From IMG/VR virus record IMGVR_UViG_3300020156_000030, positions 1-62,257 of that record: a stretch of 62,257 nucleotides of DNA. The stretch is one strand, 5' to 3'. This document shows positions 1 through 62,257 of this stretch, one piece after another (the stretch's first letter is position 1; every line of letters starts with the position of its first letter). The notes below the pieces were generated by a model that saw only the letters and a list, made by a program, of their open reading frames with translations, was not told the DNA's origin and made no database searches. Position numbers and translations under genes: made by a program. The DNA is from a virus.

Positions 1-1091
1 CCCGGACCGACCAGCATCAGGCCGTTGGGGGAGGCGAAATACACCCCTTCAGGTGCGGACATGATCGAGCCCCGCGAGGTGCACGGCTCGAAGGCATTGA
101 TCTTGGACGTGGTGATAGCGGTAGGCGTAGAGCCAGAAGCCGTCACCGGGGTTCCCAGTGTAGGCACCACGAGCGTCTGGTTCGTCACCCCGAGCCCGAC
201 GACAGGATACTCCACCGTCTGCACGTAGCTGACCGGCCACGCATGGGGGCGGTAAGGCTCCGAGAACCACAGCTCGTTGTCACGCCATGCAGCGAGGATG
301 CCGTTCGGCATGAGAACCCACCCCTGCAAGTCCTCAGGGGGAGGGGTCCACTCGAAAGTCGATAGCTGCTCGTTGCCCGTTACGACCGCATCATCGGCGC
401 TGTCGTTGTAGACAAGAGTGGCGAGGTCGATCTCAGCCACGAAGAAGTAAGTCGCCACACCGGCCGTGGACGTAACCGTGCGGTAGATGCGCGTCTTGGT
501 GATGTTACGTCCCGAGGTAACCCCGGGTGCAGGGGCAGGGATGGTGAGCGCCCACACATCATCCTGCTTCCCCTCCTCCAAGGCCGGAGGGCTGGGGGCG
601 CTCTCCTCTCCATACTCGGTGACCCACGTATAGACGTAGGCACGTGAGACGGTGATGGACGAGGCACCCCCGGACGGGACAACAGCGGGGGGATCAGGCG
701 GGCTGGGAACCCCAAGGAGCAAGGGCGGGTCGCCGTTCTCAATCCGCGCCCGCGTGTTGTAGCGGGGGGAGAGGGCGCTCGACACCCAGTAATAGCGATC
801 GTGCGTATCCCCGAACACCGGGGCTCGAACCACGTCGGTGTAGGGATCGAGAAACTCCAGCCACAGCGAGTCGAAGAGGTAGCCGGCGTTGGAGTATTGG
901 TTGGGGATGCGGAACACGCGACCAACGCCGGGAACGGTGTTGTCGCGAACCTTCTTGGGCTGAGGAAGCCCAATTACCTTGCCGGAGTAAAGCCAGCAAT
1001 TTTGGGCGACGGACGCGGCGGTGTCCGGCAGTAGAGTTTCGTCCACTGCCGGGATCATCCCCCCGAAGGTGGTGATCTTCGCCGCGACCAT
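1..1091 (-). CDS. Podovirus-type tail protein, N-terminal part (runs off window start)
   Basis: Reading the minus strand from an ATG at 1091, the frame is open to base 1 without a stop, about 363 codons. The product begins MVAAKITTFGGMIPAVDETL and is rich in beta-strand-like, Pro/Gly/Thr sequence. The opening with a conserved FGGMIPAVD is one I associate with a large tail or tail-hub protein of short-tailed phages. The start follows the previous gene's TAA by three bases (TAATAGATG). The frame is cut by the window edge; the C-terminal part is probably the open frame at 61659-62257. Function in the virion is inferred from position between lysis and internal virion genes. Confidence 0.7.
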   Translation of the reverse strand, partial: MVAAKITTFGGMIPAVDETLLPDTAASVAQNCWLYSGKVIGLPQPKKVRDNTVPGVGRVFRIPNQYSNAGYLFDSLWLEFLDPYTDVVRAPVFGDTHDRYYWVSSALSPRYNTRARIENGDPPLLLGVPSPPDPPAVVPSGGASSITVSRAYVYTWVTEYGEESAPSPPALEEGKQDDVWALTIPAPAPGVTSGRNITKTRIYRTVTSTAGVATYFFVAEIDLATLVYNDSADDAVVTGNEQLSTFEWTPPPEDLQGWVLMPNGILAAWRDNELWFSEPYRPHAWPVSYVQTVEYPVVGLGVTNQTLVVPTLGTPVTASGSTPTAITTSKINAFEPCTSRGSIMSAPEGVYFASPNGLMLVGP

Positions 1092-1094
1092 CTA

Positions 1095-1553
1095 TTACTC
1101 GCCGGCCTTGGTGGCCCGGCGGCGCTTGGTCGTGTCGGATGCAGGAGCGTATCGCCCGGCGAGCTCACGGCCGCGATCCATCTCGGCACGAGTCCGAGGA
1201 GAAATGCGATCGTCCTCAACCGCCTGCCGGCGAGTGCGGGTGTTGGCCGCATCACGACGTGCAGTGCGAACCGCAGAGTTCGGCGGGTTTTCGAGATTGC
1301 GCTCGATCTCCTCGTCCGGGTTCAGCGGGTTGTCCTGATAGGCGACCTGAACGCCTTCCATCTGGTCGTGACGGATGCCATCCGTCCGACCGTCGGTGCG
1401 CTCTTCGACCGGGAGGTCCTGCTCGCCGACGCGGGGGTTCTCCTTCGGGTCGAGGCTCTCGCCCGGCTCGACGCCCGGCGGTAGCTCGGTGCGGAGGACC
1501 ACATCCGGCTTCTCGGCTTCGTTCACAGTCTCAGTCTCGCTCTTTCGGGGCAT
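1095..1553 (-). CDS. Hypothetical charged, probably disordered protein (152 aa)
   Basis: The protein is very rich in Glu, Arg, Asp and Pro, with no hydrophobic core or membrane segment, and ends in a basic patch (TTKRRRATKAGE). A GGAGAG sequence lies just upstream of the ATG. It sits between the spanin-like gene and the tail protein and is translationally linked to the latter. I do not recognise a family; an accessory virion or chaperone role is possible but unproven. Confidence 0.7.
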   Translation of the reverse strand: MPRKSETETVNEAEKPDVVLRTELPPGVEPGESLDPKENPRVGEQDLPVEERTDGRTDGIRHDQMEGVQVAYQDNPLNPDEEIERNLENPPNSAVRTARRDAANTRTRRQAVEDDRISPRTRAEMDRGRELAGRYAPASDTTKRRRATKAGE

Positions 1554-1567
1554 AGTAGCTCTCCATG

Positions 1568-1954
1568 TCAGCGGGTTTGCATCAGGCGTCGAAACTCGTC
1601 GTTCTCTCTCCGCAACTTATCCATTTCTTCTTTTTGGCGCATTTCGTCAAGGCGCTCTTGCCGCTCAGCGTTCTCCACCATGGTGTCGCTGATCGTTTTC
1701 ATATGGGCACAGCCCTTCACCGAAGCCTCTGCTATGACCTTCACGTAAGACGTTAGCTCGGTCATAACATCCGAGTCGATGATGGCTGCGCCCCGTATCT
1801 TGACATGCTCCTCTACCGAATGGGTCCGTGCGGTCGCCACTGGAGCGTCCGAAGTAGGGGCCTTCCTCAGCCAGCCCAACACGGCGATGACGGACCCGGC
1901 CAAGATGGTAATGGCGGTCTGAACCCACGGGGGGAGCTGTTCAAATCCCGGCAT
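1568..1954 (-). CDS. Single-pass membrane protein with coiled coil, i-spanin-like
   Basis: I chose the ATG at 1954 (MPGFEQLPPWVQ), which overlaps the upstream gene by 14 bases. Residues about 9-27 (VQTAITILAGSVIAVLGWL) form one N-terminal membrane segment. The C-terminal third is a charged heptad-like helix (ERQERLDEMRQKEEMDKLRR). This topology is that of Rz-type inner-membrane spanins, which link inner and outer membranes at lysis. The neighbours, a membrane protein and an endolysin, support a lysis role. No matching outer-membrane lipoprotein was found, so the spanin call is an inference; a holin-class protein is the alternative. Confidence 0.5.
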   Translation of the reverse strand: MPGFEQLPPWVQTAITILAGSVIAVLGWLRKAPTSDAPVATARTHSVEEHVKIRGAAIIDSDVMTELTSYVKVIAEASVKGCAHMKTISDTMVENAERQERLDEMRQKEEMDKLRRENDEFRRLMQTR

Positions 1955-2444
1955 CCCTCTCCACCTTCCTCGCCGCAACCACGTCATCTTCACGACGGGC
2001 TGCGCCGGCTGCTCGCCACACATTGCTGATCTCGGTCAGAGCCGCAAGCGGAATGAAGGCGAACAGGAGCGTCGGGAACCCGGCCTCAAAATAGGCCATG
2101 CCGAACTGCACCCACACCGCGCCGCACAAGATGGACAGGATAGCCCGCATATGCGGGCTGCCCCGAGGAAGAGAGCCGTTGATGCCGAGCACCAGAAGCC
2201 GGATAAGGCCCAGCCACAGGCATATGGCTGCCCACGTATCCTCAGGTGCGATCTCCCGCAGACGGGCATACGGAGCAAGCTCGAAGGTCGCCACAGGGTG
2301 AGCCAGCACCAGACCCGCCATGACCATAGCCACCGCCAGCCACCATTCGAGCTGGCGGGAAGGCAAGTGCTTCTTGAAGATGCGAAGCCTGTCATAGACA
2401 AGCGTTCGCACGGGCGAGGTCACCGAAGGAGACCCGTTATCCAT
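1941..2444 (-). CDS. Multi-pass membrane protein of the lysis cassette
   Basis: The ATG at 2444 (MDNGSPSVT) has a GGAG seven bases upstream and follows the endolysin stop by 13 bases. The 167-residue product has about four hydrophobic helices, for example WWLAVAMVMAGLVLAHPVA, WAAICLWLGLIRLLVLGI, ILSILCGAVWVQFGMAYF and LLFAFIPLAALT. It ends in a basic tail. Position between endolysin and spanin-like gene suggests a holin or other membrane lysis factor, but no family signature was recognised. Confidence 0.6.
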   Translation of the reverse strand: MDNGSPSVTSPVRTLVYDRLRIFKKHLPSRQLEWWLAVAMVMAGLVLAHPVATFELAPYARLREIAPEDTWAAICLWLGLIRLLVLGINGSLPRGSPHMRAILSILCGAVWVQFGMAYFEAGFPTLLFAFIPLAALTEISNVWRAAGAARREDDVVAARKVERDAGI

Positions 2445-2457
2445 GTGGTATCTCCAC

Positions 2458-3579
2458 TCAGGTGGTAACTCGGGTCCGTGCACGGATGCGCCCCACGAGT
2501 CCGACGATTGCAAAGATGGAAGCCACAGCTTGGGCGACAAGAGAGTAGCCCTCCTGCAGGTCGGCTTCGGTGAGGGAAACCCCCAGCATGTTCCCTCCGA
2601 GCACGACGACAGCGCCTGCCGCGCCAAGCACTCCGGCGGACTTCCACCACGGCTTGGCCGCCGGAATGGAGTTCACAGCTTCCGTCGTATCGCTCGCACG
2701 CTTGGCGATTTCAGGGTCCGTAAGCGCCTCGGAAATGGCGCGGCCCACGATGTCAGGCACCGACACCCCGTTACCCCGCGAGGTAATGGCAGCGGCGGTA
2801 GCTTTGGTGGCCACTCGAACGATGAGGTTGAAGACGCCCGGCTCCACGCTGACGATCGGTTTGGCAGAAGGCTGCGCGATCGGAGGAGTGGGGGCGATGA
2901 TCTCCTTGATGGACTCCGGCATCTCCGGTGGCTCGACCCCCACGGTGGACACAGGGATGGTCCCGGGAGTGTAGGGCGTGTCCTTGATCTTCGCCCATTT
3001 GGCGTAAGCCAACGCCATCCTGCCGTGATAGTTGTGCTTGGCGTATCCCGGTCCGTTATAGACACGGGCCACAACCTCCCACCGATGGGCTTTCAAATCG
3101 TCGTCGATGCCCGTGGAGATGAGGTATTCAACGATGGCTTCGAGGTGCTTCTCCTCGTCGTCCATGAACGCAAGCACCATGCCCTGCACGGTGTCGTAGC
3201 CGACCAGCTTGTGGTTCTCGCCGAGTATCTGCCCCAGCCCCCATGACGCCGACTTGAGTGCCGCCGTCTCATCGAGCTCCATCGCCTTCTGCAGGGTGGG
3301 GTAGCTGTCCTTGGGGTAGGGGCGGGTGCCCCATTTCTTGTAGGCGAGCCCCACCTGCATGGCCTGCTGGCGCTTATCGGCGGATAGGTTGCGGTAGAAC
3401 ACATGCGGCTCGAAGAGCATCTTCGGGCGACCTTGCCGGTCGAACCCACTGCCAGCAGCCTCCACGTCCATGAAGGCATGAAGTTCGTCCTCGCCCACGC
3501 CGATGCGCTGGCCGATGCGGGGGATGTCGAGGTCCTCTATCCGCTTTGCTGCGCCCTTGAAGCCATTCCAGTTGGTCAT
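2458..3579 (-). CDS. N-acetylmuramidase-type endolysin with C-terminal membrane hairpin
   Basis: The N-terminal 200 residues match the DUF3380/N-acetylmuramidase endolysin family: a predicted catalytic Glu in HAFMDVEAAGSGFD (about residue 40), then MLFEPHVFYR and SWGLGQILG. It would cleave the glycan backbone of peptidoglycan. A Pro/Thr-rich linker leads to a C-terminal region with two hydrophobic stretches (SAGVLGAAGAVVVLGGNML and VAQAVASIFAIVGLVG) ending in Arg/Thr. The enzyme may therefore be membrane-anchored rather than freely soluble. The ATG at 3579 has GGAG six bases upstream; an ATG at 3585, overlapping the previous stop, is also possible. A TTACC/GGTAA palindrome lies inside the gene at 2771-2786. 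Confidence 0.88.
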   Translation of the reverse strand: MTNWNGFKGAAKRIEDLDIPRIGQRIGVGEDELHAFMDVEAAGSGFDRQGRPKMLFEPHVFYRNLSADKRQQAMQVGLAYKKWGTRPYPKDSYPTLQKAMELDETAALKSASWGLGQILGENHKLVGYDTVQGMVLAFMDDEEKHLEAIVEYLISTGIDDDLKAHRWEVVARVYNGPGYAKHNYHGRMALAYAKWAKIKDTPYTPGTIPVSTVGVEPPEMPESIKEIIAPTPPIAQPSAKPIVSVEPGVFNLIVRVATKATAAAITSRGNGVSVPDIVGRAISEALTDPEIAKRASDTTEAVNSIPAAKPWWKSAGVLGAAGAVVVLGGNMLGVSLTEADLQEGYSLVAQAVASIFAIVGLVGRIRARTRVTT

Positions 3580-3581
3580 GG

Positions 3582-4253
3582 TCATCTCCAGAAGGCGGTG
3601 GCACGGGACATAACGCTGTCCTCCTTTACCACACCGCCGGTCGTTCGCCACTGCCCATATACCGGAAGGGCGGGGATGTTGTTGATGAACGCCACCGTGG
3701 CGTAGCGGGACCCGGTTATCTGAGGCGTTCCAGCGGGCCTCTCCCAGTAGTCTCCGTAAACGTAGACGCCCGACTCAGCAATGTGCCCGATGGTCACGCA
3801 GCACTGCCCGGGGACCACCCCCGTGGTGACTGGCCCGATGTCGTTGTCCTCGCCGGTCAGGGTCCGGGTAGGGGTTATAGACCGAATACCCGACAAATGG
3901 AACACGAAAGCGGCCAGCCCGTCGGCATCGCTCGACAGGGCAACGTTACACACCCCGGTTCCGCCCTGCGTCCTAACCGTGGAAATCTGACACACCGGAG
4001 AGTTCGACGAGAAGGGGTCGTGAAACACAGACGTGCTCATCGTATCCCCGAGGAACGTGAATGGCACCGGGGAGGCAGAGTCGGCGGACGTGTAGCCCGT
4101 AACTGCCACCACAGCGTAGCCCGCCGGGAAGTCCGTGATAGGGATGTCGAAGCCGGTAGACCAGTCCACGCCTCCCCCCGAGCTCACCTCCTGTATGAAG
4201 GTCAGCCGAGGAAGGAGGGGAGCAGCAGCGAAGCCGTAGCCCGGAAGGATCAT
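3582..4253 (-). CDS. Putative tail-fibre accessory/virion protein (223 aa)
   Basis: The gene starts four bases inside the end of its upstream neighbour (ATGA overlap) and ends just before the endolysin. The sequence is Gly/Ser/Thr-rich with short beta-strand patterns (YAVVAVTGYTSADSASP, SRYATVAFINNIPALP) and no membrane segment. It resembles the small Ig-like or jelly-roll proteins that decorate phage tail fibres. No specific family was recognised; the role is inferred from its place at the end of the tail-fibre cluster. Confidence 0.6.
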   Translation of the reverse strand: MILPGYGFAAAPLLPRLTFIQEVSSGGGVDWSTGFDIPITDFPAGYAVVAVTGYTSADSASPVPFTFLGDTMSTSVFHDPFSSNSPVCQISTVRTQGGTGVCNVALSSDADGLAAFVFHLSGIRSITPTRTLTGEDNDIGPVTTGVVPGQCCVTIGHIAESGVYVYGDYWERPAGTPQITGSRYATVAFINNIPALPVYGQWRTTGGVVKEDSVMSRATAFWR

Positions 4254-4981
4254 GTCCGTAGGTCCGGGATATGCGTGACGACAATGAGGTTCGTCGTCAC
4301 GCAGAACAGCTGCAGGATGTCATGTGCGCCGGCGGCGGTCGCCAGAGAAGGCTTCACCCCGTAGGGGTGTTGGAACCGCGTCCCCCACGAGGAGATGAGC
4401 TTGTTGCCACCCGTCCCTTGGATAACCCGAAGGATGCGCCACGTTCCCGGCTGAGCGTTGGTCGGGTTGGCCAGCGTCCGGTTACCCGCCAAGGTAACCT
4501 GAAAATTGACACCTGCATCCCAATCGAGGGTGATCGTGGCTGCATCGGTCACCACGACAAAACCACCAGCGCTCTCCAGAAGGTCGGTGGTGATGACTTT
4601 ATCAGCGGCCGCAGACCAAACTTCAGCGTTTGTCGCCTTGGCATAGGTGGCGACGGCGGTGAGGCCCAGTGCGGTTCGGGCGAGTGGAGCAGTAATGGCC
4701 CCGGTGCCCCCCTTAGTAATGGGGACAACGCCGGTCATCGCATCAGCGGTGATCTGAAGGGTGCACCTCAAAGCCCCCGCATTCCACCCAAGGCCGTCCC
4801 CCAGAGGGATTTCCTGCATCTCGCCGGAGTTGTTGGCAGAACGGCCGAGGAGGCGCTCGGCCCCAACCGTGATGGTGGCAGCGTGCTCCTCATTCCAGTT
4901 GGACGGCTGGATAAGCGTGGCGTCCGGGCCATCCGCCTTCTCCGAAACAAACGGATGTGTGATGGAGATGTCGATCGCCAT
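4250..4981 (-). CDS. Tail fibre-like protein (243 aa)
   Basis: The protein carries patterns common in fibre tips: an N-terminal SEKADGPDATLIQPSNWNEEH segment, as in many fibre and T4 gp12-like proteins, then VVPITKGGTGAITAPLARTA, the widespread phage-fibre GGTGA repeat. The C-terminal half is beta-rich (NFQVTLAGNRTLANPTNAQPGTW). It overlaps the next gene by four bases. A host-contact role is likely. A full GTTACC/GGTAAC palindrome is embedded at 4481-4498 and another lies just upstream of the start. Confidence 0.7.
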   Translation of the reverse strand: MAIDISITHPFVSEKADGPDATLIQPSNWNEEHAATITVGAERLLGRSANNSGEMQEIPLGDGLGWNAGALRCTLQITADAMTGVVPITKGGTGAITAPLARTALGLTAVATYAKATNAEVWSAAADKVITTDLLESAGGFVVVTDAATITLDWDAGVNFQVTLAGNRTLANPTNAQPGTWRILRVIQGTGGNKLISSWGTRFQHPYGVKPSLATAAGAHDILQLFCVTTNLIVVTHIPDLRT

Positions 4982-4998
4982 ACCCTCGTCCTCTGGTT

Positions 4999-5016
4999 GT
5001 TACCCGGTGGGGTAAC
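4999..5016. repeat. GTTACC-N6-GGTAAC palindrome, 5' of the fibre gene
   Basis: Full six-base arms around CGGTGG, 18 bases upstream of the 4981 start and directly after the stop of the DUF1353 gene. Confidence 0.85.
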
Positions 5017-5421
5017 CTATTTTCCTCGGGGGGTTCCGATCCCGAAGATAGCCCCAATCCGAACACCCGTATAGAGCAGCCCCCGCATAGGCACCGAAAT
5101 GCCGGACGCCTGATTGGCGATGCTGAACTCTCTATCGGCATCCTTCCTCGTCTTGAAGAGCCGGTGGGGTGTGCCCTTCCTGATAAGCTCGCACAGGAAG
5201 TCATGGAGGCACGCGGCCCGCCGGTAGCGACCCCAGCGGTGCATCACGATGTTGATCGGCCACGGGATGCTGGCCCCGTCCGAGATGAAGCCGGTGGGCA
5301 CTACAACGAACTGCCCGGAGCCCTCTTCTCCGACTTCCCATACAAGGTCTTCGAGGAGCTCCCACGTGTCGCTGTCCACGTTGAACTCCCGGATCGCCAG
5401 TGGGCCAGTAAACCGGCTCAT
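5017..5421 (-). CDS. DUF1353-family phage protein
   Basis: The 134-residue product has the family pattern: an N-terminal beta-strand region (VVPTGFISDGASIPWP), then ACLHDFLCELIR and DADREFSIANQASGISVPMRGLLYTGVRIGA. DUF1353 proteins are common next to tail-fibre and lysis genes in tailed phages, and their function is not established. The start overlaps the upstream gene by four bases, so translation is probably coupled. Confidence 0.8.
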   Translation of the reverse strand: MSRFTGPLAIREFNVDSDTWELLEDLVWEVGEEGSGQFVVVPTGFISDGASIPWPINIVMHRWGRYRRAACLHDFLCELIRKGTPHRLFKTRKDADREFSIANQASGISVPMRGLLYTGVRIGAIFGIGTPRGK

Positions 5422-5657
5422 TCGGTGGTCCCCACGGTGGGAGTTCGGATGATGACCCCATGCTCGTCGATGGTCTCGGCGGGGGACAGCTTGTATTTGT
5501 CGCGGCAGAAATCCATCCAGCTCGAAGAGGTGGCCTGCGACTGGAACACCTTCTGCTCCAGCATGGCGATCTGGCGCTGAGCGAGTTGCGCCTCCTGCAT
5601 CTGCCGGACGACGAACTGGTGGAACGGAAGGTCAGAGTCGTTCAGCTTTTCGTTCAC
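5418..5657 (-). CDS. Small hypothetical protein (79 aa) in the fibre cluster
   Basis: The sequence is polar and helical (FHQFVVRQMQEAQLAQRQIAMLEQK), with a short predicted coiled coil and no membrane segment. Its start overlaps the fibre gene stop and its stop overlaps the DUF1353 start, each by four bases. The tight coupling supports a real gene; no family was recognised. Confidence 0.65.
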   Translation of the reverse strand: MNEKLNDSDLPFHQFVVRQMQEAQLAQRQIAMLEQKVFQSQATSSSWMDFCRDKYKLSPAETIDEHGVIIRTPTVGTTE

Positions 5658-7573
5658 GTGATCAACCCCAGAGATACGAGAGCGGCATGAATGCCGGCGG
5701 CGCTGACAGCTACCCCCGATGGACGAGCGACAGGGGCCTTACCATAGAAGCCGAGCTTCTGGGTAGCCGCCGTCGCGATGGTCAGTCCGCCCGCCGTGTC
5801 CGTGCCGATCTTCTGGCTGTCTAGCTGCAGGGCGGCCCCCGTAAAGGTGTTGGCAGCGCGGATGTGGATGCCGTGCAGGCCCGTCACGTTGGTGATGTCA
5901 AAGACCTTCCACACGTCCTCGAAGCCGACGTGGATAGCGGTGCCGTCGCTACGCACACCGCCGCCGCCCCAGATGAGGCCATACTTGTATTTGGCGTCAC
6001 CGTAGGACTGGAACTGGATCGCTCGCCCGTTGGCGTTACCCTTCTTGTCGGTGCCGCCGCTGCCCGACCCAGTGATGAGGATACCGATGTTCATGTTGTC
6101 GGGGCCGTTGGCCTCGATCTGGCGCGACCCGGTTTCAGTCGCGTTGGCGCTCATCGTGATGATGTCGGGGAAACCGAAGCCGGCCACCAAGAAGGTCATG
6201 TCGAAGGTGGCACCCGTGCCCGTGCCGCCAGTCACAGGGACTGGGCCAGTCGGAAGGGTGGTATAGTTGCCGGGCTCGACGATGCCAGCAGTGGTGACGC
6301 CGCCGGAACCGTTGACAGACAGCACCTCGATCTGAGCCGGGACAGTATAGGCCCCGCCCGATGCAACGGTGAGGATGTCCCCCTTAACGTAGCCGGAGCC
6401 AGCCACCGCCGTGTCGGCCGACTGGGCGTGGCGGTCCGTATATACCTTACCGTTTTTCGTCAGGGAGATGATGGTCGCCCCTACCGGGATGCCATTGCCC
6501 TCAATCGTATCCCCGATACAGAACCGGGAGCCGGCCATGTTGATGCCGGTCACCGTGATGTTGGGGGTGCCGGCAGTAAGCGTGCCTTGGCACTGAGCAG
6601 CGAACTGGCCGGACAGAATTTCCAGCGCGTGCCCATCGCCACCGTTTCCGCACTGGCGCGCGTTCGCACCCATCGCCCTCACACGGAAGCCCTGAGCCAC
6701 TGCGTCGATATTCGTCAACGGGGCCGTGTTCGGGTTGGTGAACCACGTGGAGATACCCCAGTCATAATGCCGGGAAGGTGCGCCCCACTTGTCGAGGTGT
6801 TCACCGATCGCCAGACGGGCGGTCTTCGGAGTAGAACGGCCATAGATAGGCCGCTCTTCCGGGTTCCACCCCGTCTCACTGATCCACACCTTCTGGGTGT
6901 TGACAGGCTCAGTAGCCGCCGCCGTCCGCACCACGTTCTCGACCTGCACGGAGGCCATGCGGGTGTTGACGAAAGCGGTGGTCGCCAGCTTGGTGCTGTT
7001 GTCAGCATCCGCCGGCGTGGGGGCCGTAGGCGTGCCGGTGAAGGCAGGGCTGTCCAGCTTGGCCAGCTCAGCCCACGTGGACCAGTTACCTCCGAAGTAA
7101 TTCCTGATCCAAGCGCGCGGATTGGCGGTGGTGGTGTTCAGGAAGAACTGGGCACGAGCGGCACCCGCCGAACGGGTGCTCTGGAAACCCGCGCCATACC
7201 CGAAATTGGGAGTGTTGGTCCACGGGGTGTTCGCTTTGAAGAACTGCGCGGTGTCCCCCGGCACCGAGTTCATATCGGTGTATACCGCGCCACTCGTCTC
7301 GGCAGACGTTCCCAGTCCATAAGTGCCCGTTCCCGACGCCCCGGCCGGCCCGGTCAAGGCGTCAAGCATATCGGCATAGGTAGCCCCGGCGTTACCAGAG
7401 GCGGAACGGTAGGCATCGAGCAAGCCCGAAGCCATATGCGCGGCCCCGCCGAACGGGGGTTCCAGTCGGTAGGTATCCGTATCCGACAGGACGAGCGCGA
7501 TGGCGTCAGCTGCGGGCAGCGTCTGGCTGGAGCCGCTGACAATCTCTACAACCGTGAGGTTCTGAAGTGCCAT
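5654..7573 (-). CDS. Tail fibre protein (639 aa)
   Basis: The N-terminal region is Ala/Ser-rich. It contains the fibre repeat SPAFTGTPTAPTPADADNST followed by KLATTAFVNTRM (about residues 180-215), which recurs in the neighbouring tailspike. The middle carries Gly/Thr-rich beta sequence, and the C terminus (GFYGKAPVARPSGVAVSA) resembles the trimeric tip of phage fibres with GFYG motifs. It probably contributes to host recognition. It lies three bases after the tailspike gene. The long plus-strand open frame over it is a codon-bias shadow. Confidence 0.8.
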   Translation of the reverse strand: MALQNLTVVEIVSGSSQTLPAADAIALVLSDTDTYRLEPPFGGAAHMASGLLDAYRSASGNAGATYADMLDALTGPAGASGTGTYGLGTSAETSGAVYTDMNSVPGDTAQFFKANTPWTNTPNFGYGAGFQSTRSAGAARAQFFLNTTTANPRAWIRNYFGGNWSTWAELAKLDSPAFTGTPTAPTPADADNSTKLATTAFVNTRMASVQVENVVRTAAATEPVNTQKVWISETGWNPEERPIYGRSTPKTARLAIGEHLDKWGAPSRHYDWGISTWFTNPNTAPLTNIDAVAQGFRVRAMGANARQCGNGGDGHALEILSGQFAAQCQGTLTAGTPNITVTGINMAGSRFCIGDTIEGNGIPVGATIISLTKNGKVYTDRHAQSADTAVAGSGYVKGDILTVASGGAYTVPAQIEVLSVNGSGGVTTAGIVEPGNYTTLPTGPVPVTGGTGTGATFDMTFLVAGFGFPDIITMSANATETGSRQIEANGPDNMNIGILITGSGSGGTDKKGNANGRAIQFQSYGDAKYKYGLIWGGGGVRSDGTAIHVGFEDVWKVFDITNVTGLHGIHIRAANTFTGAALQLDSQKIGTDTAGGLTIATAATQKLGFYGKAPVARPSGVAVSAAGIHAALVSLGLIT

Positions 7574-7576
7574 CGG

Positions 7577-10500
7577 TTACATCCGATACGGGTTCATGAT
7601 CTGGACGTTGAAGGTTGCCCCGCCAGTCGGCGCAGCGGTGTTGACACCGATGCGGACCTGAGTGGAGCTGACCGTATCCACATAGACACCAAGCCCAGCG
7701 GAAGCGGAGTTTGCCGGAAGGGGGATGATGTCCTTTGCGCCCAGAGGAGCGTCCACCCCATGGTTCGTGAGGGCCGAAAGGGTCTGGCCGGCGGCGATGG
7801 TGACCGTGATAGTGGCGGCCGTCCGGTAGCCGACGTTGCCCTCACAGGCGAAATCGACCGAGACGTTACCGAACTGCGGCTTCTCCGTCCACTCGTTAGC
7901 CGCGACCGCCCGGTCCAGCGTGATCGGGTTGTCCTTCCACGTGGAGCGCCGGCTATCGGCATAGTAGTAGCTCTTCGCCTTGACACCGGAGACGAGGCGC
8001 ATCCGGTTATCCTTGGTGAAGTGCTCAATGCCGTAGGCCCCACCAGTGTCGAGGACGTTGATGAGGGGGGTCGGCAGAACGAGGTCGCCGGTCGGGTAAT
8101 CGGGATCGAGGGCAAGAACCGAAGCACCGTCTATGCGGGCGTGATTGCCGACGATCTCCAGACCGTTCACCAGCCCGGCACCCGCAGGGATGTGCAGGAT
8201 AAGGCCCTTGGTCAGGTCCAACAGGTTGCGGTTCGGGTCGTTTGCGTCCCCGCTCTGCTTCGCTTCCTGCAGGATGTGCAGCTTGTTGAACAGCAGGCTG
8301 ATGTCGGCCATCTGGCCGTTGTTCGTCTTCTCGACAAACGGCCCCCAGTTGATGAGCGCCCGGTTGAGGGCGATCATCGTCTGAGGCTGAGCAGCCGAGT
8401 TGGTGGCGTCGAGCTGGATAGCTGCCGCCTGATGCCCGCCGAAGAAGTAGTTGGCGAGGATCAGGTTCTTGCGCTGGCGCAGGCGGACGAGCGTGCTGTT
8501 CGGCAGGCCGGCCGGGAAGTCGCCCTTGCCCGGTCCGCGAAGTAGCGAGCCGATGAGCATGTTCTCCGCACCGAGCTCCAGCGCTTCCAGCTGGTTCTGC
8601 CACAGGGTGAGCTGGGACAGCACGCTGCGCTGGATGCCGCCGTCGTTCTCGCCAGCGCGCGGGTGCCAAGCGGGGAACGTGCCAGTGAGCGCCTGCCGGC
8701 CGAGCGAGAAGCGGCACTGGGTGACCGCGCCGTCGATCATGATACGCGGCAGCCACGCGATGTCGTTGTAGCGGAAATCGTTGTTTAGAACGTTGGGGTG
8801 CTGCAGATCGGTGTAGAGGCCGATCATGTTGTTGTGGACGAAATTGTCCGCGATCGTCACCGCATACAGGTTCTTGTAGAGCTCGATGCCGATGAGGCAC
8901 TGGCTGATGCGGCACTCCAGAATGAGGAACTGATAGAGCCGGTAAGCGAGGTTCACCGGGTCCTTTTCGAGCTGCTGAGAGCCTAGCCCGATGATGTAAT
9001 TGTGCGGGGTCGAGCCGCTGCCATTACCCGGCGTGGTCTCGACGCCGGTTCCCGGCCCTTGGATGTAAAGGCCACGGATACCGCCGCCTCGAAACTCACT
9101 CTCCCCGTTGTCGTGCAGGTTGAGGATCGCCTTGCCGACCGTCCACGCATTATCATACGTGCCCGGCACCGACAGGACGCAAGCCCCCGGTCCAGCAGTC
9201 TGGTGGTAGATGCGCGGGTAGGTGTTGACCCCCTGCATCCTGAACTTGTCGCCCGGGGCTCCCTTGGAGCTGGCAGGCCATATGATAAGCCCCTGCCCCT
9301 TCACGTCACGCACGTAGTCGATAGCCGCTTGGACAGCGGCGGTATCGTTCGACGTTCCGATCTCACCGAAGGCTTGGACTGGGACGCCGATCTCGTGCTT
9401 GGTCTGGCGTTCCCAGATGTCCCCGCCCTTCTCGAAGTAGCGGGAATGGCCCGGAACAGCGCCCACCTTGGCGAACAGGTGCTCCACGCCGTTAGCCGTG
9501 TCCCAGCCCCTCGTGCTGATATACTTGACGAAGGCGGGAAGCGCCGGAGCAGCCAGAATGTCAGGTATGCTGGCATAGCTTATCGCGCTCGCTTCAGCGC
9601 CCGCGCCAACGGATAGGGCAGCGGCTTCAGCCGCATCCTTGTGCCCCTCTGCTTCAGCAGCGTGGAGCTGTGCGGCGTCTCTTGCAGCGGCAGCGGCATC
9701 CCTCGCCGACATCGAGGTGCTGGCGTAGGTCGAAGCCATGGCCTCGTGGCCAGCGGCGGCCGCCTGAGCGGATACGGCCTGAGCCGCCATCTCTAGGGCG
9801 ACCTGAGCCGACACCTCGGCGTTCTGGAAGTTACCTTGCAGGGTAACGACCTTCTCCTGCACGAAGGCGGTGGTCGCCAGCCGGTCGCTATCATCGTCCG
9901 GGGCAGGAGTAGGGGCGGTGGGAGCCCCCGTCATCGCCGGGCTGGCAGCCTTGAGGACCGGCACGCCATTGATCAGGAGGCTGTAATCGCCCGCGTTCGT
10001 GCCGTCATTCTGACGGACGAAGGTGCGCAGCGCCTTGGCGTTACCGTCCCAGAAGGCGCGGAACCACGTGCCGCCGTCGCCCCAGCCGCCGTTGAACGCC
10101 TTGAGGGTGAAGTAGCCACCCTCGATAGTCGGGCCGGAATTGTCGAGCTTGTTGCCCAGTGCCGTGGCCACAGCCGTGGAAATCGGCTTGTTGGCGTCGG
10201 ACGTGTTGTCCACGTTCGACAGGCCCACCATGGCCTTGGTAGGCGTCTCCCATGCAGATGCGCCGCCGGCGGTCCGGCGGATGACCTGCCCTTCCGTTCC
10301 GCCTGTCGGAACACCCTCGCCCTTGTTACCTGCCGGGGTAAACCCGATCAGGACCGACTCCCCGTTGGAGAAGGGGCTCGTGGCGCTCGACCCACGGTGA
10401 GCGATGCTGACGTTGTAGTAGCCGGTCTCGGCGGACGAAGCCGTCACGTCGAACGACAGATACTTGGTTCGATCAGCAACAGAGACTATCCGCAGGCGGC

Positions 10501-11311
10501 CCTTGACCGGGTTGTCCACAGAGTTGAACGCGGCAACAAGAGCCCCGATAGCAGCGCCGCTGGCGTCGGTGGACGACATCTGCAGGTTGGTAGACGTGTT
10601 CTGCTGAGTGGCGGACACGCGCGCCCGACCCGCAAGGGGGGTCCCCGTCAGGTTCGTGGACCACGTATAGGGGAAGTCCTGAACACTCGGGGGACCGGCG
10701 ATGCCCTGAATGCCCTGAATGCCCTGAACACCCTGAATGCCTTGGTCGCCCTTGTCGCCCTTGTCGCCCTTCAGAGAGCCGACGTTGAGCCACTCCTCGG
10801 TATCCGGCTGCCAGACGTAGAGGTTCTTGGCGGTGCCCACGAAATAGGCTTCGCCGCCAGCCCCTTCAGCAGGGAGCTGCGCAGAGCTGGTGACCGAGCC
10901 GACGATGACAAGAGGATCACCCTTCGGCCCGCGTAGGGCCATGGCGTTGTCGCTGGTCGCCTCAAGCCCGCTCGCCGTGATGTATCCGACCTCGGACGGC
11001 TCATCGCCAAAGCCACCGCTCCAGCCGGTAACCCGCATGACGACATCGGTGCCACGGGTTTCGAGGGCGAAGTCAGGGGTCCACCCCCGGTAGCCAAGGA
11101 TCGTAGCCCGAGCTTCGGCGGCATCGGCGGCGGCTTGGGAAGCGGCCTCCGCGTCGGTGTCAACTTGTGCGGCGGTGTTGAGGACAGACTGGAGTGACGC
11201 TGCGGCCGAAGCGGCGGCGTTCACCGCAGCGGCGATGTCGCTCAGGGCCTGAGCTTCAGCGAAGACCTCGAAGTCCTCGTTCTCCGGGACGTTGATCTGA
11301 AGGTCATCCAT
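7577..11311 (-). CDS. Tailspike/tail fibre with collagen-like region and beta-helix
   Basis: The 1244-residue protein starts with an Ala-rich helical segment, then a virion-attachment-like region. Next is a short collagen-like G-X-Y stretch (residues about 180-210, KGDKGDKGDQGIQGVQGIQG) and the fibre motif SPAMTGAPTAPTPAPDDDSD (about 455-480). The C-terminal half looks like a right-handed beta-helix tailspike: it begins NDTAAVQAAIDYVRDVKGQG, followed by rung-like repeats such as NNMIGLYTDLQHPNVLNNDF. Tailspikes of this type bind and often cleave surface polysaccharide; catalytic residues cannot be assigned by eye. Two palindromes lie inside, at 9830-9847 and 10325-10341. Confidence 0.82.
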   Translation of the reverse strand: MDDLQINVPENEDFEVFAEAQALSDIAAAVNAAASAAASLQSVLNTAAQVDTDAEAASQAAADAAEARATILGYRGWTPDFALETRGTDVVMRVTGWSGGFGDEPSEVGYITASGLEATSDNAMALRGPKGDPLVIVGSVTSSAQLPAEGAGGEAYFVGTAKNLYVWQPDTEEWLNVGSLKGDKGDKGDQGIQGVQGIQGIQGIAGPPSVQDFPYTWSTNLTGTPLAGRARVSATQQNTSTNLQMSSTDASGAAIGALVAAFNSVDNPVKGRLRIVSVADRTKYLSFDVTASSAETGYYNVSIAHRGSSATSPFSNGESVLIGFTPAGNKGEGVPTGGTEGQVIRRTAGGASAWETPTKAMVGLSNVDNTSDANKPISTAVATALGNKLDNSGPTIEGGYFTLKAFNGGWGDGGTWFRAFWDGNAKALRTFVRQNDGTNAGDYSLLINGVPVLKAASPAMTGAPTAPTPAPDDDSDRLATTAFVQEKVVTLQGNFQNAEVSAQVALEMAAQAVSAQAAAAGHEAMASTYASTSMSARDAAAAARDAAQLHAAEAEGHKDAAEAAALSVGAGAEASAISYASIPDILAAPALPAFVKYISTRGWDTANGVEHLFAKVGAVPGHSRYFEKGGDIWERQTKHEIGVPVQAFGEIGTSNDTAAVQAAIDYVRDVKGQGLIIWPASSKGAPGDKFRMQGVNTYPRIYHQTAGPGACVLSVPGTYDNAWTVGKAILNLHDNGESEFRGGGIRGLYIQGPGTGVETTPGNGSGSTPHNYIIGLGSQQLEKDPVNLAYRLYQFLILECRISQCLIGIELYKNLYAVTIADNFVHNNMIGLYTDLQHPNVLNNDFRYNDIAWLPRIMIDGAVTQCRFSLGRQALTGTFPAWHPRAGENDGGIQRSVLSQLTLWQNQLEALELGAENMLIGSLLRGPGKGDFPAGLPNSTLVRLRQRKNLILANYFFGGHQAAAIQLDATNSAAQPQTMIALNRALINWGPFVEKTNNGQMADISLLFNKLHILQEAKQSGDANDPNRNLLDLTKGLILHIPAGAGLVNGLEIVGNHARIDGASVLALDPDYPTGDLVLPTPLINVLDTGGAYGIEHFTKDNRMRLVSGVKAKSYYYADSRRSTWKDNPITLDRAVAANEWTEKPQFGNVSVDFACEGNVGYRTAATITVTIAAGQTLSALTNHGVDAPLGAKDIIPLPANSASAGLGVYVDTVSSTQVRIGVNTAAPTGGATFNVQIMNPYRM
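10699..10768 (-). repeat. Collagen-like tandem 9-base repeats
   Basis: Repeated CCCTGAATG/CCTTGTCGC-type nonamers encode the G-X-Y triplets of the tailspike. Such stretches are prone to copy-number change. Confidence 0.8.
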
Positions 11312-11645
11312 CGCGCGTCACCGGGTTACGGACACGGAACTTACCCTCGAAGAGCATCTTCGGAGGGTTCGGGACGTTTGTGACTAGCACGTCGAAGCTG
11401 AGGGTGCCCAAGGGCAGCTCCATCGTTTGCTCCGGCGTAATGCTCATCTGCAGCCTCCCCGGGGAGTCTGGGATGGGGATAAACCCTCCGTTAGCCGTGT
11501 TCAACTCCAATAGGAGCTCGGGGTCGTTCCGGCTGTCACGAAGGTGGCAGCGAAGCTCCCAAGTGGACACGTCGATGGGCTCCCCGCTCTCCTTGTTGCG
11601 GAGGGTGAACCCTTGGATGAAGTGTGTTCCACGGTAACAGGGCAT
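11304..11645 (-). CDS. Conserved small virion-cluster protein (113 aa)
   Basis: The product is beta-rich and hydrophilic (GTHFIQGFTLRNKESGEPID, then GTLSFDVLVTNVPNPPK), and looks like a single small beta-domain. It sits between the tail adaptor and the tailspike and overlaps the tailspike start by eight bases. It may be a fibre-attachment or fibre-assembly protein, but I recognise no named family. Confidence 0.6.
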   Translation of the reverse strand: MPCYRGTHFIQGFTLRNKESGEPIDVSTWELRCHLRDSRNDPELLLELNTANGGFIPIPDSPGRLQMSITPEQTMELPLGTLSFDVLVTNVPNPPKMLFEGKFRVRNPVTRDG

Positions 11646-11648
11646 CCG

Positions 11649-12251
11649 TTACCTCGGACCAGTTGGGAAGGTGCGCGGGAACATCCAGCTCTGCCCACCA
11701 TAAAGGTGGTGCCGGGACGCGCTAACCCTCGCTGCGGATATGGCGGACCTGAAGCGCCGACCGTGGTGCAGCGCCATGGTGGTGTTGGAGTAGGGCTTCG
11801 CCGGCTGGGACATCATGTGCGCCAGCAGCCCGTCCAGCATCGCATTGTAACTGTGCGTGAACAGCCAGTCCGGGTAGTCGGGAAGCCCGGTCTCCTCCCT
11901 CACCGGATCGGTTACCGTGAGCGCCATGGTGGCGAAATACTGGCCATCCGTGTTCGGCATGGTGGCAAACCGAAGGAGCCCGGGAGTAGGCATGGATGCC
12001 CGCACCGGACGGTCATTATGGGTCACCCCAAGGAGCCGGACGATCTCGCCCGTCGCATCCTCCGTCTCGACCTCATACTCGTTCACGTTCGCCCTGACGA
12101 ACACAGGAACCCGCTCCTGCCATGCGTTGGTGTCGCGCAGGAACTGGTCCATGACCGTGAAGAGCTCGTAGACCATGCTGTCGTCAAGGACGCCGGGCAG
12201 GCGGGTCCTCGCCGTGTTGATGAGCCGCTGGACAGGGCGGGGAAGGGTCAC
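11649..12251 (-). CDS. Putative tail tubular/adaptor protein (200 aa)
   Basis: The sequence starts with a helical segment (RPVQRLINTARTRLPGVLDDSM), has a central beta-rich part and ends with a helical region (WLFTHSYNAMLDGLLAHMMSQ). This organisation matches the gatekeeper (T7 gp11-like) adaptors that follow the capsid gene in podoviruses. It overlaps the preceding adaptor gene by four bases. The assignment rests on pattern and order rather than a diagnostic motif. Confidence 0.6.
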   Translation of the reverse strand: MTLPRPVQRLINTARTRLPGVLDDSMVYELFTVMDQFLRDTNAWQERVPVFVRANVNEYEVETEDATGEIVRLLGVTHNDRPVRASMPTPGLLRFATMPNTDGQYFATMALTVTDPVREETGLPDYPDWLFTHSYNAMLDGLLAHMMSQPAKPYSNTTMALHHGRRFRSAISAARVSASRHHLYGGQSWMFPRTFPTGPR

Positions 12252-12595
12252 GACCGCACCTCCAGCATCTGGGTTACGAACTTGTTGAGGAAGGCGCTAG
12301 ACCGGGCGTCCTGCGTGTTCTCTTCATCTCGGAGCTGGGCGTGCCCGACGATGTAGTAGATCAGCGACATCCGGTATTGCTGGTCGATGGCCACATCGGT
12401 GCTGTTGACCGCGCTGTAGCTCGGCACCGCGTTGGCGGTGTTGATGAACATGTCAGGACGGAGCCGGCGGGCCTCAAGGAGGGCAGCGTTGAGCCCGACC
12501 AGAAGGCTATCGTCGTCGTAGCGATACGGCTCGATGGTGTCCTGCAGGAGCACCCGGGCCGTGCCGATGATCTCAGCAACGGTCTGTAGTGCCAC
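12248..12595 (-). CDS. Head-tail adaptor-like protein (DUF6682-like)
   Basis: The 115-residue helical protein has the pattern of phage adaptor proteins: ARVLLQDTIEPYRYDDDSLL, then LNAALLEARRLRPDMFIN and QYRMSLIYYIVGHAQLRDEE. Such adaptors dock on the portal and extend the head-tail channel. It lies directly after the major capsid gene and overlaps the next adaptor by four bases. Confidence 0.7.
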   Translation of the reverse strand: MALQTVAEIIGTARVLLQDTIEPYRYDDDSLLVGLNAALLEARRLRPDMFINTANAVPSYSAVNSTDVAIDQQYRMSLIYYIVGHAQLRDEENTQDARSSAFLNKFVTQMLEVRS

Positions 12596-12640
12596 GGCTC
12601 CCTCCAGTCCTTGTCACCTTGGGTCGAGAAGGTCCAGCCG

Positions 12641-12656
12641 TTACCCCGTGAGGTAA
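12641..12656. repeat. TTACC-N6-GGTAA palindrome downstream of the capsid gene
   Basis: Spacer CCGTGA. The copy lies between the capsid stop (12674) and the adaptor start (12595), where an mRNA hairpin could separate expression of the two. Confidence 0.85.
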
Positions 12657-12673
12657 GGCTGGACCGTATCTCG

Positions 12674-13660
12674 TTACGCCTTGGTGACGATGGCCTGAGC
12701 GAGGGCCGTGCCGTCGATCACCTTGTAGCCGTAGACCTGCAGGCCGCGCAGGACCGTGCCGAAGGTCATCTCCGAGCGGAGAGTCTCGAACTTGGAAACC
12801 TGCGAGGCGAAGGTCAGGCCGTGGGCGTGGCCGGCGTAGATGACGTATTCACCCGCCGCGAGGCCCGCATCGACACCGCCCGGGAGCAGGTTCGACACGT
12901 AGAGGGTGAAGCGGTCAACCATGCCGATGCGGCCGTTGCGCAGCATAGAGGTGCCGTCGCCGGACAGGTAAGCCTGCCGCAGCTCGGACATCTTGATCAT
13001 GCTCGAAGCCCAGCTCGGCAGGATCACCCAGCGGCCTTCCTCGGGTATGTTCTGTTCGTCCAGCGTGGAGCCGAGACGGAGCAGCACGTCGAGGATTTCG
13101 ACCTCGCCGGCACCGGGGTCGCGGGCCGTGACAGCCAGCGGCGTGGTGGTTGCGCCGAGGTTGATGTCGCCGCTGATCTTGCCGGCGGTGACGCCACGGT
13201 TGGCAGCGTTCGGCGAGTTCAGCAGGCCGATGAGCACATCGGTATCAATCTGGATTTTCATCTGTTGGGCGGCGTCGTCGCCCCACATGTTGAGGTTGTC
13301 CAGATCGGACTGGATCGCCATCACGTCGTCAAGGATCGTATTGAAATACTTGCCCTTGTCGATGTCGAGGTCGATCACGTTGCCCGACGGGCGCTCCAGC
13401 TCAAGAATACCGTCGGCGCGGTAGTTCTTGATCGTGATGGTCGGGCGGGTCCTGATCTTGACCTTATCACCCATCTGGGAGATCGCGCCCTCATAGTCCG
13501 TGTTGCTGATAGCAGCAAGGACAGTCGAGGCGTAGAACTTCTCGACGAGCTTACCAGACCAGATTTCCGGGATGAACCCGGTGGCCTTAAGGTCGTTCGG
13601 CGTGCCGCCGGTCGGGTAGATCGGGGGGGTCGTTCCAGACCCTGCAAGGGGGAAAGGCAT
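12674..13660 (-). CDS. Major capsid protein
   Basis: The 328-residue protein follows the scaffold gene and precedes the adaptors, the usual place for the coat protein of short-tailed phages. The sequence has coat-protein features: an N-terminal arm, WSGKLVEKFYASTVLAAISN, then GDKVKIRTRPTITIKNY, and a long spine-like helix region (ILDDVMAIQSDLDNLNMWGD). The C-terminal part, RWVILPSWASSMIKMSELRQ and VSNLLPGGVDAGLAAGEYVI, resembles P22-type coat proteins. Unlike most genes here it contains no copy of the TTACC palindrome. Confidence 0.88.
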   Translation of the reverse strand: MPFPLAGSGTTPPIYPTGGTPNDLKATGFIPEIWSGKLVEKFYASTVLAAISNTDYEGAISQMGDKVKIRTRPTITIKNYRADGILELERPSGNVIDLDIDKGKYFNTILDDVMAIQSDLDNLNMWGDDAAQQMKIQIDTDVLIGLLNSPNAANRGVTAGKISGDINLGATTTPLAVTARDPGAGEVEILDVLLRLGSTLDEQNIPEEGRWVILPSWASSMIKMSELRQAYLSGDGTSMLRNGRIGMVDRFTLYVSNLLPGGVDAGLAAGEYVIYAGHAHGLTFASQVSKFETLRSEMTFGTVLRGLQVYGYKVIDGTALAQAIVTKA

Positions 13661-13686
13661 CTTGTGGCCTCAATGATGAAGAGGGT

Positions 13687-14736
13687 TCACCGGATGCGCC
13701 CATCACGCTGAGCCTCGAAGATCATCTTCTCGGCCTGTTGAGCTTCTGCCTCCCTGCCCCGGTATCTGCCGGCGGACTTATCGGTGTAGAAGCTCGCGAT
13801 TTGAGCGCGTGTGATGATGGGCTTCTCAGCGGGGACCGAACTCGCCGCCGACTTGGCTCTGCCGGGCGCTGCGAACTGTTCCAGCGGAACCTTCTTCTGG
13901 GAGGCAGGCGGGGCCTGCTCCTGTCCCTTCGGGTTCGGCTGACCCTTCGCAGGGTCCACGGCAGCCTCTTCAGCGAGGAAGCCTTTGAAGAAAGCCACGA
14001 CCCGAGGGGCGTCGTTCCGCTCGAACGCGGCTTTCAGCAATTCATGTCGTATAGTGCCTGAATACGTGTCTGGCAAGCGCAGCCACGCAAGAAAATCAGG
14101 ATCGGCGTTCATGGCCTCCCAGTTGGGGACCTGATCCGCCAGAGTGCGAAGGAGCTCGTCACGCTTGCTGCTGACGACGGTGCCCTGAACCTGCCCCAGT
14201 CGGGCTTCGAGCTGGCTGATCCTCTGCTGGAACGCGGCCTCGCGCGCAGCGATGATCTCTTCAGCCTTCTTGCCCACGACGCCGAGGAACTCCGAGCCGT
14301 AGCTCTCCTCCTCTTCCGGTGTGATGAGGCGCTTGGGCTGTAGCTCCGGGGGTGTCTGCTCCTTGGGCGGTGCAGACATGGTGGCGAGCATGGACTCCAG
14401 CTGGGTCACCCGCGAAGAGAGCTGTCGGTTGTGCTCCTCGACGCGATCGTAGCGACCCTTCATGGAACGGTATCGGTGCTCCCAGTTCTCCTCCTCGCCG
14501 GGGGAACCTTGTCCGTTGGAAGGAGTCTCAGCCGGGGACGGTGCATCCTTCGAGGTCGTCTGGGGGGCTTCGGGGGTCTTCTCCGGCGTTCCCTCGCCAT
14601 TGTCCTCCTCACCGCCGGCGTCGTCCGGCTGGATGTTGTTGGCCAGACGGAAAGCTTCCGCCGACCGAGCCGCAACAGCGGCCACGGCCGGGGGGAGCTT
14701 CATGTTCGGGTCATCTACAAAAGTGTTGGGCTTCAT
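13687..14736 (-). CDS. Capsid assembly scaffold protein
   Basis: The 349-residue protein is acidic and Pro/Glu-rich in its N-terminal 110 residues. It then has a predicted coiled coil (YDRVEEHNRQLSSRVTQLES and AREAAFQQRISQLEARLGQ), a helical middle region and a basic C terminus. Scaffolds bind the coat protein through such helical tails and leave the mature head. It is placed directly before the major capsid gene and overlaps the upstream gene by four bases. Confidence 0.8.
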   Translation of the reverse strand: MKPNTFVDDPNMKLPPAVAAVAARSAEAFRLANNIQPDDAGGEEDNGEGTPEKTPEAPQTTSKDAPSPAETPSNGQGSPGEEENWEHRYRSMKGRYDRVEEHNRQLSSRVTQLESMLATMSAPPKEQTPPELQPKRLITPEEEESYGSEFLGVVGKKAEEIIAAREAAFQQRISQLEARLGQVQGTVVSSKRDELLRTLADQVPNWEAMNADPDFLAWLRLPDTYSGTIRHELLKAAFERNDAPRVVAFFKGFLAEEAAVDPAKGQPNPKGQEQAPPASQKKVPLEQFAAPGRAKSAASSVPAEKPIITRAQIASFYTDKSAGRYRGREAEAQQAEKMIFEAQRDGRIR

Positions 14737-14984
14737 TTCTTAGCGTCCTCCAAACGGACGACGGTGCCCTTGGCGTTCTGCAGGAGGCGCAGGATGTCCC
14801 GGGCTTCCTGAGCCCGGCCCTGAGCCGTCTGGAGATTGGGAAGGGGAGCGCCGACCAATTCATCCTTGCGCTGGTCCACGTGCGCTTCAAGAGCCGACAT
14901 CAGCTTCCGCCATCCTGTGGGAGAAGACTGCTGGAGCTCATTAGCGGCGCGGACGAGCGCTTCGTTGCCCTTGGAGACGGCCAT
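14733..14984 (-). CDS. Small helical protein before the scaffold (83 aa)
   Basis: The sequence is helical and charged (LVRAANELQQSSPTGWRKLM; AQEARDILRLLQNAKGTVVR). Small helical genes at this position are common in podovirus head operons and may help assembly. Its end overlaps the scaffold start by four bases. No family was recognised. Confidence 0.65.
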   Translation of the reverse strand: MAVSKGNEALVRAANELQQSSPTGWRKLMSALEAHVDQRKDELVGAPLPNLQTAQGRAQEARDILRLLQNAKGTVVRLEDAKK

Positions 14985-14996
14985 GTGGGTGGTATC

Positions 14997-15200
14997 TCAG
15001 ACCGGCTTGGCAGCCTTGACGGACTGCTGGCCGAACATGCGGGTGGAACCGCCCGACACCTTGATCGAGCTGTTACCCGCGCCGCGCGTATTGGCGGTGA
15101 CGCCCGGCTTCTGGGCGACGACGCCCGACTTGCCGAACATCGAATTGCTACCACCCTTGGCGAACTCGGCGTTCCGGGTGGAAATCTGCTTGTCCTTCAT
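14997..15200 (-). CDS. Small basic head-operon protein (67 aa)
   Basis: I chose the ATG at 15200 (MKDKQISTRN) because GGAGGTAAGG immediately precedes it. The product is basic, low in hydrophobics, and carries two related motifs, SMFGKSG and RMFGQQS. Short MFGK-type proteins next to the portal occur in other podoviruses and have no assigned role. Its ribosome binding site is the arm of a TTACC/GGTAA palindrome. Confidence 0.65.
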   Translation of the reverse strand: MKDKQISTRNAEFAKGGSNSMFGKSGVVAQKPGVTANTRGAGNSSIKVSGGSTRMFGQQSVKAAKPV

Positions 15201-15202
15201 CC

Positions 15203-15217
15203 TTACCTCCAAGGTAA
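15203..15217. repeat. TTACC-N5-GGTAA palindrome serving as ribosome binding site
   Basis: On the minus strand one arm reads GGAGGTAAGG directly before the 15200 ATG, so hairpin formation would hide the Shine-Dalgarno sequence. Confidence 0.85.
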
Positions 15218-15223
15218 CCGGGG

Positions 15224-17272
15224 TTAATGGACCCCGCCAGCGACCTGCACGCGCGGCCCCATGTCGTTCGTGGACGTGGGACCGGGCTGTGCTCCCTGCG
15301 CCTGAGCTCCGGCCTCAGCCTGCTGCTGAGCCTGCATGGCGGCCTGTATCTGGGCCTGCTGATCCGGGTCGGGGACAATCTCCTCGCCGGGCAGTCCGAT
15401 CGTGTTGGCGACCGAACGTAGCACAGCCGTGCGGCCTTTGACACCGATGATCTGCGCGTCCACGGGGTTGGCCGTGATCGACAGGAACTCAAGCTGGCGG
15501 GCACGCTGCGTCTCGCGCTGGACAGCTACGTTGACGCCCATGACGCGGATCGCTTCGTCACCCCTGAGTATACCCGTCGTGTCGGTCAGCATCAGCATGT
15601 CGAACAGCGACGACAGGAGAGGGTCCATCACGTCGCGGTCGATGTTGGCGGCGACCGTCTGAAGGATTTTCGAGGCGTTACCCATCAGCATGGCCAGACC
15701 GGCGGCCGTCCGCCCGGCACCGCCGGTCGCCCCGGAACCCGTCTGGTATTTCGGGATCGCGGAGAGGTCATCGGCGATGTTGTTGAACTCGCGATAGACG
15801 GCGAGGAGCTCGCCGGCGTTGGAGCCGGGCTGGAAGAAGCTGATGGGCGGCTGGGTGTTGTTGCCCATGTCGTCGGAGGTCGTTAGCCAGCGCTTCCACG
15901 GATACATCTCCTCCGGGTCCTCGCCAGCGGCCAGACGATCGGCGTTGATGACCACCTGCGGGCCGGAAGAGATCGAGAGGTTGTTGACCAGCGCCCGGAG
16001 GGTGGCGTTGCACACCTCCTGAATGTCCGAGAGGATGTCCGGCAGGCCGTTGCCCACCGGCGTTCCCGGCACCTTCTCGAAGCTCGTCACGAAATAGGGG
16101 TGGCGCTTGCGCGGGGAGGGCGAGCGCTGGACCTTGATGACATGGCGGCCGATGAGCCAGACCTGAACCATGTAGTCACGCAGCGGGTCCTCGACGGCGA
16201 ACCCATACTCCTCCAGCATCCGCCCCTGCACGTTGCCGTGGTATTCGAGGCAGGTGATCAGCCCGGAGGTGTTGAAGACAGGGTTTTCCCGGTTCTCGTA
16301 TTGGGCTCGTTCACTGTCCGTGGTGTCGTAATTGTCGTTGAGCCCCCCGCGCCCATGTTCATCGAGCACGGCCCGGATGGCGTCATGGTCATATCCGGGG
16401 AGGTCCAGAAGATCGTTGAGGTCAGCGCGGGTCAGCCGGGTGCGCTCTATGACGGCGGCATCCTCGATGTCGGCGACCCCGGGGGTCCAGTAGAGGTCGA
16501 ACGGGGAAATACGGTTCCAGCACAGCCGGGGCTTCTCCACCGTCGCCGGCTGCCCGCTCGACCAGTCCACGCTCGGCACCATGCGGACGACAGGCCCCTT
16601 GATGCAGGCGAACGGGAATAGGGGCAGATCAACCAGAAACTCGGCGAGCGCCTTGTAGAAGCCGCCCTCCTCAAGCATCTCGTCGATGCGGTCCTGAGCG
16701 ATCTGGGCGCGCTTGGCGGCCTGTTTCTTCTCCGCTTGACGCGCAGCGTCTATGAGCTGGGCCACGCGGTCACGGATGGCCCCGGGATCGGGCTGCGGCC
16801 CGCCCAGAGCGGCGAGCTCCTGAAGCTCCGACATGACGAGCTGCTGGATAACCCCGGTCACGTCAGGCGGAACATCAGGGTCAGCGGGCGGGTGAATGCC
16901 CCACGAGCGGTCAGGAGCCAGATACACGTCGCGCAGGAGCGAGCTGGCTCCTCGGCACTTCATGGCGATGATGCGAGCGTATACCTCGCTGCCGCCGAAC
17001 TTCTTGATCGCGGCCAGCGTTTCCGCATCATACTCGCCGGCAAAGGCGCGCATGGCGGCCAAAAGCCGGTTCGACCAACCAGCCTTGGCGTCGTTCCTAT
17101 GTCTCTGGAAGTGCTCGTATTCTCTGCGGATGAACCCGGCAAGCTGGGTCGTGTCCACCTCGGGCTCGCGGAGAGCGAGCGCACGACTCTCATCGCGTGC
17201 CTTGATCTGCTCCTCCAGACGAGCTGGAGGAATGACGTTGAGCACACCCATTCCGGCGTGGGTATCGACCAT
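15224..17272 (-). CDS. Portal (head-tail connector) protein
   Basis: The 682-residue protein is long, mostly polar, and lies first in the structural operon, divergent from the terminase genes. Recognisable portal-type stretches are LLRDVYLAPDRSWGIHPPAD, CLEYHGNVQGRMLEEYGFAV, PYFVTSFEKVPGTPVGNGLP followed by a helical DILSDIQEVCNATLRALVNN, and a Gln/Ala-rich C terminus. The length fits P22-like portals. It forms the dodecameric ring for DNA entry and exit. I kept the ATG at 17272; an ATG giving MGVLNVIPPARLEE seven codons in is possible. Confidence 0.87.
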   Translation of the reverse strand: MVDTHAGMGVLNVIPPARLEEQIKARDESRALALREPEVDTTQLAGFIRREYEHFQRHRNDAKAGWSNRLLAAMRAFAGEYDAETLAAIKKFGGSEVYARIIAMKCRGASSLLRDVYLAPDRSWGIHPPADPDVPPDVTGVIQQLVMSELQELAALGGPQPDPGAIRDRVAQLIDAARQAEKKQAAKRAQIAQDRIDEMLEEGGFYKALAEFLVDLPLFPFACIKGPVVRMVPSVDWSSGQPATVEKPRLCWNRISPFDLYWTPGVADIEDAAVIERTRLTRADLNDLLDLPGYDHDAIRAVLDEHGRGGLNDNYDTTDSERAQYENRENPVFNTSGLITCLEYHGNVQGRMLEEYGFAVEDPLRDYMVQVWLIGRHVIKVQRSPSPRKRHPYFVTSFEKVPGTPVGNGLPDILSDIQEVCNATLRALVNNLSISSGPQVVINADRLAAGEDPEEMYPWKRWLTTSDDMGNNTQPPISFFQPGSNAGELLAVYREFNNIADDLSAIPKYQTGSGATGGAGRTAAGLAMLMGNASKILQTVAANIDRDVMDPLLSSLFDMLMLTDTTGILRGDEAIRVMGVNVAVQRETQRARQLEFLSITANPVDAQIIGVKGRTAVLRSVANTIGLPGEEIVPDPDQQAQIQAAMQAQQQAEAGAQAQGAQPGPTSTNDMGPRVQVAGGVH

Positions 17273-17334
17273 GAGCCGTAACTAGACTACAACGAAGAGA
17301 AGAACAAGCCCACCCGTTATGATGTGAAGGCGAC

Positions 17335-17817
17335 ATGGACAAAGCCAACGTAGCCCTCCTGCCACGGACTGACGCTCTATACGTGAAGCTGGCCCGCGAG
17401 ATCGCGATCGACCACCACGAGCTCGGGGACATCCTGACACGCTATGGTGTGACGGAGCTGGAATGGGAGCGGATCAGGACGGACCCCCGGTTCCAGTCCC
17501 TCCTGAAGACCGAGATCGAGGCGTGGCAGAGCGCGGTCAACACGCATGAGCGCACCAAGCTCAAGGCCGCAGCCATGATCGAGGAGTGGATGCCCGAGGC
17601 GATGGGGCGGCTGCACGACAAGGGCGAGAACCTCTCCGCCAAGGTCGAGCTCGGCAAGCTCATCGCCCGCATCGCGGGCATGGGGCTGAACAACGCCGAG
17701 ATAAACGGCGGCGTTGGCGAGAAATTCTCGGTGACCATCAACCTCGGCTCCGACAACCAGCTCAAGTTCGAGAAGGAAGTTACCCCGAAGGTAATCGAGG
17801 CCACCCCGAATGACTGA
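17335..17817 (+). CDS. terS: Terminase small subunit (probable)
   Basis: The 160-residue protein starts the divergent operon immediately before the large terminase. The N-terminal part looks like a helix-turn-helix (LAREIAIDHHELGDILTRYG, then TELEWERIRTDPRF) and the middle is a helical oligomerisation region (HERTKLKAAAMIEEWMPEAM). The C terminus is beta-like (FSVTINLGSDNQLKFEKE). Small terminases recognise the packaging start on DNA. The call rests on gene order and domain pattern. A palindrome copy lies near the 3' end (17780-17794). Confidence 0.65.
   Translation: MDKANVALLPRTDALYVKLAREIAIDHHELGDILTRYGVTELEWERIRTDPRFQSLLKTEIEAWQSAVNTHERTKLKAAAMIEEWMPEAMGRLHDKGENLSAKVELGKLIARIAGMGLNNAEINGGVGEKFSVTINLGSDNQLKFEKEVTPKVIEATPND
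17780..17794. repeat. TTACC-N5-GGTAA palindrome near the end of the small terminase gene
   Basis: It encodes the VTPKVI stretch near the C terminus. It is the last copy before a gap of about 3.2 kb without copies that covers the large terminase. Confidence 0.85.
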
Positions 17818-18058
17818 GACCCCGACGCCCCCGGACGCCGAGAAGACCCAGCCGAGCTGGTATGTTCACAGCTACGATCTGGAGAACCACCTCGTCCGCA
17901 TGATGGACGGGCATATCGCCACCATCGACTCCATGCTCGACATAGACGGCGACGAGACGGATGACCCCGAGTTCGCCATTGTCGCCGTCGCTCACCACCC
18001 CGTCGGGTTCTGGTTCACCCTCGATCTGCAGAACACGATCAACTTCCCGGTGCATTGA
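17810..18058 (+). CDS. Small acidic hypothetical protein between terminase genes (82 aa)
   Basis: The gene overlaps the small terminase end by eight bases and the large terminase start by one (TGATG). The product is acidic, with a Pro-rich N terminus and a hydrophobic C-terminal strand (AVAHHPVGFWFTLDL). No family was recognised; its coupling to both terminase genes suggests a packaging-related or simply co-expressed role. Confidence 0.7.
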   Translation: MTETPTPPDAEKTQPSWYVHSYDLENHLVRMMDGHIATIDSMLDIDGDETDDPEFAIVAVAHHPVGFWFTLDLQNTINFPVH

Positions 18059-19524
18059 TGACCACGATCAACTACGCCGCACCCCCGACGTGCGCGCGTT
18101 TCATGAAGAGCACGTCCTTCGGCAGGCTGATCGCCGGGCCGGTCGGATCGGGCAAGACGACGGCGTGCCTCTTCGAGCTCTTCAGGCGGGCGTGTGAACA
18201 GCAGGCGGCTCCCGACGGCATCCGCTACACCCGTTTCGCCATCGTCCGCCAGACGCTGAAGCAGATCAAGGACACCGTGCTGAAGGACATCCTCGCATGG
18301 CTTCCGGGCGTCGCCGAGTTCAAGGTCTCCGACCACACGATCTACATCTCGATCGGAGATGTTCGCTCGGAATGGCTCCTCATCCCCCTCGACAACCCGG
18401 ATGACCAAGCGCGCCTGCTGTCCATGCAGCTTACCGGCGCATGGCTCTCCGAGGCGATCGAGATGGATGTCGGCGTCATATCTCCGCTCGCCGGACGTGT
18501 CGGCCGTTTCCCCTCCGCAGCTCAGGGCGGTGCGTCGTGGTTCGGCATCATCGCCGACACCAACATGCCCCCCGAGGGCTCCGACTGGCACAAGTTCATG
18601 GAGCTGGAGACCCCGCCCGACTGGTCGATCTTCATCCAGCCCGGCGGCATGAGCCCGGACGCCGAGAACCTCGAATGGCTCACCCAGACCCCGGAGACGC
18701 TGCGCTACCCGCCCGATCATCCGGTCCGGCTGGCGCAAGGGCGCACCTATTACGAGCGCTTCATCCGATCGAACACGGCCGAGTGGTGCAAGCGCTACGT
18801 CCACGCCCAGTATGGCGATGACCCCTCGGGCACGGCGGTGTTCCGCGACAGCTTCCGCTTCAGGGGCGACGACGGACGCCCTTTCCACGTCGCCGACACT
18901 CTGGAGCCGGTCTACGGCCACCCCCTCATCGTCGGACAGGATTTCGGCCGCGACCCGTGGAGCATCATCTGCCAGCTCGACCACAATGGCAGGCTGCTCG
19001 TTCTCGAAGAGGTCGAGGCGGAGGACATCGGGCTGGAGCTGCATTTGGAGCGCTCGCTACGCCCCCGGCTGATGAACCAGCGCTATTTCGGCCGCCCGGT
19101 CGCGCTGATCGGCGATCCGGCGGGCAAGGCCAAGGACAGCATCTACGAGGAGACCAGTTTCGACGCCATCAAGCGCATGGGCTTCATGACTTTCCCCGCC
19201 CCCACCAACGATCTGGACCCGCGCATACGGGCCGTGGAGGCGTTTCTCATGGGGCAGCGTAACGGTGGACCGGCTATCGTCTTCGACCGGCAGAGGTGCC
19301 CCACGCTCGTCAGGGCTATGTCAGGCGGCTACCGCTACGCCAAGACCCGCAGCGGGCAGCGCAAGCCCACGCCCGAGAAGAACAAGTTTTCCCACCCCGT
19401 GGACGCGCTGCAATACGCGGCGCTGGCGGCTCATGGTGGTATGGTCACCACGCTCCTCGCCCGCAAGCTCCAGAGCAAGCCGAGAGTGGTGCGGGAGCGT
19501 ATGCCCTCCCGCGCTTGGACCTGA
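18058..19524 (+). CDS. terL: Terminase large subunit
   Basis: The N-terminal ATPase domain has a Walker A motif GPVGSGKTT (about residues 26-34) and an acidic stretch GAWLSEAIEMD that fits the Walker B region. The C-terminal RNase H-like nuclease shows the expected acidic clusters: GQDFGRDPWS (about 294), ALIGDPAGK (about 352) and HPVDALQYAAL (about 447). The protein (488 aa) powers DNA packaging and cuts the concatemer. I use the ATG at 18058; a TTG one codon upstream is not needed. It contains no TTACC palindrome and ends two bases from a convergent gene. Confidence 0.93.
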   Translation: MTTINYAAPPTCARFMKSTSFGRLIAGPVGSGKTTACLFELFRRACEQQAAPDGIRYTRFAIVRQTLKQIKDTVLKDILAWLPGVAEFKVSDHTIYISIGDVRSEWLLIPLDNPDDQARLLSMQLTGAWLSEAIEMDVGVISPLAGRVGRFPSAAQGGASWFGIIADTNMPPEGSDWHKFMELETPPDWSIFIQPGGMSPDAENLEWLTQTPETLRYPPDHPVRLAQGRTYYERFIRSNTAEWCKRYVHAQYGDDPSGTAVFRDSFRFRGDDGRPFHVADTLEPVYGHPLIVGQDFGRDPWSIICQLDHNGRLLVLEEVEAEDIGLELHLERSLRPRLMNQRYFGRPVALIGDPAGKAKDSIYEETSFDAIKRMGFMTFPAPTNDLDPRIRAVEAFLMGQRNGGPAIVFDRQRCPTLVRAMSGGYRYAKTRSGQRKPTPEKNKFSHPVDALQYAALAAHGGMVTTLLARKLQSKPRVVRERMPSRAWT

Positions 19525-19526
19525 GC

Positions 19527-19763
19527 TCAGCCGACATACTCTCCCGACAGGAGCTTGTGCTTGAACAGTTCGCACAGATAGACGGCGAACTGCATGTCTC
19601 CCGTGGAGCAGGCCGCATAGGACTTCCCGTTGGCGTCCACGCCCAGCACAAGGACCTCTCTGAGGCCCTTGGCACCATCGAGAACCTTGTCCACGGGAAC
19701 AGGGCCATCGGTCATGTTCTCAGCCGTCCTCTCAACCATCTTCGCACCCGTCATTTTCGGCAT
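19527..19763 (-). CDS. Hypothetical protein (78 aa), convergent with terL
   Basis: The ATG at 19763 has GAGGAGG seven bases upstream. The product is mixed alpha/beta (GLREVLVLGVDANGKSYAA; MQFAVYLCELFKHKLLSG) with no signal peptide. It is the last gene of a six-gene minus-strand cluster that runs toward terL. No family was recognised. Confidence 0.7.
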   Translation of the reverse strand: MPKMTGAKMVERTAENMTDGPVPVDKVLDGAKGLREVLVLGVDANGKSYAACSTGDMQFAVYLCELFKHKLLSGEYVG

Positions 19764-19765
19764 CG

Positions 19766-20041
19766 TCAGTCCTCCTCGTCGAGTTCGCGCATCAGGTGGG
19801 CCTGTCCACACGCGGCCGCACCCAGAAGCGCGTAGGTAATCACGCCGGCGGTGCCCACTCTGGCCGACCCGTTGGGAAAGCTCGTGGCGAGAACGAGGCC
19901 ATCGAGGTCCCCCGCCTTCGCACGGGCAAGCGCTTCCTCCAGCAGCTCCACGATAAACGGATCGGGGTGACCGGGAGAGGCGAGCTTGTGCCCGGCCAGA
20001 TCGAACACCTCGGCGGGGGTAACGGGCCTGTTAGGCTTCAT
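19766..20041 (-). CDS. Hypothetical protein (91 aa)
   Basis: The start at 20041 (MKPNRPVTPAEVFD) overlaps the HNH gene by 11 bases. The sequence has a helical N-terminal half (PFIVELLEEALARAKAGDLD) followed by a strand-turn GLVLATSFPNGSARVGTAGV. This resembles small phage and bacterial proteins of unknown function that carry a GLVLAT..GS.RV pattern. Two bases separate it from the next gene. Confidence 0.7.
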   Translation of the reverse strand: MKPNRPVTPAEVFDLAGHKLASPGHPDPFIVELLEEALARAKAGDLDGLVLATSFPNGSARVGTAGVITYALLGAAACGQAHLMRELDEED

Positions 20042-20345
20042 CGTCATACTCCAGCATTGGTGCGATGGCAGCAATTTCGGGGTGGCGCTTCATGATGAGG
20101 AACACGGGAGCGGGTATGCTGCCGCGCTCCGAGTTGCACTTCACGCAGGAGGCAACGACGTTCAGCAGTGTGTATAGGCCCCCTTGGCACCCCGGTATCA
20201 GCCTGTCGAGGGTCAGCGCATGGGGCGGGGGAGGAACACCGCGTTTTCGCCCTGCCCAGTCCGGGTGAAGCACTCGGTCGCACCAGAAACACCTCCGGCC
20301 CGACCTGATGAGCGCATCGTAGCGCAGCGCACTTCGGGACCCCAT
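20031..20345 (-). CDS. HNH endonuclease
   Basis: The 104-residue protein has a classic HNH arrangement: a first zinc-binding CFWC pair, LTLDRLIPGCQGGLYTLLN, and a second pair in CVKCNSERG. Such nucleases act as free-standing homing enzymes or, near terminases in some phages, assist packaging. Here the gene lies about 0.5 kb from terL on the opposite strand. It shares ATGA with the upstream stop. Confidence 0.85.
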   Translation of the reverse strand: MGSRSALRYDALIRSGRRCFWCDRVLHPDWAGRKRGVPPPPHALTLDRLIPGCQGGLYTLLNVVASCVKCNSERGSIPAPVFLIMKRHPEIAAIAPMLEYDDEA

Positions 20346-20593
20346 CAGCTCTTCCCGGCAGTCTTCCGCTTGGTTCTGGCAGGCTTGGTTCTGGCGGGGG
20401 GAGGTTCAGCGGGCTTGGGGCTCGGCTGCAGGACGAAGTTGTATACCCCCTCGTCGTCGATGAAGTCCTTGACCCCGCAACCATATTCCTTCTGCAGCTC
20501 GGCGATGCGCTGCTGGGCATCCTCCATCCGCTCGTAATCGCGGATTTCCATCTGCTGCTCGACGCCACGATCGAGAATGACACGGTGGATCAT
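20345..20593 (-). CDS. Hypothetical protein with basic tail (82 aa)
   Basis: The ATG at 20593 has AAGGAGG at good spacing. The sequence has a helical part (DYERMEDAQQRIAELQKEYG), a short strand region and a Pro/Lys/Arg-rich tail that could bind nucleic acid. No family was recognised. Confidence 0.7.
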   Translation of the reverse strand: MIHRVILDRGVEQQMEIRDYERMEDAQQRIAELQKEYGCGVKDFIDDEGVYNFVLQPSPKPAEPPPARTKPARTKRKTAGKS

Positions 20594-20766
20594 CAACCCC
20601 TCCTTAGGGCGGCATACACGACCAGCCCGAGAAACAGCATCAGCCAGCACACAGCGAAGAAGAAGGTCATGACGCCGGCACGGAAGCGGTAGGCGCTCGT
20701 CCACGCCCACAGGGCCAGCGGCAGAGTGGAAACGAGGATCAGCCATAGAACCACTTGGGGGTTCAT
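20593..20766 (-). CDS. Small two-pass membrane protein (57 aa)
   Basis: I chose the ATG at 20766. The product has two hydrophobic helices (VVLWLILVSTLPLALWAW and MTFFFAVCWLMLFLGLVVYA) joined by a short basic loop, and a basic C terminus. It overlaps both neighbours slightly. Its function is unknown; small membrane proteins of this kind are common early phage products. Confidence 0.65.
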   Translation of the reverse strand: MNPQVVLWLILVSTLPLALWAWTSAYRFRAGVMTFFFAVCWLMLFLGLVVYAALRRG

Positions 20767-20879
20767 TTCCGGCCTTTCGAGGATGTGCCCTTCACGAATT
20801 TCAACCTCAGGGCGATGATGATGAGCGTGACGACGATGGCGGTGAGGGTGACCCATCCGGCAAGTGTCAGCTCCTCCAT
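20763..20879 (-). CDS. Very small single-pass membrane protein (38 aa)
   Basis: The ATG at 20879 has AAGGA eight bases upstream. The peptide has one membrane helix (LAGWVTLTAIVVTLIIIALR) followed by a basic tail KFVKGTSSKGRK. It is the first gene of the minus-strand cluster and overlaps the next by four bases. Confidence 0.55.
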   Translation of the reverse strand: MEELTLAGWVTLTAIVVTLIIIALRLKFVKGTSSKGRK

Positions 20880-21033
20880 CTGGCGGGTCCTTCGTAGGAT
20901 GGGCACGATGGCAGAGAGGAGGGGGTGTGTCAAGTTACAATGGTGTAATTCTGGAGTAACAAAGTGGTTTGGTGGTCTAGGTATTCTCAGGGTCCCTGAG
21001 AAGGCGGGGGCGGCCCCCCCTCCCCCCTGTCCA

Positions 21034-21051
21034 GTTACCCCCGGGGGTAAC
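21034..21051. repeat. Perfect 18-base palindrome GTTACCCCCGGGGGTAAC
   Basis: This is the most symmetric copy of the genome-wide family, with every base paired. It lies in the divergent non-coding region, in GC-rich surroundings. Confidence 0.9.
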
Positions 21052-21231
21052 CCCCTCCCCATTGCTAGGTCAGAGGATGGCGAGCGCAATACGGCGCAAG
21101 CGGCTCAAACCCCGATACTCGGGTTGGCAGCATGGGGCTGCCGGTTCTTTGCACCATGAATAGCTGGCCCTGCGTGACGGGCGCGCCCTCCAGCCGGGCG
21201 GACTTATGAAAAAGGCTGGGGTTAGGGGACC

Positions 21232-21372
21232 CCCACGGGTGCGATACGTGGGAACCGGGGCCTAATCGCTAAGGTGAAGTCACTGTGACGGGTGACGCTG
21301 CCTAGCGAGCTGCGCGAGCAGTGTGAAGCCGAAACCCTAATCGCGACCCGCCTCATGCGGGAAAGGCTAGGC
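21232..21372 (+). ncRNA. Candidate structured RNA
   Basis: No open frame is convincing. Visible pairings are CCCACG/CGTGGG (21232-21237 with 21247-21252), CCCGC/GCGGG (21347-21351 with 21357-21361) and a long-range GCCTAGC/GCTAGGC (21300-21306 with 21366-21372). CCTAATCGC occurs twice as a direct repeat. The class and strand are not established; the region could instead be DNA sites for protein binding. Confidence 0.3.
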
Positions 21373-21496
21373 CCTTCGACAAGTCATCGTTGGTATCATC
21401 AAACCACTGAACCATTACACGGTGCGATTGTGTGATGGTTCTGACGAATTGCGCCCTCGACTGGGGAAACCCGGCCGGGGGCGCGTCCTTTGCATG

Positions 21497-21514
21497 GTTA
21501 CTCTTCGGAGTAAC
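21497..21514. promoter_or_regulatory. Palindrome variant with UUCG tetraloop upstream of the 21541 start
   Basis: GTTACTC and GAGTAAC flank TTCG, giving a seven-base-pair stem with a very stable tetraloop. It ends 26 bases before the ATG of the first plus-strand gene. Confidence 0.7.
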
Positions 21515-21540
21515 TTTCCAAAGGACGGTGGAGAGCTATC

Positions 21541-21831
21541 ATGGCACAAAATCCGGTTCGCGCCAAACTGGCGCTATCGCAAATCCGCGAAGCCGGCCGG
21601 CTGGAATATACCAAGTCGGCTTATCTCGCCAAGCCCGACTTGGCCGCCATGCGTGATGCGGTCAACGCCTATCAGGGCAAGGTGACCAAGCTTCCGCCCC
21701 AGCCGACCGGGCCGAAGCCCCGCTATTGCAAGGCCGGCTATCGCCCGATGCAAGGCGCACTGGCAAAGCAGGAAGCCGACTGGCGGGCCAATGGTTGCAG
21801 GCTAGGGCAAGTCGTGGTTGTGGGCCGATGA
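21541..21831 (+). CDS. Hypothetical protein (96 aa)
   Basis: GGAGAG lies before the ATG. The product is basic, with a helical N-terminal part (RAKLALSQIREAGRLEYTKS), a Pro-rich linker (KLPPQPTGPKPRYCKAGY) and no known motif. It shares ATGA with a short downstream frame. It is the first gene after the divergent control region, so an early role is possible. Confidence 0.65.
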   Translation: MAQNPVRAKLALSQIREAGRLEYTKSAYLAKPDLAAMRDAVNAYQGKVTKLPPQPTGPKPRYCKAGYRPMQGALAKQEADWRANGCRLGQVVVVGR

Positions 21832-21944
21832 CCATCAGGCGAACGGCGGCGCGGCGGCGCTTCCTATTCCGCAGCACAAGGTATGGCGGCGAGCTCCGGC
21901 TTGGCCATTGGACCATCAGTTGGAGGAGTTACCCGGCTAGGTAA
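21828..21944 (+). CDS. Short Arg-rich peptide (38 aa), possible gene
   Basis: The ATG overlaps the previous stop (ATGA) and the TAA stop lies in the right arm of a GTTACC/GGTAAC palindrome, a pattern repeated in other small genes here. The peptide is Arg/Trp-rich. Evidence beyond gene architecture is lacking. Confidence 0.4.
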   Translation: MTIRRTAARRRFLFRSTRYGGELRLGHWTISWRSYPAR

Positions 21945-21945
21945 C
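21928..21945. repeat. GTTACC-N6-GGTAAC palindrome carrying a stop codon
   Basis: Full arms around CGGCTA; the TAA of the preceding small frame is inside the right arm. Confidence 0.85.
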
Positions 21946-21954
21946 GCAATGGTT

Positions 21955-21981
21955 CGCTGGTAGGGTCGGACCCTACCAGCG
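21955..21981. terminator. Strong hairpin, possible transcription terminator
   Basis: CGCTGGTAGGGT and ACCCTACCAGCG form a perfect 12-base-pair stem with a CGG loop, right after the preceding operon end. No clear U-tract follows, so factor-independent termination is uncertain. A protein-binding inverted repeat is the alternative. Confidence 0.5.
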
Positions 21982-21999
21982 GCTTTACAAATGTCGATG

Positions 22000-22260
22000 G
22001 TATTATCTATCATCGGTATCTGTAAGGCCATGGGTAGGCAGGGCTGGAAACGGCAGTCGTGGGTAGGCTATCTATATCTATAATTCATAATGTTCTATTA
22101 ATCATTTAGATAAGCCCCCCCATAATCTACCCAAAATCTATAAACCTATTATCTACCCTTCATTTCTGTAAAAGTGGATGGTAGATTTAGGTGGGGTGTA
22201 TCAAATTGGTAGGGATAATAGGATAATAGGCATGGTAGATGGGCCTAACCCATTGAACCA
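22000..22260. other. AT-rich, repeat-bearing region, candidate origin or promoter region
   Basis: This stretch is strikingly AT-rich in a GC-rich genome. It contains GGTAGG/GGTAGAT-type short repeats in both orientations, for example GGGTAGGC at about 22032 and 22070, ATCTACCC twice around 22125 and 22152, and TGGTAGAT twice around 22179 and 22233. A TATAAT lies at 22079-22084 without a convincing -35. These are features expected of an iteron-type origin or a regulated promoter. An open frame crosses its end but looks non-coding. Confidence 0.4.
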
Positions 22261-22354
22261 TAACGACATTCCAGAAAAAACCCCCTACCATCTTGACAGC
22301 ACATTGCCCGGTCATTTACATATACGGTGGATAGTAGGACATGGGTTTGTAAAA

Positions 22355-22771
22355 ATGGCCTTCAAATGCCCTTCATGCGGCGGCAAGACTGCCGTTCGTA
22401 GCACGCAAGAGACAACGAGCCCGCAAGGGCGTTACATGGTCAAGCGTTACAGAACATGCCTCTCGTGCGATGGTAGGCTAGATACAGCCGAGATCGTGAT
22501 AGGTGCAATCCGCCACGGGCAACGCTCAAAAATCGCCCCTTCCGTTGATAGTTACAAATCCGGGGGGCTATCAATACCGCCAGTGCCGGGCGTGGTTCAT
22601 TGCCCTGCCTGCACAAACGCCCATAACCACGTCACCTCGACAGAACGTAGGCCCGACGCCTACGAACGCCGGCACAAGTGCCGTGTGTGCTCGACCGGGT
22701 TCTACAGTTACACCAGTTACACCGGCGATGGCGTTCAGGTCCAGAGACGCAAGCGCCCGCGCCCCACATAA
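22355..22771 (+). CDS. Double Ogr/Delta-like zinc-finger protein (putative transcription activator)
   Basis: Two related zinc-binding modules are visible. The first is FKCPSCGGKTAVRSTQETTS and, after a linker, RTCLSCDGRLDTAEI. The second is VHCPACTNAHNHVTSTERRP followed by HKCRVCSTGFYSYTSY. Each has the CxxC-(about 25)-CxxC spacing of P2 Ogr/Delta-type activators of phage late promoters. I place the start at the ATG of MAFKCPSC; an upstream ATG at 22178 would add 59 codons of AT-rich sequence that looks non-coding. DNA or RNA-polymerase binding is inferred from the family. NrdR-like zinc ribbons are the alternative. Confidence 0.6.
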   Translation: MAFKCPSCGGKTAVRSTQETTSPQGRYMVKRYRTCLSCDGRLDTAEIVIGAIRHGQRSKIAPSVDSYKSGGLSIPPVPGVVHCPACTNAHNHVTSTERRPDAYERRHKCRVCSTGFYSYTSYTGDGVQVQRRKRPRPT

Positions 22772-22807
22772 TAAGCCGGCGAAACAACGCTGCGCACTCA
22801 TCGCCCC

Positions 22808-22824
22808 GTTACTTCAGGGGTAAC
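22808..22824. repeat. Palindrome variant GTTACT/GGTAAC upstream of the 22847 gene
   Basis: One arm base is changed; TTAC and GTAA are separated by seven bases. It ends 22 bases before the ATG. Confidence 0.75.
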
Positions 22825-22846
22825 ACCAGCCGTAGGAGAATGTGAC

Positions 22847-23593
22847 ATGAACCAGATCAGCGCCAATGCCGGCTCCAACATCAAGTCGGCTCTCGACGAG
22901 CTCATGAAGGACGTGCGGCAGTTCGGCCGTGAGCAGGCCCTCGGCGAGGACGCCAAGGCTAAGTTCGCCCTGCGGGTTACCCGCGCCTCTGCCGACGGCA
23001 TCATCGACTTGGAGAAGAAGCACGGCAAGGACCCGAAGACCGCCAAGGATGACATCGACGTTCTCTACAAGGAGTATGTCGATCAGTATTCGTCCAAGTC
23101 GCTCCACGAGCACAAGGGCATCGTGCAGAAGACCTCGGAGATGCGGGTCTTCGTCAAGTTCGGCGCGATGACGACGTGCGATCCGGTCACCGTGCTCAAC
23201 CGTGCGGTCATCCTGCGCAACGAGCTCGCCAAGGGTGACACCAAGGTGAAGTCGGCGTTCCCGTCCTACCTCAACGTCGCCCGTGCACAGTTGGACAGCG
23301 ACCAGCCGCTGACCGATGACCAGATCAGGGAGTGCGTCGTGCCCGGCGAGCCGGCTGAGAAGACGCTGGAGAAGGAGCTCGGGCGCATCGCCAAGGCGCT
23401 GGAGGCCATCATCACCGGTGAGAACAAGGCCGGGCTGAAGTGCCAGAGCGAGAACGTGATCGCCGCGCACGACGCCATCACCCGCGAGATCGCCACGATG
23501 GTCAAGCAGCGCGAGCTCATGGACCTCCTGCAGAAGGCCGCTGACCTCGGGCTCAACGTCTCCTCCAACGTGCCGGAGCAGATCGCCGCCTGA
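22847..23593 (+). CDS. Conserved phage protein of unknown function (248 aa)
   Basis: The protein is charged and almost wholly helical (SNIKSALDELMKDVRQFGRE; EKTLEKELGRIAKALEAIIT), with no membrane segment. Codon use and length mark it as well expressed. It is the first large gene of the plus-strand early operon. A DNA-binding or structural role in host takeover is possible, but I recognise no family. Confidence 0.75.
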   Translation: MNQISANAGSNIKSALDELMKDVRQFGREQALGEDAKAKFALRVTRASADGIIDLEKKHGKDPKTAKDDIDVLYKEYVDQYSSKSLHEHKGIVQKTSEMRVFVKFGAMTTCDPVTVLNRAVILRNELAKGDTKVKSAFPSYLNVARAQLDSDQPLTDDQIRECVVPGEPAEKTLEKELGRIAKALEAIITGENKAGLKCQSENVIAAHDAITREIATMVKQRELMDLLQKAADLGLNVSSNVPEQIAA

Positions 23594-23619
23594 GACTGCA
23601 CGGCCGAAGGGGAGGGGGC

Positions 23620-23635
23620 TTACCTCAAGCGGTAA
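23620..23635. repeat. TTACC-N6-GGTAA palindrome between early genes
   Basis: Spacer TCAAGC; it lies 26 bases after the preceding stop, in the 88-base gap before the 23682 gene. Confidence 0.85.
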
Positions 23636-23681
23636 CCCTCTCCCTTTCCACCACCCAACCACCGCACCACCGGAGGACAAC

Positions 23682-23876
23682 ATGAGCAGCCACCATCGCT
23701 ACCATCTCCCCTGCCCCTGCGGGTCCGGGAAGCTGTCGTGGTGGGAGAACGATGCCCGTGGCATCCCGCTCTTCCGCGCCTGTGACGATTGCGTGGGCGA
23801 GAAACTGTTGCGCTACCGCCCCGATGTCCTGTCCGATCCGAACTACTGGTCGGACGAGCCGATCAACCCCGAGTAA
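23682..23876 (+). CDS. Small zinc-binding conserved protein (64 aa)
   Basis: The pattern CPCGSGKLSWWENDARGIPL, then CDDCVGEKLLRYRPDVL and YWSDEPINPE occurs in small proteins of many proteobacterial phages. The two CxC/CxxC pairs probably hold one zinc ion. GGAGGA precedes the ATG. Function is unknown. Confidence 0.75.
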   Translation: MSSHHRYHLPCPCGSGKLSWWENDARGIPLFRACDDCVGEKLLRYRPDVLSDPNYWSDEPINPE

Positions 23877-23930
23877 CAGGGAGGGTCTTTCAGCGGATGC
23901 GCACTCATCATGTGCATCTCCTCGACGACC

Positions 23931-23946
23931 TTACCACTGGAGGTAA
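23931..23946. promoter_or_regulatory. Palindrome whose right arm is the ribosome binding site of the next gene
   Basis: TTACC and GGTAA flank ACTGGA; the right side reads GGAGGTAACG directly before the 23949 ATG. Confidence 0.8.
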
Positions 23947-23948
23947 CG

Positions 23949-24245
23949 ATGGACGAGCACAAGGTCTGGGTGGAGGAGAATGTGTCCGCCCTTGATTTCC
24001 TCGCATGGCTGGAGATGCAGCCCGGCGGCAAGGAATATAGCTACACCGCAACCCAGTCCTGTGCCTTCGCCCTCTACCTGAAGAGCAAGGGGCTCGATCG
24101 CGTCTTCGTCGGCAGCGCGCTGTGGTCCATGTTCGGGGTCGATACGGACTTTCAGATACCGCCCCACGTGAACGACGCTGTGTGGAGGCACCCCCGCACT
24201 TTCGCCGCCGCAGCTCGCCGGCTGCGTTCTTACCTCGGAGAGTAA
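23949..24245 (+). CDS. Hypothetical protein (98 aa)
   Basis: The start at 23949 is set by GGAGGTAAC. The product is a compact mixed protein (VSALDFLAWLEMQPGGKEYS; CAFALYLKSKGLDRVFVGSA) without membrane segments. Its TAA lies in a palindrome variant (24230-24245), and the next ATG follows three bases later. No family was recognised. Confidence 0.7.
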   Translation: MDEHKVWVEENVSALDFLAWLEMQPGGKEYSYTATQSCAFALYLKSKGLDRVFVGSALWSMFGVDTDFQIPPHVNDAVWRHPRTFAAAARRLRSYLGE

Positions 24246-24248
24246 CTC

Positions 24249-24635
24249 ATGAACGAGCAGCAGATTTTCGATACCGTCGCCGCTCATCTCTTCAGGCAGG
24301 GGCGGCGGGCCATGGACGGAAGCGGCTGCCGCTACCGCAGCGGCGACGGGCTCAAGTGCGCCGTCGGCTGCTTCATCCCGGATGAAGCCTATGACCCCGA
24401 CATCGAGGGTGTCTCGTGCTATGACCTCAGGGTCAGAAGCCTTCTCCCCTTCAAGCCCGATGACTATACGCTCGCGCTCCTGCACATGCTTCAGGGCACC
24501 CATGATAACAGGGAGAACTGGGTGGACACGCAGGCGATGCGGGAAGCGCTGGCCCGTGTGGCTGAGCGCTTCAAACTGAGCTTCGTCCCCGAGAACTACC
24601 AGTTCAGCGACCGGCGCTGGCCTCTGTGCCGCTGA
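24249..24635 (+). CDS. Conserved phage protein, tandem paralogue 1 (128 aa)
   Basis: Shares with the next gene the pattern QIFDTVAAHLFRQGRRA, CRYRSGDGLKCAVGCFIPDE and FVPENYQFSDR. The conserved CAVGC core could bind a metal ion. This family is frequent in tailed phages of Gram-negative hosts and has no known function. The gene pair is a clear tandem duplication. Confidence 0.75.
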   Translation: MNEQQIFDTVAAHLFRQGRRAMDGSGCRYRSGDGLKCAVGCFIPDEAYDPDIEGVSCYDLRVRSLLPFKPDDYTLALLHMLQGTHDNRENWVDTQAMREALARVAERFKLSFVPENYQFSDRRWPLCR

Positions 24636-24642
24636 GGGTCGC

Positions 24643-24658
24643 TTACCCCGAGGAGTAA
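24643..24658. promoter_or_regulatory. Palindrome variant forming the ribosome binding site of the 24663 gene
   Basis: TTAC and GTAA are eight bases apart, with an inner CC/GG pair; GAGGAGTAACC precedes the ATG. Confidence 0.7.
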
Positions 24659-24662
24659 CCGA

Positions 24663-25067
24663 ATGTCACCACAGGAGATTTTCGATACCGTTGCTGCGCA
24701 CCTGTTCACGCAGGGGCGGCAGGCCGTCAGCAGGGACGGCACCTGCCAATACCGCACCGAGGACGGTCTCAAGTGCGCCGTCGGCTGCCTCATCCGGGAT
24801 GAGGATTACAATCCTGAGATCGAGGACCTCCCGGCCTTCAATACCCGCGTCCTCGACCGGCTCCCCTTCAAGGTGGACGTGGAGGTGGAGGTGGAGGTGG
24901 ACGGCCCCGAGTTTTCAGTGTGCAGCCTGCTGCAATCGCTTCAGCGCGTGCATGATCACGAGCCGGATTGGGCGAGCACGCACGCGATGCGGACAGCGCT
25001 GGCCTATGTGGCTGAGCGCTATCACCTCAAGTTTATCCCCGAGAACTACCAGTTCAGCGACCGCTGA
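24663..25067 (+). CDS. Conserved phage protein, tandem paralogue 2 (134 aa)
   Basis: This is a diverged copy of the gene just upstream, with EIFDTVAAHLFTQGRQA, LKCAVGCLIRDEDYNPEIED and FIPENYQFSDR. An extra acidic VDVEVEVEVDG stretch, encoded by a short GTGGAG tandem repeat (24876-24902), is absent from the first copy. Function is unknown. Confidence 0.75.
   Translation: MSPQEIFDTVAAHLFTQGRQAVSRDGTCQYRTEDGLKCAVGCLIRDEDYNPEIEDLPAFNTRVLDRLPFKVDVEVEVEVDGPEFSVCSLLQSLQRVHDHEPDWASTHAMRTALAYVAERYHLKFIPENYQFSDR
24876..24902 (+). repeat. GTGGAG tandem repeat inside a gene
   Basis: About four near-identical hexamers encode alternating Val-Glu; slippage would alter the length by two residues per unit. 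Confidence 0.75.
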
Positions 25068-25122
25068 GGGTCGCTTACTTCGGGGGTAACACCACCCAAC
25101 CACCTCACCATAAGGAGAGAGC

Positions 25123-25401
25123 ATGAGCGCAGAGGGTAAGAAGAAGCGCGGCGAGAGCGGCAAGAAGAACGCCGAGAGCTCGCCGTTCCGCATGAACGGT
25201 CGCCCCGCCGATTGGGAGGCTCGCAGCCGTGGCTGCTTCCAGACGCGCGGCGCTGCCTCGTCGGGTAGCGTCACGATGCGCGGCCTGCTCGGTGGCATGA
25301 TCGCCGAGCGCATGGGCTACGCCATGCCGGGTATGCCCGGCATCGAGTATACGTTGGAGCACGCTGCGTCCCGGGTGACGCACCCCGCCCTGACGTTCTG
25401 A
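25123..25401 (+). CDS. Basic hypothetical protein (92 aa)
   Basis: A strong AAGGAGAG precedes the ATG. The N terminus is Lys/Gly/Ser-rich (EGKKKRGESGKKNAES) and probably disordered. The rest is small and Gly/Met-rich (GLLGGMIAERMGYAMPGMPG). A nucleic-acid-binding role is possible from charge alone. Confidence 0.65.
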   Translation: MSAEGKKKRGESGKKNAESSPFRMNGRPADWEARSRGCFQTRGAASSGSVTMRGLLGGMIAERMGYAMPGMPGIEYTLEHAASRVTHPALTF

Positions 25402-25447
25402 GCCACAAGACGTGAGGGGGACCTGAGTATGTCCTTAAACTGCTCGC

Positions 25448-25464
25448 CTTACCCTGAGGGTAAG
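25448..25464. repeat. Perfect palindrome CTTACCCTGAGGGTAAG
   Basis: Seven-base arms around TGA, 25 bases before the GTG start of the 25490 gene. Confidence 0.85.
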
Positions 25465-25489
25465 CGCGCACTCATTTCGGAGCGGTCTC

Positions 25490-25750
25490 GTGGATGATGG
25501 TGTAGACTGGCACACGGTGCTGTCGATCGCACGCTGGCGGCTGGCTTGGTGCGAGCAGGCTCGGAGAGAGCTGCTTGCTAAAGTTCATAGCAGCGATGAG
25601 GTCCCGAAGTTGCACCTGAGGTATGCCAAGCTGACAAATAGCATAAACACGCTGGAATATGCAATCTGGCTGGCAGAGCACAGGTTATACGAAGCAATGT
25701 CGCATCTTACTGTTGGCAAACGCTTGCTGGGGCCGCTGGATTGGATGTGA
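25490..25750 (+). CDS. Small helical protein, paralogue of the next gene (86 aa)
   Basis: The GTG start lies in GGTCTCGTG, a context shared with the next gene. Both products contain IARW(R/Q)LAWCEQA and end in (G)PL(D/E)WM, showing tandem duplication. The gene is noticeably less GC-rich than most others here. Function unknown. Confidence 0.65.
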   Translation: MDDGVDWHTVLSIARWRLAWCEQARRELLAKVHSSDEVPKLHLRYAKLTNSINTLEYAIWLAEHRLYEAMSHLTVGKRLLGPLDWM

Positions 25751-25765
25751 TTACCTCGGGGGTAA
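25751..25765. repeat. TTACC-N5-GGTAA palindrome between paralogues
   Basis: Spacer TCGGG. It starts right after the stop of the first paralogue; a near-identical copy follows the second at 26054-26068, so the element was duplicated with the gene. Confidence 0.85.
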
Positions 25766-25780
25766 TACAGGAGAGGTCTC

Positions 25781-26053
25781 GTGCGTGGGGTTTACAACTG
25801 GCGCGTGATAGCGGAAATCGCACGATGGCAGCTGGCTTGGTGCGAGCAGGCGCATGAGGCGCTACTCGCCGTCGGATACCACAGCAATTACCACCACATC
25901 AGGCTGAGCAGGCTTGCCGATGATATACGGGCTTACCGCTTCATAATATCCATGGCGGACCGTAATATCACTGATAGGAAAAGCAGACTCAAGGGGATAG
26001 GCATTATCCCTATTCATCATTTGACGATGAAGAGTCCGCTGGAGTGGATGTGA
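25781..26053 (+). CDS. Small helical protein, second paralogue (90 aa)
   Basis: Starts with GTG in GGAGAGGTCTCGTG. The product shares IARWQLAWCEQAHEALLA with the upstream gene and ends PLEWM. The second half has diverged. No family is recognised. Confidence 0.65.
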   Translation: MRGVYNWRVIAEIARWQLAWCEQAHEALLAVGYHSNYHHIRLSRLADDIRAYRFIISMADRNITDRKSRLKGIGIIPIHHLTMKSPLEWM

Positions 26054-26068
26054 TTACCTTGGGGGTAA
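26054..26068. repeat. TTACC-N5-GGTAA palindrome after the second paralogue
   Basis: Spacer TTGGG, directly after the TGA and 12 bases before the 26081 ATG. Confidence 0.85.
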
Positions 26069-26080
26069 CTGGAGGAGAAA

Positions 26081-26527
26081 ATGGCTAAGATGAACGTCGC
26101 CGGCCTCGAATACGTGGCCACCTGCATCGAAACCGCAGCTCTCGCGCACAAAGACATCGGTTTCAATATGGGCTATGTCATTACGACGGCTGGCGGCTTC
26201 GCCGATGACAAGTCCGGCCATGGGTGTGGCACCGTCGCCTGTATCGCTGGGTGGACACTCGCCCTGCTGGACGAGAAGGGTAAACCACGGAAAAAGCCGC
26301 TCAGCCCGAGTAGCTTGTATAGATTGTTCGAGGGGGCATACGACCCTGTGAGGGATGCTAGGATGCGCCTTGGGTTGACGATCGACCAAGCGGATCAGTT
26401 GATGACCCCCGCCCCATTTGGTCAGCCGATCTGTAATACACGCTGGATGCGCGGCATCCCGCTGCTGGAAGCGGTCGAGGCCATCCGTGGGCTGATCGAC
26501 ACCGGCGAAGTCAAGTGGAAGGAGTGA
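26081..26527 (+). CDS. Conserved phage protein with CGTxACIAGW motif (148 aa)
   Basis: The central HGCGTVACIAGWTLALLDEK matches a motif common to small proteins of unknown function in proteobacterial phages and prophages. The C-terminal half contains ARMRLGLTIDQADQLM. GGAGGAG precedes the ATG. A metal-binding role for the Cys/His residues is speculative. Confidence 0.75.
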   Translation: MAKMNVAGLEYVATCIETAALAHKDIGFNMGYVITTAGGFADDKSGHGCGTVACIAGWTLALLDEKGKPRKKPLSPSSLYRLFEGAYDPVRDARMRLGLTIDQADQLMTPAPFGQPICNTRWMRGIPLLEAVEAIRGLIDTGEVKWKE

Positions 26528-26532
26528 ACGAT

Positions 26533-26709
26533 ATGGACATGCAAGTGTGGGGCTGGCCCCAATGGACGATGGTAGCGCTCCTTTTTCTGGGCGCGTTCGT
26601 TTCAATAGCACTGCATGGGGAGCAGAGAAAACCCCATGACGCCCCGACAGCCCTGTTGTCGATCCTGATACACGCCATCCTCCTCTACGCCGGGGGGTTC
26701 TTCGGTTAA
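26533..26709 (+). CDS. Small two-pass membrane protein (58 aa)
   Basis: GGAGTG lies before the ATG. Two hydrophobic stretches are seen (WTMVALLFLGAFVSIALHG and LLSILIHAILLYAGGFFG). The TAA stop lies in the left arm of a degenerate palindrome, GTTAACTC...GAGGTAAC, which continues into the next gene's ribosome binding site. Confidence 0.65.
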   Translation: MDMQVWGWPQWTMVALLFLGAFVSIALHGEQRKPHDAPTALLSILIHAILLYAGGFFG

Positions 26710-26725
26710 CTCCACGAGGTAACCC

Positions 26726-26971
26726 ATGTCGCTTCTCAGAGGGCAGGAGTGTATCAAGGGTTTGGTCAAAACCCCCTTCGGAATATATTGCTGGTATGTT
26801 GGCATCGCCCCTACACTAAGACTCCTAACAGAAGAAGAACAGGTGTCTTTGGTTAGGTGGAAGGTCAGTATGCTGAGCGCTATTCTGGAGGACACTGACA
26901 GTCCTCATATAAAAAACAGGCTGGAGGAATGGGAGATGTGGCTGGAGCGGCTTACGAAAAGGCCCTACTAA
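26726..26971 (+). CDS. Small hypothetical protein (81 aa)
   Basis: GAGGTAACCC precedes the ATG. The product is helical in its C-terminal half (QVSLVRWKVSMLSAILEDTD; LEEWEMWLERLTKRPY) and lower in GC than the core genes. No family was recognised. Confidence 0.65.
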   Translation: MSLLRGQECIKGLVKTPFGIYCWYVGIAPTLRLLTEEEQVSLVRWKVSMLSAILEDTDSPHIKNRLEEWEMWLERLTKRPY

Positions 26972-26987
26972 CCCCACGAGGTAACCC

Positions 26988-27317
26988 ATGGCGATTGGTA
27001 AGGCACGCCGGCTGTTTAGATGGCATCTGAACAAGACGCGCGGTGGGGTTATGGGTCCCATGCCCATCGACGATCTAGAACGTGCCACCATGTTCGGCAT
27101 CAGTCTGCTGAAGTGGATAAAGGACGAGGCCACGGACCCTGTGGATATTCTTTGGGTCCATCACGCTACTTCTGCGTGGACGAATTACCTTAAGGGGGTA
27201 AGGGAGAAACAACATGAACGAGCTCGTGCTTTGGAGCACCGTGCTGGTGGTGGTGCTGTTCGCCGTGCTGATCGCGCAGAGCGTTCTCCTCTGCACGAGG
27301 AAACATCTGAGGCGTAA
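26988..27317 (+). CDS. Small hypothetical protein, 3' end probably frameshifted
   Basis: GAGGTAACCC precedes the ATG. The first 70 codons look normal, ending around WVHHATSAWTNYLKG. The following 37 codons overlap the 27214 gene in another frame and have shadow-like composition (ERARALEHRAGGGAVRR). The palindrome at 27185-27201 has one extra G relative to the usual spacing; without it the frame would stop at the TAA in the palindrome arm, as in neighbouring genes. A homopolymer error or a true one-base insertion is likely. Confidence 0.55.
   Translation: MAIGKARRLFRWHLNKTRGGVMGPMPIDDLERATMFGISLLKWIKDEATDPVDILWVHHATSAWTNYLKGVREKQHERARALEHRAGGGAVRRADRAERSPLHEETSEA
27185..27201. repeat. Palindrome with abnormal seven-base spacer
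   Basis: TTACC and GGTAA flank TTAAGGG. It is the only full-arm copy with seven spacer bases; the extra G sits in a run of five. Confidence 0.8.
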
Positions 27318-27342
27318 GCCTTGGGTTTACCCGAGGAAGTAA
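27214..27342 (+). CDS. Small single-pass membrane protein (42 aa)
   Basis: AAGGGAG lies seven bases before the ATG. The peptide has one membrane helix (STVLVVVLFAVLIAQSVLLC) and a basic C terminus (TRKHLRRKPWVYPRK). Its TAA lies in the right arm of a palindrome variant (27327-27342), and the next ATG follows one base later. Confidence 0.6.
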   Translation: MNELVLWSTVLVVVLFAVLIAQSVLLCTRKHLRRKPWVYPRK

Positions 27343-27343
27343 C

Positions 27344-27637
27344 ATGGTCACCCCGACGATGACGTTCCTCGGTGAGGCTATGGACAGAGATTGCCTCATC
27401 GAGGAACGCAAGAGGCGGCTATTGAATGTCCTGCGGATAATAGAGTGGCGCATCGAATGGCAGCTTGCGGGGCGAAGTGAGATGCAGAGAGCACTACAAA
27501 ATGAGGCCAAGAACTCTACTGAACTTCGCATTAGATGTTTGCGGGTTATACACCGCATCGATGTAGAAATCGCTCGACTTGAGGCTTCCAAACGCGCCAC
27601 CCTCAAGGTTATAGAGTCCAACGTGAGGCACTGGTAA
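27344..27637 (+). CDS. Helical charged protein (97 aa)
   Basis: The product is Arg/Glu-rich and helical (ERKRRLLNVLRIIEWRIEWQ; IRCLRVIHRIDVEIARLEAS). It resembles, in style but not detectable motif, the small helical proteins at 25490 and 25781. The start is set by GAGGAAGTAAC. Function is unknown. Confidence 0.65.
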   Translation: MVTPTMTFLGEAMDRDCLIEERKRRLLNVLRIIEWRIEWQLAGRSEMQRALQNEAKNSTELRIRCLRVIHRIDVEIARLEASKRATLKVIESNVRHW

Positions 27638-27651
27638 GGAAGGGGGCAAAC

Positions 27652-27816
27652 ATGTTCTGGCTCATCATCGTTCTCATCGTCATCGCCGCCCTCCTGCATT
27701 TCATCTGGGTGGCGCTGGAGAAAATCGCCATCGAGCTCATGCGGATCAACGGACAGATAGAGGCGCGCACTCATGCCACACCCGAAACCAGCTACCCCCG
27801 TTACTCCAGAAGGTAA
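27652..27816 (+). CDS. Small single-pass membrane protein (54 aa)
   Basis: AAGGAAGGGGG precedes the ATG. An N-terminal membrane helix (FWLIIVLIVIAALLHFIWV) is followed by an amphipathic tail. The TAA stop is in the right arm of a palindrome at 27800-27817, and the end overlaps the next gene by 44 bases. Confidence 0.6.
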   Translation: MFWLIIVLIVIAALLHFIWVALEKIAIELMRINGQIEARTHATPETSYPRYSRR

Positions 27817-28081
27817 CGGCATCCGCGAGCTCATCTGGGGCGTGCCGGGTGATGTTACCCTGCACGGGGACCGTGGGGACGTAGCTGGGGTAAACTACGG
27901 GGTTCACGTAGTGGATATGGGGCCATTAGACCTCACTGGGATGGGGTGGGGCCATGGGGACGGATATGGTCACCACCGTAGAAGCGGAGCAGGGCATGGG
28001 CGAGACATCGGCCGGGGGGATGATGGGTTCGGATCAGAGCAAAAAAGCATACGCGAGCTCATCTGGGGCGTGCCCGGGTGA
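27773..28081 (+). CDS. RELIWGVPG-family glycine-rich protein 1 (102 aa)
   Basis: After a short lead the protein has IRELIWGVPGDV, then a Gly/Asp/His/Tyr-rich tail (GMGWGHGDGYGHHRRSGAGH). It ends in a second, truncated copy, IRELIWGVPG, cut by TGA. This is the first of six related, overlapping genes. Proteins with an ELIWxxPG head and a GDGYG-type tail occur in other phages without known function. A palindrome lies at codons 10-15. Confidence 0.6.
   Translation: MPHPKPATPVTPEGNGIRELIWGVPGDVTLHGDRGDVAGVNYGVHVVDMGPLDLTGMGWGHGDGYGHHRRSGAGHGRDIGRGDDGFGSEQKSIRELIWGVPG
27800..27817. repeat. Palindrome variant shared by two overlapping genes
   Basis: GTTACT and GGTAAC flank CCAGAA; it holds the stop of the 27652 gene and codes within the start of the next one in a different frame. 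Confidence 0.75.
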
Positions 28082-28271
28082 TGTCATCCGCGAGCTCATC
28101 TGGAGCGCGCTTGGTGATGTATCCATCTCCAAGGGCGAAGTGTCCGAGAGCTACGGCATCCACAGCATCCTCGGAATTAATTCTATCTCACTCGGGGGTT
28201 GGGGCGACGGCACGGGGGGATATGGTGAGCCACGTGGTAAGGGGGCTGGAAACGGGAAAGAGAGGCGGTAG
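28023..28271 (+). CDS. RELIWGVPG-family glycine-rich protein 2 (82 aa)
   Basis: The protein contains GDVIRELIWSALGDVSIS followed by a Gly-rich tail (SLGGWGDGTGGYGEPRGKG). Its N-terminal part reads through the DNA of the preceding RELIW copy in another frame, so the start at 28023 is uncertain. An extra base near 28070 relative to the first unit splits what may have been one longer frame with protein 1. Confidence 0.45.
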   Translation: MGSDQSKKAYASSSGACPGDVIRELIWSALGDVSISKGEVSESYGIHSILGINSISLGGWGDGTGGYGEPRGKGAGNGKERR

Positions 28272-28461
28272 CATCCGCGAGCTCATCTGGTTCGTCATCG
28301 GGCACCATGCAGGAGAGAAAGAGGACGAAAAAGTTCGTCCATCCGATTATGGCATGGAGTTCTGGAACAGAGGATACGGCGACGGAACTTATGGCCATAC
28401 CCATGCAGACGGAGGGGGTAACGGAGTAGAGTGGAAACCCTTAACCTCAGGAGGTAAGTGA
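28222..28461 (+). CDS. RELIWGVPG-family glycine-rich protein 3 (79 aa)
   Basis: Starts at ATG 28222 inside the previous gene. The core is GSIRELIWFVIGHHAGEK and the tail is rich in Gly, Tyr, His and Asp (NRGYGDGTYGHTHADGGG). Overlapping starts of this kind repeat along the array and suggest translational coupling. Confidence 0.5.
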   Translation: MVSHVVRGLETGKRGGSIRELIWFVIGHHAGEKEDEKVRPSDYGMEFWNRGYGDGTYGHTHADGGGNGVEWKPLTSGGK

Positions 28462-28465
28462 ACAA

Positions 28466-28753
28466 ATGAGCAGCATGTTCGGAAAGCCGGTCCTCGTGAC
28501 CACCGCACACAAGGGTGTGTTCTTCGGCTACTTCTCAAAGCGGGAAGGCACCACGGTGCATCTGACCCGATCGCGCAACTGCATCTACTGGCCCGCCGAG
28601 AACCGTGGTTTCCTCGGGCTGGCGAAGTGGGGTCCGCTGGAGGGGGCACGCATCGGCCCGGAGGCTGACATAGAGCTACTCGACGTGACCTCCATCGCAC
28701 AGTGCACGGACGAAGCTGTGCAGCGGTGGGAAGCTGCGCCTTGGAGCGAGTGA
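28466..28753 (+). CDS. Conserved phage protein, DUF6948-like (95 aa)
   Basis: The pattern VLVTTAHKGVFFGYFSKREG, then CIYWPAENRGFLGLAKWGPL, and IELLDVTSIAQCTDEA fits a small conserved phage family of unknown function that I recall as DUF6948. It interrupts the RELIWGVPG array. AGGAGGTAAG from a palindrome precedes the ATG. It overlaps the next gene by four bases. Confidence 0.65.
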   Translation: MSSMFGKPVLVTTAHKGVFFGYFSKREGTTVHLTRSRNCIYWPAENRGFLGLAKWGPLEGARIGPEADIELLDVTSIAQCTDEAVQRWEAAPWSE

Positions 28754-29022
28754 TTACCCCGGGGGTAACACTCCGGGAGCTCATCTGGGGCGTGCCCGGC
28801 GATGTGAATTACTTCGACCTGACTGTCGGTGAGTATGGCACCTCCTATTTTTCAGGTGACGGTGATGGAAGCCCACACCTCCGTGATGGCACCTTCTACG
28901 ACCCACCATGGGGGGAAGGGCTTATAGTGGGGCATGGGGATGGGGCAGGAGGAGATGAAGACGGAACAATGGGATACTGGGGGTTTGATGACGGGTCGGG
29001 AGGGACTCTGGGGAATTTCTGA
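28750..29022 (+). CDS. RELIWGVPG-family glycine-rich protein 4 (90 aa)
   Basis: The GTG start overlaps the previous TGA. The first codons are the palindrome at 28754-28768 itself, giving MITPGVTLRELIWGVPGDV. The tail is Gly/Asp-rich (GEGLIVGHGDGAGGDEDG). It is the best-preserved family member with a clear start. Confidence 0.6.
   Translation: MITPGVTLRELIWGVPGDVNYFDLTVGEYGTSYFSGDGDGSPHLRDGTFYDPPWGEGLIVGHGDGAGGDEDGTMGYWGFDDGSGGTLGNF
28754..28768. repeat. TTACC-N5-GGTAA palindrome forming codons 2-7
   Basis: The spacer is CCGGG. It lies in the coding start of a RELIWGVPG protein and just after the upstream stop. Confidence 0.85.
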
Positions 29023-29227
29023 GCTCCTCTGGGGCATGCCCGGCGAGGTCGATAGCGGCCCCAACCACGCACCCATTGAACTGGTTTACAACCGTCCGTT
29101 CTCCTATGGACACGGGGCGCACAGCGGTAGGGGATGGGGTGGGGAGAAATATGGAAAGGGTTACTCCCACGGAACCGGCGAAGGGCGCATAGTGGGTAAC
29201 GACGATGGGTCATATGGAAATCCGTGA
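28988..29227 (+). CDS. RELIWGVPG-family glycine-rich protein 5 (79 aa)
   Basis: The core here reads ISELLWGMPGEVDSG, followed by a Gly/Tyr/His/Ser-rich tail (GHGAHSGRGWGGEKYGKGYS). I prefer the ATG at 28988; an upstream ATG at 28934 would lengthen the overlap with the previous gene. Confidence 0.5.
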   Translation: MTGREGLWGISELLWGMPGEVDSGPNHAPIELVYNRPFSYGHGAHSGRGWGGEKYGKGYSHGTGEGRIVGNDDGSYGNP

Positions 29228-29504
29228 GTTGATCTGGGGGATACCCAGCGAATGCACCCCCGCAGATCGAGCTCCTATCCTGAAGAGTTACCTTCGGGGT
29301 TACTGCTCATTCTCTACTTATGGGCATGGGTGGGGGGCATATCCGGCCACCACCGGATCAGGAAGTGGGCGATGCAACCAAACAGATATATCCGGGAGTC
29401 ATAGTGGGGCGGGATTGGGGTGCCCCTCGGGGTATCAGTCAGGAGGGGGAGAGGGCATTGGGGCCAGCGACACGGAGCATAGTGATGGCTCCGGCTTAAT
29501 GTAA
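29214..29504 (+). CDS. RELIWGVPG-family glycine-rich protein 6 (96 aa)
   Basis: Begins MEIRELIWGIPSECTP, then a Tyr/Gly/Ser-rich tail (YGHGWGAYPATTGSGSGR). The start lies inside the previous gene (an ATG at 29205 is also possible). It is the last member of the array, followed by a cluster of palindrome half-sites. Confidence 0.55.
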   Translation: MEIRELIWGIPSECTPADRAPILKSYLRGYCSFSTYGHGWGAYPATTGSGSGRCNQTDISGSHSGAGLGCPSGYQSGGGEGIGASDTEHSDGSGLM

Positions 29505-29560
29505 CGCTTGTGTAACGTTACCATATGTGTTACCACGTCTTGATTACCAGACGAGGTAAC
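29499..29560. promoter_or_regulatory. Cluster of GTTACC/GTAAC half-sites
   Basis: Within about 60 bases occur TGTAACG twice, a GTAACGTTAC palindrome (29512-29521), GTTACC twice and a full TTACC-N6-GGTAA element (29544-29559). The last forms GAGGTAACC before the 29562 ATG. It is the densest grouping of these sites and may be a control point between the RELIW array and the nucleotide-metabolism gene. Confidence 0.55.
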
Positions 29561-29561
29561 C

Positions 29562-29876
29562 ATGCTCCCAGAGCCACCCACCGGAATTAAGCACGACGAA
29601 GGCAAGCTCCCCCTGCACCTGCTGCCCTTCGATGCGCTGGAGTGCATCGCCGAAATCCTCGACTTCGGCATGAAGAAATACGCCCCCCGTAATTGGGAGA
29701 AGGGCATGGACTGGTCGCGGGTCTATCGTGCCACCCTGAGCCACATGTTCAAGTGGTGGATGCGAGCCGGACCGGACGAGGAGACGGGGAAATCGCACCT
29801 ATGGCACGCTGGCTGCTGCATCCTCTTCCTCATCACCTACGAATACAGGGGCATCGGACGCGACGATCGCCCCTGA
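29562..29876 (+). CDS. dATP/dGTP pyrophosphohydrolase-like protein (DUF5664, MazG-type)
   Basis: The 104-residue protein fits the DUF5664 pattern: IKHDEGKLPLHLLPFDALEC, IAEILDFGMKKYAPRNWEKG, then HMFKWWMRAGPDEETGKSH and HAGCCILFLITYEY. Members of this family include MazZ, which hydrolyses dATP/dGTP to monophosphates in phages that replace adenine with 2-aminoadenine. I see no PurZ-like adenylosuccinate synthetase in the window, so genome modification is not implied. A role in trimming the nucleotide pool is more cautious. Confidence 0.8.
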   Translation: MLPEPPTGIKHDEGKLPLHLLPFDALECIAEILDFGMKKYAPRNWEKGMDWSRVYRATLSHMFKWWMRAGPDEETGKSHLWHAGCCILFLITYEYRGIGRDDRP

Positions 29877-29906
29877 GCTTACCCCAACAAGTAACAGGAG
29901 CGAAGC

Positions 29907-30119
29907 ATGGCGTTCAATCTGTGCCCGGACACCGGGCCACCGAGGCTGATCCGTTTCACCAGCCTGCCGGGCACAACGATCTCCACCCTCGACAAGGAGA
30001 ACAACCTCCTGCGGGTGGACCGTGAGAAGTTCGATCAACTCAGCAAGGAGGACAGGGAGACCATCATCCGAACGGATGCGGCCGAGATCACTCTGGAGAG
30101 CCGGCTGCCGGCGTGGTGA
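29907..30119 (+). CDS. Small hypothetical protein (70 aa)
   Basis: AGGAGCG precedes the ATG. The sequence suggests a small beta-rich N terminus (PRLIRFTSLPGTTISTLDKE) and a helical C terminus (REKFDQLSKEDRETIIRTDA). It lies just before the ATPase gene. No family was recognised. Confidence 0.65.
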   Translation: MAFNLCPDTGPPRLIRFTSLPGTTISTLDKENNLLRVDREKFDQLSKEDRETIIRTDAAEITLESRLPAW

Positions 30120-30163
30120 GTAACCCGCCGAAGTAACCACCCACCCAACAGGAGAAAGACACT

Positions 30164-31255
30164 ATGAAGCTCACCGACATCAAGAAGCGCATCCCCCTGT
30201 GGTATCAGGCCGCCATGTCCGACCGTCCCGACCGGCTGCGCTGCATCTATCTCACCTCCGCACCGGGGCGTGGCAAGACCACCGTTCTGGTGGAGGCCGT
30301 GCAGGACCTGAGCAAGGCGACGGGTCGCAACCTCGGGCTGGTCGTTCTGTCCGGTCCGCTGCTCAACCCGGCGGACAGCATCGGGTATCTGGTGCCGAAG
30401 CACGAGGGCGGGCGGGCCGAGAGCGTCTACACCGACCCCTTCTGGTTCCGCACCAACGTCGGCCGCAGGCTCGACGAGTATGAAGGTGGCATCATCGTCG
30501 TGGACGAGGCCGACAAGATGGACCCCGACGTGAAGAAGGCGATCGGCGAGGCGGCTCTGTCTGGTCGGCTCGGCCCGCATACCCTGCCGGAGGGCTGGGT
30601 CGTGTGGATGGCGGGTAACCGTGCATCGGATCGGTCGGGCTCGACCAAGGAGCTGGACCATCTGATCAACAGGCGGATGCAGATCGAGGTCTGGGACGAC
30701 ATTCGGAGCTGGGTGGATTGGGCGGTTACCCACGGGGTAATGCCGGTCACCGTTGCCTTCGCCGAGCAGAACCCGGGCATCGTATTCACCGAGAAGGCAC
30801 CGGAGAAGCAGGGTCCGTGGTGCACGCCGAGGTCGCTGGTCATGGCCGATGGCTACCTTCAGACGCTGGGCGGCGAGGGGCGAAACATACCGAGTGATGC
30901 GCTCACCATGGAGGAGGTGGCAGGTATCATCGGCGGAGCGGCGACGGCACAGCTCTTCACCTTCGTGAAGCTCGAACAGGAGATGCCGAAGTTCGAGAAG
31001 ATCGTCGCCGATCCGAAGGGGGTGAAGGTGCCGGAGAAGCCGGATGCGCAGATGCTCATCTGCTACAATCTGGCCCATAGGGTGGATGACAAGACCGCCG
31101 ATCCGGTCATCACCTACATCCAGCGGATGCCCAAGGAGTTCGCGGTGACCTTCGCCAAGGCAGCGTGCAACCGGAATTACCGGCTGCTCATGTCGCCGGC
31201 GTTCGCCAAGTGGACCAAGGAGAACGCATCGCTCATGGCGATGCTGAACGGGTAA
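30164..31255 (+). CDS. MoxR-like AAA+ ATPase
   Basis: The 363-residue protein has a Walker A TSAPGRGKTT (about residues 30-39), a Walker B GGIIVVDEADKMD (about 107-119), and a sensor-like WVVWMAGNRASDRSG (about 145-160). The region AALSGRLGPHTLPEGWVVWM is typical of MoxR-family proteins. MoxR ATPases act as chaperones with VWA-domain partners, and such a partner lies 1.7 kb downstream. GGAGAAAG precedes the ATG. A palindrome is embedded at 30726-30740. Confidence 0.85.
   Translation: MKLTDIKKRIPLWYQAAMSDRPDRLRCIYLTSAPGRGKTTVLVEAVQDLSKATGRNLGLVVLSGPLLNPADSIGYLVPKHEGGRAESVYTDPFWFRTNVGRRLDEYEGGIIVVDEADKMDPDVKKAIGEAALSGRLGPHTLPEGWVVWMAGNRASDRSGSTKELDHLINRRMQIEVWDDIRSWVDWAVTHGVMPVTVAFAEQNPGIVFTEKAPEKQGPWCTPRSLVMADGYLQTLGGEGRNIPSDALTMEEVAGIIGGAATAQLFTFVKLEQEMPKFEKIVADPKGVKVPEKPDAQMLICYNLAHRVDDKTADPVITYIQRMPKEFAVTFAKAACNRNYRLLMSPAFAKWTKENASLMAMLNG
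30726..30740. repeat. TTACC-N5-GGTAA palindrome inside the ATPase gene
   Basis: The inner bases also pair (TTACCC-ACG-GGGTAA). It encodes VTHGVM after the sensor region. Confidence 0.85.
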
Positions 31256-31343
31256 CCCCGCGAAGTAACCCCACCCCCTCGTATGACGGGGTGGGTCCTG
31301 CTTAGAAAAGCGCTGAAACTTCCATAATACCCATGAGGTAACC

Positions 31344-31544
31344 ATGACACCGATTAAGGCCACTACCGTCAGTGATCTGTTGGCTTCGGCAAGGCGTGAC
31401 AAGGAAATCTACGACGCTCTGTCTGAGGAAGAGCGCGCCGAGGTCGATGCCTTCAACGCAGCGATCCGTGGCAAGAACATCAAAGAGATCATTGCGATGG
31501 GCGACCATCCGATGAAGCGGTTCCGAGCGCGTTATACGAAGTAA
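31344..31544 (+). CDS. Small charged helical protein (66 aa)
   Basis: GAGGTAACC precedes the ATG. The product is helical and acidic/basic mixed (VSDLLASARRDKEIYDALSE; FNAAIRGKNIKEIIAMGDHP). No family was recognised; it lies between the MoxR-like ATPase and its likely VWA partner. Confidence 0.65.
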   Translation: MTPIKATTVSDLLASARRDKEIYDALSEEERAEVDAFNAAIRGKNIKEIIAMGDHPMKRFRARYTK

Positions 31545-31564
31545 CCCACCCACGGAGAACACCC

Positions 31565-32053
31565 ATGCTGAAAGCCGAGAGCTCCAAGCTCTTCGTGGAT
31601 GACATGCTCGCCATCAGGGGTGCGGTCGAGCATTTCCTCAACACCGGCATCTGCTGGATCGAAGCGGGATATGTTGACAGAAAACCCCGTTCGATAAGCG
31701 AGCTGGCCAACGCTGGCTCCCTTCGCAAGTTCATCAGGATGATAGCCAAGGAGAAGGGCCGCCCGTTCATCTTCGTGGAGAACAGGGTTTGCCACCCCAC
31801 CACCCCGTTAACTCTGACGGTGCCCAAGAGGCAGAACTTAAAGGCTGTAGTCTCCGGGCTGCTGTTGGGCGCGCACCGCGTGCCGTATGTCAACAGAAGA
31901 ACCCCGGATGTGCCACTCCTGCTCGTAGAGCAGAGGACCAACTGGGTCTTCATGTTCAAGGGCGATGAGGGGCAGGAACTACTCCAGCACTGGATGAGGA
32001 ATGTGCAGGAGGACCCCGTTATGCGGATCGCCCTCAAGTTACCCCCACGGTAA
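31565..32053 (+). CDS. Hypothetical protein (162 aa)
   Basis: GGAGAAC lies before the ATG. The protein is a mixed alpha/beta fold by eye (AIRGAVEHFLNTGICWIEAG; KAVVSGLLLGAHRVPYVNRR), without membrane segments. Its TAA lies in the right arm of a palindrome at 32039-32053. No family was recognised. Confidence 0.7.
   Translation: MLKAESSKLFVDDMLAIRGAVEHFLNTGICWIEAGYVDRKPRSISELANAGSLRKFIRMIAKEKGRPFIFVENRVCHPTTPLTLTVPKRQNLKAVVSGLLLGAHRVPYVNRRTPDVPLLLVEQRTNWVFMFKGDEGQELLQHWMRNVQEDPVMRIALKLPPR
32039..32053. repeat. TTACC-N5-GGTAA palindrome carrying a stop codon
   Basis: The TAA of the preceding gene is the last three bases. A related imperfect element, GTTACCCC...GGGGCAAC, follows at 32068-32087. 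Confidence 0.85.
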
Positions 32054-32190
32054 TGCGCCCACAGGGGGTTACCCCTGTAGGGGCAACGTATGAAGAATGG
32101 GCGGACTGGGTTGATTGGGTCTATTCCGAACCACCATGGCCCACCCCATACTTCCGCAACGTAATATCAGACCGAGAAAGGAAAAAGCTC

Positions 32191-32418
32191 ATGTCTCTTC
32201 GCACTTTCAACATCGAACTCCGCTTCGACATGGATGACCCCGAGAAGGAGGCCATCCTCCGCGAGCTCGCCCGGCAGGCGGCACAGCAGCTCTATGCCAA
32301 CGCTCAGCTCATCTCCGGCCAGCGTGCCCCGGAGATCGCGCTCTACTCCTCCGACTTCTTCGACGGGCCGAAGCAGCTCGGCCTGATCGACGGGGAGCCG
32401 GTTACCTCGGAGGAGTAA
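32191..32418 (+). CDS. Hypothetical protein (75 aa, start uncertain)
   Basis: From ATG 32191 the product is SLRTFNIELRFDMDDPEKEA, then a helix-rich region ending in an acidic tail. AAGGA lies nine bases upstream. The same frame is open from an ATG at 32053, overlapping the previous stop; that start would add 46 residues (YEEWADWVDWVYSEPPWPTP) that look plausible as protein. I prefer the shorter form because only it has a ribosome binding site. Confidence 0.55.
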   Translation: MSLRTFNIELRFDMDDPEKEAILRELARQAAQQLYANAQLISGQRAPEIALYSSDFFDGPKQLGLIDGEPVTSEE

Positions 32419-32423
32419 CCTCC

Positions 32424-32693
32424 ATGACGAAAGAGGAAGCCCTCCAACTCATTGAGGACGCCCCTGATCTGGGGCTTCCCAATGGGGCGTGGAGAGCGGG
32501 GAGCTACTGGTGTGGGGAGCACTACAAACTGCGGTGCTTCTATGACCCCATCAGAGGGGTTGTTTACGCCAGCACACACCCAATAGACAGGGTGCTCAGC
32601 GTAAAGGTTGACAACCTGCTCGTAGCTGTAGCAGTATTGATCGACCTGTTTGACAAACATCAGGAGGGCTGGCGTGACAAAGGAGGAAGTTGA
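32424..32693 (+). CDS. Small protein, paralogue of the next gene (89 aa)
   Basis: Begins TKEEALQLIEDAPDLGLPNG and contains WRAGSYWCGEHYKLRCFYDP and VAVAVLIDLFDKHQ. The next gene shares TKEEVDQLL, a central NYYFCG and AVAVMTDLIDKHQ, so the two are a tandem pair. GAGGAGTAACCTCC from a palindrome variant precedes the ATG. Confidence 0.65.
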   Translation: MTKEEALQLIEDAPDLGLPNGAWRAGSYWCGEHYKLRCFYDPIRGVVYASTHPIDRVLSVKVDNLLVAVAVLIDLFDKHQEGWRDKGGS

Positions 32694-32931
32694 TCAGCTG
32701 TTGAATGACCAGCCCCTCTTCGGACTACCGGGTGAGCACTGGTATGGGAATTATTACTTCTGCGGGGTAACAGGGTTCACCGTCCTATTCAACCCTTCGC
32801 AGGCAAGGATACATTATGCGGCTGATGTGCATAGGAGCACGGTGCATGCAACCCATGTCCCCGACATCCTCACCGCCGTCGCTGTCATGACGGACCTCAT
32901 CGACAAGCACCAAGGAAAGGAACCAGCATGA
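32674..32931 (+). CDS. Small protein, second paralogue (85 aa)
   Basis: I chose the GTG at 32674, 20 bases inside the previous gene, because the product then aligns with its paralogue from the first residues (TKEEVDQLLNDQPLFGLPGE). It shares the C-terminal AVMTDLIDKHQ. It overlaps the VWA gene by four bases, so it may be co-expressed with that system. Confidence 0.6.
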   Translation: MTKEEVDQLLNDQPLFGLPGEHWYGNYYFCGVTGFTVLFNPSQARIHYAADVHRSTVHATHVPDILTAVAVMTDLIDKHQGKEPA

Positions 32932-34232
32932 ACAAGCCCACCCCGGTCGAGATGACCCCCCAGCAGCAGAAGGCATGGGACGAGACGCGCACAGCCCTGA
33001 TCTGGCACTGCCCGGCGTTCACCCATATCCTCTACTCCATGATGGACACGGTGAACCAGAAGACCGTCGCCCTGTTCACGAAAGATATTCCGGTCGCCGC
33101 CACGGACGGCAGCGCACTCATGCTGAACCCGGACACGTTCTTCAAGTATGACCTCGGCGAGCGAGTGTTCATCGTCGCGCACGAGATCATGCACTGCATC
33201 CTCAACCACATGGGGATCATGCAGCGGGCGCGGCAGACGGGTAAGGTGAGTTACCCCGATGGTAAGTCGCTGCCCTACGAGCACATGTTGATGAACGTCG
33301 CCATGGACCTCGTGATCAACGACCTCCTGATCGAGTGCCGGACCGATAGCGGGCAGCCGATATTCAAGTTCAACAAGGAGTGGCTGCACGACAAGAACAT
33401 CGCCACAAAGGACGACAGCGTGCTCGACGCCTACCGCAAAATCTACAAGAAGGCGGAGAAGAACGGAAAGGGCAAGGGCGGCGCGCAGGACAGCGGTGTC
33501 AGCGGGCAGGGCTTCGATGAGCACTTGGCACCGGGCACGTCTCAGGGCACGGACCCGTCTCAGGCCATGCAGGATCGGAACGAGGTGGCGTGGGGAACCG
33601 CAGTTGCGGCCGCAGCAAACGCTGCCCGGGTGCAGGGCAAGCTGCCGTCGGCTCTGGACCGTATGTTGTCCGAGGTGCTCGACCCGAAGGTGGACTGGAG
33701 GGAGAAGATCGAGGCGCTGTTCGCCCGCAAGATCGGAACCGGCACCTATAACTGGAAGTCGCCGGACCGCAGGCTCATCGTGCGGGACATCGTTGCCCCG
33801 GGGCGTTCCGGCTTTGGCGCGGATACCATCGTGGTGGCGATCGACACGTCCGGTTCGATCGGAAACGATGAACTGAAGATGTTCTTCGGCGAGATGGCCG
33901 GCATCCTCGAAGACTTGCGGCCGCGCCGACTGCTCGTGGTCTGGTGCGACGCCAAGGTGCACCGTGTGGACGAGATCGACGAGCCGAGCGACCTTTACGG
34001 CCTTCGGAAGAAGGGAGCGCCCGGTGGCGGCGGGACGAGCTTCATTCCGGTGTTCGACTGGATGGCCGGGGAGGAAATCCAGCCGGAAGCTCTGGTGTAT
34101 CTCACCGATGGGTATGGTAGCTTCCCGGCTGGTCAGCCGAGCTACCCGGTGATATGGGGCAACATCTCCAAGCCGGGTTCGGTCAACTATCCGTTCGGGG
34201 ATGTGGTGGACATCCCCGCATCAACCGCCTGA
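32928..34232 (+). CDS. VWA-like putative metallopeptidase (DUF2201 type)
   Basis: The N-terminal domain has a zinc-peptidase motif HEIMHCILNH (about residue 85) and resembles the putative metallopeptidase half of DUF2201 proteins. A Gly/Gln/Ser-rich linker (about 185-215) leads to a C-terminal VWA-like domain with the metal-site signature VVAIDTSGSIG (about 302-312), then GGGGTSF and VYLTDGYG. Proteins of this design are often encoded next to MoxR ATPases, as here. Together they may remodel or process a protein complex; the target is unknown. A palindrome sits at 33251-33265. Confidence 0.85.
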   Translation: MNKPTPVEMTPQQQKAWDETRTALIWHCPAFTHILYSMMDTVNQKTVALFTKDIPVAATDGSALMLNPDTFFKYDLGERVFIVAHEIMHCILNHMGIMQRARQTGKVSYPDGKSLPYEHMLMNVAMDLVINDLLIECRTDSGQPIFKFNKEWLHDKNIATKDDSVLDAYRKIYKKAEKNGKGKGGAQDSGVSGQGFDEHLAPGTSQGTDPSQAMQDRNEVAWGTAVAAAANAARVQGKLPSALDRMLSEVLDPKVDWREKIEALFARKIGTGTYNWKSPDRRLIVRDIVAPGRSGFGADTIVVAIDTSGSIGNDELKMFFGEMAGILEDLRPRRLLVVWCDAKVHRVDEIDEPSDLYGLRKKGAPGGGGTSFIPVFDWMAGEEIQPEALVYLTDGYGSFPAGQPSYPVIWGNISKPGSVNYPFGDVVDIPASTA

Positions 34233-34391
34233 GAGAGGGGATATTCCCCCGCAACCGCGACGGCAACGGGCGAGCGTGAGGAATGGGGAGCCAGCCATAG
34301 CTGGCGCTAACACCCACCAAGGCGCGACAAGGGCAGGTTCCGGGCCTCTCTCATGGCGAGGCGGCTTAGCTACCCGGTGAAACCTGCCAAG
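34230..34391 (+). ncRNA. Candidate structured RNA between the VWA gene and the next operon
   Basis: The gap has no good reading frame but many pairings: TGAGAGAGG with CCTCTCTCA (34230-34238 with 34345-34353), GCCAGC/GCTGGC with a CATA loop (34290-34305), and GGCAGGTT with AACCTGCC (34332-34339 with about 34381-34388). The first helix includes the VWA gene's TGA. The set suggests a folded RNA or a structured 3' end. No known family was matched. Confidence 0.35.
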
Positions 34392-34420
34392 CCGTCCCCT
34401 TACCCACAGGAGTAACCTCA

Positions 34421-34756
34421 ATGTTCAAGACGGATGTGGGCCTGTTGGGGGTATTGGAGCCAGATGATGTAGAGGCCGATTTCTGGCTTCAGTTTAGTGG
34501 CTTCCTCGCGTTCAATTTCCCCGAGGACATGGCCGCGTGCAACGCCTTCCTCAAACGCGCCGAATGGAGGCTACCGTGGCTCATAAAGGCACGCAGGGCC
34601 TGCTTGATCCGCCTCCCCATAAAACCCCGCCTGCTGTTCCGGGCCATCAACCTGCACGCCGAGATCAGGCTACTCAAGTGCCGGTCACGAGCCGTGCAGC
34701 GATACATCGGCTACCTCCACATGAGCTTAGGAGAAGACAATGGCAGCCTTCAGTGA
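34421..34756 (+). CDS. Hypothetical protein (111 aa)
   Basis: AGGAGTAACCTCA, the arm of a palindrome variant at 34400-34415, precedes the ATG. The product is helical and basic (AFLKRAEWRLPWLIKARRAC; LHAEIRLLKCRSRAVQRYIG). It overlaps the next gene by 17 bases. No family was recognised. Confidence 0.65.
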   Translation: MFKTDVGLLGVLEPDDVEADFWLQFSGFLAFNFPEDMAACNAFLKRAEWRLPWLIKARRACLIRLPIKPRLLFRAINLHAEIRLLKCRSRAVQRYIGYLHMSLGEDNGSLQ

Positions 34757-35468
34757 CAGGACCTTCAGCGCCTTGCTATCCAAGACCCGCCTCATCTTCG
34801 AGAAACTCTCTGCCCTCAACACCATCGAACTATCACATGCCGACGTGATCAACACGCTGGCACCGCCTGAGAGCAGGAGGATTTTGCTGGAAGCGTGGAA
34901 GCACACTTCGGACCGCCTTGGAAATCAGGCGTTTTCTGTAAGCTGGCACAACGTCTACAAGGACGACGTTCTCTCTGCGGACGAACACGTCCCGCTCCAC
35001 TTCTTCATGGTCAGTGCAGGCAGGCAGGCCGCGCTGGCTCCGCTGGCCCCTGTCGTTCAGCCTGACGCCGACCCTGCGATCGTGGACAAAATTACCTCAT
35101 GGGTAACCTACGAGGTCCGTGCCATGTTCGACGCCACCGTCGTGAACGAGATGATCTGCCTTCTCAACAGGAAGTGCAGCTCGCCGCAGCAGGTGAGGTT
35201 CTTCTTCCCCTCCGTCCTAACCCTCCTGAGGATGGCGGATGAGACCAAGCTGGTGGAGAAACTCACAAAGGTGCGCGCACCGAAGGAGCTGCCGTCGTTT
35301 CTCCCGTCGGAGAGGGACATGATGCGTTACGCATCGGGGGTGATGGCATCTTACGAGCTGCTCGACAAACCCAAGGCGTCCGCTTCCCAGACGGTCAGTC
35401 TGGGGTTGCCGAACGGGTCGGTCAGTGTGACCGCCTTTGGGCGGACCCTGACTCTCAGAACAACGTAG
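34740..35468 (+). CDS. Hypothetical protein upstream of the DNA polymerase (242 aa)
   Basis: AGGAGAAG precedes the ATG. The sequence is helical with a Pro-rich turn (AALAPLAPVVQPDADPAIVD) and a C-terminal part ending in strands (PNGSVSVTAFGRTLTLRT). No catalytic motif is visible. A strong hairpin follows the gene, so it ends a transcription unit. A palindrome is embedded at 35092-35106. Confidence 0.7.
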   Translation: MAAFSDRTFSALLSKTRLIFEKLSALNTIELSHADVINTLAPPESRRILLEAWKHTSDRLGNQAFSVSWHNVYKDDVLSADEHVPLHFFMVSAGRQAALAPLAPVVQPDADPAIVDKITSWVTYEVRAMFDATVVNEMICLLNRKCSSPQQVRFFFPSVLTLLRMADETKLVEKLTKVRAPKELPSFLPSERDMMRYASGVMASYELLDKPKASASQTVSLGLPNGSVSVTAFGRTLTLRTT

Positions 35469-35482
35469 GCCAAACGATAAAC

Positions 35483-35510
35483 GGCCGGTGGGGTCAAACC
35501 CACCGGCCGC
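35483..35510 (+). terminator. Strong hairpin before the DNA polymerase gene
   Basis: CGGCCGGTGGG and CCCACCGGCCG form an 11-base-pair GC-rich stem with a GTCAAA loop, 14 bases after a stop codon. It lacks a clear U-tract, so termination may need a factor, but its place at a gene end makes this the likeliest role. Confidence 0.6.
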
Positions 35511-35600
35511 CTGAAACTCCCACCCACAGGAGCCGCCCCTAAGAGCGCCCCCTACATATGGCACCTCGACGGGGTAGTCAACACAATAAGACGGCGAACG

Positions 35601-37490
35601 ATGAAAACCCTGATCCTCGACTATGAGACATATTACGACGACGAATACTCCCTGCGGAAAATGACGCCGGTGGAGTATATCCTCGACCCTCGTTTCGAGG
35701 TCACGGGCTGCGCCTTCAAGGAAGGGGTGACTGGGGAACCGTATTGGGTAGACGGGCCGGACCTCCCTGCCTTCTTCAGGGAGCAGGACCCCGATGTTAC
35801 CTTGGCGGTAAGTCACAACGCTCTCTTCGATGCGTGCATATCCGCATGGCGTTATGGCTTCGTGCCCCGCCTCACCACCTGCACACTGTCCGTCTCGCGT
35901 GCTGTCCTCGGGCACAAGCTGAAGGCCCTGTCGCTCAACTCCGTGGCGATGCACCTCGGGCTCGGAGCCAAGACCGATGCGCTGATTAAAGCGAAGGGGA
36001 TGCGGCTCGCCGACATCAAGGCATCCGGGCTCTACGATCGCTACGTTGAATACGCCAAGATCGACGCCGACCTCTGCGCCGGCATCTTTGACCGGCTGGT
36101 CAAGCAGGGGGGCTTTCCGGTCTCCGAGCTGGTCATCATGAACAGCGTGATCCGCTGTGCCACCAAGCCCCGTTTCCTCCTCGACAGTAACGTCCTCGCA
36201 CAGCACGCCTTCAGGGTAGCGCAGGAGAAGGAGCAGTTGCTGGCGCGCATCGGAGTGGACAAGAAAGACCTGATGTCCAACGACAAGTTCGCCGGCCTGC
36301 TGCGGGCGATGGGCGTCGAACCCCCGATGAAGACCTCGCCGGTGACAGGAAAACAGTCCTATGCCTTCGCCAAGACGGACACCGCGTTCCTCGATCTGCA
36401 GGAGCACCCCAACCCGCAGGTGCAAGCTCTCGTCGCCGCTCGCTTCGGGCACAAGAGCACATTGGAGGAAACGCGCACCGCGCGGCTGATCAACATCGCC
36501 AACCTGCAATGGCCTGCCGAAGCGCCGTTACCCACTGAGGTAAGGCAGGGATGGATGCCGATCCCGCTGAAATACTCCGGCGCTCATACGCACCGCCTGT
36601 CGGGGGATTGGGACCTCAATGCCCAGAACTGGCCGAGAGGAGGCGAGCTGAGGCGCGCACTCATAGCACCACCGGGCTACAAGGTCGTGAGCGGGGACAA
36701 GTCGCAGGTGGAAGCGAGGCTCGTCGCCGTGCAGGCCAACGAGGAGCAGCTGGTTCGCCAGTTTGCCGATGGGGAGGATGTCTACTCATCCTTCGCCACC
36801 ACCGTGTTCGGTTACCCCGTCAACAAGAGCCTGACCAAGGAGCGCTTCGTTGGAAAGCAGGCCATCCTTGGGCTGGGCTACGGGCTGGGGTGGATGAAGT
36901 TCATGGACCGGCTTGCCACCGACTCCGAGAACCAGCTTGGTTTCCGCATCAGCCTTGAGCCGAGCGAGAGCCAACGCATCGTCAACACCTATCGCAACCG
37001 CTACACCATGATACCACGCACATGGCGGATGCTGAACGACATGGGCATCCCGGCGCTCGCCAGCGGGGCGGACTTCACCTTTGGCGCGTGCCGCTTCGAG
37101 CTGGAGGCGATCGTCCTGCCGAACGGCATGAGGCTGTTCTACCACGAGCTGCGCCAGCAGCCGGGCGACAAGGGCCTCGAATGGGTGTTTACCTACGGAG
37201 GTAAGCTCAAGCGCCTCTACGGCGGCAAGCTGCTGGAGAACATCACGCAGGCCATTGCTCGCATCGACACGATGGAGGCGGCCATGCGCATCGAGAAGCG
37301 TCTGGACCGGGCTGGCATCGAGCTCGCCCATCAGGTCCATGACGAGTTGATCTTCGTCGTGCCAGACCGCTTCGCCGAAGTCGTGCAGGGCATCGTGCTG
37401 GAAGAAATGCGCAAGGCACCGGCTTGGCTGCCGCAAGCCCCCCTAGCCGCAGAGGTCGGAATGGGCCTCAGCTACGGAGAGGCGAAGTAA
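35601..37490 (+). CDS. Family A DNA polymerase with 3'-5' exonuclease
   Basis: The 629-residue enzyme starts with a DEDD-type proofreading domain: ILDYETYYDDEYSL (D7, E9), then AVSHNALFDAC (about 73) and YVEYAKIDAD (about 150). The polymerase half has motif A VVSGDKSQVEAR (about 365), motif B ERFVGKQAILGLGYG (about 414-428) and motif C HQVHDELIF (about 577). Motif A has DKSQ where most family A enzymes have DYSQ. It replicates the phage genome. Three palindrome copies lie inside, at 35797, 36528 and 37189. Confidence 0.93.
   Translation: MKTLILDYETYYDDEYSLRKMTPVEYILDPRFEVTGCAFKEGVTGEPYWVDGPDLPAFFREQDPDVTLAVSHNALFDACISAWRYGFVPRLTTCTLSVSRAVLGHKLKALSLNSVAMHLGLGAKTDALIKAKGMRLADIKASGLYDRYVEYAKIDADLCAGIFDRLVKQGGFPVSELVIMNSVIRCATKPRFLLDSNVLAQHAFRVAQEKEQLLARIGVDKKDLMSNDKFAGLLRAMGVEPPMKTSPVTGKQSYAFAKTDTAFLDLQEHPNPQVQALVAARFGHKSTLEETRTARLINIANLQWPAEAPLPTEVRQGWMPIPLKYSGAHTHRLSGDWDLNAQNWPRGGELRRALIAPPGYKVVSGDKSQVEARLVAVQANEEQLVRQFADGEDVYSSFATTVFGYPVNKSLTKERFVGKQAILGLGYGLGWMKFMDRLATDSENQLGFRISLEPSESQRIVNTYRNRYTMIPRTWRMLNDMGIPALASGADFTFGACRFELEAIVLPNGMRLFYHELRQQPGDKGLEWVFTYGGKLKRLYGGKLLENITQAIARIDTMEAAMRIEKRLDRAGIELAHQVHDELIFVVPDRFAEVVQGIVLEEMRKAPAWLPQAPLAAEVGMGLSYGEAK
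36528..36543. repeat. TTACC-N6-GGTAA palindrome inside the DNA polymerase gene
   Basis: Spacer CACTGA, encoding PLPTEVRQG between the exonuclease and polymerase motifs; the other polymerase copies are at 35797-35811 and 37189-37204. Confidence 0.85.
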
Positions 37491-37497
37491 CGTTCGC

Positions 37498-37526
37498 TTG
37501 ACATTGGTGTAGCAATGTGGTAACTG
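37498..37526 (+). promoter_or_regulatory. Possible sigma70-type promoter
   Basis: A consensus -35 TTGACA is followed after 17 bases by TAACTG as a weak -10. It lies between the polymerase stop and the ATG of the winged-helix gene at 37535. The short distance to the ATG leaves almost no leader, which lowers confidence. Confidence 0.35.
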
Positions 37527-37534
37527 GGTTTGTC

Positions 37535-37846
37535 ATGGCAGCACCAGAAACAACCCCCATGAACACCGATGCGAGCATGGAGCTCAAGGCGGCGTTCCAC
37601 CTCCCACCGGCCCTCAACAGCGTCCTCACGCTCCTGATGGCTGTGCCCATCCTCACGCCTGAGCTTATCGAGGAGCATGTCGAACTCAACTACAACTACC
37701 GGGTCGCCATGCACCGGCTACGCGCTGCCCTCGCTCCCTATGGCATCGAGATCAGGTCCCGCCGGATGACGGGATACTGGTTGGAGGAAGAGGACAGGGA
37801 GAAGATCAAGCAGCGCGTGCGCGCCGCCCTGCGGGCTGTAGCCTGA
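37535..37846 (+). CDS. Winged-helix DNA-binding protein (OmpR C-terminal-like)
   Basis: After a short N-terminal tail the 103-residue protein shows a winged-helix pattern: VLTLLMAVPILTPELIEEHV, NYNYRVAMHRLRAALAPYGI, then EIRSRRMTGYWL, which resembles the LR...GIEI.T..G.GY strand-turn of OmpR/PhoB effector domains. It is a candidate regulator and one possible reader of the genome's palindromes. The ATG at 37535 lacks a good ribosome binding site; a GTG at 37517 is an alternative. Confidence 0.6.
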   Translation: MAAPETTPMNTDASMELKAAFHLPPALNSVLTLLMAVPILTPELIEEHVELNYNYRVAMHRLRAALAPYGIEIRSRRMTGYWLEEEDREKIKQRVRAALRAVA

Positions 37847-37883
37847 CGCCTTACCCACGGAAGTAACCAGAGGAGCCTACCCC

Positions 37884-38132
37884 ATGAACAGATACGTTGT
37901 CGTGATCCAGCAGGCTGGCAAGAACGAGAAAGCCTTCATCGCGCAGCAGGGCATCTGCGGTGAAATCTACATCCGTGCCCAATGCGGCACGCGCAGCGGA
38001 GCCCAGCAGATGGTTGACATCCTCAACCAGAACGGCCCGACGATCGACAAGCGGCTCAAGGATGAAGCCAAGTCGCTAGTCTCCGCCGAGAAGGAGGAGA
38101 AGCTGGCGAAGTTCAGGAGGGTCACACGATGA
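37884..38132 (+). CDS. Small hypothetical protein (82 aa)
   Basis: GAGGAG precedes the ATG. The product is mixed, with a strand-rich N terminus (RYVVVIQQAGKNEKAFIAQQ) and a charged helical C terminus (LKDEAKSLVSAEKEEKLAKF). It shares ATGA with the following membrane-protein gene. No family was recognised. Confidence 0.65.
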   Translation: MNRYVVVIQQAGKNEKAFIAQQGICGEIYIRAQCGTRSGAQQMVDILNQNGPTIDKRLKDEAKSLVSAEKEEKLAKFRRVTR

Positions 38133-38290
38133 CGCTCGGGTTCTGGATGGCGGTGTTTATCTGCACAATGCAGGCACTTCAGCTGGCGCTCGCGGTATAC
38201 GTCTCTGACTGGAGCCATGCGGCGTCCGCTCTGGTCGCCTGCATGGGGTGGGCAGCGGTCGCCCTGCATCAAAAGGACATCTTCAGGTAA
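38129..38290 (+). CDS. Small two-pass membrane protein (53 aa)
   Basis: The ATG overlaps the previous stop (ATGA), with AGGAGG upstream, and the TAA overlaps the next ATG (TAATG). Two hydrophobic segments are seen (FWMAVFICTMQALQLALAVY and ASALVACMGWAAVALH). Coupling on both sides supports a real gene; function unknown. Confidence 0.6.
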   Translation: MTLGFWMAVFICTMQALQLALAVYVSDWSHAASALVACMGWAAVALHQKDIFR

Positions 38291-38982
38291 TGGCACCAAC
38301 TACGATCCGTCACAGCCCCGCCCAGCCGAAGCCCTTCGCTTGGAGTTACTCCAAGCTGAAGAACTACGAGTCATGCCCGAAACGCCACTGGCACATCGAC
38401 GTGGCCAAGGACGTGAAAGAGGAAGAGGGCGAGGCCCTGACATGGGGCAACGCTGTCCACAAGGCTCTGGCGGATCGTATCGCTAGGGGGGCCGCACTGC
38501 CGCGCGGCATGGAGGACTATGAGCACTGGTGTGAAAAGGTGCTTACCTCCCCGGGTAACATCTTGGTCGAGCAGAAGCTGGCCATCACCAAGGACTTCGC
38601 CCCCTGTGAGTTCTTCGCCAAGGATGCGTGGTTCCGGGGCGTCGGCGACGTGATCAAGCTGCATGGGCCGGTGGCCCTCATCGTGGACTGGAAGACGGGT
38701 AAAATCCTCGAAGACAGCGTGCAGCTCGCCCTGTCGGCCGCGTGCGTGTTTGCACACTACCCAAAGGTCCAGCGTGTCCGGTCCGAGTTCATTTGGCTGA
38801 AGGAAGACGCCACGACCCGGGAAGATTTCCGTCGGGAGGATATGGTCAACCTGTGGCGGATTTTGTGGCCGAGGATCGAGTCACTGAGGCAAGCGCATGA
38901 GCAGATCAACTATCCACCCAAGCCCGGACCCCTCTGCAGAAGGTGGTGCCCCGTCAAGCAGTGCCCCCATAACGGAGGGTAA
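38290..38982 (+). CDS. PD-(D/E)XK nuclease, Cas4/RecB-like
   Basis: The 230-residue protein opens with the family signature WSYSKLKNYESCPKRHWH. It continues with LTWGNAVHKALADR, the acidic GVGDVIKLHG and the catalytic IVDWKTGK, and ends with a Cys-rich tail CRRWCPVKQCPHNGG. The Cys spread (one early, three late) is what iron-sulfur-containing Cas4/AddB-type nucleases use. It is likely a recombination or repair exonuclease. The ATG shares TAATG with the upstream stop. A palindrome lies inside, at 38543-38558. Confidence 0.85.
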   Translation: MAPTTIRHSPAQPKPFAWSYSKLKNYESCPKRHWHIDVAKDVKEEEGEALTWGNAVHKALADRIARGAALPRGMEDYEHWCEKVLTSPGNILVEQKLAITKDFAPCEFFAKDAWFRGVGDVIKLHGPVALIVDWKTGKILEDSVQLALSAACVFAHYPKVQRVRSEFIWLKEDATTREDFRREDMVNLWRILWPRIESLRQAHEQINYPPKPGPLCRRWCPVKQCPHNGG

Positions 38983-39310
38983 GCAGCTCTCACTCAAGAC
39001 CTTGGCCGAAATGGCGGCGGGGAGACGATCGGTGGAGGAGGCTATCATCTATAAGCGGCTGAGTGTTGTTCAGGACGAGTTTATGTTCAAATTCCCTTCC
39101 CTGCGGGTCACACTTCATCTGGCGAGGGACTCTGAGAACAATTTGAACGTGGTCCGGGCGGCAATTTGCAAGAAGAAGTGGAAACGCTTCGGGCCAGCGG
39201 AGACTAAACTACTCGTTGCAGACAGCCACCCCACACTGGTGCATAGTGAAAGCATAGAGGTGTTTCCTTCGGACGAACTCGTCGCCAAGCTGATGTTACT
39301 CGGAGGGTAA
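38897..39310 (+). CDS. FPSDELIA-family protein 1 (137 aa)
   Basis: The C-terminal signature EVFPSDELVAKLMLLGG is shared with three nearby genes. The start overlaps the nuclease gene by 86 bases; an internal ATG would give about 100 residues and cannot be excluded. The region before the signature is beta-rich (KFPSLRVTLHLARDSENNLN). The TAA lies in a palindrome variant (39296-39310). Function is unknown. Confidence 0.55.
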   Translation: MSRSTIHPSPDPSAEGGAPSSSAPITEGKQLSLKTLAEMAAGRRSVEEAIIYKRLSVVQDEFMFKFPSLRVTLHLARDSENNLNVVRAAICKKKWKRFGPAETKLLVADSHPTLVHSESIEVFPSDELVAKLMLLGG

Positions 39311-39313
39311 GCC

Positions 39314-39631
39314 ATGCTAGGAATGCCCGCACCGAGAACACCGAGGTTCATCATGCCGCTACCCAGCGGAGACAGAGTGGAGATAGGGTCCCCAGCGGCA
39401 ACTTATTACATAGCGATACGAAAACTATGCCGATACGACATACGAGTTATGGCTGTGTCGGAAAAACGCAAGGTTCATTACAAGCTGTTTTGGGGGATAA
39501 ACTTTTGGGTTAAACGAAGCCATGTCGTTGTGACTCTGGTATTTTCTACGGGAGATAAACTTGAGCTCGTAGAGGTGGAGAGGGACTCTCCCTCCGATGA
39601 GTTACTCGCCCAAGTAATGCTGGTTGGATGA
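39314..39631 (+). CDS. FPSDELIA-family protein 2 (105 aa)
   Basis: Shares the C-terminal pattern LVEVERDSPSDELLAQVMLVG and a preceding strand-rich region (VKRSHVVVTLVFSTGDKLEL) with its neighbours. It is lower in GC than the surrounding genes. A palindrome variant lies near its end, at 39602-39617. Confidence 0.6.
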   Translation: MLGMPAPRTPRFIMPLPSGDRVEIGSPAATYYIAIRKLCRYDIRVMAVSEKRKVHYKLFWGINFWVKRSHVVVTLVFSTGDKLELVEVERDSPSDELLAQVMLVG

Positions 39632-39643
39632 AGGAGGACCACT

Positions 39644-40096
39644 ATGGGCATATTCAACTGGAAGATCAACAAGACTGTGGTTCCCGCCAATACCACCGAC
39701 CAGTCTGATCCCATACAGGATGAGCTTGAATGGGCTGCAAGGGGATTGGAAAGGGCAAAGAACCACACTGGTTACTATGACCATAACGTGGCTCCTGTGT
39801 GGAACTCGCGCACCATGATGCAGTTTCCGGCGTCACAAATCCAGCACATGAAAGAGGAACTTCACCGCTTAAAATACGGTGCACTGCCGGCCAAGTTTCA
39901 CCAAGCCTTCGATAAACTCGAAGATGCTGTGTCATCAGGCACCCATATCAGGATCGAGGAAATCATCCTCGTCACCGAGAAGCGTGAATGCGTTGCCGTG
40001 ACACTTACCCGGGAGGGTAAGCGCTTCCAGTTCTACGAGGACCCGGAAGTGTTCCCCTCCGAGGAGCTCATCGCGCAATCCATGCTGGTGGGCTAA
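39644..40096 (+). CDS. FPSDELIA-family protein 3 (150 aa)
   Basis: AAGGAGG precedes the ATG. A helical N-terminal part (DELEWAARGLERAKNHTGYY) is followed by the family domain RECVAVTLTREGKRFQFYED and PEVFPSEELIAQSMLVG. The TAA overlaps the next ATG (TAATG). A palindrome with seven-base arms lies at 40004-40021. Confidence 0.65.
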   Translation: MGIFNWKINKTVVPANTTDQSDPIQDELEWAARGLERAKNHTGYYDHNVAPVWNSRTMMQFPASQIQHMKEELHRLKYGALPAKFHQAFDKLEDAVSSGTHIRIEEIILVTEKRECVAVTLTREGKRFQFYEDPEVFPSEELIAQSMLVG

Positions 40097-40341
40097 TGGC
40101 AGCCGCGTGCAGAGTATGCGGAAAGGGCAGCACGATCGTCACCGATAGCCGGCAGGTGCAGCACAACGGAAAGCCGGCGATATGGCGTCGCCGGGAGTGC
40201 CTGCAGTGCAAGCGCCGCTACAGCACCTACGAAGTGCTGGATAACGAAGTCGCCAAGGCACTACCTCCGAAGATGGATCGTGTTCTCTGGCTCCTGAAGG
40301 AGCTGAGCAAGGAATTGGAGAAGTTCCATGGATCAGACTAA
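40096..40341 (+). CDS. Stand-alone NrdR-like zinc ribbon (81 aa)
   Basis: CRVCGKGSTIVTDSRQVQHN and WRRRECLQCKRRYSTYEVLD match the zinc ribbon of the NrdR repressor (CxxC..T.V.DSR....RRR..C..C..R.TTYE). The ATP-cone that follows in NrdR is missing; a short helical tail replaces it. A DNA-binding regulatory role is possible, and an Ogr-type activator is the alternative. The gene overlaps both neighbours. Confidence 0.65.
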   Translation: MAAACRVCGKGSTIVTDSRQVQHNGKPAIWRRRECLQCKRRYSTYEVLDNEVAKALPPKMDRVLWLLKELSKELEKFHGSD

Positions 40342-40714
40342 GGGAGGGTTCTCGGCTGTAGCCGATCAACTGCTGGCTTCAGCACAGGAGACGTGGCTAC
40401 ATGTCAACGTTGCTAATACGATCCCCGGTGCCAACCTCACCGTCGCACCGTCCCATCCGACAGACCGTTTCAAGAAGCGCAAGGCAGACCGTGCAACCAT
40501 ACGCGCCGTCGCTGAAAGCCTTCTCATGGCACGGACGAAATTACCCTACGGGGTAATGTTCGATGCTTGGGTGAAGTTCAACCGTGCCGGCAGGGCGACC
40601 GCCATCCGCACCCGGATATTCAGGACGGATGGAGAGGTCATCACGTTCGAGGAACCGATCGAGGCGTTCCCTTCGGATGAGCTGATCGCCCGCATCATGC
40701 TGGTGGCGAAATGA
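40328..40714 (+). CDS. FPSDELIA-family protein 4 (128 aa)
   Basis: The C-terminal half reads FNRAGRATAIRTRIFRTDGE, then PIEAFPSDELIARIMLVAK, the clearest copy of the shared signature. The N-terminal half differs from the other members. A palindrome (ATTACCC-TACG-GGGTAAT) is embedded at 40540-40557. It overlaps the VRR-NUC gene by four bases. Confidence 0.65.
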   Translation: MDQTKGGFSAVADQLLASAQETWLHVNVANTIPGANLTVAPSHPTDRFKKRKADRATIRAVAESLLMARTKLPYGVMFDAWVKFNRAGRATAIRTRIFRTDGEVITFEEPIEAFPSDELIARIMLVAK

Positions 40715-41001
40715 CCCCCGAGGGAAAGATCAAGCGCGCGGTGAGCCGCGCCATCGCCAAGTTCCCCAACGTCTACAAGTTCATGCCGGTCCCGGCCGGA
40801 TTTGGACCATCGAGCCTCGACTACCTCCTCTGTGTCAACGGGCACTTCCTCGCCATCGAAACCAAGGCACCCGGCAAGAAGCTGACCCCACGCCAGCAGC
40901 TCTGTGCCAAGCAGATCACCGATGCAGGCGGCTTGGTGCTGGTCATTGACAGCGAGGACATGAGCGAGCTGCTGCTGATTTTGGACAGGCTGACATCATG
41001 A
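40711..41001 (+). CDS. VRR-NUC domain nuclease (96 aa)
   Basis: The protein is a minimal VRR-NUC fold: TPEGKIKRAVSRAIAKF, then SSLDYLLCVNGHFLAIETKA (acidic and Lys catalytic residues) and PGKKLTPRQQLCAKQITDAG, ending in a strand VLVIDSEDMSEL. Such phage nucleases are thought to cut branched DNA during replication and packaging. It overlaps the helicase gene by four bases; nuclease-helicase coupling of this kind is common in phages. Confidence 0.88.
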   Translation: MTPEGKIKRAVSRAIAKFPNVYKFMPVPAGFGPSSLDYLLCVNGHFLAIETKAPGKKLTPRQQLCAKQITDAGGLVLVIDSEDMSELLLILDRLTS

Positions 41002-42587
41002 CATTACCCGTTCAGGTAAGCCCGAAACACAAGGTGGTAGGCGTCCCCGACGCCCCGGCGCTGCGCAACCTCTTCCCCACCGCTCCGCAGATCGTATCCG
41101 GGGGCAGGCCGCATCTGGTCATCCCGCACCGGCCTGTCGAGACCTTCATGCTGAGGAAGCTGGGGTATGACGTTCCCGCCCCCATCCTCACGCAATACGA
41201 CTGGCCGCATCCTGCGGGCGAGCCGCCTTTCGACGCCCAGAAGCGCACAGCGGCGCTGCTGACCATGAACGACCGCGCCTATGTTCTCTCGGGCATGGGC
41301 ACCGGCAAGACGCGCTCGGCGCTGTGGAGCTGGGATTACCTCAACAAGGCAGGGCTGGCGGGTAAGCTGCTCGTGTTCGCCCCGCTGTCCACTCTGACCT
41401 TCACGTGGCAGCGTGAGGTGTTCAACCTCCTGCCTCACCGGAAATCCGTGGTCCTTCATGGCACCAAGAAGAAGAGGCTGGAGCGCCTCGCCGAAGATGT
41501 GGACATCTACATCATCAACCACGACGGGCTCGGGGTGTTACTCCCCGAGGTAATGGCCCGCACCGACATCACGGCGCTGGTCATCGACGAGCTCGCTGTC
41601 TATCGCAACGGCACCGCCGAGCGGACCAAGAAGCTGCGGAAGCTCACTGCCGCCCCCCATGTCAAATGGGTATGGGGCATGACCGGCTCACCGATGCCGA
41701 ACGCTCCTACTGACGTATGGGCACAGGCCGCGATCGTCACGCCTTCTCGGGTGCCGAAGTATTTCACCGCGTTCCGCAACGAGCTCATGCTCAAGGTGAG
41801 CCAGTTCAAATACGTCCCCCGCAGTGACGCGGTGGAGCGTGCGTTCGAGGCGCTGCAGCCCTCTGTGCGGTTCACGCTCGACGACGTGTATGAGCTGCCG
41901 GAGACCATCTACCGATCGCTCGACGTAGAGCTGGGGAAGCAGCAGGCCAAGGTCTACAAGGACATGGCCGACAAGTGCTTCGCCGCCGTGCAGAACCACC
42001 AGATCACGGCAGCCAACGCCGGGGCCGTGATGAGCAAGCTGCTTCAGGTGTCCACGGGGTGGGTCTATACAGCAGACCACCGCACCGTTCCGCTGGATAA
42101 CCAGAAACGGGTGGAGGCGCTGATGGACGCCATCAACTCCACGGACCGCAAGGTCATCGTGTTCGTGCCCTACAAGCACGCTCTGGCGGGTATCTCCGAA
42201 GCACTTACCTCGGAAGGTTACGAACATGCGGCGGTGTCCGGCGACACCCCTGCGGGGGAGCGCTCGCAGATTTTCAACGCCTTCCAGAACACCAGCAAAT
42301 ACAAGGTGCTCGCGGCCCACCCGCAGTGTCTGGCCCATGGGATCACCCTGACAGCGGCGGACACGATCATATGGTTCGCCCCTATCACGTCGCTTGAGAC
42401 GTATGAGCAGGCCAACGCACGCATCTCGCGCGTAGGCCAGAAGCACAAGCAGCTCGTGCTGCATCTGCAGAGCACGCCCGTGGAGGCTCGGATATACTCC
42501 ATGCTCAAGGGCAAGCAGCGGGTGCAGGACAAGCTCCTCGACCTGTTCGCAACAGCAACCTCGGAAGGTAACCATGAAAACTCATAA
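40998..42587 (+). CDS. SNF2-type DNA helicase/translocase
   Basis: The 529-residue protein has superfamily 2 motifs: a Q-motif-like region, Walker A SGMGTGKTRS (about residue 97), motif II LVIDELAVY (about 195, with DELA instead of DEAH), motif III VWGMTGSPMP, and in the second lobe VIVFVPYKHAL and motif VI NARISRVGQKHK (about 474). Related phage SNF2 helicases act in replication fork or recombination steps. Palindromes are at 41004-41019 (codons 3-8) and 41538-41553. Confidence 0.9.
   Translation: MTLPVQVSPKHKVVGVPDAPALRNLFPTAPQIVSGGRPHLVIPHRPVETFMLRKLGYDVPAPILTQYDWPHPAGEPPFDAQKRTAALLTMNDRAYVLSGMGTGKTRSALWSWDYLNKAGLAGKLLVFAPLSTLTFTWQREVFNLLPHRKSVVLHGTKKKRLERLAEDVDIYIINHDGLGVLLPEVMARTDITALVIDELAVYRNGTAERTKKLRKLTAAPHVKWVWGMTGSPMPNAPTDVWAQAAIVTPSRVPKYFTAFRNELMLKVSQFKYVPRSDAVERAFEALQPSVRFTLDDVYELPETIYRSLDVELGKQQAKVYKDMADKCFAAVQNHQITAANAGAVMSKLLQVSTGWVYTADHRTVPLDNQKRVEALMDAINSTDRKVIVFVPYKHALAGISEALTSEGYEHAAVSGDTPAGERSQIFNAFQNTSKYKVLAAHPQCLAHGITLTAADTIIWFAPITSLETYEQANARISRVGQKHKQLVLHLQSTPVEARIYSMLKGKQRVQDKLLDLFATATSEGNHENS
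41004..41019. repeat. TTACC-N6-GGTAA palindrome in the first codons of the helicase
   Basis: Spacer CGTTCA; seven bases after the ATG, so a hairpin here could affect translation initiation. Confidence 0.85.
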
Positions 42588-42963
42588 CACCCTGCAGCCG
42601 ATGCCCACCTCCACTGAGATCGCGAAGGTGCTGAAGCCGTTTGCGAAGGCGGCAAGTGAAGCCGACCGATGGGGAGTTCGGAACGAAATCTCGGTTCACG
42701 ATCGGGCGTGGTCTGAGCCGCCTTTGGTCGCTGACCTCCGCGCTGCCCGCGACCTCCTCTCCCGCCTCTCCGCCGGGAGGAGCCGACCGAGGAGATGCTG
42801 TCCCGTGCCGCCAAAGCAGATCACAATAAGCTCCTCGCTCTGGCGATCTACAACGCCATGCTCTCCGCCGCCCCGCAGCCTGACGCCATCGAGGTGGAGC
42901 CGCTTTACGCCGCTCCGCCCGCCCCATCCGCCGAAGCAGAGAGCAAGATGCTGGAGGCGCTGA
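42574..42963 (+). CDS. Hypothetical protein, possibly the 5' part of a frameshifted gene
   Basis: AAGGTAACC precedes the ATG, which overlaps the helicase end by 14 bases. The first 70 codons look like protein (AKVLKPFAKAASEADRWGVR; ADLRAARDLLSRLSAG). After that the frame becomes Arg/Pro/Ser-rich shadow sequence, while the other frame (EEPTEEMLSRAAKADHNK) looks real. A missing G near 42780 would join this frame to the 42795 gene. Confidence 0.5.
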   Translation: MKTHNTLQPMPTSTEIAKVLKPFAKAASEADRWGVRNEISVHDRAWSEPPLVADLRAARDLLSRLSAGRSRPRRCCPVPPKQITISSSLWRSTTPCSPPPRSLTPSRWSRFTPLRPPHPPKQRARCWRR

Positions 42964-43529
42964 AGGCAGTGCGCGATTGGGACGCGCCCCGCGACATCCT
43001 TCCGCATGGCGTGGCGCAGAAAATCGTCGCCGCCCTCGCCGAAGCGTCTCTCGCCCCCGCTCCCGCCGAAGCAGCGAGCAAGATGCTGGAGGCGCTGCGG
43101 AAGATCGAGCTAGCATCCCGCGCGGCGGATGCGGACGACCCACTCACCTACGTCAACCGCAAAGCAGCGAAAGCCATCGCCCTCGCCGAAGCGTCTCTTG
43201 GCCCCACCCCGAGCGGCTACGACCCGGCGACGGTGGAGGAGATCGAGAGGCTCAGGCGAGGCAACGAGCGCGAGCGCACCGCCGTCGCCGATGCGATCGG
43301 CAAGATCAGGAGCGCGATCGGCGCCCGAGCATGGCTGAGGGAAAGCCGAGGTTCCTACGCTTGGGACGACGCACGCTATCAGGCCGAGTTTGGTGCCGCA
43401 CTGGACGAGATCGACGCGGCGCTCGATCCGCTGCGGAAGATCGCGGCCGACTGGTCCGACTGCCCGACCGACCCGCTGGAGATCGCCGCCATCCGCGCCC
43501 TCTCCAAGACCGATGGAGGGCAGGGATGA
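42795..43529 (+). CDS. Ala/Glu-rich helical protein (244 aa), possibly fused to the upstream frame
   Basis: The product is almost wholly helical, with two related segments: AEAESKMLEALKAVRDWDAP...AALAEASLAP and AEAASKMLEALRKIELASRA...AIALAEASLGP, which point to internal duplication. A third helical part ends in DEIDAALDPLRKIAADWSDC. No family was recognised. The real start may lie at 42574 if a one-base frameshift is corrected. Confidence 0.6.
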   Translation: MLSRAAKADHNKLLALAIYNAMLSAAPQPDAIEVEPLYAAPPAPSAEAESKMLEALKAVRDWDAPRDILPHGVAQKIVAALAEASLAPAPAEAASKMLEALRKIELASRAADADDPLTYVNRKAAKAIALAEASLGPTPSGYDPATVEEIERLRRGNERERTAVADAIGKIRSAIGARAWLRESRGSYAWDDARYQAEFGAALDEIDAALDPLRKIAADWSDCPTDPLEIAAIRALSKTDGGQG

Positions 43530-43648
43530 AGCGCGCACCCTTTCGACTACGGTGGTTTTGCTACTGGCTCTTCACCGGGACGCCTCATCCAGAGAACGTC
43601 CAATTTTACAAGGACCTGTGGAACAAAGAGCGGAGACCCCTCCCATGA
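43526..43648 (+). CDS. Small aromatic-rich peptide (40 aa)
   Basis: GGAGGGCAGGG lies before the ATG, which overlaps the previous TGA (ATGA); its own TGA overlaps the next ATG. The peptide is basic and aromatic (FRLRWFCYWLFTGTPHPENV). Function unknown; coupling on both sides supports translation. Confidence 0.55.
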   Translation: MKRAPFRLRWFCYWLFTGTPHPENVQFYKDLWNKERRPLP

Positions 43649-43911
43649 CCAAGCCCCCGAACGAGGCGGAGATCGCGGAGCTGGAAGCAGAGCTTCGGAA
43701 CGAGGACCGCTACGAGCTTTGGGGTAACTCAACAGTCGAGGCTCTCCTTGCCACCATCCGCGCGCAGCAGGAGCGGAACAAGGCGCTGGAGGGGTTCGTG
43801 GCGCTCTTCCGGTGCATCGACTTCGAGCGGTTCACCAAGCACGACAAACTGCTGCTAGGTGAACTCCACGCGCGCGCCGCCCTCTACAAGACCGATGGAG
43901 AGCAGGAGTGA
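43645..43911 (+). CDS. Acidic helical protein (88 aa)
   Basis: The N-terminal half is a probable coiled coil (EAEIAELEAELRNEDRYELW) and the rest is helical. It shares ATGA with the upstream gene and its TGA overlaps the GTG of the HTH gene. No family was recognised. Confidence 0.65.
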   Translation: MTKPPNEAEIAELEAELRNEDRYELWGNSTVEALLATIRAQQERNKALEGFVALFRCIDFERFTKHDKLLLGELHARAALYKTDGEQE

Positions 43912-44138
43912 GTCGCTTTCAAGACTTCACCATACCACCCTCGCTGCACCCACTGGTGCGGCGAATTTTCGAGGAGATGAAAACACAGGAGATCAGCAAA
44001 AGCGAAATGGCCCGCAGGATCGGTATCCGGCGCGAGTCGATATGGTTGTGGGAGCGTCATAACCCGCAGCTCCTGAACCTCGAAGCCGCCGGCACGGTCC
44101 TTGGACTGAAACTCAAATGGGTAAGGGACACACGATGA
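43908..44138 (+). CDS. XRE-like helix-turn-helix protein (76 aa)
   Basis: The sequence RIFEEMKTQEISKSEMARRI and GIRRESIWLWERHNPQLLNL fits a Cro/C1-type helix-turn-helix with a GTG start overlapping the previous stop. It is small enough to be one DNA-binding domain and could dimerise. It is a second candidate reader of the palindromes. GAGCAGGA precedes the start. Confidence 0.7.
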   Translation: MSRFQDFTIPPSLHPLVRRIFEEMKTQEISKSEMARRIGIRRESIWLWERHNPQLLNLEAAGTVLGLKLKWVRDTR

Positions 44139-44476
44139 AGAAAATCACCGCCATATTTGCCGATGACGCGCCCGTGGACATCGGCGCTCTGGCCCTCAAC
44201 TCCGTGGAGTTCATACTGGAGACACTCCCCAACGAGCCGGAACTGCCAAAGCGATCCTACAAGCGGGACGCCGAGAGACCTCGCCCCGTGGTCATTATGG
44301 AGCACTTCTCGCCTGAAGCCACGTTCACCCAGACGCAGGCGGCAAACTGGCTGCAGGCGGCGGGATATGCACAGCAGGGAGTGAGCTCTGCCCTTCAGCA
44401 GTTGAAGGTGTCTGGGAACGTCCGGTCGCTGGGCGCTGCCCGGTGGCAGTTCGTCAAGCCGTTACCCACGAGGTAA
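44135..44476 (+). CDS. Hypothetical protein with winged-helix-like C terminus (113 aa)
   Basis: I chose the ATG at 44135 (MKKITAIFADDAPVD), which overlaps the previous stop. The C-terminal half, FSPEATFTQTQAANWLQAAG then VSSALQQLKVSGNVRSLGAA, looks like a winged helix. The TAA lies in a full palindrome at 44461-44477. Confidence 0.6.
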   Translation: MKKITAIFADDAPVDIGALALNSVEFILETLPNEPELPKRSYKRDAERPRPVVIMEHFSPEATFTQTQAANWLQAAGYAQQGVSSALQQLKVSGNVRSLGAARWQFVKPLPTR

Positions 44477-44477
44477 C
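44461..44477. repeat. GTTACC-N5-GGTAAC palindrome carrying a stop codon
   Basis: Full six-base arms around CACGA; the TAA of the preceding gene is in the right arm, followed by a separate AGGAGAG for the 44511 gene. Confidence 0.85.
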
Positions 44478-44510
44478 CTGAACCACCTTCTAAACACAGG
44501 AGAGAACATT

Positions 44511-44900
44511 ATGGCTGGCCCGAATTTCGAGACCCGAGTTGCCCAATATGTGCAGCTACGGGACAAGATAGCCGACATCGAGAAGCGGCATAAGGAGGAG
44601 CTACGACCCTTCAAGGAGATGCAGGAGCTGCTGAACGCGGCACTCCTGCAGCACATGGTCTCCAGCAAGGCCGAGTCGGTCAGGACCTCCGCAGGAACGG
44701 TCTATCGTTCCTCCAAAGGGTCTGCTAGTATCGCCGACCACAAAGCCTTCTGGGCCTTCGTGGAGAACAACGGGGCTTGGGACCTTCTCGACAAGAAGGC
44801 GAACGTCACGGCGGTTCGGGACTACATCGAGGAGAACAAGAACCCCCCGCCGGGCATCACCTACACCGAGCGCCAGACCGTTGGTGTCCGGCGAAGCTGA
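44511..44900 (+). CDS. Conserved phage protein with coiled-coil N terminus (129 aa)
   Basis: An N-terminal helix (LRDKIADIEKRHKEELRPFK) is followed by VRTSAGTVYRSSKGSASIAD and a C-terminal ITYTERQTVGVRRS. I recognise this layout from small proteins of phage replication operons, where its role is not established. AGGAGAG precedes the ATG. It is placed just before the primase operon. Confidence 0.7.
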   Translation: MAGPNFETRVAQYVQLRDKIADIEKRHKEELRPFKEMQELLNAALLQHMVSSKAESVRTSAGTVYRSSKGSASIADHKAFWAFVENNGAWDLLDKKANVTAVRDYIEENKNPPPGITYTERQTVGVRRS

Positions 44901-44939
44901 CCCACCCACCCCACTATAAGCCGTAACCGGAGAAGAGCA

Positions 44940-46124
44940 GTGAACGCATTGATCCCTCAGAATTTTGGCCCTGTGGCCTCGGTTTTCCAATCCCAGCCCA
45001 TACAGGACGACCTGTCGGCGGGCATCGCCACGTCCTTCGGCATCGTCGGGTATCGTGGCAAGGTGTGGAACATCCGCCATCGGGGTATCGAAACCCCTCT
45101 CATGCGCGAGGATGGCGACGGGCCGCGTGGCTCGATCGAGGTGGTGATCATCAAGGCACCCCCCGTGGTGTCGAAGATTTTCTACGCATCTGGATGGGTC
45201 GAGGGCAGCTCCGCCCCTCCCGACTGCTACTCGCTGAACGGCATCCGCCCGGAGCCGAACTCGAAGGCGCTCCAGTCGCCGGCGTGCGGCACCTGCCAGC
45301 ACAATCAGTGGGGCTCGCGCATTACCCCGGCGGGTAAGGCCGGCAAAGCTTGCGCGGACTCCAAGCGCTTGGCTGTCGTGCCTCTGCAGGACATCGCCAA
45401 CGAGGTGCTCGGTGGGCCGATGCTCCTCCGTGTTCCGGCGGCATCGCTGCAGGACCTCGCCGTATATGGTCAGAAGATGATGGCCATGGGGTTCCCCTAC
45501 TACGCGATCGGCACGCGCATTTCCTTCGACCCTGCGGAGAGCTATCCGAAGTTCATCTTCAACGCGATCCGCCCCCTCTCGGAGGAGGAAGCACGCGCAG
45601 TGGTGGCCCACCAGCAGGGGCATCAGGTGGACCGCATCCTCGGGCAGGCGGTCGAATACGCGGATGAAGTGGCTCAGCCGCAGGCCGCACAGCAGGTGTT
45701 CGAGCAGCCGGTGCAGGCGACCCAGATGGCGTCGGCGTTCCGGCAGCCCGAGCAGGTGGCACCCCAGCAGGCGGCAGCCCAGCAGGCAGCTCCGGTCCAG
45801 CAGGCAGCTCCGATCCAGCAGGCAGCTCCGGTCCAGCGGACCGGCTTTGGCACCCCGGCTCCGGCCAAGCAGGAGCCCGCCCAGCCCCAACAGCAGGCGG
45901 CACCCCAGCAGGCGGCACCCCAGACCCGCAACATCGGTGAGGTCACGAAGGCGGACGTGCCTGCGTTCATGGGTGGCACGAGCGGTCAGGTCATCGACCA
46001 TGACCCGGTTACCGGCGAGGTAACCGACACCGTGCAGGCTCAGGACGGCGGCGAGGAGCAGCAGCCTCAAGGCGACTTCGAGGCTGATCTGGACGCGCAG
46101 CTCAGCGCGCTCCTCGGCAGCTAA
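44940..46124 (+). CDS. Conserved phage replication-region protein with Cys cluster (394 aa)
   Basis: The first 250 residues resemble a conserved phage protein of unknown biochemical role: DLSAGIATSFGIVGYRGKVW, then CGTCQHNQWGSR...ACADSKRLAVVPL (a probable zinc site), and MGFPYYAIGTRISFDPAESY. The C-terminal third is Gln/Ala/Pro-rich with short repeats, then an acidic end, as in single-strand DNA-binding proteins. Its neighbour is the primase-helicase, so a DNA-binding role is plausible but unproven. The start is GTG with GGAGAAG upstream. Two palindromes lie inside (45322, 46008). Confidence 0.7.
   Translation: MNALIPQNFGPVASVFQSQPIQDDLSAGIATSFGIVGYRGKVWNIRHRGIETPLMREDGDGPRGSIEVVIIKAPPVVSKIFYASGWVEGSSAPPDCYSLNGIRPEPNSKALQSPACGTCQHNQWGSRITPAGKAGKACADSKRLAVVPLQDIANEVLGGPMLLRVPAASLQDLAVYGQKMMAMGFPYYAIGTRISFDPAESYPKFIFNAIRPLSEEEARAVVAHQQGHQVDRILGQAVEYADEVAQPQAAQQVFEQPVQATQMASAFRQPEQVAPQQAAAQQAAPVQQAAPIQQAAPVQRTGFGTPAPAKQEPAQPQQQAAPQQAAPQTRNIGEVTKADVPAFMGGTSGQVIDHDPVTGEVTDTVQAQDGGEEQQPQGDFEADLDAQLSALLGS
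45780..45834 (+). repeat. 18-base tandem repeat in the replication-region gene
   Basis: About three copies of CAGCAGGCAGCTCCGGTC encode QQAAPV/QQAAPI units in the flexible tail. Confidence 0.8.
46008..46024. repeat. GTTACC-N5-GGTAAC palindrome in the acidic tail region
   Basis: Full arms around GGCGA, encoding PVTGEVTD. Confidence 0.85.
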
Positions 46125-46130
46125 GACCAC

Positions 46131-46153
46131 CGGGCCGGGTAACCCCCGGCCCG
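46131..46153 (+). terminator. GC-rich hairpin between two replication genes
   Basis: CGGGCCGGG and CCCGGCCCG form a nine-base-pair stem with a TAACC loop, starting six bases after the stop. No U-tract follows; it may attenuate transcription or stabilise the upstream mRNA. Confidence 0.5.
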
Positions 46154-46183
46154 TATTCCCCCCACACGGTCAAGCGGCTGATC

Positions 46184-49102
46184 ATGATAGACATGCACGA
46201 ACAGGTGCAGAAGTATCTGTCCCGGGTTCTCCCCGAGGTGGGAGAGGACAGCTACATCAACGTGCACTGGAGCTTCAAAGGGCGCGAAGACAAGAAGTTC
46301 TGGACCGGCCGGGCAACCAAGTCGATCCCTGACGCTATCAGCGCCGTAGCCTTCGCCCTCAAGGGAGCGGACACGCTAGACATCTACGCCTGCATGAGTT
46401 TGCAGAGGGAGGCCGAGAAGGTGCAGTCCGCTCGCGGCTTCCCCTACCTGAAGGCGGTCCGCAACCAGAACAACGTCGTATCTCTGAAGAGCCTCTTCCT
46501 CGACATCGACTACTTCAAGGGGGGCATGGCGGGATACGAGAGCCCGGCTGAAGCGACCAAGGCGCTCGCCGAGTTCCTCCAGCACACCTCCATGCCGAAG
46601 CCCAGCCTGATGGTTCAATCCGGCGGCGGGCTGCACGTCTACTGGACGCTCGACCGCGCACTCAGCAGGGACGAATGGGAACCGCTGGCGTTCGCGTTGG
46701 CTGAGGCAACCAAGAAGCACGGGCTCAAGTGCGACACCCAGTGCACGATCGACAGCGCCCGCATCCTGCGCATCCCCGGCACCTTCAACCGCAAGCAGAA
46801 GCCGGGCCGCCCGGTCAAACTTGTCGCCCCGGAGGCCCGCGTCGAATACAAGGTGGAGGAGCTCGACGCGCTCCTTGCGCCCTACAAGACCATCGTGCCC
46901 CGGCGCAACGAGAACGGCTCCATGCCGATCTCCGACCTTGCGGCGGGCATCATCAACGAGCACCCGCCCATCGACGCCAAGGGCGTGATACCGGAGTGTG
47001 GTTTCATCGCTACGGCGGTTACCACCGGAGGTAAGGACTACACCAACCCGCTGTGGAACCTGACGACGCTCGCAGCGACGTTCATGCAGAACAGCCGCCT
47101 CATGGCGCACCTGATGGCCCGCAAGCACCCGGGATACACCCGGGAGAGCACGGACGAGCTGTTCGACCGCAAGGAACGGGAGAAGTCAGAGAAAGGGCTA
47201 GGCTGGCCGTCCTGCGCCACGATCAGCGCCTCGGGCTGCACGGCTTGCCAGACATGCCCGCACCTGTCCAAGGGCAAGTCCCCGTTCCACCATAGCCGTG
47301 CGGTCCCCCCGAAGGCTCAGGCGCAACAGCTGGCTCTTCTCCCGGCCCAGCCGGGCATCACCAACAACAGCGACCTCCCTAAGGGCTATACCCGCACGCC
47401 GAACGGCATAGTGTGCAAGCGGGTGACCTTGGAAGACGGGACCTCATCCGATGTCCCGATCTCGGCGTTTCCAATGACGAGGCCGTGGCTCCAGAGGGAC
47501 CCGTGGGCGCTCAGCTGGATGACGGTGACTGATCGCCCTCAGGTCATCACGATCCCCACGGAGTGCATCGGCACCAACGAAATGCGCAAGAAGCTGCAAG
47601 AGCAGGGCTTCATGCTGCATGACACCGAGGGTAAGGGAATAGGAGATTTTCTGGTGAGTTGGGTTAAGCAGCTGCGGGAGACCAAGGACGCCGTTGTGTC
47701 CACCGAGCCGTTCGGCTGGCAGGTGGAACGGGGCAAGTTGCAGGGGTTCGTGTTCGGAGGATCGCTATGGACGCCCAACGGCACGCGCATAGCACCTTCG
47801 CCGGACCCCGTAACGGCGAACCAGTATACCCCGCAAGGTAACATCTCCCCATGGTGGGACGCGGCGCACCTGATCACCAATCAGAAGCGCCCGGCCCTAG
47901 ACGCTATCCTCGCTTCCGCGTTCGCGGCACCGCTGGTGCGGTTCACCGGCGAGAGCGGCCTGCTGATGAGCACCTATTCCAAGGAGAGCGGCATCGGCAA
48001 GAGCACGGCGACCAAGGTGGCGCAGGCGGTGTGGGGCGACCCGATCCGTGGCCGGCAGTCGCTCACCGATACGTCCAACTCCGTCATCAACAAGATCGGA
48101 GAGATGCGAAGCCTGCCCCTCTACTGGGACGAGCTCAAGACGGAAGAGGACACCCGGCGCTTCGTCACCATGGTGTTCCAGCTGTCGCAGGGTAAGGAAA
48201 AATCCCGCCTGCAGGCCAACGCGAAGCAGCGGCAGACAGGCACGTGGCAGACCCTCATGGTCAGCGCGTCGAACGAGAGCCTGCTCGACTACGTGACCCA
48301 GCGGACCCGTATGACCACCGCCGGCCTCATGCGCGTCTTCGAGTTCACGATCGAGCCGGGGACGCAGGGGCAGCTGTCCGTGTCGGACGCCAACCGGGTT
48401 ATCTCCCGGCTCAACGACAACTACGGGCACGCTGGACTGGCCTACGCCACCTTCCTCGGAAACGAGTTCGCCCGCATCGACAAGGAGGTGGGGGCCTTCT
48501 TCAAGGAGCTCGAAGTCGAGGTGCAGGCCAAGGTCGAAGAGCGGTTCTGGATTTCGCTCATCACCGTCATCTGCATGGGGGCGCGATACGCCAACGAGCT
48601 GAAGATGACCCAGATCGACGAGGCGGCGCTCAAGGCGTTCATGATTACCTCACTGGGTAAGATGCGTGCCGAGCGCAACGACCAGCCGGTGGACATGGCG
48701 GACCAGTTCAACGTGGCCAACATCCTCTCCCAGTTCCTCAACTCGTCGCGGGCGAGGCACACGCTGGTCACCAACCGCATCATCATCGGACCGGGAAAAC
48801 CCCAGCCGGGTGCCATCAAGATGCTCAACGACACCACCAAGATCGACGGGCTCTATGTTCATATCGGCCGCGACGACAAGCTGCTACGGGTGAGCTCCAC
48901 CTACCTCAGCGAGTGGCTGCAGGAGAAGGGTCTGTCCCGCCACATGTTCATGGAGGCGCTGAAGGATAAGTTCGCCATGAAGCAGCTGCGTGGCCGTCTG
49001 GGCGGCGGTACGCCGCTGTCCAACATGACGGAATACCTGCTGGAGATCGACCTAGCCGGCAGCCCTCACAACTTCCTCGATGACCTTGGAGGCACACCAT
49101 GA
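46184..49102 (+). CDS. Primase-polymerase/helicase fusion protein
   Basis: The 972-residue protein joins two modules. Residues about 95-205 carry archaeo-eukaryotic primase-type motifs: SLFLDIDYF (D107, D109), VQSGGGLHVYWTL (H151) and CTIDSARILRIPGTFNRK (D190). A Cys cluster, SCATISASGCTACQTCPH, lies near residue 350. The C-terminal half resembles DUF927-type helicases, with Walker A SKESGIGKST (about 600) and Walker B PLYWDELK (about 647). It probably primes and unwinds DNA at the origin. No separate DnaB or DnaG was found. Palindromes are at 47029, about 47826 (degenerate) and 48645. Confidence 0.85.
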   Translation: MIDMHEQVQKYLSRVLPEVGEDSYINVHWSFKGREDKKFWTGRATKSIPDAISAVAFALKGADTLDIYACMSLQREAEKVQSARGFPYLKAVRNQNNVVSLKSLFLDIDYFKGGMAGYESPAEATKALAEFLQHTSMPKPSLMVQSGGGLHVYWTLDRALSRDEWEPLAFALAEATKKHGLKCDTQCTIDSARILRIPGTFNRKQKPGRPVKLVAPEARVEYKVEELDALLAPYKTIVPRRNENGSMPISDLAAGIINEHPPIDAKGVIPECGFIATAVTTGGKDYTNPLWNLTTLAATFMQNSRLMAHLMARKHPGYTRESTDELFDRKEREKSEKGLGWPSCATISASGCTACQTCPHLSKGKSPFHHSRAVPPKAQAQQLALLPAQPGITNNSDLPKGYTRTPNGIVCKRVTLEDGTSSDVPISAFPMTRPWLQRDPWALSWMTVTDRPQVITIPTECIGTNEMRKKLQEQGFMLHDTEGKGIGDFLVSWVKQLRETKDAVVSTEPFGWQVERGKLQGFVFGGSLWTPNGTRIAPSPDPVTANQYTPQGNISPWWDAAHLITNQKRPALDAILASAFAAPLVRFTGESGLLMSTYSKESGIGKSTATKVAQAVWGDPIRGRQSLTDTSNSVINKIGEMRSLPLYWDELKTEEDTRRFVTMVFQLSQGKEKSRLQANAKQRQTGTWQTLMVSASNESLLDYVTQRTRMTTAGLMRVFEFTIEPGTQGQLSVSDANRVISRLNDNYGHAGLAYATFLGNEFARIDKEVGAFFKELEVEVQAKVEERFWISLITVICMGARYANELKMTQIDEAALKAFMITSLGKMRAERNDQPVDMADQFNVANILSQFLNSSRARHTLVTNRIIIGPGKPQPGAIKMLNDTTKIDGLYVHIGRDDKLLRVSSTYLSEWLQEKGLSRHMFMEALKDKFAMKQLRGRLGGGTPLSNMTEYLLEIDLAGSPHNFLDDLGGTP
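48645..48660. repeat. TTACC-N6-GGTAA palindrome in the helicase half
   Basis: Spacer TCACTG, encoding ITSLGK; another full copy is at 47029-47044 in the same gene. Confidence 0.85.
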
Positions 49103-49449
49103 ACGACACCGCCCGGGAGGTGCTCTACAATGAGCTCCGCAGGCGACGAGAGGAGCTGCACAAGGAAGAGCAGCGAGTGAGGGATGCCAAGGCGCATCTG
49201 GAGGAGGCGGAGAACACCCATCTCCACATCAAGAACATCACCTTGGACCTCCTAGCCGCCATTGGCGAGAAGTGGGTCGCCGATCGGGACAAGGAGGTGC
49301 CACCTCCGGGTAATCCCTTCGTGGGCGGGGTTATTACACGACAGCCCAACTACATGCCGGAGGATCAGCTCAAGGACATGGTGCAGTGGAAGGAACGAGG
49401 CGTCAATCTGTCGGGGCTTCTACAGGAGCTTAATCGGGGAGCTGGATGA
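49099..49449 (+). CDS. Coiled-coil hypothetical protein (116 aa)
   Basis: The N-terminal half is a strong coiled coil (NELRRRREELHKEEQRVRDA; LEEAENTHLHIKNITLDLLA). The remainder is Pro/Gly-containing and ends in a short helix. It overlaps the primase-helicase end by four bases and is the last gene of the plus-strand unit. Confidence 0.65.
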   Translation: MNDTAREVLYNELRRRREELHKEEQRVRDAKAHLEEAENTHLHIKNITLDLLAAIGEKWVADRDKEVPPPGNPFVGGVITRQPNYMPEDQLKDMVQWKERGVNLSGLLQELNRGAG

Positions 49450-49452
49450 GGG

Positions 49453-49468
49453 TTACCTTCAGGGGTAA
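49453..49468. terminator. Palindrome at the convergent gene junction
   Basis: TTACC and GGTAA flank TTCAGG, between the ends of the plus-strand (49449) and minus-strand (49459) units. As RNA it would form a hairpin on either strand; a bidirectional end signal is possible but there is no U-tract. Confidence 0.5.
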
Positions 49469-49626
49469 GGGTCGGGGGTGTCTTCCATTGCAGGAGGCAC
49501 CCGGTCCTCATGCAGGCTAGGGCTGTCCCACCAGATCATGGCGTAGACCATCAGAGGGGCGCTAATCAGAAGCGCCCCCGCCAGCCACCACGCCCACCAC
49601 GGGTCATACTTCGGACCGCCACGCAC
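49459..49626 (-). CDS. Small single-pass membrane protein (55 aa, start uncertain)
   Basis: From a GTG at 49626 the peptide has one membrane helix (WWAWWLAGALLISAPLMVYA) and an acidic Pro-rich tail. It overlaps the HNH gene by 23 bases. No ATG is available before the helix. It is the last gene of the minus-strand virion unit. Confidence 0.45.
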   Translation of the reverse strand: MRGGPKYDPWWAWWLAGALLISAPLMVYAMIWWDSPSLHEDRVPPAMEDTPDPYP

Positions 49627-49882
49627 GGTTCTTGCTCGCGTCCCTGACACGCAGGTTCTTGCGGGAGTTGCCGCCGCCATGGCGCAGCGGCTTGATGTGG
49701 TCCACGTCCTTGCCGTCGCCCTTCTTGACCCTGCCCTCCTCCATCATCTCACGACGGGCAGCGTTGTTCTTCACGCGCTTGGCGACGTTCTCGGGCCGCG
49801 CGTTGTAACCCTTCACCTGCCGACGGATTTGCGTCGGCGTTCGATGAGACTTGGGGTCCCTCTTCTCCCCGCCCTCGGCCAT
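49604..49882 (-). CDS. HNH-type endonuclease (92 aa)
   Basis: The ATG at 49882 (MAEGGEKRDPKSHRTPTQIR) shares TAATG with the peptide upstream. The C-terminal GDGKDVDHIKPLRHGGGN and SRKNLRVRDASKNRAW form the HNH core (DH...P..GG....N) of a short phage family found near virion genes. A role in DNA cutting at packaging or as a homing enzyme is inferred from the family. Confidence 0.75.
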   Translation of the reverse strand: MAEGGEKRDPKSHRTPTQIRRQVKGYNARPENVAKRVKNNAARREMMEEGRVKKGDGKDVDHIKPLRHGGGNSRKNLRVRDASKNRAWRSEV

Positions 49883-49950
49883 TACAGCCTCCCGACGAGG
49901 ACGAAGATCAGGATGATGATCAGGATAACCCAGAGGAAATGGTAAGGCAT
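49882..49950 (-). CDS. 22-residue single-pass membrane peptide
   Basis: GAGGTGA lies five bases before the ATG, and the TAA overlaps the HNH ATG as TAATG. The peptide is nearly all membrane helix (FLWVILIIILIFVLVG) with a short basic end. The ribosome binding site and coupling make it a credible gene despite its size. Confidence 0.6.
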   Translation of the reverse strand: MPYHFLWVILIIILIFVLVGRL

Positions 49951-49955
49951 TTTGG

Positions 49956-52900
49956 TCACCTCGTGTTGTAGACGCCTTCGGTGCTCTCATATAGAGCCCG
50001 ATCCCGGCGAGTGACGCGGAAGCCGTCCTTGACCACCCCGCCCTTCTCCTCACTCTGACGGCGACGGATGTAACGGTCAAGCTCCGAGCGGGTGAGCCGC
50101 TCATCCGGCTTACGCCCCCGGTTCCACTTCTCGATCTGCCCCCACAGTTTGGTGCGCTCGTTCGGTGCAGCGCCAGCCCACAGGTGCAGATAGTCGTTGC
50201 GCTGGGAAGCCTCCCGCTTCTGCGCGCCGTAGAAATAGGAGCGGCGCTCGTTGCTCTCGGCCTCCCGCCCCGGCGTGAAGCCGAACGACCGGATCAGGGC
50301 CTCCTGCAGGGTGTAGGGGTCCATGGTCTGGTAGCCAGCAGCCGACTTCCTGCCCTCCGTCATGCGGCGGTAGGCGGCGATGCTGTTGGACGCGAACTTC
50401 AGCGGCGACAGCTTCTCCACGCCTTGAGCGATGTTGCCCGCCCACAGGTCATTGGTGCCCGACACCCAGTCCATCATCATGGAGGTGGGGGCACCGCCGA
50501 CCAGCTCTCCGAAGTAGGCCATGATGTCGTGCGAGTCGTTGGAACGCGGCTCGCCGAACGTCAGCACGTCGGCAAGACCGACGCGGCTGGACAGGTCAAA
50601 GGCCATGCCGCCCGGAAGCAGCCGGGTTACCCCACGGGTAAGCGCTTCGCCGGCAGTAGGGCCGATCAGCTCGGAAGCGATCTGGCGCTGCCAGTGCTCG
50701 ACATCAGACCACGTGAGCTCGGTTACGCCAACCGCGTTCATCCCCATCACGAGGAACTTGAATGGTTCAGTGGGTAGGCCAAGGGTGCCTGCAACGGTGA
50801 CGTGCATAGCCGTCATGAAGCCCAGCGTCTTCAGCGCCTCGGCACGGTCGCCCGGATTGGCGTTGCGTATCGCCCGCCCGATCTGGTGCCCCATGAAGCC
50901 ATAGACGAGCTGGCCATACTTCTTGAACTGCAGCGTGAGCCGGCCAAGCGGATGGTTGAAAATCGGCGGCGCATCGGTGTGGGAGTATAGCCCCTGCGTG
51001 AGGTTGGTAGCCTCCTGCGCGAAGATGGCGGCCGCCTCCCTGTCACCCCCGTTGCGCGCCATTTCCAGCCGGAACGCGGTAAGCGCCGACACGGTGCGAT
51101 TGATGGCCTCAACGGCACGCGGCATTTGCCGGCCGATACCCTGAAGGTAATTGATGCCTCGGTCGAGGCCCCCAACGACACCGCCCCGCATCTCTATGAG
51201 GCGGCCGATCTCAAGCCCGGCGTCGATACCCAGCGACCCGCGATCGTGGAGGTAGTCTAGCATCCACCGCTCGTCCGCGTTCTTTACGCGATCCCTGATC
51301 TCCTCGAAGAACGTGCCACCCTCTTCGGACGGGCGGCGAACCTTGTTCACCGTCGCACGCAGGCCAGAGCCGGCCGTCGCAAGGCCCCCGATGTCGTCGT
51401 AGACCTTGAACATCATGGAAGCAGCGCGCCCCGCACCGAAGCGAGCGGCGAGCCCCGGATAGGTCAGCATCGCCGGCTGCAGCGCGTTGACCACCGAATA
51501 GGCGGGCGAGAAGAGGAAGTCGAGGAAGGCAAGGGAGGTTACCCGGTGGGTAACTTCGCCCACCATGCCAAGGTCCTCGATCGCCGCCGTCTGGTAGGTC
51601 CGCGACTCCACCTCGTTGGCGATGGCGCTGCGCCCCATGGAGTTGCGCTTGCCGAAGTCGCCGTCCGCCGGATGGTCGGCCGCCTCGCGCATCTGCTTCA
51701 GCGCTTCGTCGAGCTCCGGCTGCGTCTCCAGCTTGGCAAGATAGCCAGCGGTGCTCTTGGCATACTCGTCCATGTTCCGCGTCAGGTCGCGGCTGGCACC
51801 TTCGACGTAGTTGCGCGGCAGGCGCTTGCTCTGGATACGGGTCGCCCCCATGAGGCGGATGCTCGTCTCCCGAAGAGCCTGCACCAGCTCATTCTTCTGT
51901 CCGGCGGTCAGGTCCTTGTAGCCGGAACGGCGCTCAAGCCCCTGCTGCAGTCGCAGCATCTGGCGAGACACCATGTCGGCCTGACGATCGCCCGGATCAT
52001 ACCGACGCTCGGCCGCTCCCATGACCTCGGAGAACACGGTCCCGACTTGGCGCTCCAGCTCCCGCGCGGCCGCAAGTGCCTCGCGTGCGGAGTCGAAGAA
52101 CTCCACGTGGCGATCCTGCACGGTCACACGGAAACGCTGTTCGGCGTCCATGTCCTGCTTGCTGATGCGGATCGTGTTGCCCTTCTCGTCGATGACCCAC
52201 GGCTCGCCCGTGGTCTTGTCCACCCACCGGCTGCGGATAGCCGGGCGGGTCTCCTGCTGACGAGCGAAATCGAGCGCGGCCTTGCGGTCATCGAACTCGA
52301 ACACGTTGTCCTCGATCTGGCGCAGGAAGCCCTTGGTGCCGGCGGCCGGGGGTCGGATGATGTAGCGGGCGCGCACGACATGGCTGCCCCGACGCATCAG
52401 GGGCACATAAGGCCCCTTGATCTTGGCCAGCTCCCCGGCTTCCTCGATCAGGTCGTATACTTCCCCCAGAAGCTCCTTGTCCGCATCCGTCGCCGTCCCT
52501 TCGTGCAGGCGCACAGCCAGAGGATCGGCCACGGCCGGGTCAGTGATACCAGCCGCCTTCAGGATGCGGTTACGGATCAGCCCCAGAGACATCTGGTTTT
52601 GCTGCTGGGTGAAGAAGTCGATGCTCTCCCTCCGAAGGTCCTTCAGGTCCTGCGGGAGGGCCGCCCACCGGCGGGCGAGGTCGGCGTGCTGTGCCTTCGG
52701 CCACGCCCCATGCAGCGTGTCCTTACCCAGATGGGTGTTCTGGTCGAGCGGGCGGTCAGCGAAAACGCCTGCCATGGTTTCGTCGTGCAGGAGGGAGGCG
52801 AACTCCTGCCACTGCGTGACCGGCCTGCCCTGAGCATCGTTACGGACCACCGTGTTGCGATACTGACGCTCGGCCAGATATAGCCTGTGGATGACCGGCT

Positions 52901-55900
52901 CGGATTGGCGCAGGAGCACCTCAGCGCGCTGCCGCGTCATCTCGATCAGGTCAGCCACCCGGCGCACCGGATTGTTACCCCCGAAGTAATCCTTCGCCAG
53001 CTGGGCGATCTGGTCCAGCGTGCGCAGGCGGAGGAGCCTCGGCGCTGCGGCCTGCTCCTGCATGTCAGGCTGCTGGAGAACACCCGGCAGGCGGCGGTTC
53101 AGCGTCTCGGGGATGAACGGGAGCACATCGGCACCGGGCGCTGCGGAGGTCTTGATGTATCCCTCACGCTGGCGGCGGATGGCTTCCACCAGACGGTTGC
53201 GCCGCTGGTCCGCCAGCATACGGTCCATATAGGTGGACTCGTCAGCCGGCAGCTTGTCGAGCATGGCGCGCTCGGTGAGCGAAATGGCCGCTTCGAGGGC
53301 GGTCGCACCCTTGGGCGGTAGGCCGAAGGCGCGGCGCAGGACATCCACGAAGGCGTCCCAAGTCGTGTATTTCCGCCACTCGCGAATGCCGAGCTGGCGA
53401 GCGAGCGTATCGGAAATCTGCACGTCCTTGAGGAAATTCTGGAAGGCCGCATTGGACATGGCCTCCGCGACGAGCTCATGCTCGTTCCTCAGCCCATACC
53501 ACTGGTTACCCGTGAGGTCGTTAATCCCTCCCGTATAGGACACGACATACTCACGCAGCGCCTCGATAGACGCGCTAAGCGCCGGGGTGTTGTTGATCAT
53601 CCGCGCGGTAGCTGCGTGGATTACCTCGTGGGTAAGCACGTGCATGGCACGGGCTTTCTTCTGGAACACCTCACCCGCAACAAAGATTGCATCCATCTTG
53701 GGGTGGTAAGCACCATCGGCCCGCGTATTGGCGATCCTCTCCATATCTGCGTAGGTTACAACGTAGACAGGAACATCGGGGACTGCGGCCATGAGCTTAG
53801 ACCGCAGAAGAGAAAAGAACGGATTATTGTAAACACCCTCGGCTGCTTCAAGAGTAGCGAACCTCTCAAAGGACTCCCGAGTGGTAAACTTTTCATAATA
53901 CCACAGGGGGTAGCCGTCTTCCAGTCTTATACTACCGGCGGGGTCCATGGCCATCCAGAAAGGAGCACCACGGGTAACCGCTTCTACAGGGTCCCACACC
54001 TCGGCCGGCAGAACCTCGTCGCTGGGAGCATCCGACTTGATGTCCTCCACAACCGCCTGATCGGTGTCTGCCCCTGCCTCCTTCTTCGTCGCCCCACGCT
54101 TGGCCAGCCAATCCTTGAGCTCCGGCAGGGTGACAACCCTGATGTCCTGCACGCGCTCGGCTGCACGCCCATCGCTGAACGCCCCCTCGTAGGCGTCCAT
54201 CACCTGCAGCATGTTCTTGAAGCCGACGAACACCTTGTGCTCATCGAACGCCTGCGTCTCTAGGCTGCGCTGATCCAGAATGACGGCGAAATCGCTCGTC
54301 AGGTCCCCGCCGATAAACACGTCAACCGGGTCGCCATCGACGCCTTCGGTGCCGAGAATGTGCCCGTAATGGGCGGGCATCCGAACTGCCCACTCGCTCC
54401 CATCGGGGGCACGCCCACTGCGCATTCCGCCTTTCGGCGTCTCAATGGCCATGCGGAGGCCAAGGGCATTCACGTGCCCTTTCTTGTAGTTGCCGGCGGC
54501 CTTCTGAGCCTCGGTCGGCTTGCGGTCCGTCTCCTTCGCCGCTGCCTTGACCTTCTGGTCAGGGGTTTTCTGGGCAGTGGGGTCACTGACCTTGGTAAAC
54601 ACCACGCCGCGCCGCGCCGCGCCCAGCAGCTGAGCATACGACCAAGTGGTCTCGGAACCGCCCGCGTCCCTGATGTGAACGTCGGAACTGGTTATGGAGC
54701 TGATCTTGTAGGGCTCACCGGCCTTGGAATAGCTGATGTCCCCGGAAGAGGTTACCCAATCCCCGGCCTTGGCACCCACGATTTTCTGAAGGCGCTCTAC
54801 ACGAGCATCCTTGGCAGCTTTTGCTTTGCTGACCCGTGCCTTAACCTCCTGCACCTTGGGGGTGACCTTAGGGGCAGGCTTACTTTCAGGGGTAACCGGC
54901 GTCTGGGGCGCAGGTTGGGGCGCAGGCTTAGGAGCGGGTTTGGCCCCCGCCACCTGAAGACCCATGGACGCAGCGATGCGGGCCTTCTCTTCATCAGAGA
55001 GAACCTTCACATCGGATGCCTTCTTGGCACGCACGACGCCATCGACAGTCTCGGTGCCATCATCAATGGTAACGCCTCGACGCCGACCAGACACCCGCGT
55101 CTCCACGTCTTCCTTGCCCACGATAGTGGGGTCCGGTCGCACAGTGGTTTCGTCTTCCAGCTTAGCCAGTGAACGGGTTCGCTGGCGATCTGCTTCGCCC
55201 TCAGGGTCTTCTACAGAAAGCTCTTCAGCCCTAGCCTCGTTACGGGCAGCTTCTTCTTCCGTCGCCGCGCCCATACCGGGGGCAGCCATTGTCTCGACAT
55301 CACCCTTGTAGCTGGACTTAACGGACGCGCCTTCAGCCCTACGCTCCGCGCGAGCGTCCTCCTCCCCGCCAGTGCGGATGTCCCACTCGCGCTTGACGAA
55401 GCGATCGAACGCTTCCTTGCCGGGCTTTTTCTTCTTGAGGAGATCGCGCGCCTCAACAAGGAGCTGCACCGCCCCGTTGTAATTCATCTCGGCATCAGTG
55501 TTCTCCTGAAGCCGGCCGGGGATAGTGATCCCCTGCTCCTTTGCGGCATCCACCAGACGGCGAGCACGCTGAAGGATATTGCCACGGGCAGCCTGAGCCT
55601 CGCCGCCGCGCGCAGCATAGTTCTGTTCCGACGGATCGGGCAGATGCAGCTCGATGACAGAAGCCGCCACCTCGTTGGTGCGCTTGCGCTCCTCCCGCTG
55701 CTTCTCACTACGGTTCTTGCCTTGGCGTTCAGGCTCGATGTTCTCCCGAAGAGCGACGTTGCCCTCCTCGTCCGTGGTGAGCATACCACGAGCACGACGG
55801 CGAGCCTCGGCGGTGGCTTCCGCCTGAAGCCGGCGGGCCTCCACGTCCTCGGGGCGCATACTCTCCAAGATGCGCCGGCCTTGCGGCCCAACGCGCGGAG

Positions 55901-57365
55901 GAGGGGCGGCAGGGATCGGCCCAAGCCCAGTCTGCACCATCCCGTCCGGCCGGATGTTCCCCATAGGAGTGGGTGTCGGCTGGGCCGCCGGCTGGGGGGT
56001 AGGAGCGGGCGTTACCTGCTGGGTAACCGGCTGGGTAACCGGCTGGGTAACCGGCTGGGGTGCCACGGCCGCCGGAGTGGGAGCGGGAGCCGGAGCCGGA
56101 GTAGGGGCAGCAGGCGGCGGCTCTGCAGCGGAGGCCGTTGCCACGGGCACGGGGGCAGGTGCCGGGGGCTGGGTAACAGCCGGAGCTTCGGTGGTTGCGG
56201 GGGCTCCAACATGCTCCGGCTGCGTCGCGCTGATCGCCGCCTGCTGTTCAGGGGAAACGCCAGTGCCAACGGTCGGTGGTGCGACCGCGCGGCGGCGCTT
56301 CGAGTAGACCTTGGGGGACCCCACAGGAGCGTTCTGCGGGTTACCCACGACGACATTGGTAGTCGGCGGGGGAGGCGGGGCAGCGGCCGTGAGCCCGCCC
56401 GGCGTAGCCGCCTGAGGAGAGGGTTGGGTCGTAGCCGGGGCATTCTGCACCGGCATGGACGGGGTGCGCGGCTTGCGCCCACCAATAGCGTCGGCAGCGC
56501 CACCGAGGGCCGCGCCGATAGCGGCACCTTCGAGACCACCGGCGACCACGCGGCCCCAGTCAACCTCGGGCTGGAAGCCACCAGAAACAGCACCAGCCTC
56601 GCCGGCATAGGTCTCTGCGCCAGACTGGATACCCTCCGTCGCGCCACCGAGAGCCGCCCCCTTGGCGGATCGGGCCATCAGCCCGCCCGTCATGGACTGG
56701 CCTACACCCTTCACGCCGACGGCGCGGGCAACCTGACCCGGCACACCGAACACAGAAGTGGCAGCGCCAAGGGCAAACAGGACGAGCGGCATGGAGCCGG
56801 TAAGAGCACCGTTGAGCTGCTCTCGGGCCTGACTCTCATCCATGCCGGAGGCACGCAGCCCGTTGTAATAGGTGCTCTCTTCGCGGAGCTGGGCGTCGGT
56901 CTTCTCGCTCACGACGCGGAAGGCGTTATCGGCGACACCGCCGGCGCTGAGCACACCGCCCGTGGCACCCATAGCCATGAGGCTGGCGAGGCCGCCACCG
57001 CTGAACACGGCGGGCACAACAGCCGCAGCGATGCTGGGAAGGGTAGCTGCCGTCTTCAGACCAATCGAGCTGAACGGCGCGGACCAGAACTCCGGCGAGC
57101 CGAACTCTGCGTTCAGCCGCTCCTGAGCAACGGGGCTGAGCTCCGAAATCTCTTCCTCGGTCCAGTCGCCCAACTTGTTGCGGAGATACTCGGCTGCGCC
57201 GCCGATCGCACTCGTAATGGGGCTATCGACCTGATCTGCTGCCCACTCGACACCACCAAGCGCGGCGGTGCCCACCCCGAGCGAGCCGACCTGTAGCGCG
57301 GTAGAAGCGTAATCCCCGAAAGTGGGAGAAGCAGGCCCTCGCCTCCGCAGCCACGGGTCCGGCAT
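49956..57365 (-). CDS. Giant polyvalent internal virion protein (2469 aa)
   Basis: The N terminus is Gly/Ala-rich and hydrophobic (about residues 95-150), followed by a long Pro/Gln/Thr-rich stretch (300-500) and charged regions. About residues 975-1090 resemble an inorganic-pyrophosphatase-like domain of polyvalent proteins (YGHILGTEGVDGDPVDVFIG; FKNMLQVMDAYEGAF). A zinc-peptidase motif HVLTHEVIHAATA follows at about 1243. The remainder is helical. Its place downstream of the transglycosylase gene fits a T7 gp16-like ejection protein delivered into the host with the DNA. At least seven palindrome sites lie inside. Confidence 0.78.
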   Translation of the reverse strand: MPDPWLRRRGPASPTFGDYASTALQVGSLGVGTAALGGVEWAADQVDSPITSAIGGAAEYLRNKLGDWTEEEISELSPVAQERLNAEFGSPEFWSAPFSSIGLKTAATLPSIAAAVVPAVFSGGGLASLMAMGATGGVLSAGGVADNAFRVVSEKTDAQLREESTYYNGLRASGMDESQAREQLNGALTGSMPLVLFALGAATSVFGVPGQVARAVGVKGVGQSMTGGLMARSAKGAALGGATEGIQSGAETYAGEAGAVSGGFQPEVDWGRVVAGGLEGAAIGAALGGAADAIGGRKPRTPSMPVQNAPATTQPSPQAATPGGLTAAAPPPPPTTNVVVGNPQNAPVGSPKVYSKRRRAVAPPTVGTGVSPEQQAAISATQPEHVGAPATTEAPAVTQPPAPAPVPVATASAAEPPPAAPTPAPAPAPTPAAVAPQPVTQPVTQPVTQQVTPAPTPQPAAQPTPTPMGNIRPDGMVQTGLGPIPAAPPPRVGPQGRRILESMRPEDVEARRLQAEATAEARRRARGMLTTDEEGNVALRENIEPERQGKNRSEKQREERKRTNEVAASVIELHLPDPSEQNYAARGGEAQAARGNILQRARRLVDAAKEQGITIPGRLQENTDAEMNYNGAVQLLVEARDLLKKKKPGKEAFDRFVKREWDIRTGGEEDARAERRAEGASVKSSYKGDVETMAAPGMGAATEEEAARNEARAEELSVEDPEGEADRQRTRSLAKLEDETTVRPDPTIVGKEDVETRVSGRRRGVTIDDGTETVDGVVRAKKASDVKVLSDEEKARIAASMGLQVAGAKPAPKPAPQPAPQTPVTPESKPAPKVTPKVQEVKARVSKAKAAKDARVERLQKIVGAKAGDWVTSSGDISYSKAGEPYKISSITSSDVHIRDAGGSETTWSYAQLLGAARRGVVFTKVSDPTAQKTPDQKVKAAAKETDRKPTEAQKAAGNYKKGHVNALGLRMAIETPKGGMRSGRAPDGSEWAVRMPAHYGHILGTEGVDGDPVDVFIGGDLTSDFAVILDQRSLETQAFDEHKVFVGFKNMLQVMDAYEGAFSDGRAAERVQDIRVVTLPELKDWLAKRGATKKEAGADTDQAVVEDIKSDAPSDEVLPAEVWDPVEAVTRGAPFWMAMDPAGSIRLEDGYPLWYYEKFTTRESFERFATLEAAEGVYNNPFFSLLRSKLMAAVPDVPVYVVTYADMERIANTRADGAYHPKMDAIFVAGEVFQKKARAMHVLTHEVIHAATARMINNTPALSASIEALREYVVSYTGGINDLTGNQWYGLRNEHELVAEAMSNAAFQNFLKDVQISDTLARQLGIREWRKYTTWDAFVDVLRRAFGLPPKGATALEAAISLTERAMLDKLPADESTYMDRMLADQRRNRLVEAIRRQREGYIKTSAAPGADVLPFIPETLNRRLPGVLQQPDMQEQAAAPRLLRLRTLDQIAQLAKDYFGGNNPVRRVADLIEMTRQRAEVLLRQSEPVIHRLYLAERQYRNTVVRNDAQGRPVTQWQEFASLLHDETMAGVFADRPLDQNTHLGKDTLHGAWPKAQHADLARRWAALPQDLKDLRRESIDFFTQQQNQMSLGLIRNRILKAAGITDPAVADPLAVRLHEGTATDADKELLGEVYDLIEEAGELAKIKGPYVPLMRRGSHVVRARYIIRPPAAGTKGFLRQIEDNVFEFDDRKAALDFARQQETRPAIRSRWVDKTTGEPWVIDEKGNTIRISKQDMDAEQRFRVTVQDRHVEFFDSAREALAAARELERQVGTVFSEVMGAAERRYDPGDRQADMVSRQMLRLQQGLERRSGYKDLTAGQKNELVQALRETSIRLMGATRIQSKRLPRNYVEGASRDLTRNMDEYAKSTAGYLAKLETQPELDEALKQMREAADHPADGDFGKRNSMGRSAIANEVESRTYQTAAIEDLGMVGEVTHRVTSLAFLDFLFSPAYSVVNALQPAMLTYPGLAARFGAGRAASMMFKVYDDIGGLATAGSGLRATVNKVRRPSEEGGTFFEEIRDRVKNADERWMLDYLHDRGSLGIDAGLEIGRLIEMRGGVVGGLDRGINYLQGIGRQMPRAVEAINRTVSALTAFRLEMARNGGDREAAAIFAQEATNLTQGLYSHTDAPPIFNHPLGRLTLQFKKYGQLVYGFMGHQIGRAIRNANPGDRAEALKTLGFMTAMHVTVAGTLGLPTEPFKFLVMGMNAVGVTELTWSDVEHWQRQIASELIGPTAGEALTRGVTRLLPGGMAFDLSSRVGLADVLTFGEPRSNDSHDIMAYFGELVGGAPTSMMMDWVSGTNDLWAGNIAQGVEKLSPLKFASNSIAAYRRMTEGRKSAAGYQTMDPYTLQEALIRSFGFTPGREAESNERRSYFYGAQKREASQRNDYLHLWAGAAPNERTKLWGQIEKWNRGRKPDERLTRSELDRYIRRRQSEEKGGVVKDGFRVTRRDRALYESTEGVYNTR
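51538..51554. repeat. GTTACC-N5-GGTAAC palindrome in the giant protein gene
   Basis: Full arms around CGGTG, encoding VTHRVTS on the minus strand. Confidence 0.85.
53621..53635. repeat. Palindrome encoding part of the HExxH motif
   Basis: On the minus strand TTACC-CACGA-GGTAA falls on the codons for L-T-H-E-V-I, so the element lies across the predicted zinc-binding residues of the metallopeptidase. Confidence 0.85.
56011..56056. repeat. Palindrome with tandem-amplified right arm
   Basis: A full GTTACC-N5-GGTAAC copy (56011-56027) runs into three units of CTGGGTAACCGG, encoding the Gln-Pro-Val-Thr repeats of the disordered region. Confidence 0.85.
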
Positions 57366-57389
57366 ATCAAAACCTCATCGAGCCGTGCA

Positions 57390-57405
57390 TTACCTCATAT
57401 GGTAA
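57390..57405. repeat. TTACC-N6-GGTAA palindrome between the two largest virion genes
   Basis: Spacer TCATAT, in the 43-base gap between the transglycosylase gene end and the giant gene start. Confidence 0.85.
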
Positions 57406-57408
57406 CGG

Positions 57409-59910
57409 TCACGGTATGTCCAGAGCGCGCTGCCTGCGCCGCATCATCTCTTCCAGCCCCTGATCTCGCTGGCGCATCATGCCACCGATCTCGTTCTGGC
57501 GCTGAACCGGATCAACCGTGGGCAGGGCTCGACCGATAGCCCCGACCCCCCTTCCGATGGCGTCCAGTATGGGGGTTTCCTGACGGCCCAGATTGCGGGC
57601 CATGTTGTCGCCCACCGTCTGAGGGATGGCGGTAATAGCAGCGCCCAGCCGGTTGAGGGTGTCGGTGTCCCTAGCGCCACGCTGTTCCTGCTTCGCCGCC
57701 TCACCCTTCAGGATGGTGATGAGGGCACCGCGCTGGTTCATGATGGTCTGGAACACGTCGGCCGGTATGTTGAGCGGCGGCATGGTGTCGAACTCAACAG
57801 TGACCATCTTGCCGTCCTCGGACCGCGTAGCCTTCGCGCCGCCCGGCAGAACCTTGGGGTCCATCTCCTCCGGGCTGGCATGGAGGAGCTGCGCCACGCC
57901 GCGCACGGCGTAGGCGGGCTGTGCCCGCACTTCGGGGTGGCGGACCAACTCGTTGGCCAGCAGCCTGATGTCGGGAGCCAGCCTCTGGACAGCAGCAGCG
58001 CCCTCCTCGCTACCCATCTCAGGGTCAGATAGCTCGGAGATATACTCATCAATCTCCGTCCGCACGGCGAGGTTGATGGTGTCGTCCTCGGTCGGGCTGG
58101 CGAAATCCGAACCACCTCCACCCCCGCCGGAGCTGCCCCCAGCACGATTGAGGCGCACAGCGTTGGCCTCTTCAACAGTCATCTGGGAGTAGTCGGGCGT
58201 GACACTCGGATCGGCCAGAGCCGCAGCGGCGGCGGCCGACATGGCGTTGGCCTTCTCCGCTTTCTGACCAGCAGCGGCCATGATCGCATTGTCGAAGTCC
58301 GCCGGCCCGAAGCCCATGATCATGGCATAGAGCTCATTCGGCGGCACAAGCTGCTTGGTCGTGGTCTCACCCGTCTCGATGTTCTTCACCACGAGCTCGA
58401 AGTCGTCGCCCTTCTTGTTGACATCGACCTCGTTGCCGTCCGGCACGAAGGCGTATGCTTTCACCGCAGCCTCGACCGCGCCGTCCATGTTGCCATCTTC
58501 GGCAGCAGCCTGTGCAACGGCGGTCCACCGCGAGAAGGACTGGCGGTAAGACATGAGAATGTCAGCGGCGACTTTCTTAGCCTCCTCCGACCCCGGCCCG
58601 TAGATGTCGCTGTAAACGTCGTAGGTTGCCCCCAGCGTGAGCAGGTTCACCGCCGCAGGGGACAGGTTCTCCTTGCCGCCCATGGCGTCGAGAACGATGT
58701 CCTGCGCCGACTTCACAAGTTTGGGGTCGGGGGCGTTGTTACCCGTGAGGTAATCGCGGGTGGCCGCCTCCTGATTGGGGTCAGGGACAGCGGTATCCTG
58801 CGTCAGCCCCATGGTGTTGGCCGCAAACGTAAGGCCATCCCGGGTAGCATCGTAAGCCATTGCGGCCGCACGTGCGATCTTGGCAGACTTGCCCGTCTTG
58901 GGTTCAGTGGAGGGGCCAGTTCCGCTCGCCATGATGTCGATCGCCTGCTGGCCGGCACTGCCCCGGGAGCCTTCGCTTCCTGCTTCTCCCCCATATCCCA
59001 GCAGCTGCTGAGCACGAGGCAGGTGCTCCTGCTCGATCCGGGCCACATGGCTGCGGATGTCACCGTTGCCGTCCGAGGCGTTCCAGCGCGGCTGCCCGTT
59101 CTTCAGAGAGCCGGCGTTCACGATGCTGTAGAGCTCGGCGAGGCCATGCCCGGGGCGCACGCCACGGTCCAGAAGGTAAGCCTTGACCGGACCACGCACC
59201 TGCTCGGCGAGCGTCATGCCATCCCTATACCCATAGGTGGCGCGCTCGTTGGGTCCGAACTGGATAGCCCCCTTGTGCTGGTTGTTCTTGCCGCCTTGGA
59301 TGTTGGGGTTGGAAAGACCGCCGGTCTCGTAGGACATGAGCGCGGTCAGATGCAGCGGGCTGACACCCAGCTCCAAAGAGGTATCGAGAATGGCCGACAC
59401 CGCCTCCTGATCGAGCTGTGGTGCACTGGTCTGCTGGCCGCCGGTCGGTAGGGCGGACTGCGGAGACGCATCGGGGGCGTCGGGAGCGTCGATGCCATAC
59501 TTCCGGCGAAGCGTCTCTTGGATTGCTCCCTTGATCCCCCGGACCTTCTCGTTCTCCATCTCCTGCGCTTCAGCCTGAGCCCCGGTGTAACGGGTCTGGG
59601 CACCCTGCAGAGCCGAGCCAGCGCGGGTCCCCTCGATCTCGGCGCGCTGACGCTCGGGGTTACCCATCCAGTCGGCCTGCACGCCGGTGTAATCGGCATA
59701 CGCCTCCTTGGACCGGATTTCGGCCTCCGTGCCGCGACGGCGAAGAGCCCGCATCTCCGGGTCCTTGTATTCCTCCAGCTCCAGCTCAGCGGCTTCGGTC
59801 TGGACCGCCTTCAGCCGACGGTCGGCACGGCGGTCCTTTACCCCCTCGAACAGGTCCACGCCCGAGGAGAAGGCCGACACGAAGTCCTTGAGTTCATTGC
59901 CGAAGGGCAT
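57409..59910 (-). CDS. Internal virion protein with lytic transglycosylase-like domain (833 aa)
   Basis: The N-terminal region is a charged coiled coil. About residues 165-300 carry a lysozyme-like fold: ILDTSLELGVSPLHLTALMS, then YETGG with a predicted catalytic Glu (about 192), KGAIQFGPNERATYG and LYSIVNAGSLKNGQPRWNAS. Such virion enzymes open peptidoglycan during DNA entry (as T7 gp16 or N4 proteins do). The rest is helical and acidic with a Ser/Gly-rich linker (GGSSGGGGGGSDF). The ATG follows GAGGTAACC, a palindrome arm. One further palindrome is at 58739-58753. Confidence 0.82.
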   Translation of the reverse strand: MPFGNELKDFVSAFSSGVDLFEGVKDRRADRRLKAVQTEAAELELEEYKDPEMRALRRRGTEAEIRSKEAYADYTGVQADWMGNPERQRAEIEGTRAGSALQGAQTRYTGAQAEAQEMENEKVRGIKGAIQETLRRKYGIDAPDAPDASPQSALPTGGQQTSAPQLDQEAVSAILDTSLELGVSPLHLTALMSYETGGLSNPNIQGGKNNQHKGAIQFGPNERATYGYRDGMTLAEQVRGPVKAYLLDRGVRPGHGLAELYSIVNAGSLKNGQPRWNASDGNGDIRSHVARIEQEHLPRAQQLLGYGGEAGSEGSRGSAGQQAIDIMASGTGPSTEPKTGKSAKIARAAAMAYDATRDGLTFAANTMGLTQDTAVPDPNQEAATRDYLTGNNAPDPKLVKSAQDIVLDAMGGKENLSPAAVNLLTLGATYDVYSDIYGPGSEEAKKVAADILMSYRQSFSRWTAVAQAAAEDGNMDGAVEAAVKAYAFVPDGNEVDVNKKGDDFELVVKNIETGETTTKQLVPPNELYAMIMGFGPADFDNAIMAAAGQKAEKANAMSAAAAAALADPSVTPDYSQMTVEEANAVRLNRAGGSSGGGGGGSDFASPTEDDTINLAVRTEIDEYISELSDPEMGSEEGAAAVQRLAPDIRLLANELVRHPEVRAQPAYAVRGVAQLLHASPEEMDPKVLPGGAKATRSEDGKMVTVEFDTMPPLNIPADVFQTIMNQRGALITILKGEAAKQEQRGARDTDTLNRLGAAITAIPQTVGDNMARNLGRQETPILDAIGRGVGAIGRALPTVDPVQRQNEIGGMMRQRDQGLEEMMRRRQRALDIP

Positions 59911-59912
59911 GG

Positions 59913-59927
59913 TTACCTCACGGGTAA
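59913..59927. promoter_or_regulatory. Palindrome holding a stop codon and the next ribosome binding site
   Basis: On the minus strand GAGGTAACC supplies the TAA of the 60953 gene and the Shine-Dalgarno of the 59910 gene, two bases before its ATG. The layout matches that seen on the plus strand. Confidence 0.8.
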
Positions 59928-60953
59928 GGCTGGAGCGGCGGGGCGAGCGGGAACTGGTAAGGCAGTCGCCTCCTGTCGCTCCTTCTCAGCCTTCTCGATC
60001 AGATGGTGGAAGTGCTTCTCCCCATACCACTTCACGGCATCGGGCGGAATGACGAACTCGCCGGCGGTGAGCCGCGCACTCACATCATCCGGCTTCACAC
60101 CGCCCGAAGGAGACGCACCCTCCGGCACCGGACCACCATCCTCGAACGCCAGCGTGGCCATGCTCCCAAGGAAGCCGAGCGCCGTGCCCCAACCGGACGA
60201 CTGGGACTGGTTTGCCTGCCATGCCTGAAGCTGGTTCTGATAGCCCTGATTGAGGATATTGCCCCACTGGCCCACGGCTTGGTTACCCAGCCCTTGCCAC
60301 TGGGGCGCGGTGCCCATCAGGTTACCACCCATGCCAGCGGTGGCATTCGCGTTTCCGATGGCCGAATTACCCGCGCCAACGCTACCGGCATACGACCCGG
60401 CGATCTGCCCCGGGTAGCCACGGCCAACGTTGATCGCTTCGGACCTTAGCGCACGAGCGGTAGCATCCACATTCTCGGACGCTTGGTTGCCGGCAGCTGC
60501 AGCCGCCGCCGCCTGACTGGCCCGCATACCCACATCGAGTGCTGCGAAGCGAGTAGCAGAAGGGTTGACACCGTAACTCTCAAGCTGCCGCTGAGCGGCC
60601 TGCCGTGCCCCCTCGAAGTTCTGGGCGACCGTAGCCTGAGCCCGGCCGATCTCCTTGTCCTTCCGCTCCTGCGTGGAGTAGTCGGCGGCCTCGGCGGCGA
60701 GCTGGTCTTCGAGTGGCTGGTAAATCTCCTCGTATCGAGCCCGGTCCTTCATCGCTGCGGCGTGCTGGTCCTGCATCGCCTTCAGCGTGAACTCGGAGGT
60801 CTCCTTCAGGACATCCTTGTTCTCGGCATAGACCGACTTCGCCCAGTCGAGCTGCTCGCGGGCGATCTTGTAGGACATCTCGGCGGACTTCTCGCTGACG
60901 CGAGCAAGCTCACTGTAGTCCGGCGGCTTAGGAGCCTTGCTTTTACCACCCAT
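59913..60953 (-). CDS. Internal virion protein, T7 gp14-like (346 aa)
   Basis: A helical, Ala/Gln-rich N-terminal half (SEKSAEMSYKIAREQLDWAK; ARQAAQRQLESYGVNPSATR) leads to a Gly/Asn/Gln-rich middle. The C-terminal signature RLTAGEFVIPPDAVKWYGEK then HFHHLIEKA is typical of podovirus internal core or ejection proteins. It precedes the two larger ejection proteins, as in T7-like genomes. Confidence 0.8.
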   Translation of the reverse strand: MGGKSKAPKPPDYSELARVSEKSAEMSYKIAREQLDWAKSVYAENKDVLKETSEFTLKAMQDQHAAAMKDRARYEEIYQPLEDQLAAEAADYSTQERKDKEIGRAQATVAQNFEGARQAAQRQLESYGVNPSATRFAALDVGMRASQAAAAAAAGNQASENVDATARALRSEAINVGRGYPGQIAGSYAGSVGAGNSAIGNANATAGMGGNLMGTAPQWQGLGNQAVGQWGNILNQGYQNQLQAWQANQSQSSGWGTALGFLGSMATLAFEDGGPVPEGASPSGGVKPDDVSARLTAGEFVIPPDAVKWYGEKHFHHLIEKAEKERQEATALPVPARPAAPALPVR

Positions 60954-60962
60954 ACCGGCCTC

Positions 60963-61427
60963 TCAGTGCTGCGTGAAGATTTCCTTGTCGTGGCTTATGA
61001 GTGTTCTGAAAGATGGAGAGGGCTGCAGCTTTATCCAGCGGCAGTCCTCACGGTGCATCTTCAGGACAACCAAGTCCCCGTCAGGAAACACATCGGCGAT
61101 CCGAGCCACTTCCTTAAACCCCAGTTTACGATCGAACTCAAGAGCGCGCCTGTTGGTGGACGGCACGGGGCCGAACACAACCTCGCAATCGAGCTGGACA
61201 AGGGGGTAGTGGAAGCACACCCAGAGAAGGTCCTTGTTGATCCAGTTGGGCATGAAACTCGCCACGTGCATGGCGATGCTCTTGCCCGTGTAGTCCTTGT
61301 AGACGACACCCCCCGCCAGCTGCCCGCGCACGGAACGGCTGATAACCGTGTCCACCTCGGCATTGAAGCTGGTGCCCGAGGTTTCGGCGATCTTGCGGCC
61401 GTGGATGAGGTTGTCGAAATGTATCAC
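60963..61427 (-). CDS. GNAT-like acetyltransferase-fold protein (154 aa)
   Basis: The sequence has GNAT-style strands (GKSIAMHVASFMPNWINKDL; DCEVVFGPVPSTNRRALEFD) with RKLGFKEVARIADVFPDGDL and the ending VLKMHREDCRWIK. Proteins with the same C-terminal EDCRW pattern are found among virion genes of podoviruses. Acetyltransferase activity is not established. It overlaps the upstream gene by four bases. Confidence 0.7.
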   Translation of the reverse strand: MIHFDNLIHGRKIAETSGTSFNAEVDTVISRSVRGQLAGGVVYKDYTGKSIAMHVASFMPNWINKDLLWVCFHYPLVQLDCEVVFGPVPSTNRRALEFDRKLGFKEVARIADVFPDGDLVVLKMHREDCRWIKLQPSPSFRTLISHDKEIFTQH

Positions 61428-61672
61428 CGTCGGTCCGACCCCCTGTTAGGCACGTCGTTGGGCTCGATGAGCCCTTTCTCCACGAGGTCCCCCCAAGTTA
61501 CCATGGAGGTAACCGGATCAGCGCCGCCGCGCTGCCGGGTCATGATCTCCACCGCCTCCTTCAGAGCCATTACCGTGTCGTGCATGGACTCGACGGTAGG
61601 GCGGGGCTCCGGGATGGCGGGGAACTTGCGGGCATTGCGGAAGCGGAGGCGTCGGACGTTAAGCACTGGCAA
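61424..61672 (-). CDS. Small virion-cluster protein (82 aa)
   Basis: A basic Arg/Pro-rich N terminus (RRLRFRNARKFPAIPEPRPT) is followed by a helix and a short loop region. It overlaps the tail protein end by 14 bases and the GNAT-like gene by four. A full palindrome is embedded at 61497-61513. No family was recognised. Confidence 0.65.
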   Translation of the reverse strand: MPVLNVRRLRFRNARKFPAIPEPRPTVESMHDTVMALKEAVEIMTRQRGGADPVTSMVTWGDLVEKGLIEPNDVPNRGSDRR

Positions 61673-62257
61673 GCTCCTTCGAGGTAGTGGCGAAGTGCAC
61701 GGAGGTGATCTTCACTCGCGCCTCAATCTCAAACTGCCAGTATTCCGCCTTGAAGCCCGAGGGGCCTCTGAACAGCTCACCGGAACGCCGAAGCTCTCGC
61801 GTCATGACCAGACGATCATCGGCATAGAACCGGATGACTCCATACTGGTCCTCAGCAAGGGTTTGATCTTCAGCCACGTTTCGGACGGGGTTCTGGGCCG
61901 GGGTGGCTGGCGGAACGGTGAAGTCAACCTTGATCGCCCCGAAGTTCTTACCCATCGGGGTATTGAACGACTTGGACCGCCAGAGCGCCACCTCTACGGG
62001 GCTCTCGTCGTCTCGCTGGTCGATCCACTGAACCTCGTCGTTTCGCAGTAGGAACACCTCGCCCGACCACGCATCATTCTGGATGCCGAACATCGGGTCC
62101 TCGCTATGGAGGAGCGTGAAGGCGACGGTCTGGTTCATCGGGTCGATGAGCACGCCGTTATGCGCGCCGGTGTAATCCTCATTGGCAAAGGCGCTGGGCT
62201 CAAAGGTCCCTTCTTGGAACACACCCGGCACGACGCTGCCGAAGCCGTAGTAGGCGG
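61659..62257 (-). CDS. Tail protein, C-terminal part (open at window end)
   Basis: The minus-strand frame is open from 62255 to the TGA at 61659. It reads AYYGFGSVVPGVFQEGTFEP then FANEDYTGAHNGVLIDPMNQ, ending in a beta-rich region. It has no reliable start and looks like the C-terminal third of the tail protein that begins at 1091. Joining bases 1 and 62257 directly leaves the two frames out of register, so some sequence is missing between the ends. Confidence 0.7.
   Translation of the reverse strand, partial: AYYGFGSVVPGVFQEGTFEPSAFANEDYTGAHNGVLIDPMNQTVAFTLLHSEDPMFGIQNDAWSGEVFLLRNDEVQWIDQRDDESPVEVALWRSKSFNTPMGKNFGAIKVDFTVPPATPAQNPVRNVAEDQTLAEDQYGVIRFYADDRLVMTRELRRSGELFRGPSGFKAEYWQFEIEARVKITSVHFATTSKELASA

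Follow-up and report, generated by a model that had tools for sequence, protein, structure and literature searches.

A recurrent phage gene pair of DUF6948 and an alternating-glycine partner, very probably amplified in tandem in one IMG/VR virus

The repeats of silk-like proteins are of the GxGxG kind, with glycine at every second residue, and this spacing is shared by the tails of the phage proteins described here, although in these the intervening residue is tyrosine, serine or aspartate, the proteins are only about 50-150 amino acids long, and they are apparently the products of early genes rather than structural fibres. Two further systems offer a comparison by analogy, with no claim of descent. 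The first is the Hfq of Acinetobacter, which has a glycine-rich repetitive C-terminus, such that an Sm-type barrel is combined with glycine-rich low-complexity sequence (PMC5663733). The phage unit is alike in that DUF6948 is predicted to form an Sm-like barrel, but its glycine-rich part is encoded by a separate neighbouring gene, there is no sequence similarity to the Sm/LSm/Hfq proteins, and both ring formation and RNA binding by DUF6948 are hypothetical. The second is the YG domain of PEX13, a tyrosine- and glycine-rich sequence associated with a nuclear-pore-like phase (PMC9795577). The phage tails likewise represent low-complexity sequence rich in tyrosine and glycine, with possible multivalent cohesion, but they are not homologous to this domain, they have a strict alternation of glycine, and they are rich in aspartate and serine. 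One half of the phage unit is covered by the Pfam family DUF6948 (PF22253), which includes the window gene discussed below, covers only that half and gives no function. No description of the GxGxG partner was found in Pfam, PHROGs, NCBIfam, PADLOC or the open-access literature, and a search of that literature returned no paper that names DUF6948 or prints the tail sequences. Judged from these sources, the two-gene unit matches no described system and is apparently undescribed.

The window analysed here is the whole 62,257-nucleotide stretch of one single IMG/VR virus record, in which an array of short genes lies upstream of an AAA ATPase gene and a DNA polymerase gene. Seven copies of a head-encoding segment are found within 1.4 kb of this phage contig, six of which lead an open frame with a glycine-rich tail. 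A DNA pattern search that allowed up to 3 mismatches recovered CGCGAGCTCATCTGGGGCGT five times, in each case on the plus strand from 27824 to 28793, against 0.02 occurrences expected; the two most diverged copies, at 29015 and 29220, lie beyond that limit. At the protein level, a profile scan of all six frames gave exactly six strong heads, again all on the plus strand (27818, 28083, 28270, 28768, 29012 and 29217), with scores of 37-54 against 21 for the next best hit. The seven DNA copies reported in the initial annotation are therefore borne out, one of them as a truncated copy, but the coordinates given there were some 2 nucleotides too low; the accompanying claim of six short overlapping genes, each led by a head, holds for six heads with open frames but not for the seventh copy, which leads none.

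All of the array genes are encoded on the plus strand. Gene A (27773-28081, 102 amino acids) comprises a leader, the head GIRELIWGVPGDV (27818-27856), an alternating-glycine tail and, at the C-terminus, a truncated second head. The latter is the seventh copy (28046-28081), which is in frame with gene A, reads SIRELIWGVPG (28046-28078) and then runs straight into a TGA stop, such that it ends one gene and heads no other. It duplicates the gene B head in tandem, 37 nucleotides away from it, and carries one extra base in CCCGGGTGATG relative to the other copies, for which reason the start and the frame history of gene B are only putative. Within 28040-28081 this copy, the second in order, has an AAAAAAG run and CCCGGGTGATG on its flanks and stands out of frame with gene B, which would reflect a pair of compensating indels or else a slippage site. 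Gene B itself (28020-28271, about 83 amino acids from the putative start, head VIRELIWSALGDV at 28083) overlaps gene A by 62 nucleotides, and gene C (28222-28461, about 79 amino acids, head SIRELIWFVIGHH at 28270) overlaps gene B by 50. The array is then interrupted by the DUF6948 gene (28466-28753, plus strand, 95 amino acids), which is unrelated to genes A-F and whose stop is overlapped by 4 nucleotides (GTGA) by the start of gene D (28750-29022, 90 amino acids, head TLRELIWGVPGDV), a GTG codon with GGAG upstream. Gene E (28988-29227, 79 amino acids, head GISELLWGMPGEV) overlaps gene D by 35 nucleotides, and gene F (29205-29504, 99 amino acids, or 96 if begun at 29214, head EIRELIWGIPSEC) overlaps gene E by 14-23 nucleotides. 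The heads of A, D, E and F are of the form G-x-P, those of B and C being without the proline.

Of the window genes compared against all collected loci, only that at 28466-28753 matched widely. Its assignment to DUF6948 is clear, with 84.4 bits over 28466-28750 against a cut-off of 27. An AlphaFold model built with 47 homologs has a pLDDT of 95, and Sm/LSm proteins account for nearly all of the best 50 PDB matches that Foldseek listed for it (best E 8e-4, TM mostly 0.45-0.65). Among viral models, it is matched best by other proteins of the DUF6948 family. A profile of the 47 sequences found no PDB chain with sequence similarity at E up to 1. The predicted likeness of DUF6948 to the Sm proteins is thus one of fold only, among small barrels that are easily confused.

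How general is the association between DUF6948 and glycine-rich neighbours of this kind? The alternating-glycine DNA pattern GGNNAY, repeated four times, occurs in at least 120 stretches of IMG/VR, from which the frequencies are those of samples, and at many of these loci the product is a small protein in which a short head precedes a GYGDGSG-type tail. An iterated profile detected DUF6948 in 50 of the 120 GxG loci listed, all of which had been chosen by the DNA pattern only, and in every one of these the two genes are no more than 1 kb apart, mostly at -64 to +56 nucleotides; DUF6948 was present in none of 56 control loci (558 kb). A near-reciprocal search, seeded by the DUF6948 motif and with a query alignment drawn partly from GxG loci, gave 79 loci with at least 60 nucleotides downstream of DUF6948, and in 74 of these a GxG open reading frame starts within 60 nucleotides, compared with 3 of 942 control positions. 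With the other five, the GxG frame is found 330-450 nucleotides downstream in three, one (L239) has an irregular glycine tail, and the last (L228) has a different gene that by eye is HNH-endonuclease-like. In many phages the DUF6948 stop usually overlaps the start of the head-GxGxG gene. The linkage between the two genes is well supported.

Several of the sampled GxG genes are housed in replication/recombination modules, and in 21 loci of the DUF6948 set the contig ends less than 600 nucleotides downstream, in many cases inside the repeat. One GxG class, with the head PV, has 2 nucleotides upstream of it a diverged DUF6948-like gene (RGWIFAGDV...VHVFKWESIGF), the relationship being judged by eye. 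A separate observation concerns phrog_18306, whose 242-position profile matches a GxG tail (56-135) as well as DUF6948 (157-229), which may mean that the two are fused in some natural proteins.

The proteins encoded next to DUF6948 have a recognisable architecture. A head of the form ΦΦxGxxP is present in 53 of 77 proteins of the DUF6948 set, compared with 1.3 after shuffling, and in most of them arginine precedes the glycine. The usual head is ΦΦRGExP, which in L257 reads ELIRGEVPEW, with the G-x-P form found in 7 of the 77. At the level of residues, the ELIWGVPGD of the window is a variant of the usual head, one residue shorter. The earlier statement that similar heads with GDGYG tails occur in other phages was right in kind, the heads in question being ΦΦRGExP, but the exact RELIWGVPG was found nowhere else, being absent from annotated phages (tblastn), IMG/VR (head patterns) and bacterial genomes. 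Head similarity tracks DUF6948 similarity, with a Mantel r of 0.32 where the highest of 2000 permutations was 0.116; the correlation fits a contact between head and DUF6948 but is also expected from the simple co-inheritance of neighbouring genes. Behind the head, the x of the GxGxG tails is mostly tyrosine, serine or aspartate, and in 51 loci of the DUF6948 set the tail is followed by a C-terminal domain, YW...IAFWRSD...LHAT...GEV...GALRREI (for instance L196:4393-4734), for which the AlphaFold model has a pLDDT of 96 and no PDB match. This domain has no Pfam or PHROGs match in the examples scanned, and it is absent from the window and also from the Pectobacterium phages. A further GxG class beside DUF6948 (L109, L117, L148 and L048) has a different C-terminal domain, FF.WHH.LTGSC..GR..F.

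Tandem arrays of copies with the same head are found elsewhere too, with five in L103 (MGLKAFLKF), four in L041, at least three in each of L036 and L044, and two in each of L082 and L083; those of L103 and L041 are near DUF6948. In L103 (982-1656) the gene for a PcfJ-like protein stands between DUF6948 and the five-copy array. Direct searches gave no significant family in PHROGs or Pfam for genes A-F and no NCBIfam family for gene D. Pfam matches of GxG tails to TrAA12 were rejected as weak, nearly all below the cut-off and reflective of composition, and DNA-BLAST with the tail repeats gave no match, low-complexity filtering probably masking them. Genes A-F are, with little doubt, tandem diverged paralogs of the DUF6948 partner.

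The reading preferred here is of a general unit made up of the gene for a Sm/LSm-like DUF6948 protein followed by one for a hydrophobic head and an alternating-glycine tail, sometimes with the further C-terminal domain. In the window phage the partner has very probably been copied to six genes flanking DUF6948, with loss of the regular tail repeat and without a C-terminal domain. The partner of the head is likely to be the product of the DUF6948 gene that interrupts the array, a gene passed over in the initial annotation, and the chances are about even that the head is a docking part, binding the DUF6948 barrel that is translated together with it. If DUF6948 were to form Sm-type rings, several Gly/Tyr/Asp tails would project from each of them and act through multivalent weak contacts. 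Early in infection, RNA or a host protein would in this way become covered by a disordered, sticky and multivalent coat or condensate, although the condensate or sequestration step is doubtful. Rapid change of the tails would follow if only their alternating-glycine character mattered, or if a host factor selected for change, and the window array would raise both the dose and the diversity of partners around one DUF6948. The identity of A-F as DUF6948 partners and the docking and multivalent-tail mechanism, taken together as one explanation, fall somewhat short of an even chance.

A fixed head with a variable tail, as proposed in the initial annotation, is well supported by constant heads and hypervariable tails in relatives, by heads that follow DUF6948 subtypes, and by the shared-head tandem arrays found elsewhere; the effector role also suggested there for the tails is hypothetical. 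Among cultured phages, the pair occurs in Iodobacter phage PhiPLPE, in a Vibrio phage and in Pectobacterium/Dickeya phages, and it is also present in the record of an uncultured podovirus from Manatee Spring. In PhiPLPE the GxG gene (L261, 1160-1480) is missing from the annotation, and in the Chlorobiaceae phage CV-1-33 the repeat adjoining DUF6948 (L263:3277-3522) is annotated in the wrong frame (MAMAMAL...). Eight Pectobacterium/Dickeya phages have DUF6948 genes that are 88-100% identical and a constant head, MSKLIKPE(K/R)YG, yet their tails range from 53 to 89 amino acids, a diversity among close relatives of the kind that the initial annotation suggested looking for; for instance, phages Ymer and Amona have identical DUF6948 genes and different tails. 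Changes in tail length keep the frame, and the frames are open in all eight rather than broken at random, an answer that applies to the family and not to the window phage. Variable codons of the NNC/NNT type might suggest a diversity-generating retroelement behind the changes in the tails, but this origin was set aside, since tail length shifts by steps of the repeat and the codons are confined to those for Y/S/D/N.

Relatives of the window phage itself were located through its AAA ATPase (n=14). The core genes of the nearest relatives match those of the window phage, but the region of 23.7-29.5 kb does not, and a glycine-rich protein in one relative (L019), considered as a counterpart of the array, proved unrelated. 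DUF6948 gave no match in the available records of the 14, several of which are fragments, with control genomes giving no match either, and the unit is therefore regarded as accessory. This accessory location, the hypervariable tails at a constant head and the tandem amplification are all features that would suit a counter-defence decoy, whereby an early anti-defence or host-takeover protein would present its variable tail as bait or binding surface in an arms race, with DUF6948 as carrier or regulator. Such a role is unlikely, however, in that PADLOC models include no family for DUF6948, for the full-length partner or for array proteins A, D and F, and in that the tails seem to vary by gaining and losing repeat units while keeping their composition, and not by directed replacement of amino acids.

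Are the window genes still under selection as proteins? Among the six heads, nucleotide changes at codon positions 1, 2 and 3 number 12, 6 and 17 (p=0.04), and the head frame has 39 synonymous pairwise differences where the other two have 23 and 6, a distribution that suggests protein-level selection. In the six tails, when pooled, there are 43 glycine pairs at distance 2 where 24 would be expected, a value reached in none of 5000 shuffles, whereas those at distance 1 are depleted (10 vs 24) and those at distance 4 are raised; the other two frames of the tails contain 11 and 21 stops. The tails have no residue-by-residue homology, their common rule being a glycine at every second residue, and compared with those of other phages their alternating runs are short and irregular. 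Since glycine and serine codons are mixed in the window tails, the rule is unlikely to reflect a fresh DNA repeat. The irregularity of the tails, the frame-shifted double head at 28046-28083 and the loss of the head proline in B and C could all be taken to mean that A-F are amplified, drifting and non-functional remnants of one former GxG partner, but the six frames are intact, the heads and alternating glycine are conserved at the protein level across the six copies, and the overlapping starts are kept. Moreover, L239 provides an example of a partner with an irregular tail that has an intact C-domain and a head of the LILWG kind, LILWGEPIPEPF, and simple decay is accordingly quite improbable.

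The tails of other phages are near-perfect hexamer repeats with restricted codons. Across 145 loci (L032-L151 and L181-L260), 1129 of 1165 serine codons are TCC/TCT and only 5 are AGC/AGT, within a residue choice of Y/S/D/N, which suggests either repeat expansion with single-step change from the tyrosine TAY codons or a nucleotide-level constraint, and leaves room for a DNA-level component. In the window the array is G-rich on one strand, with 68 GGG runs against 20 and a G-quadruplex motif at 27938. It is nevertheless very improbable that such G-rich repeats act as DNA or RNA, through structure, recombination or translation coupling, with the peptides as by-products, given that head codon changes fall mainly at third positions, that alternating glycine is kept in the window despite mixed glycine and serine codons, that the frames stay open with in-frame changes of tail length in all eight Pectobacterium relatives, and that the starts overlap the DUF6948 stop.

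The significance of the DUF6948-partner unit is that it recurs in unrelated phages, although Pfam gives no function for one half of it and the other half escapes Pfam, PHROGs and NCBIfam. Genome annotations sometimes omit the partner gene, and assembled contigs often end at its repeats. In its fullest form, in which hypervariable silk-like tails, brought together by a Sm-like ring, would form a condensate that sequesters RNA or protein and the window phage would hold a six-member tandem family, the proposal of an undescribed phage system is more speculative and on present evidence unlikely to be right in every part. The unit would nonetheless offer a natural pairing of a Sm-like fold with low-complexity sequence, in which the tail differs between nearly identical phages and for which cultured phages exist. 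The window phage very probably represents this unit after amplification and tail erosion, and as such it may separate what is kept, namely the head and the alternating glycine, from what is variable.
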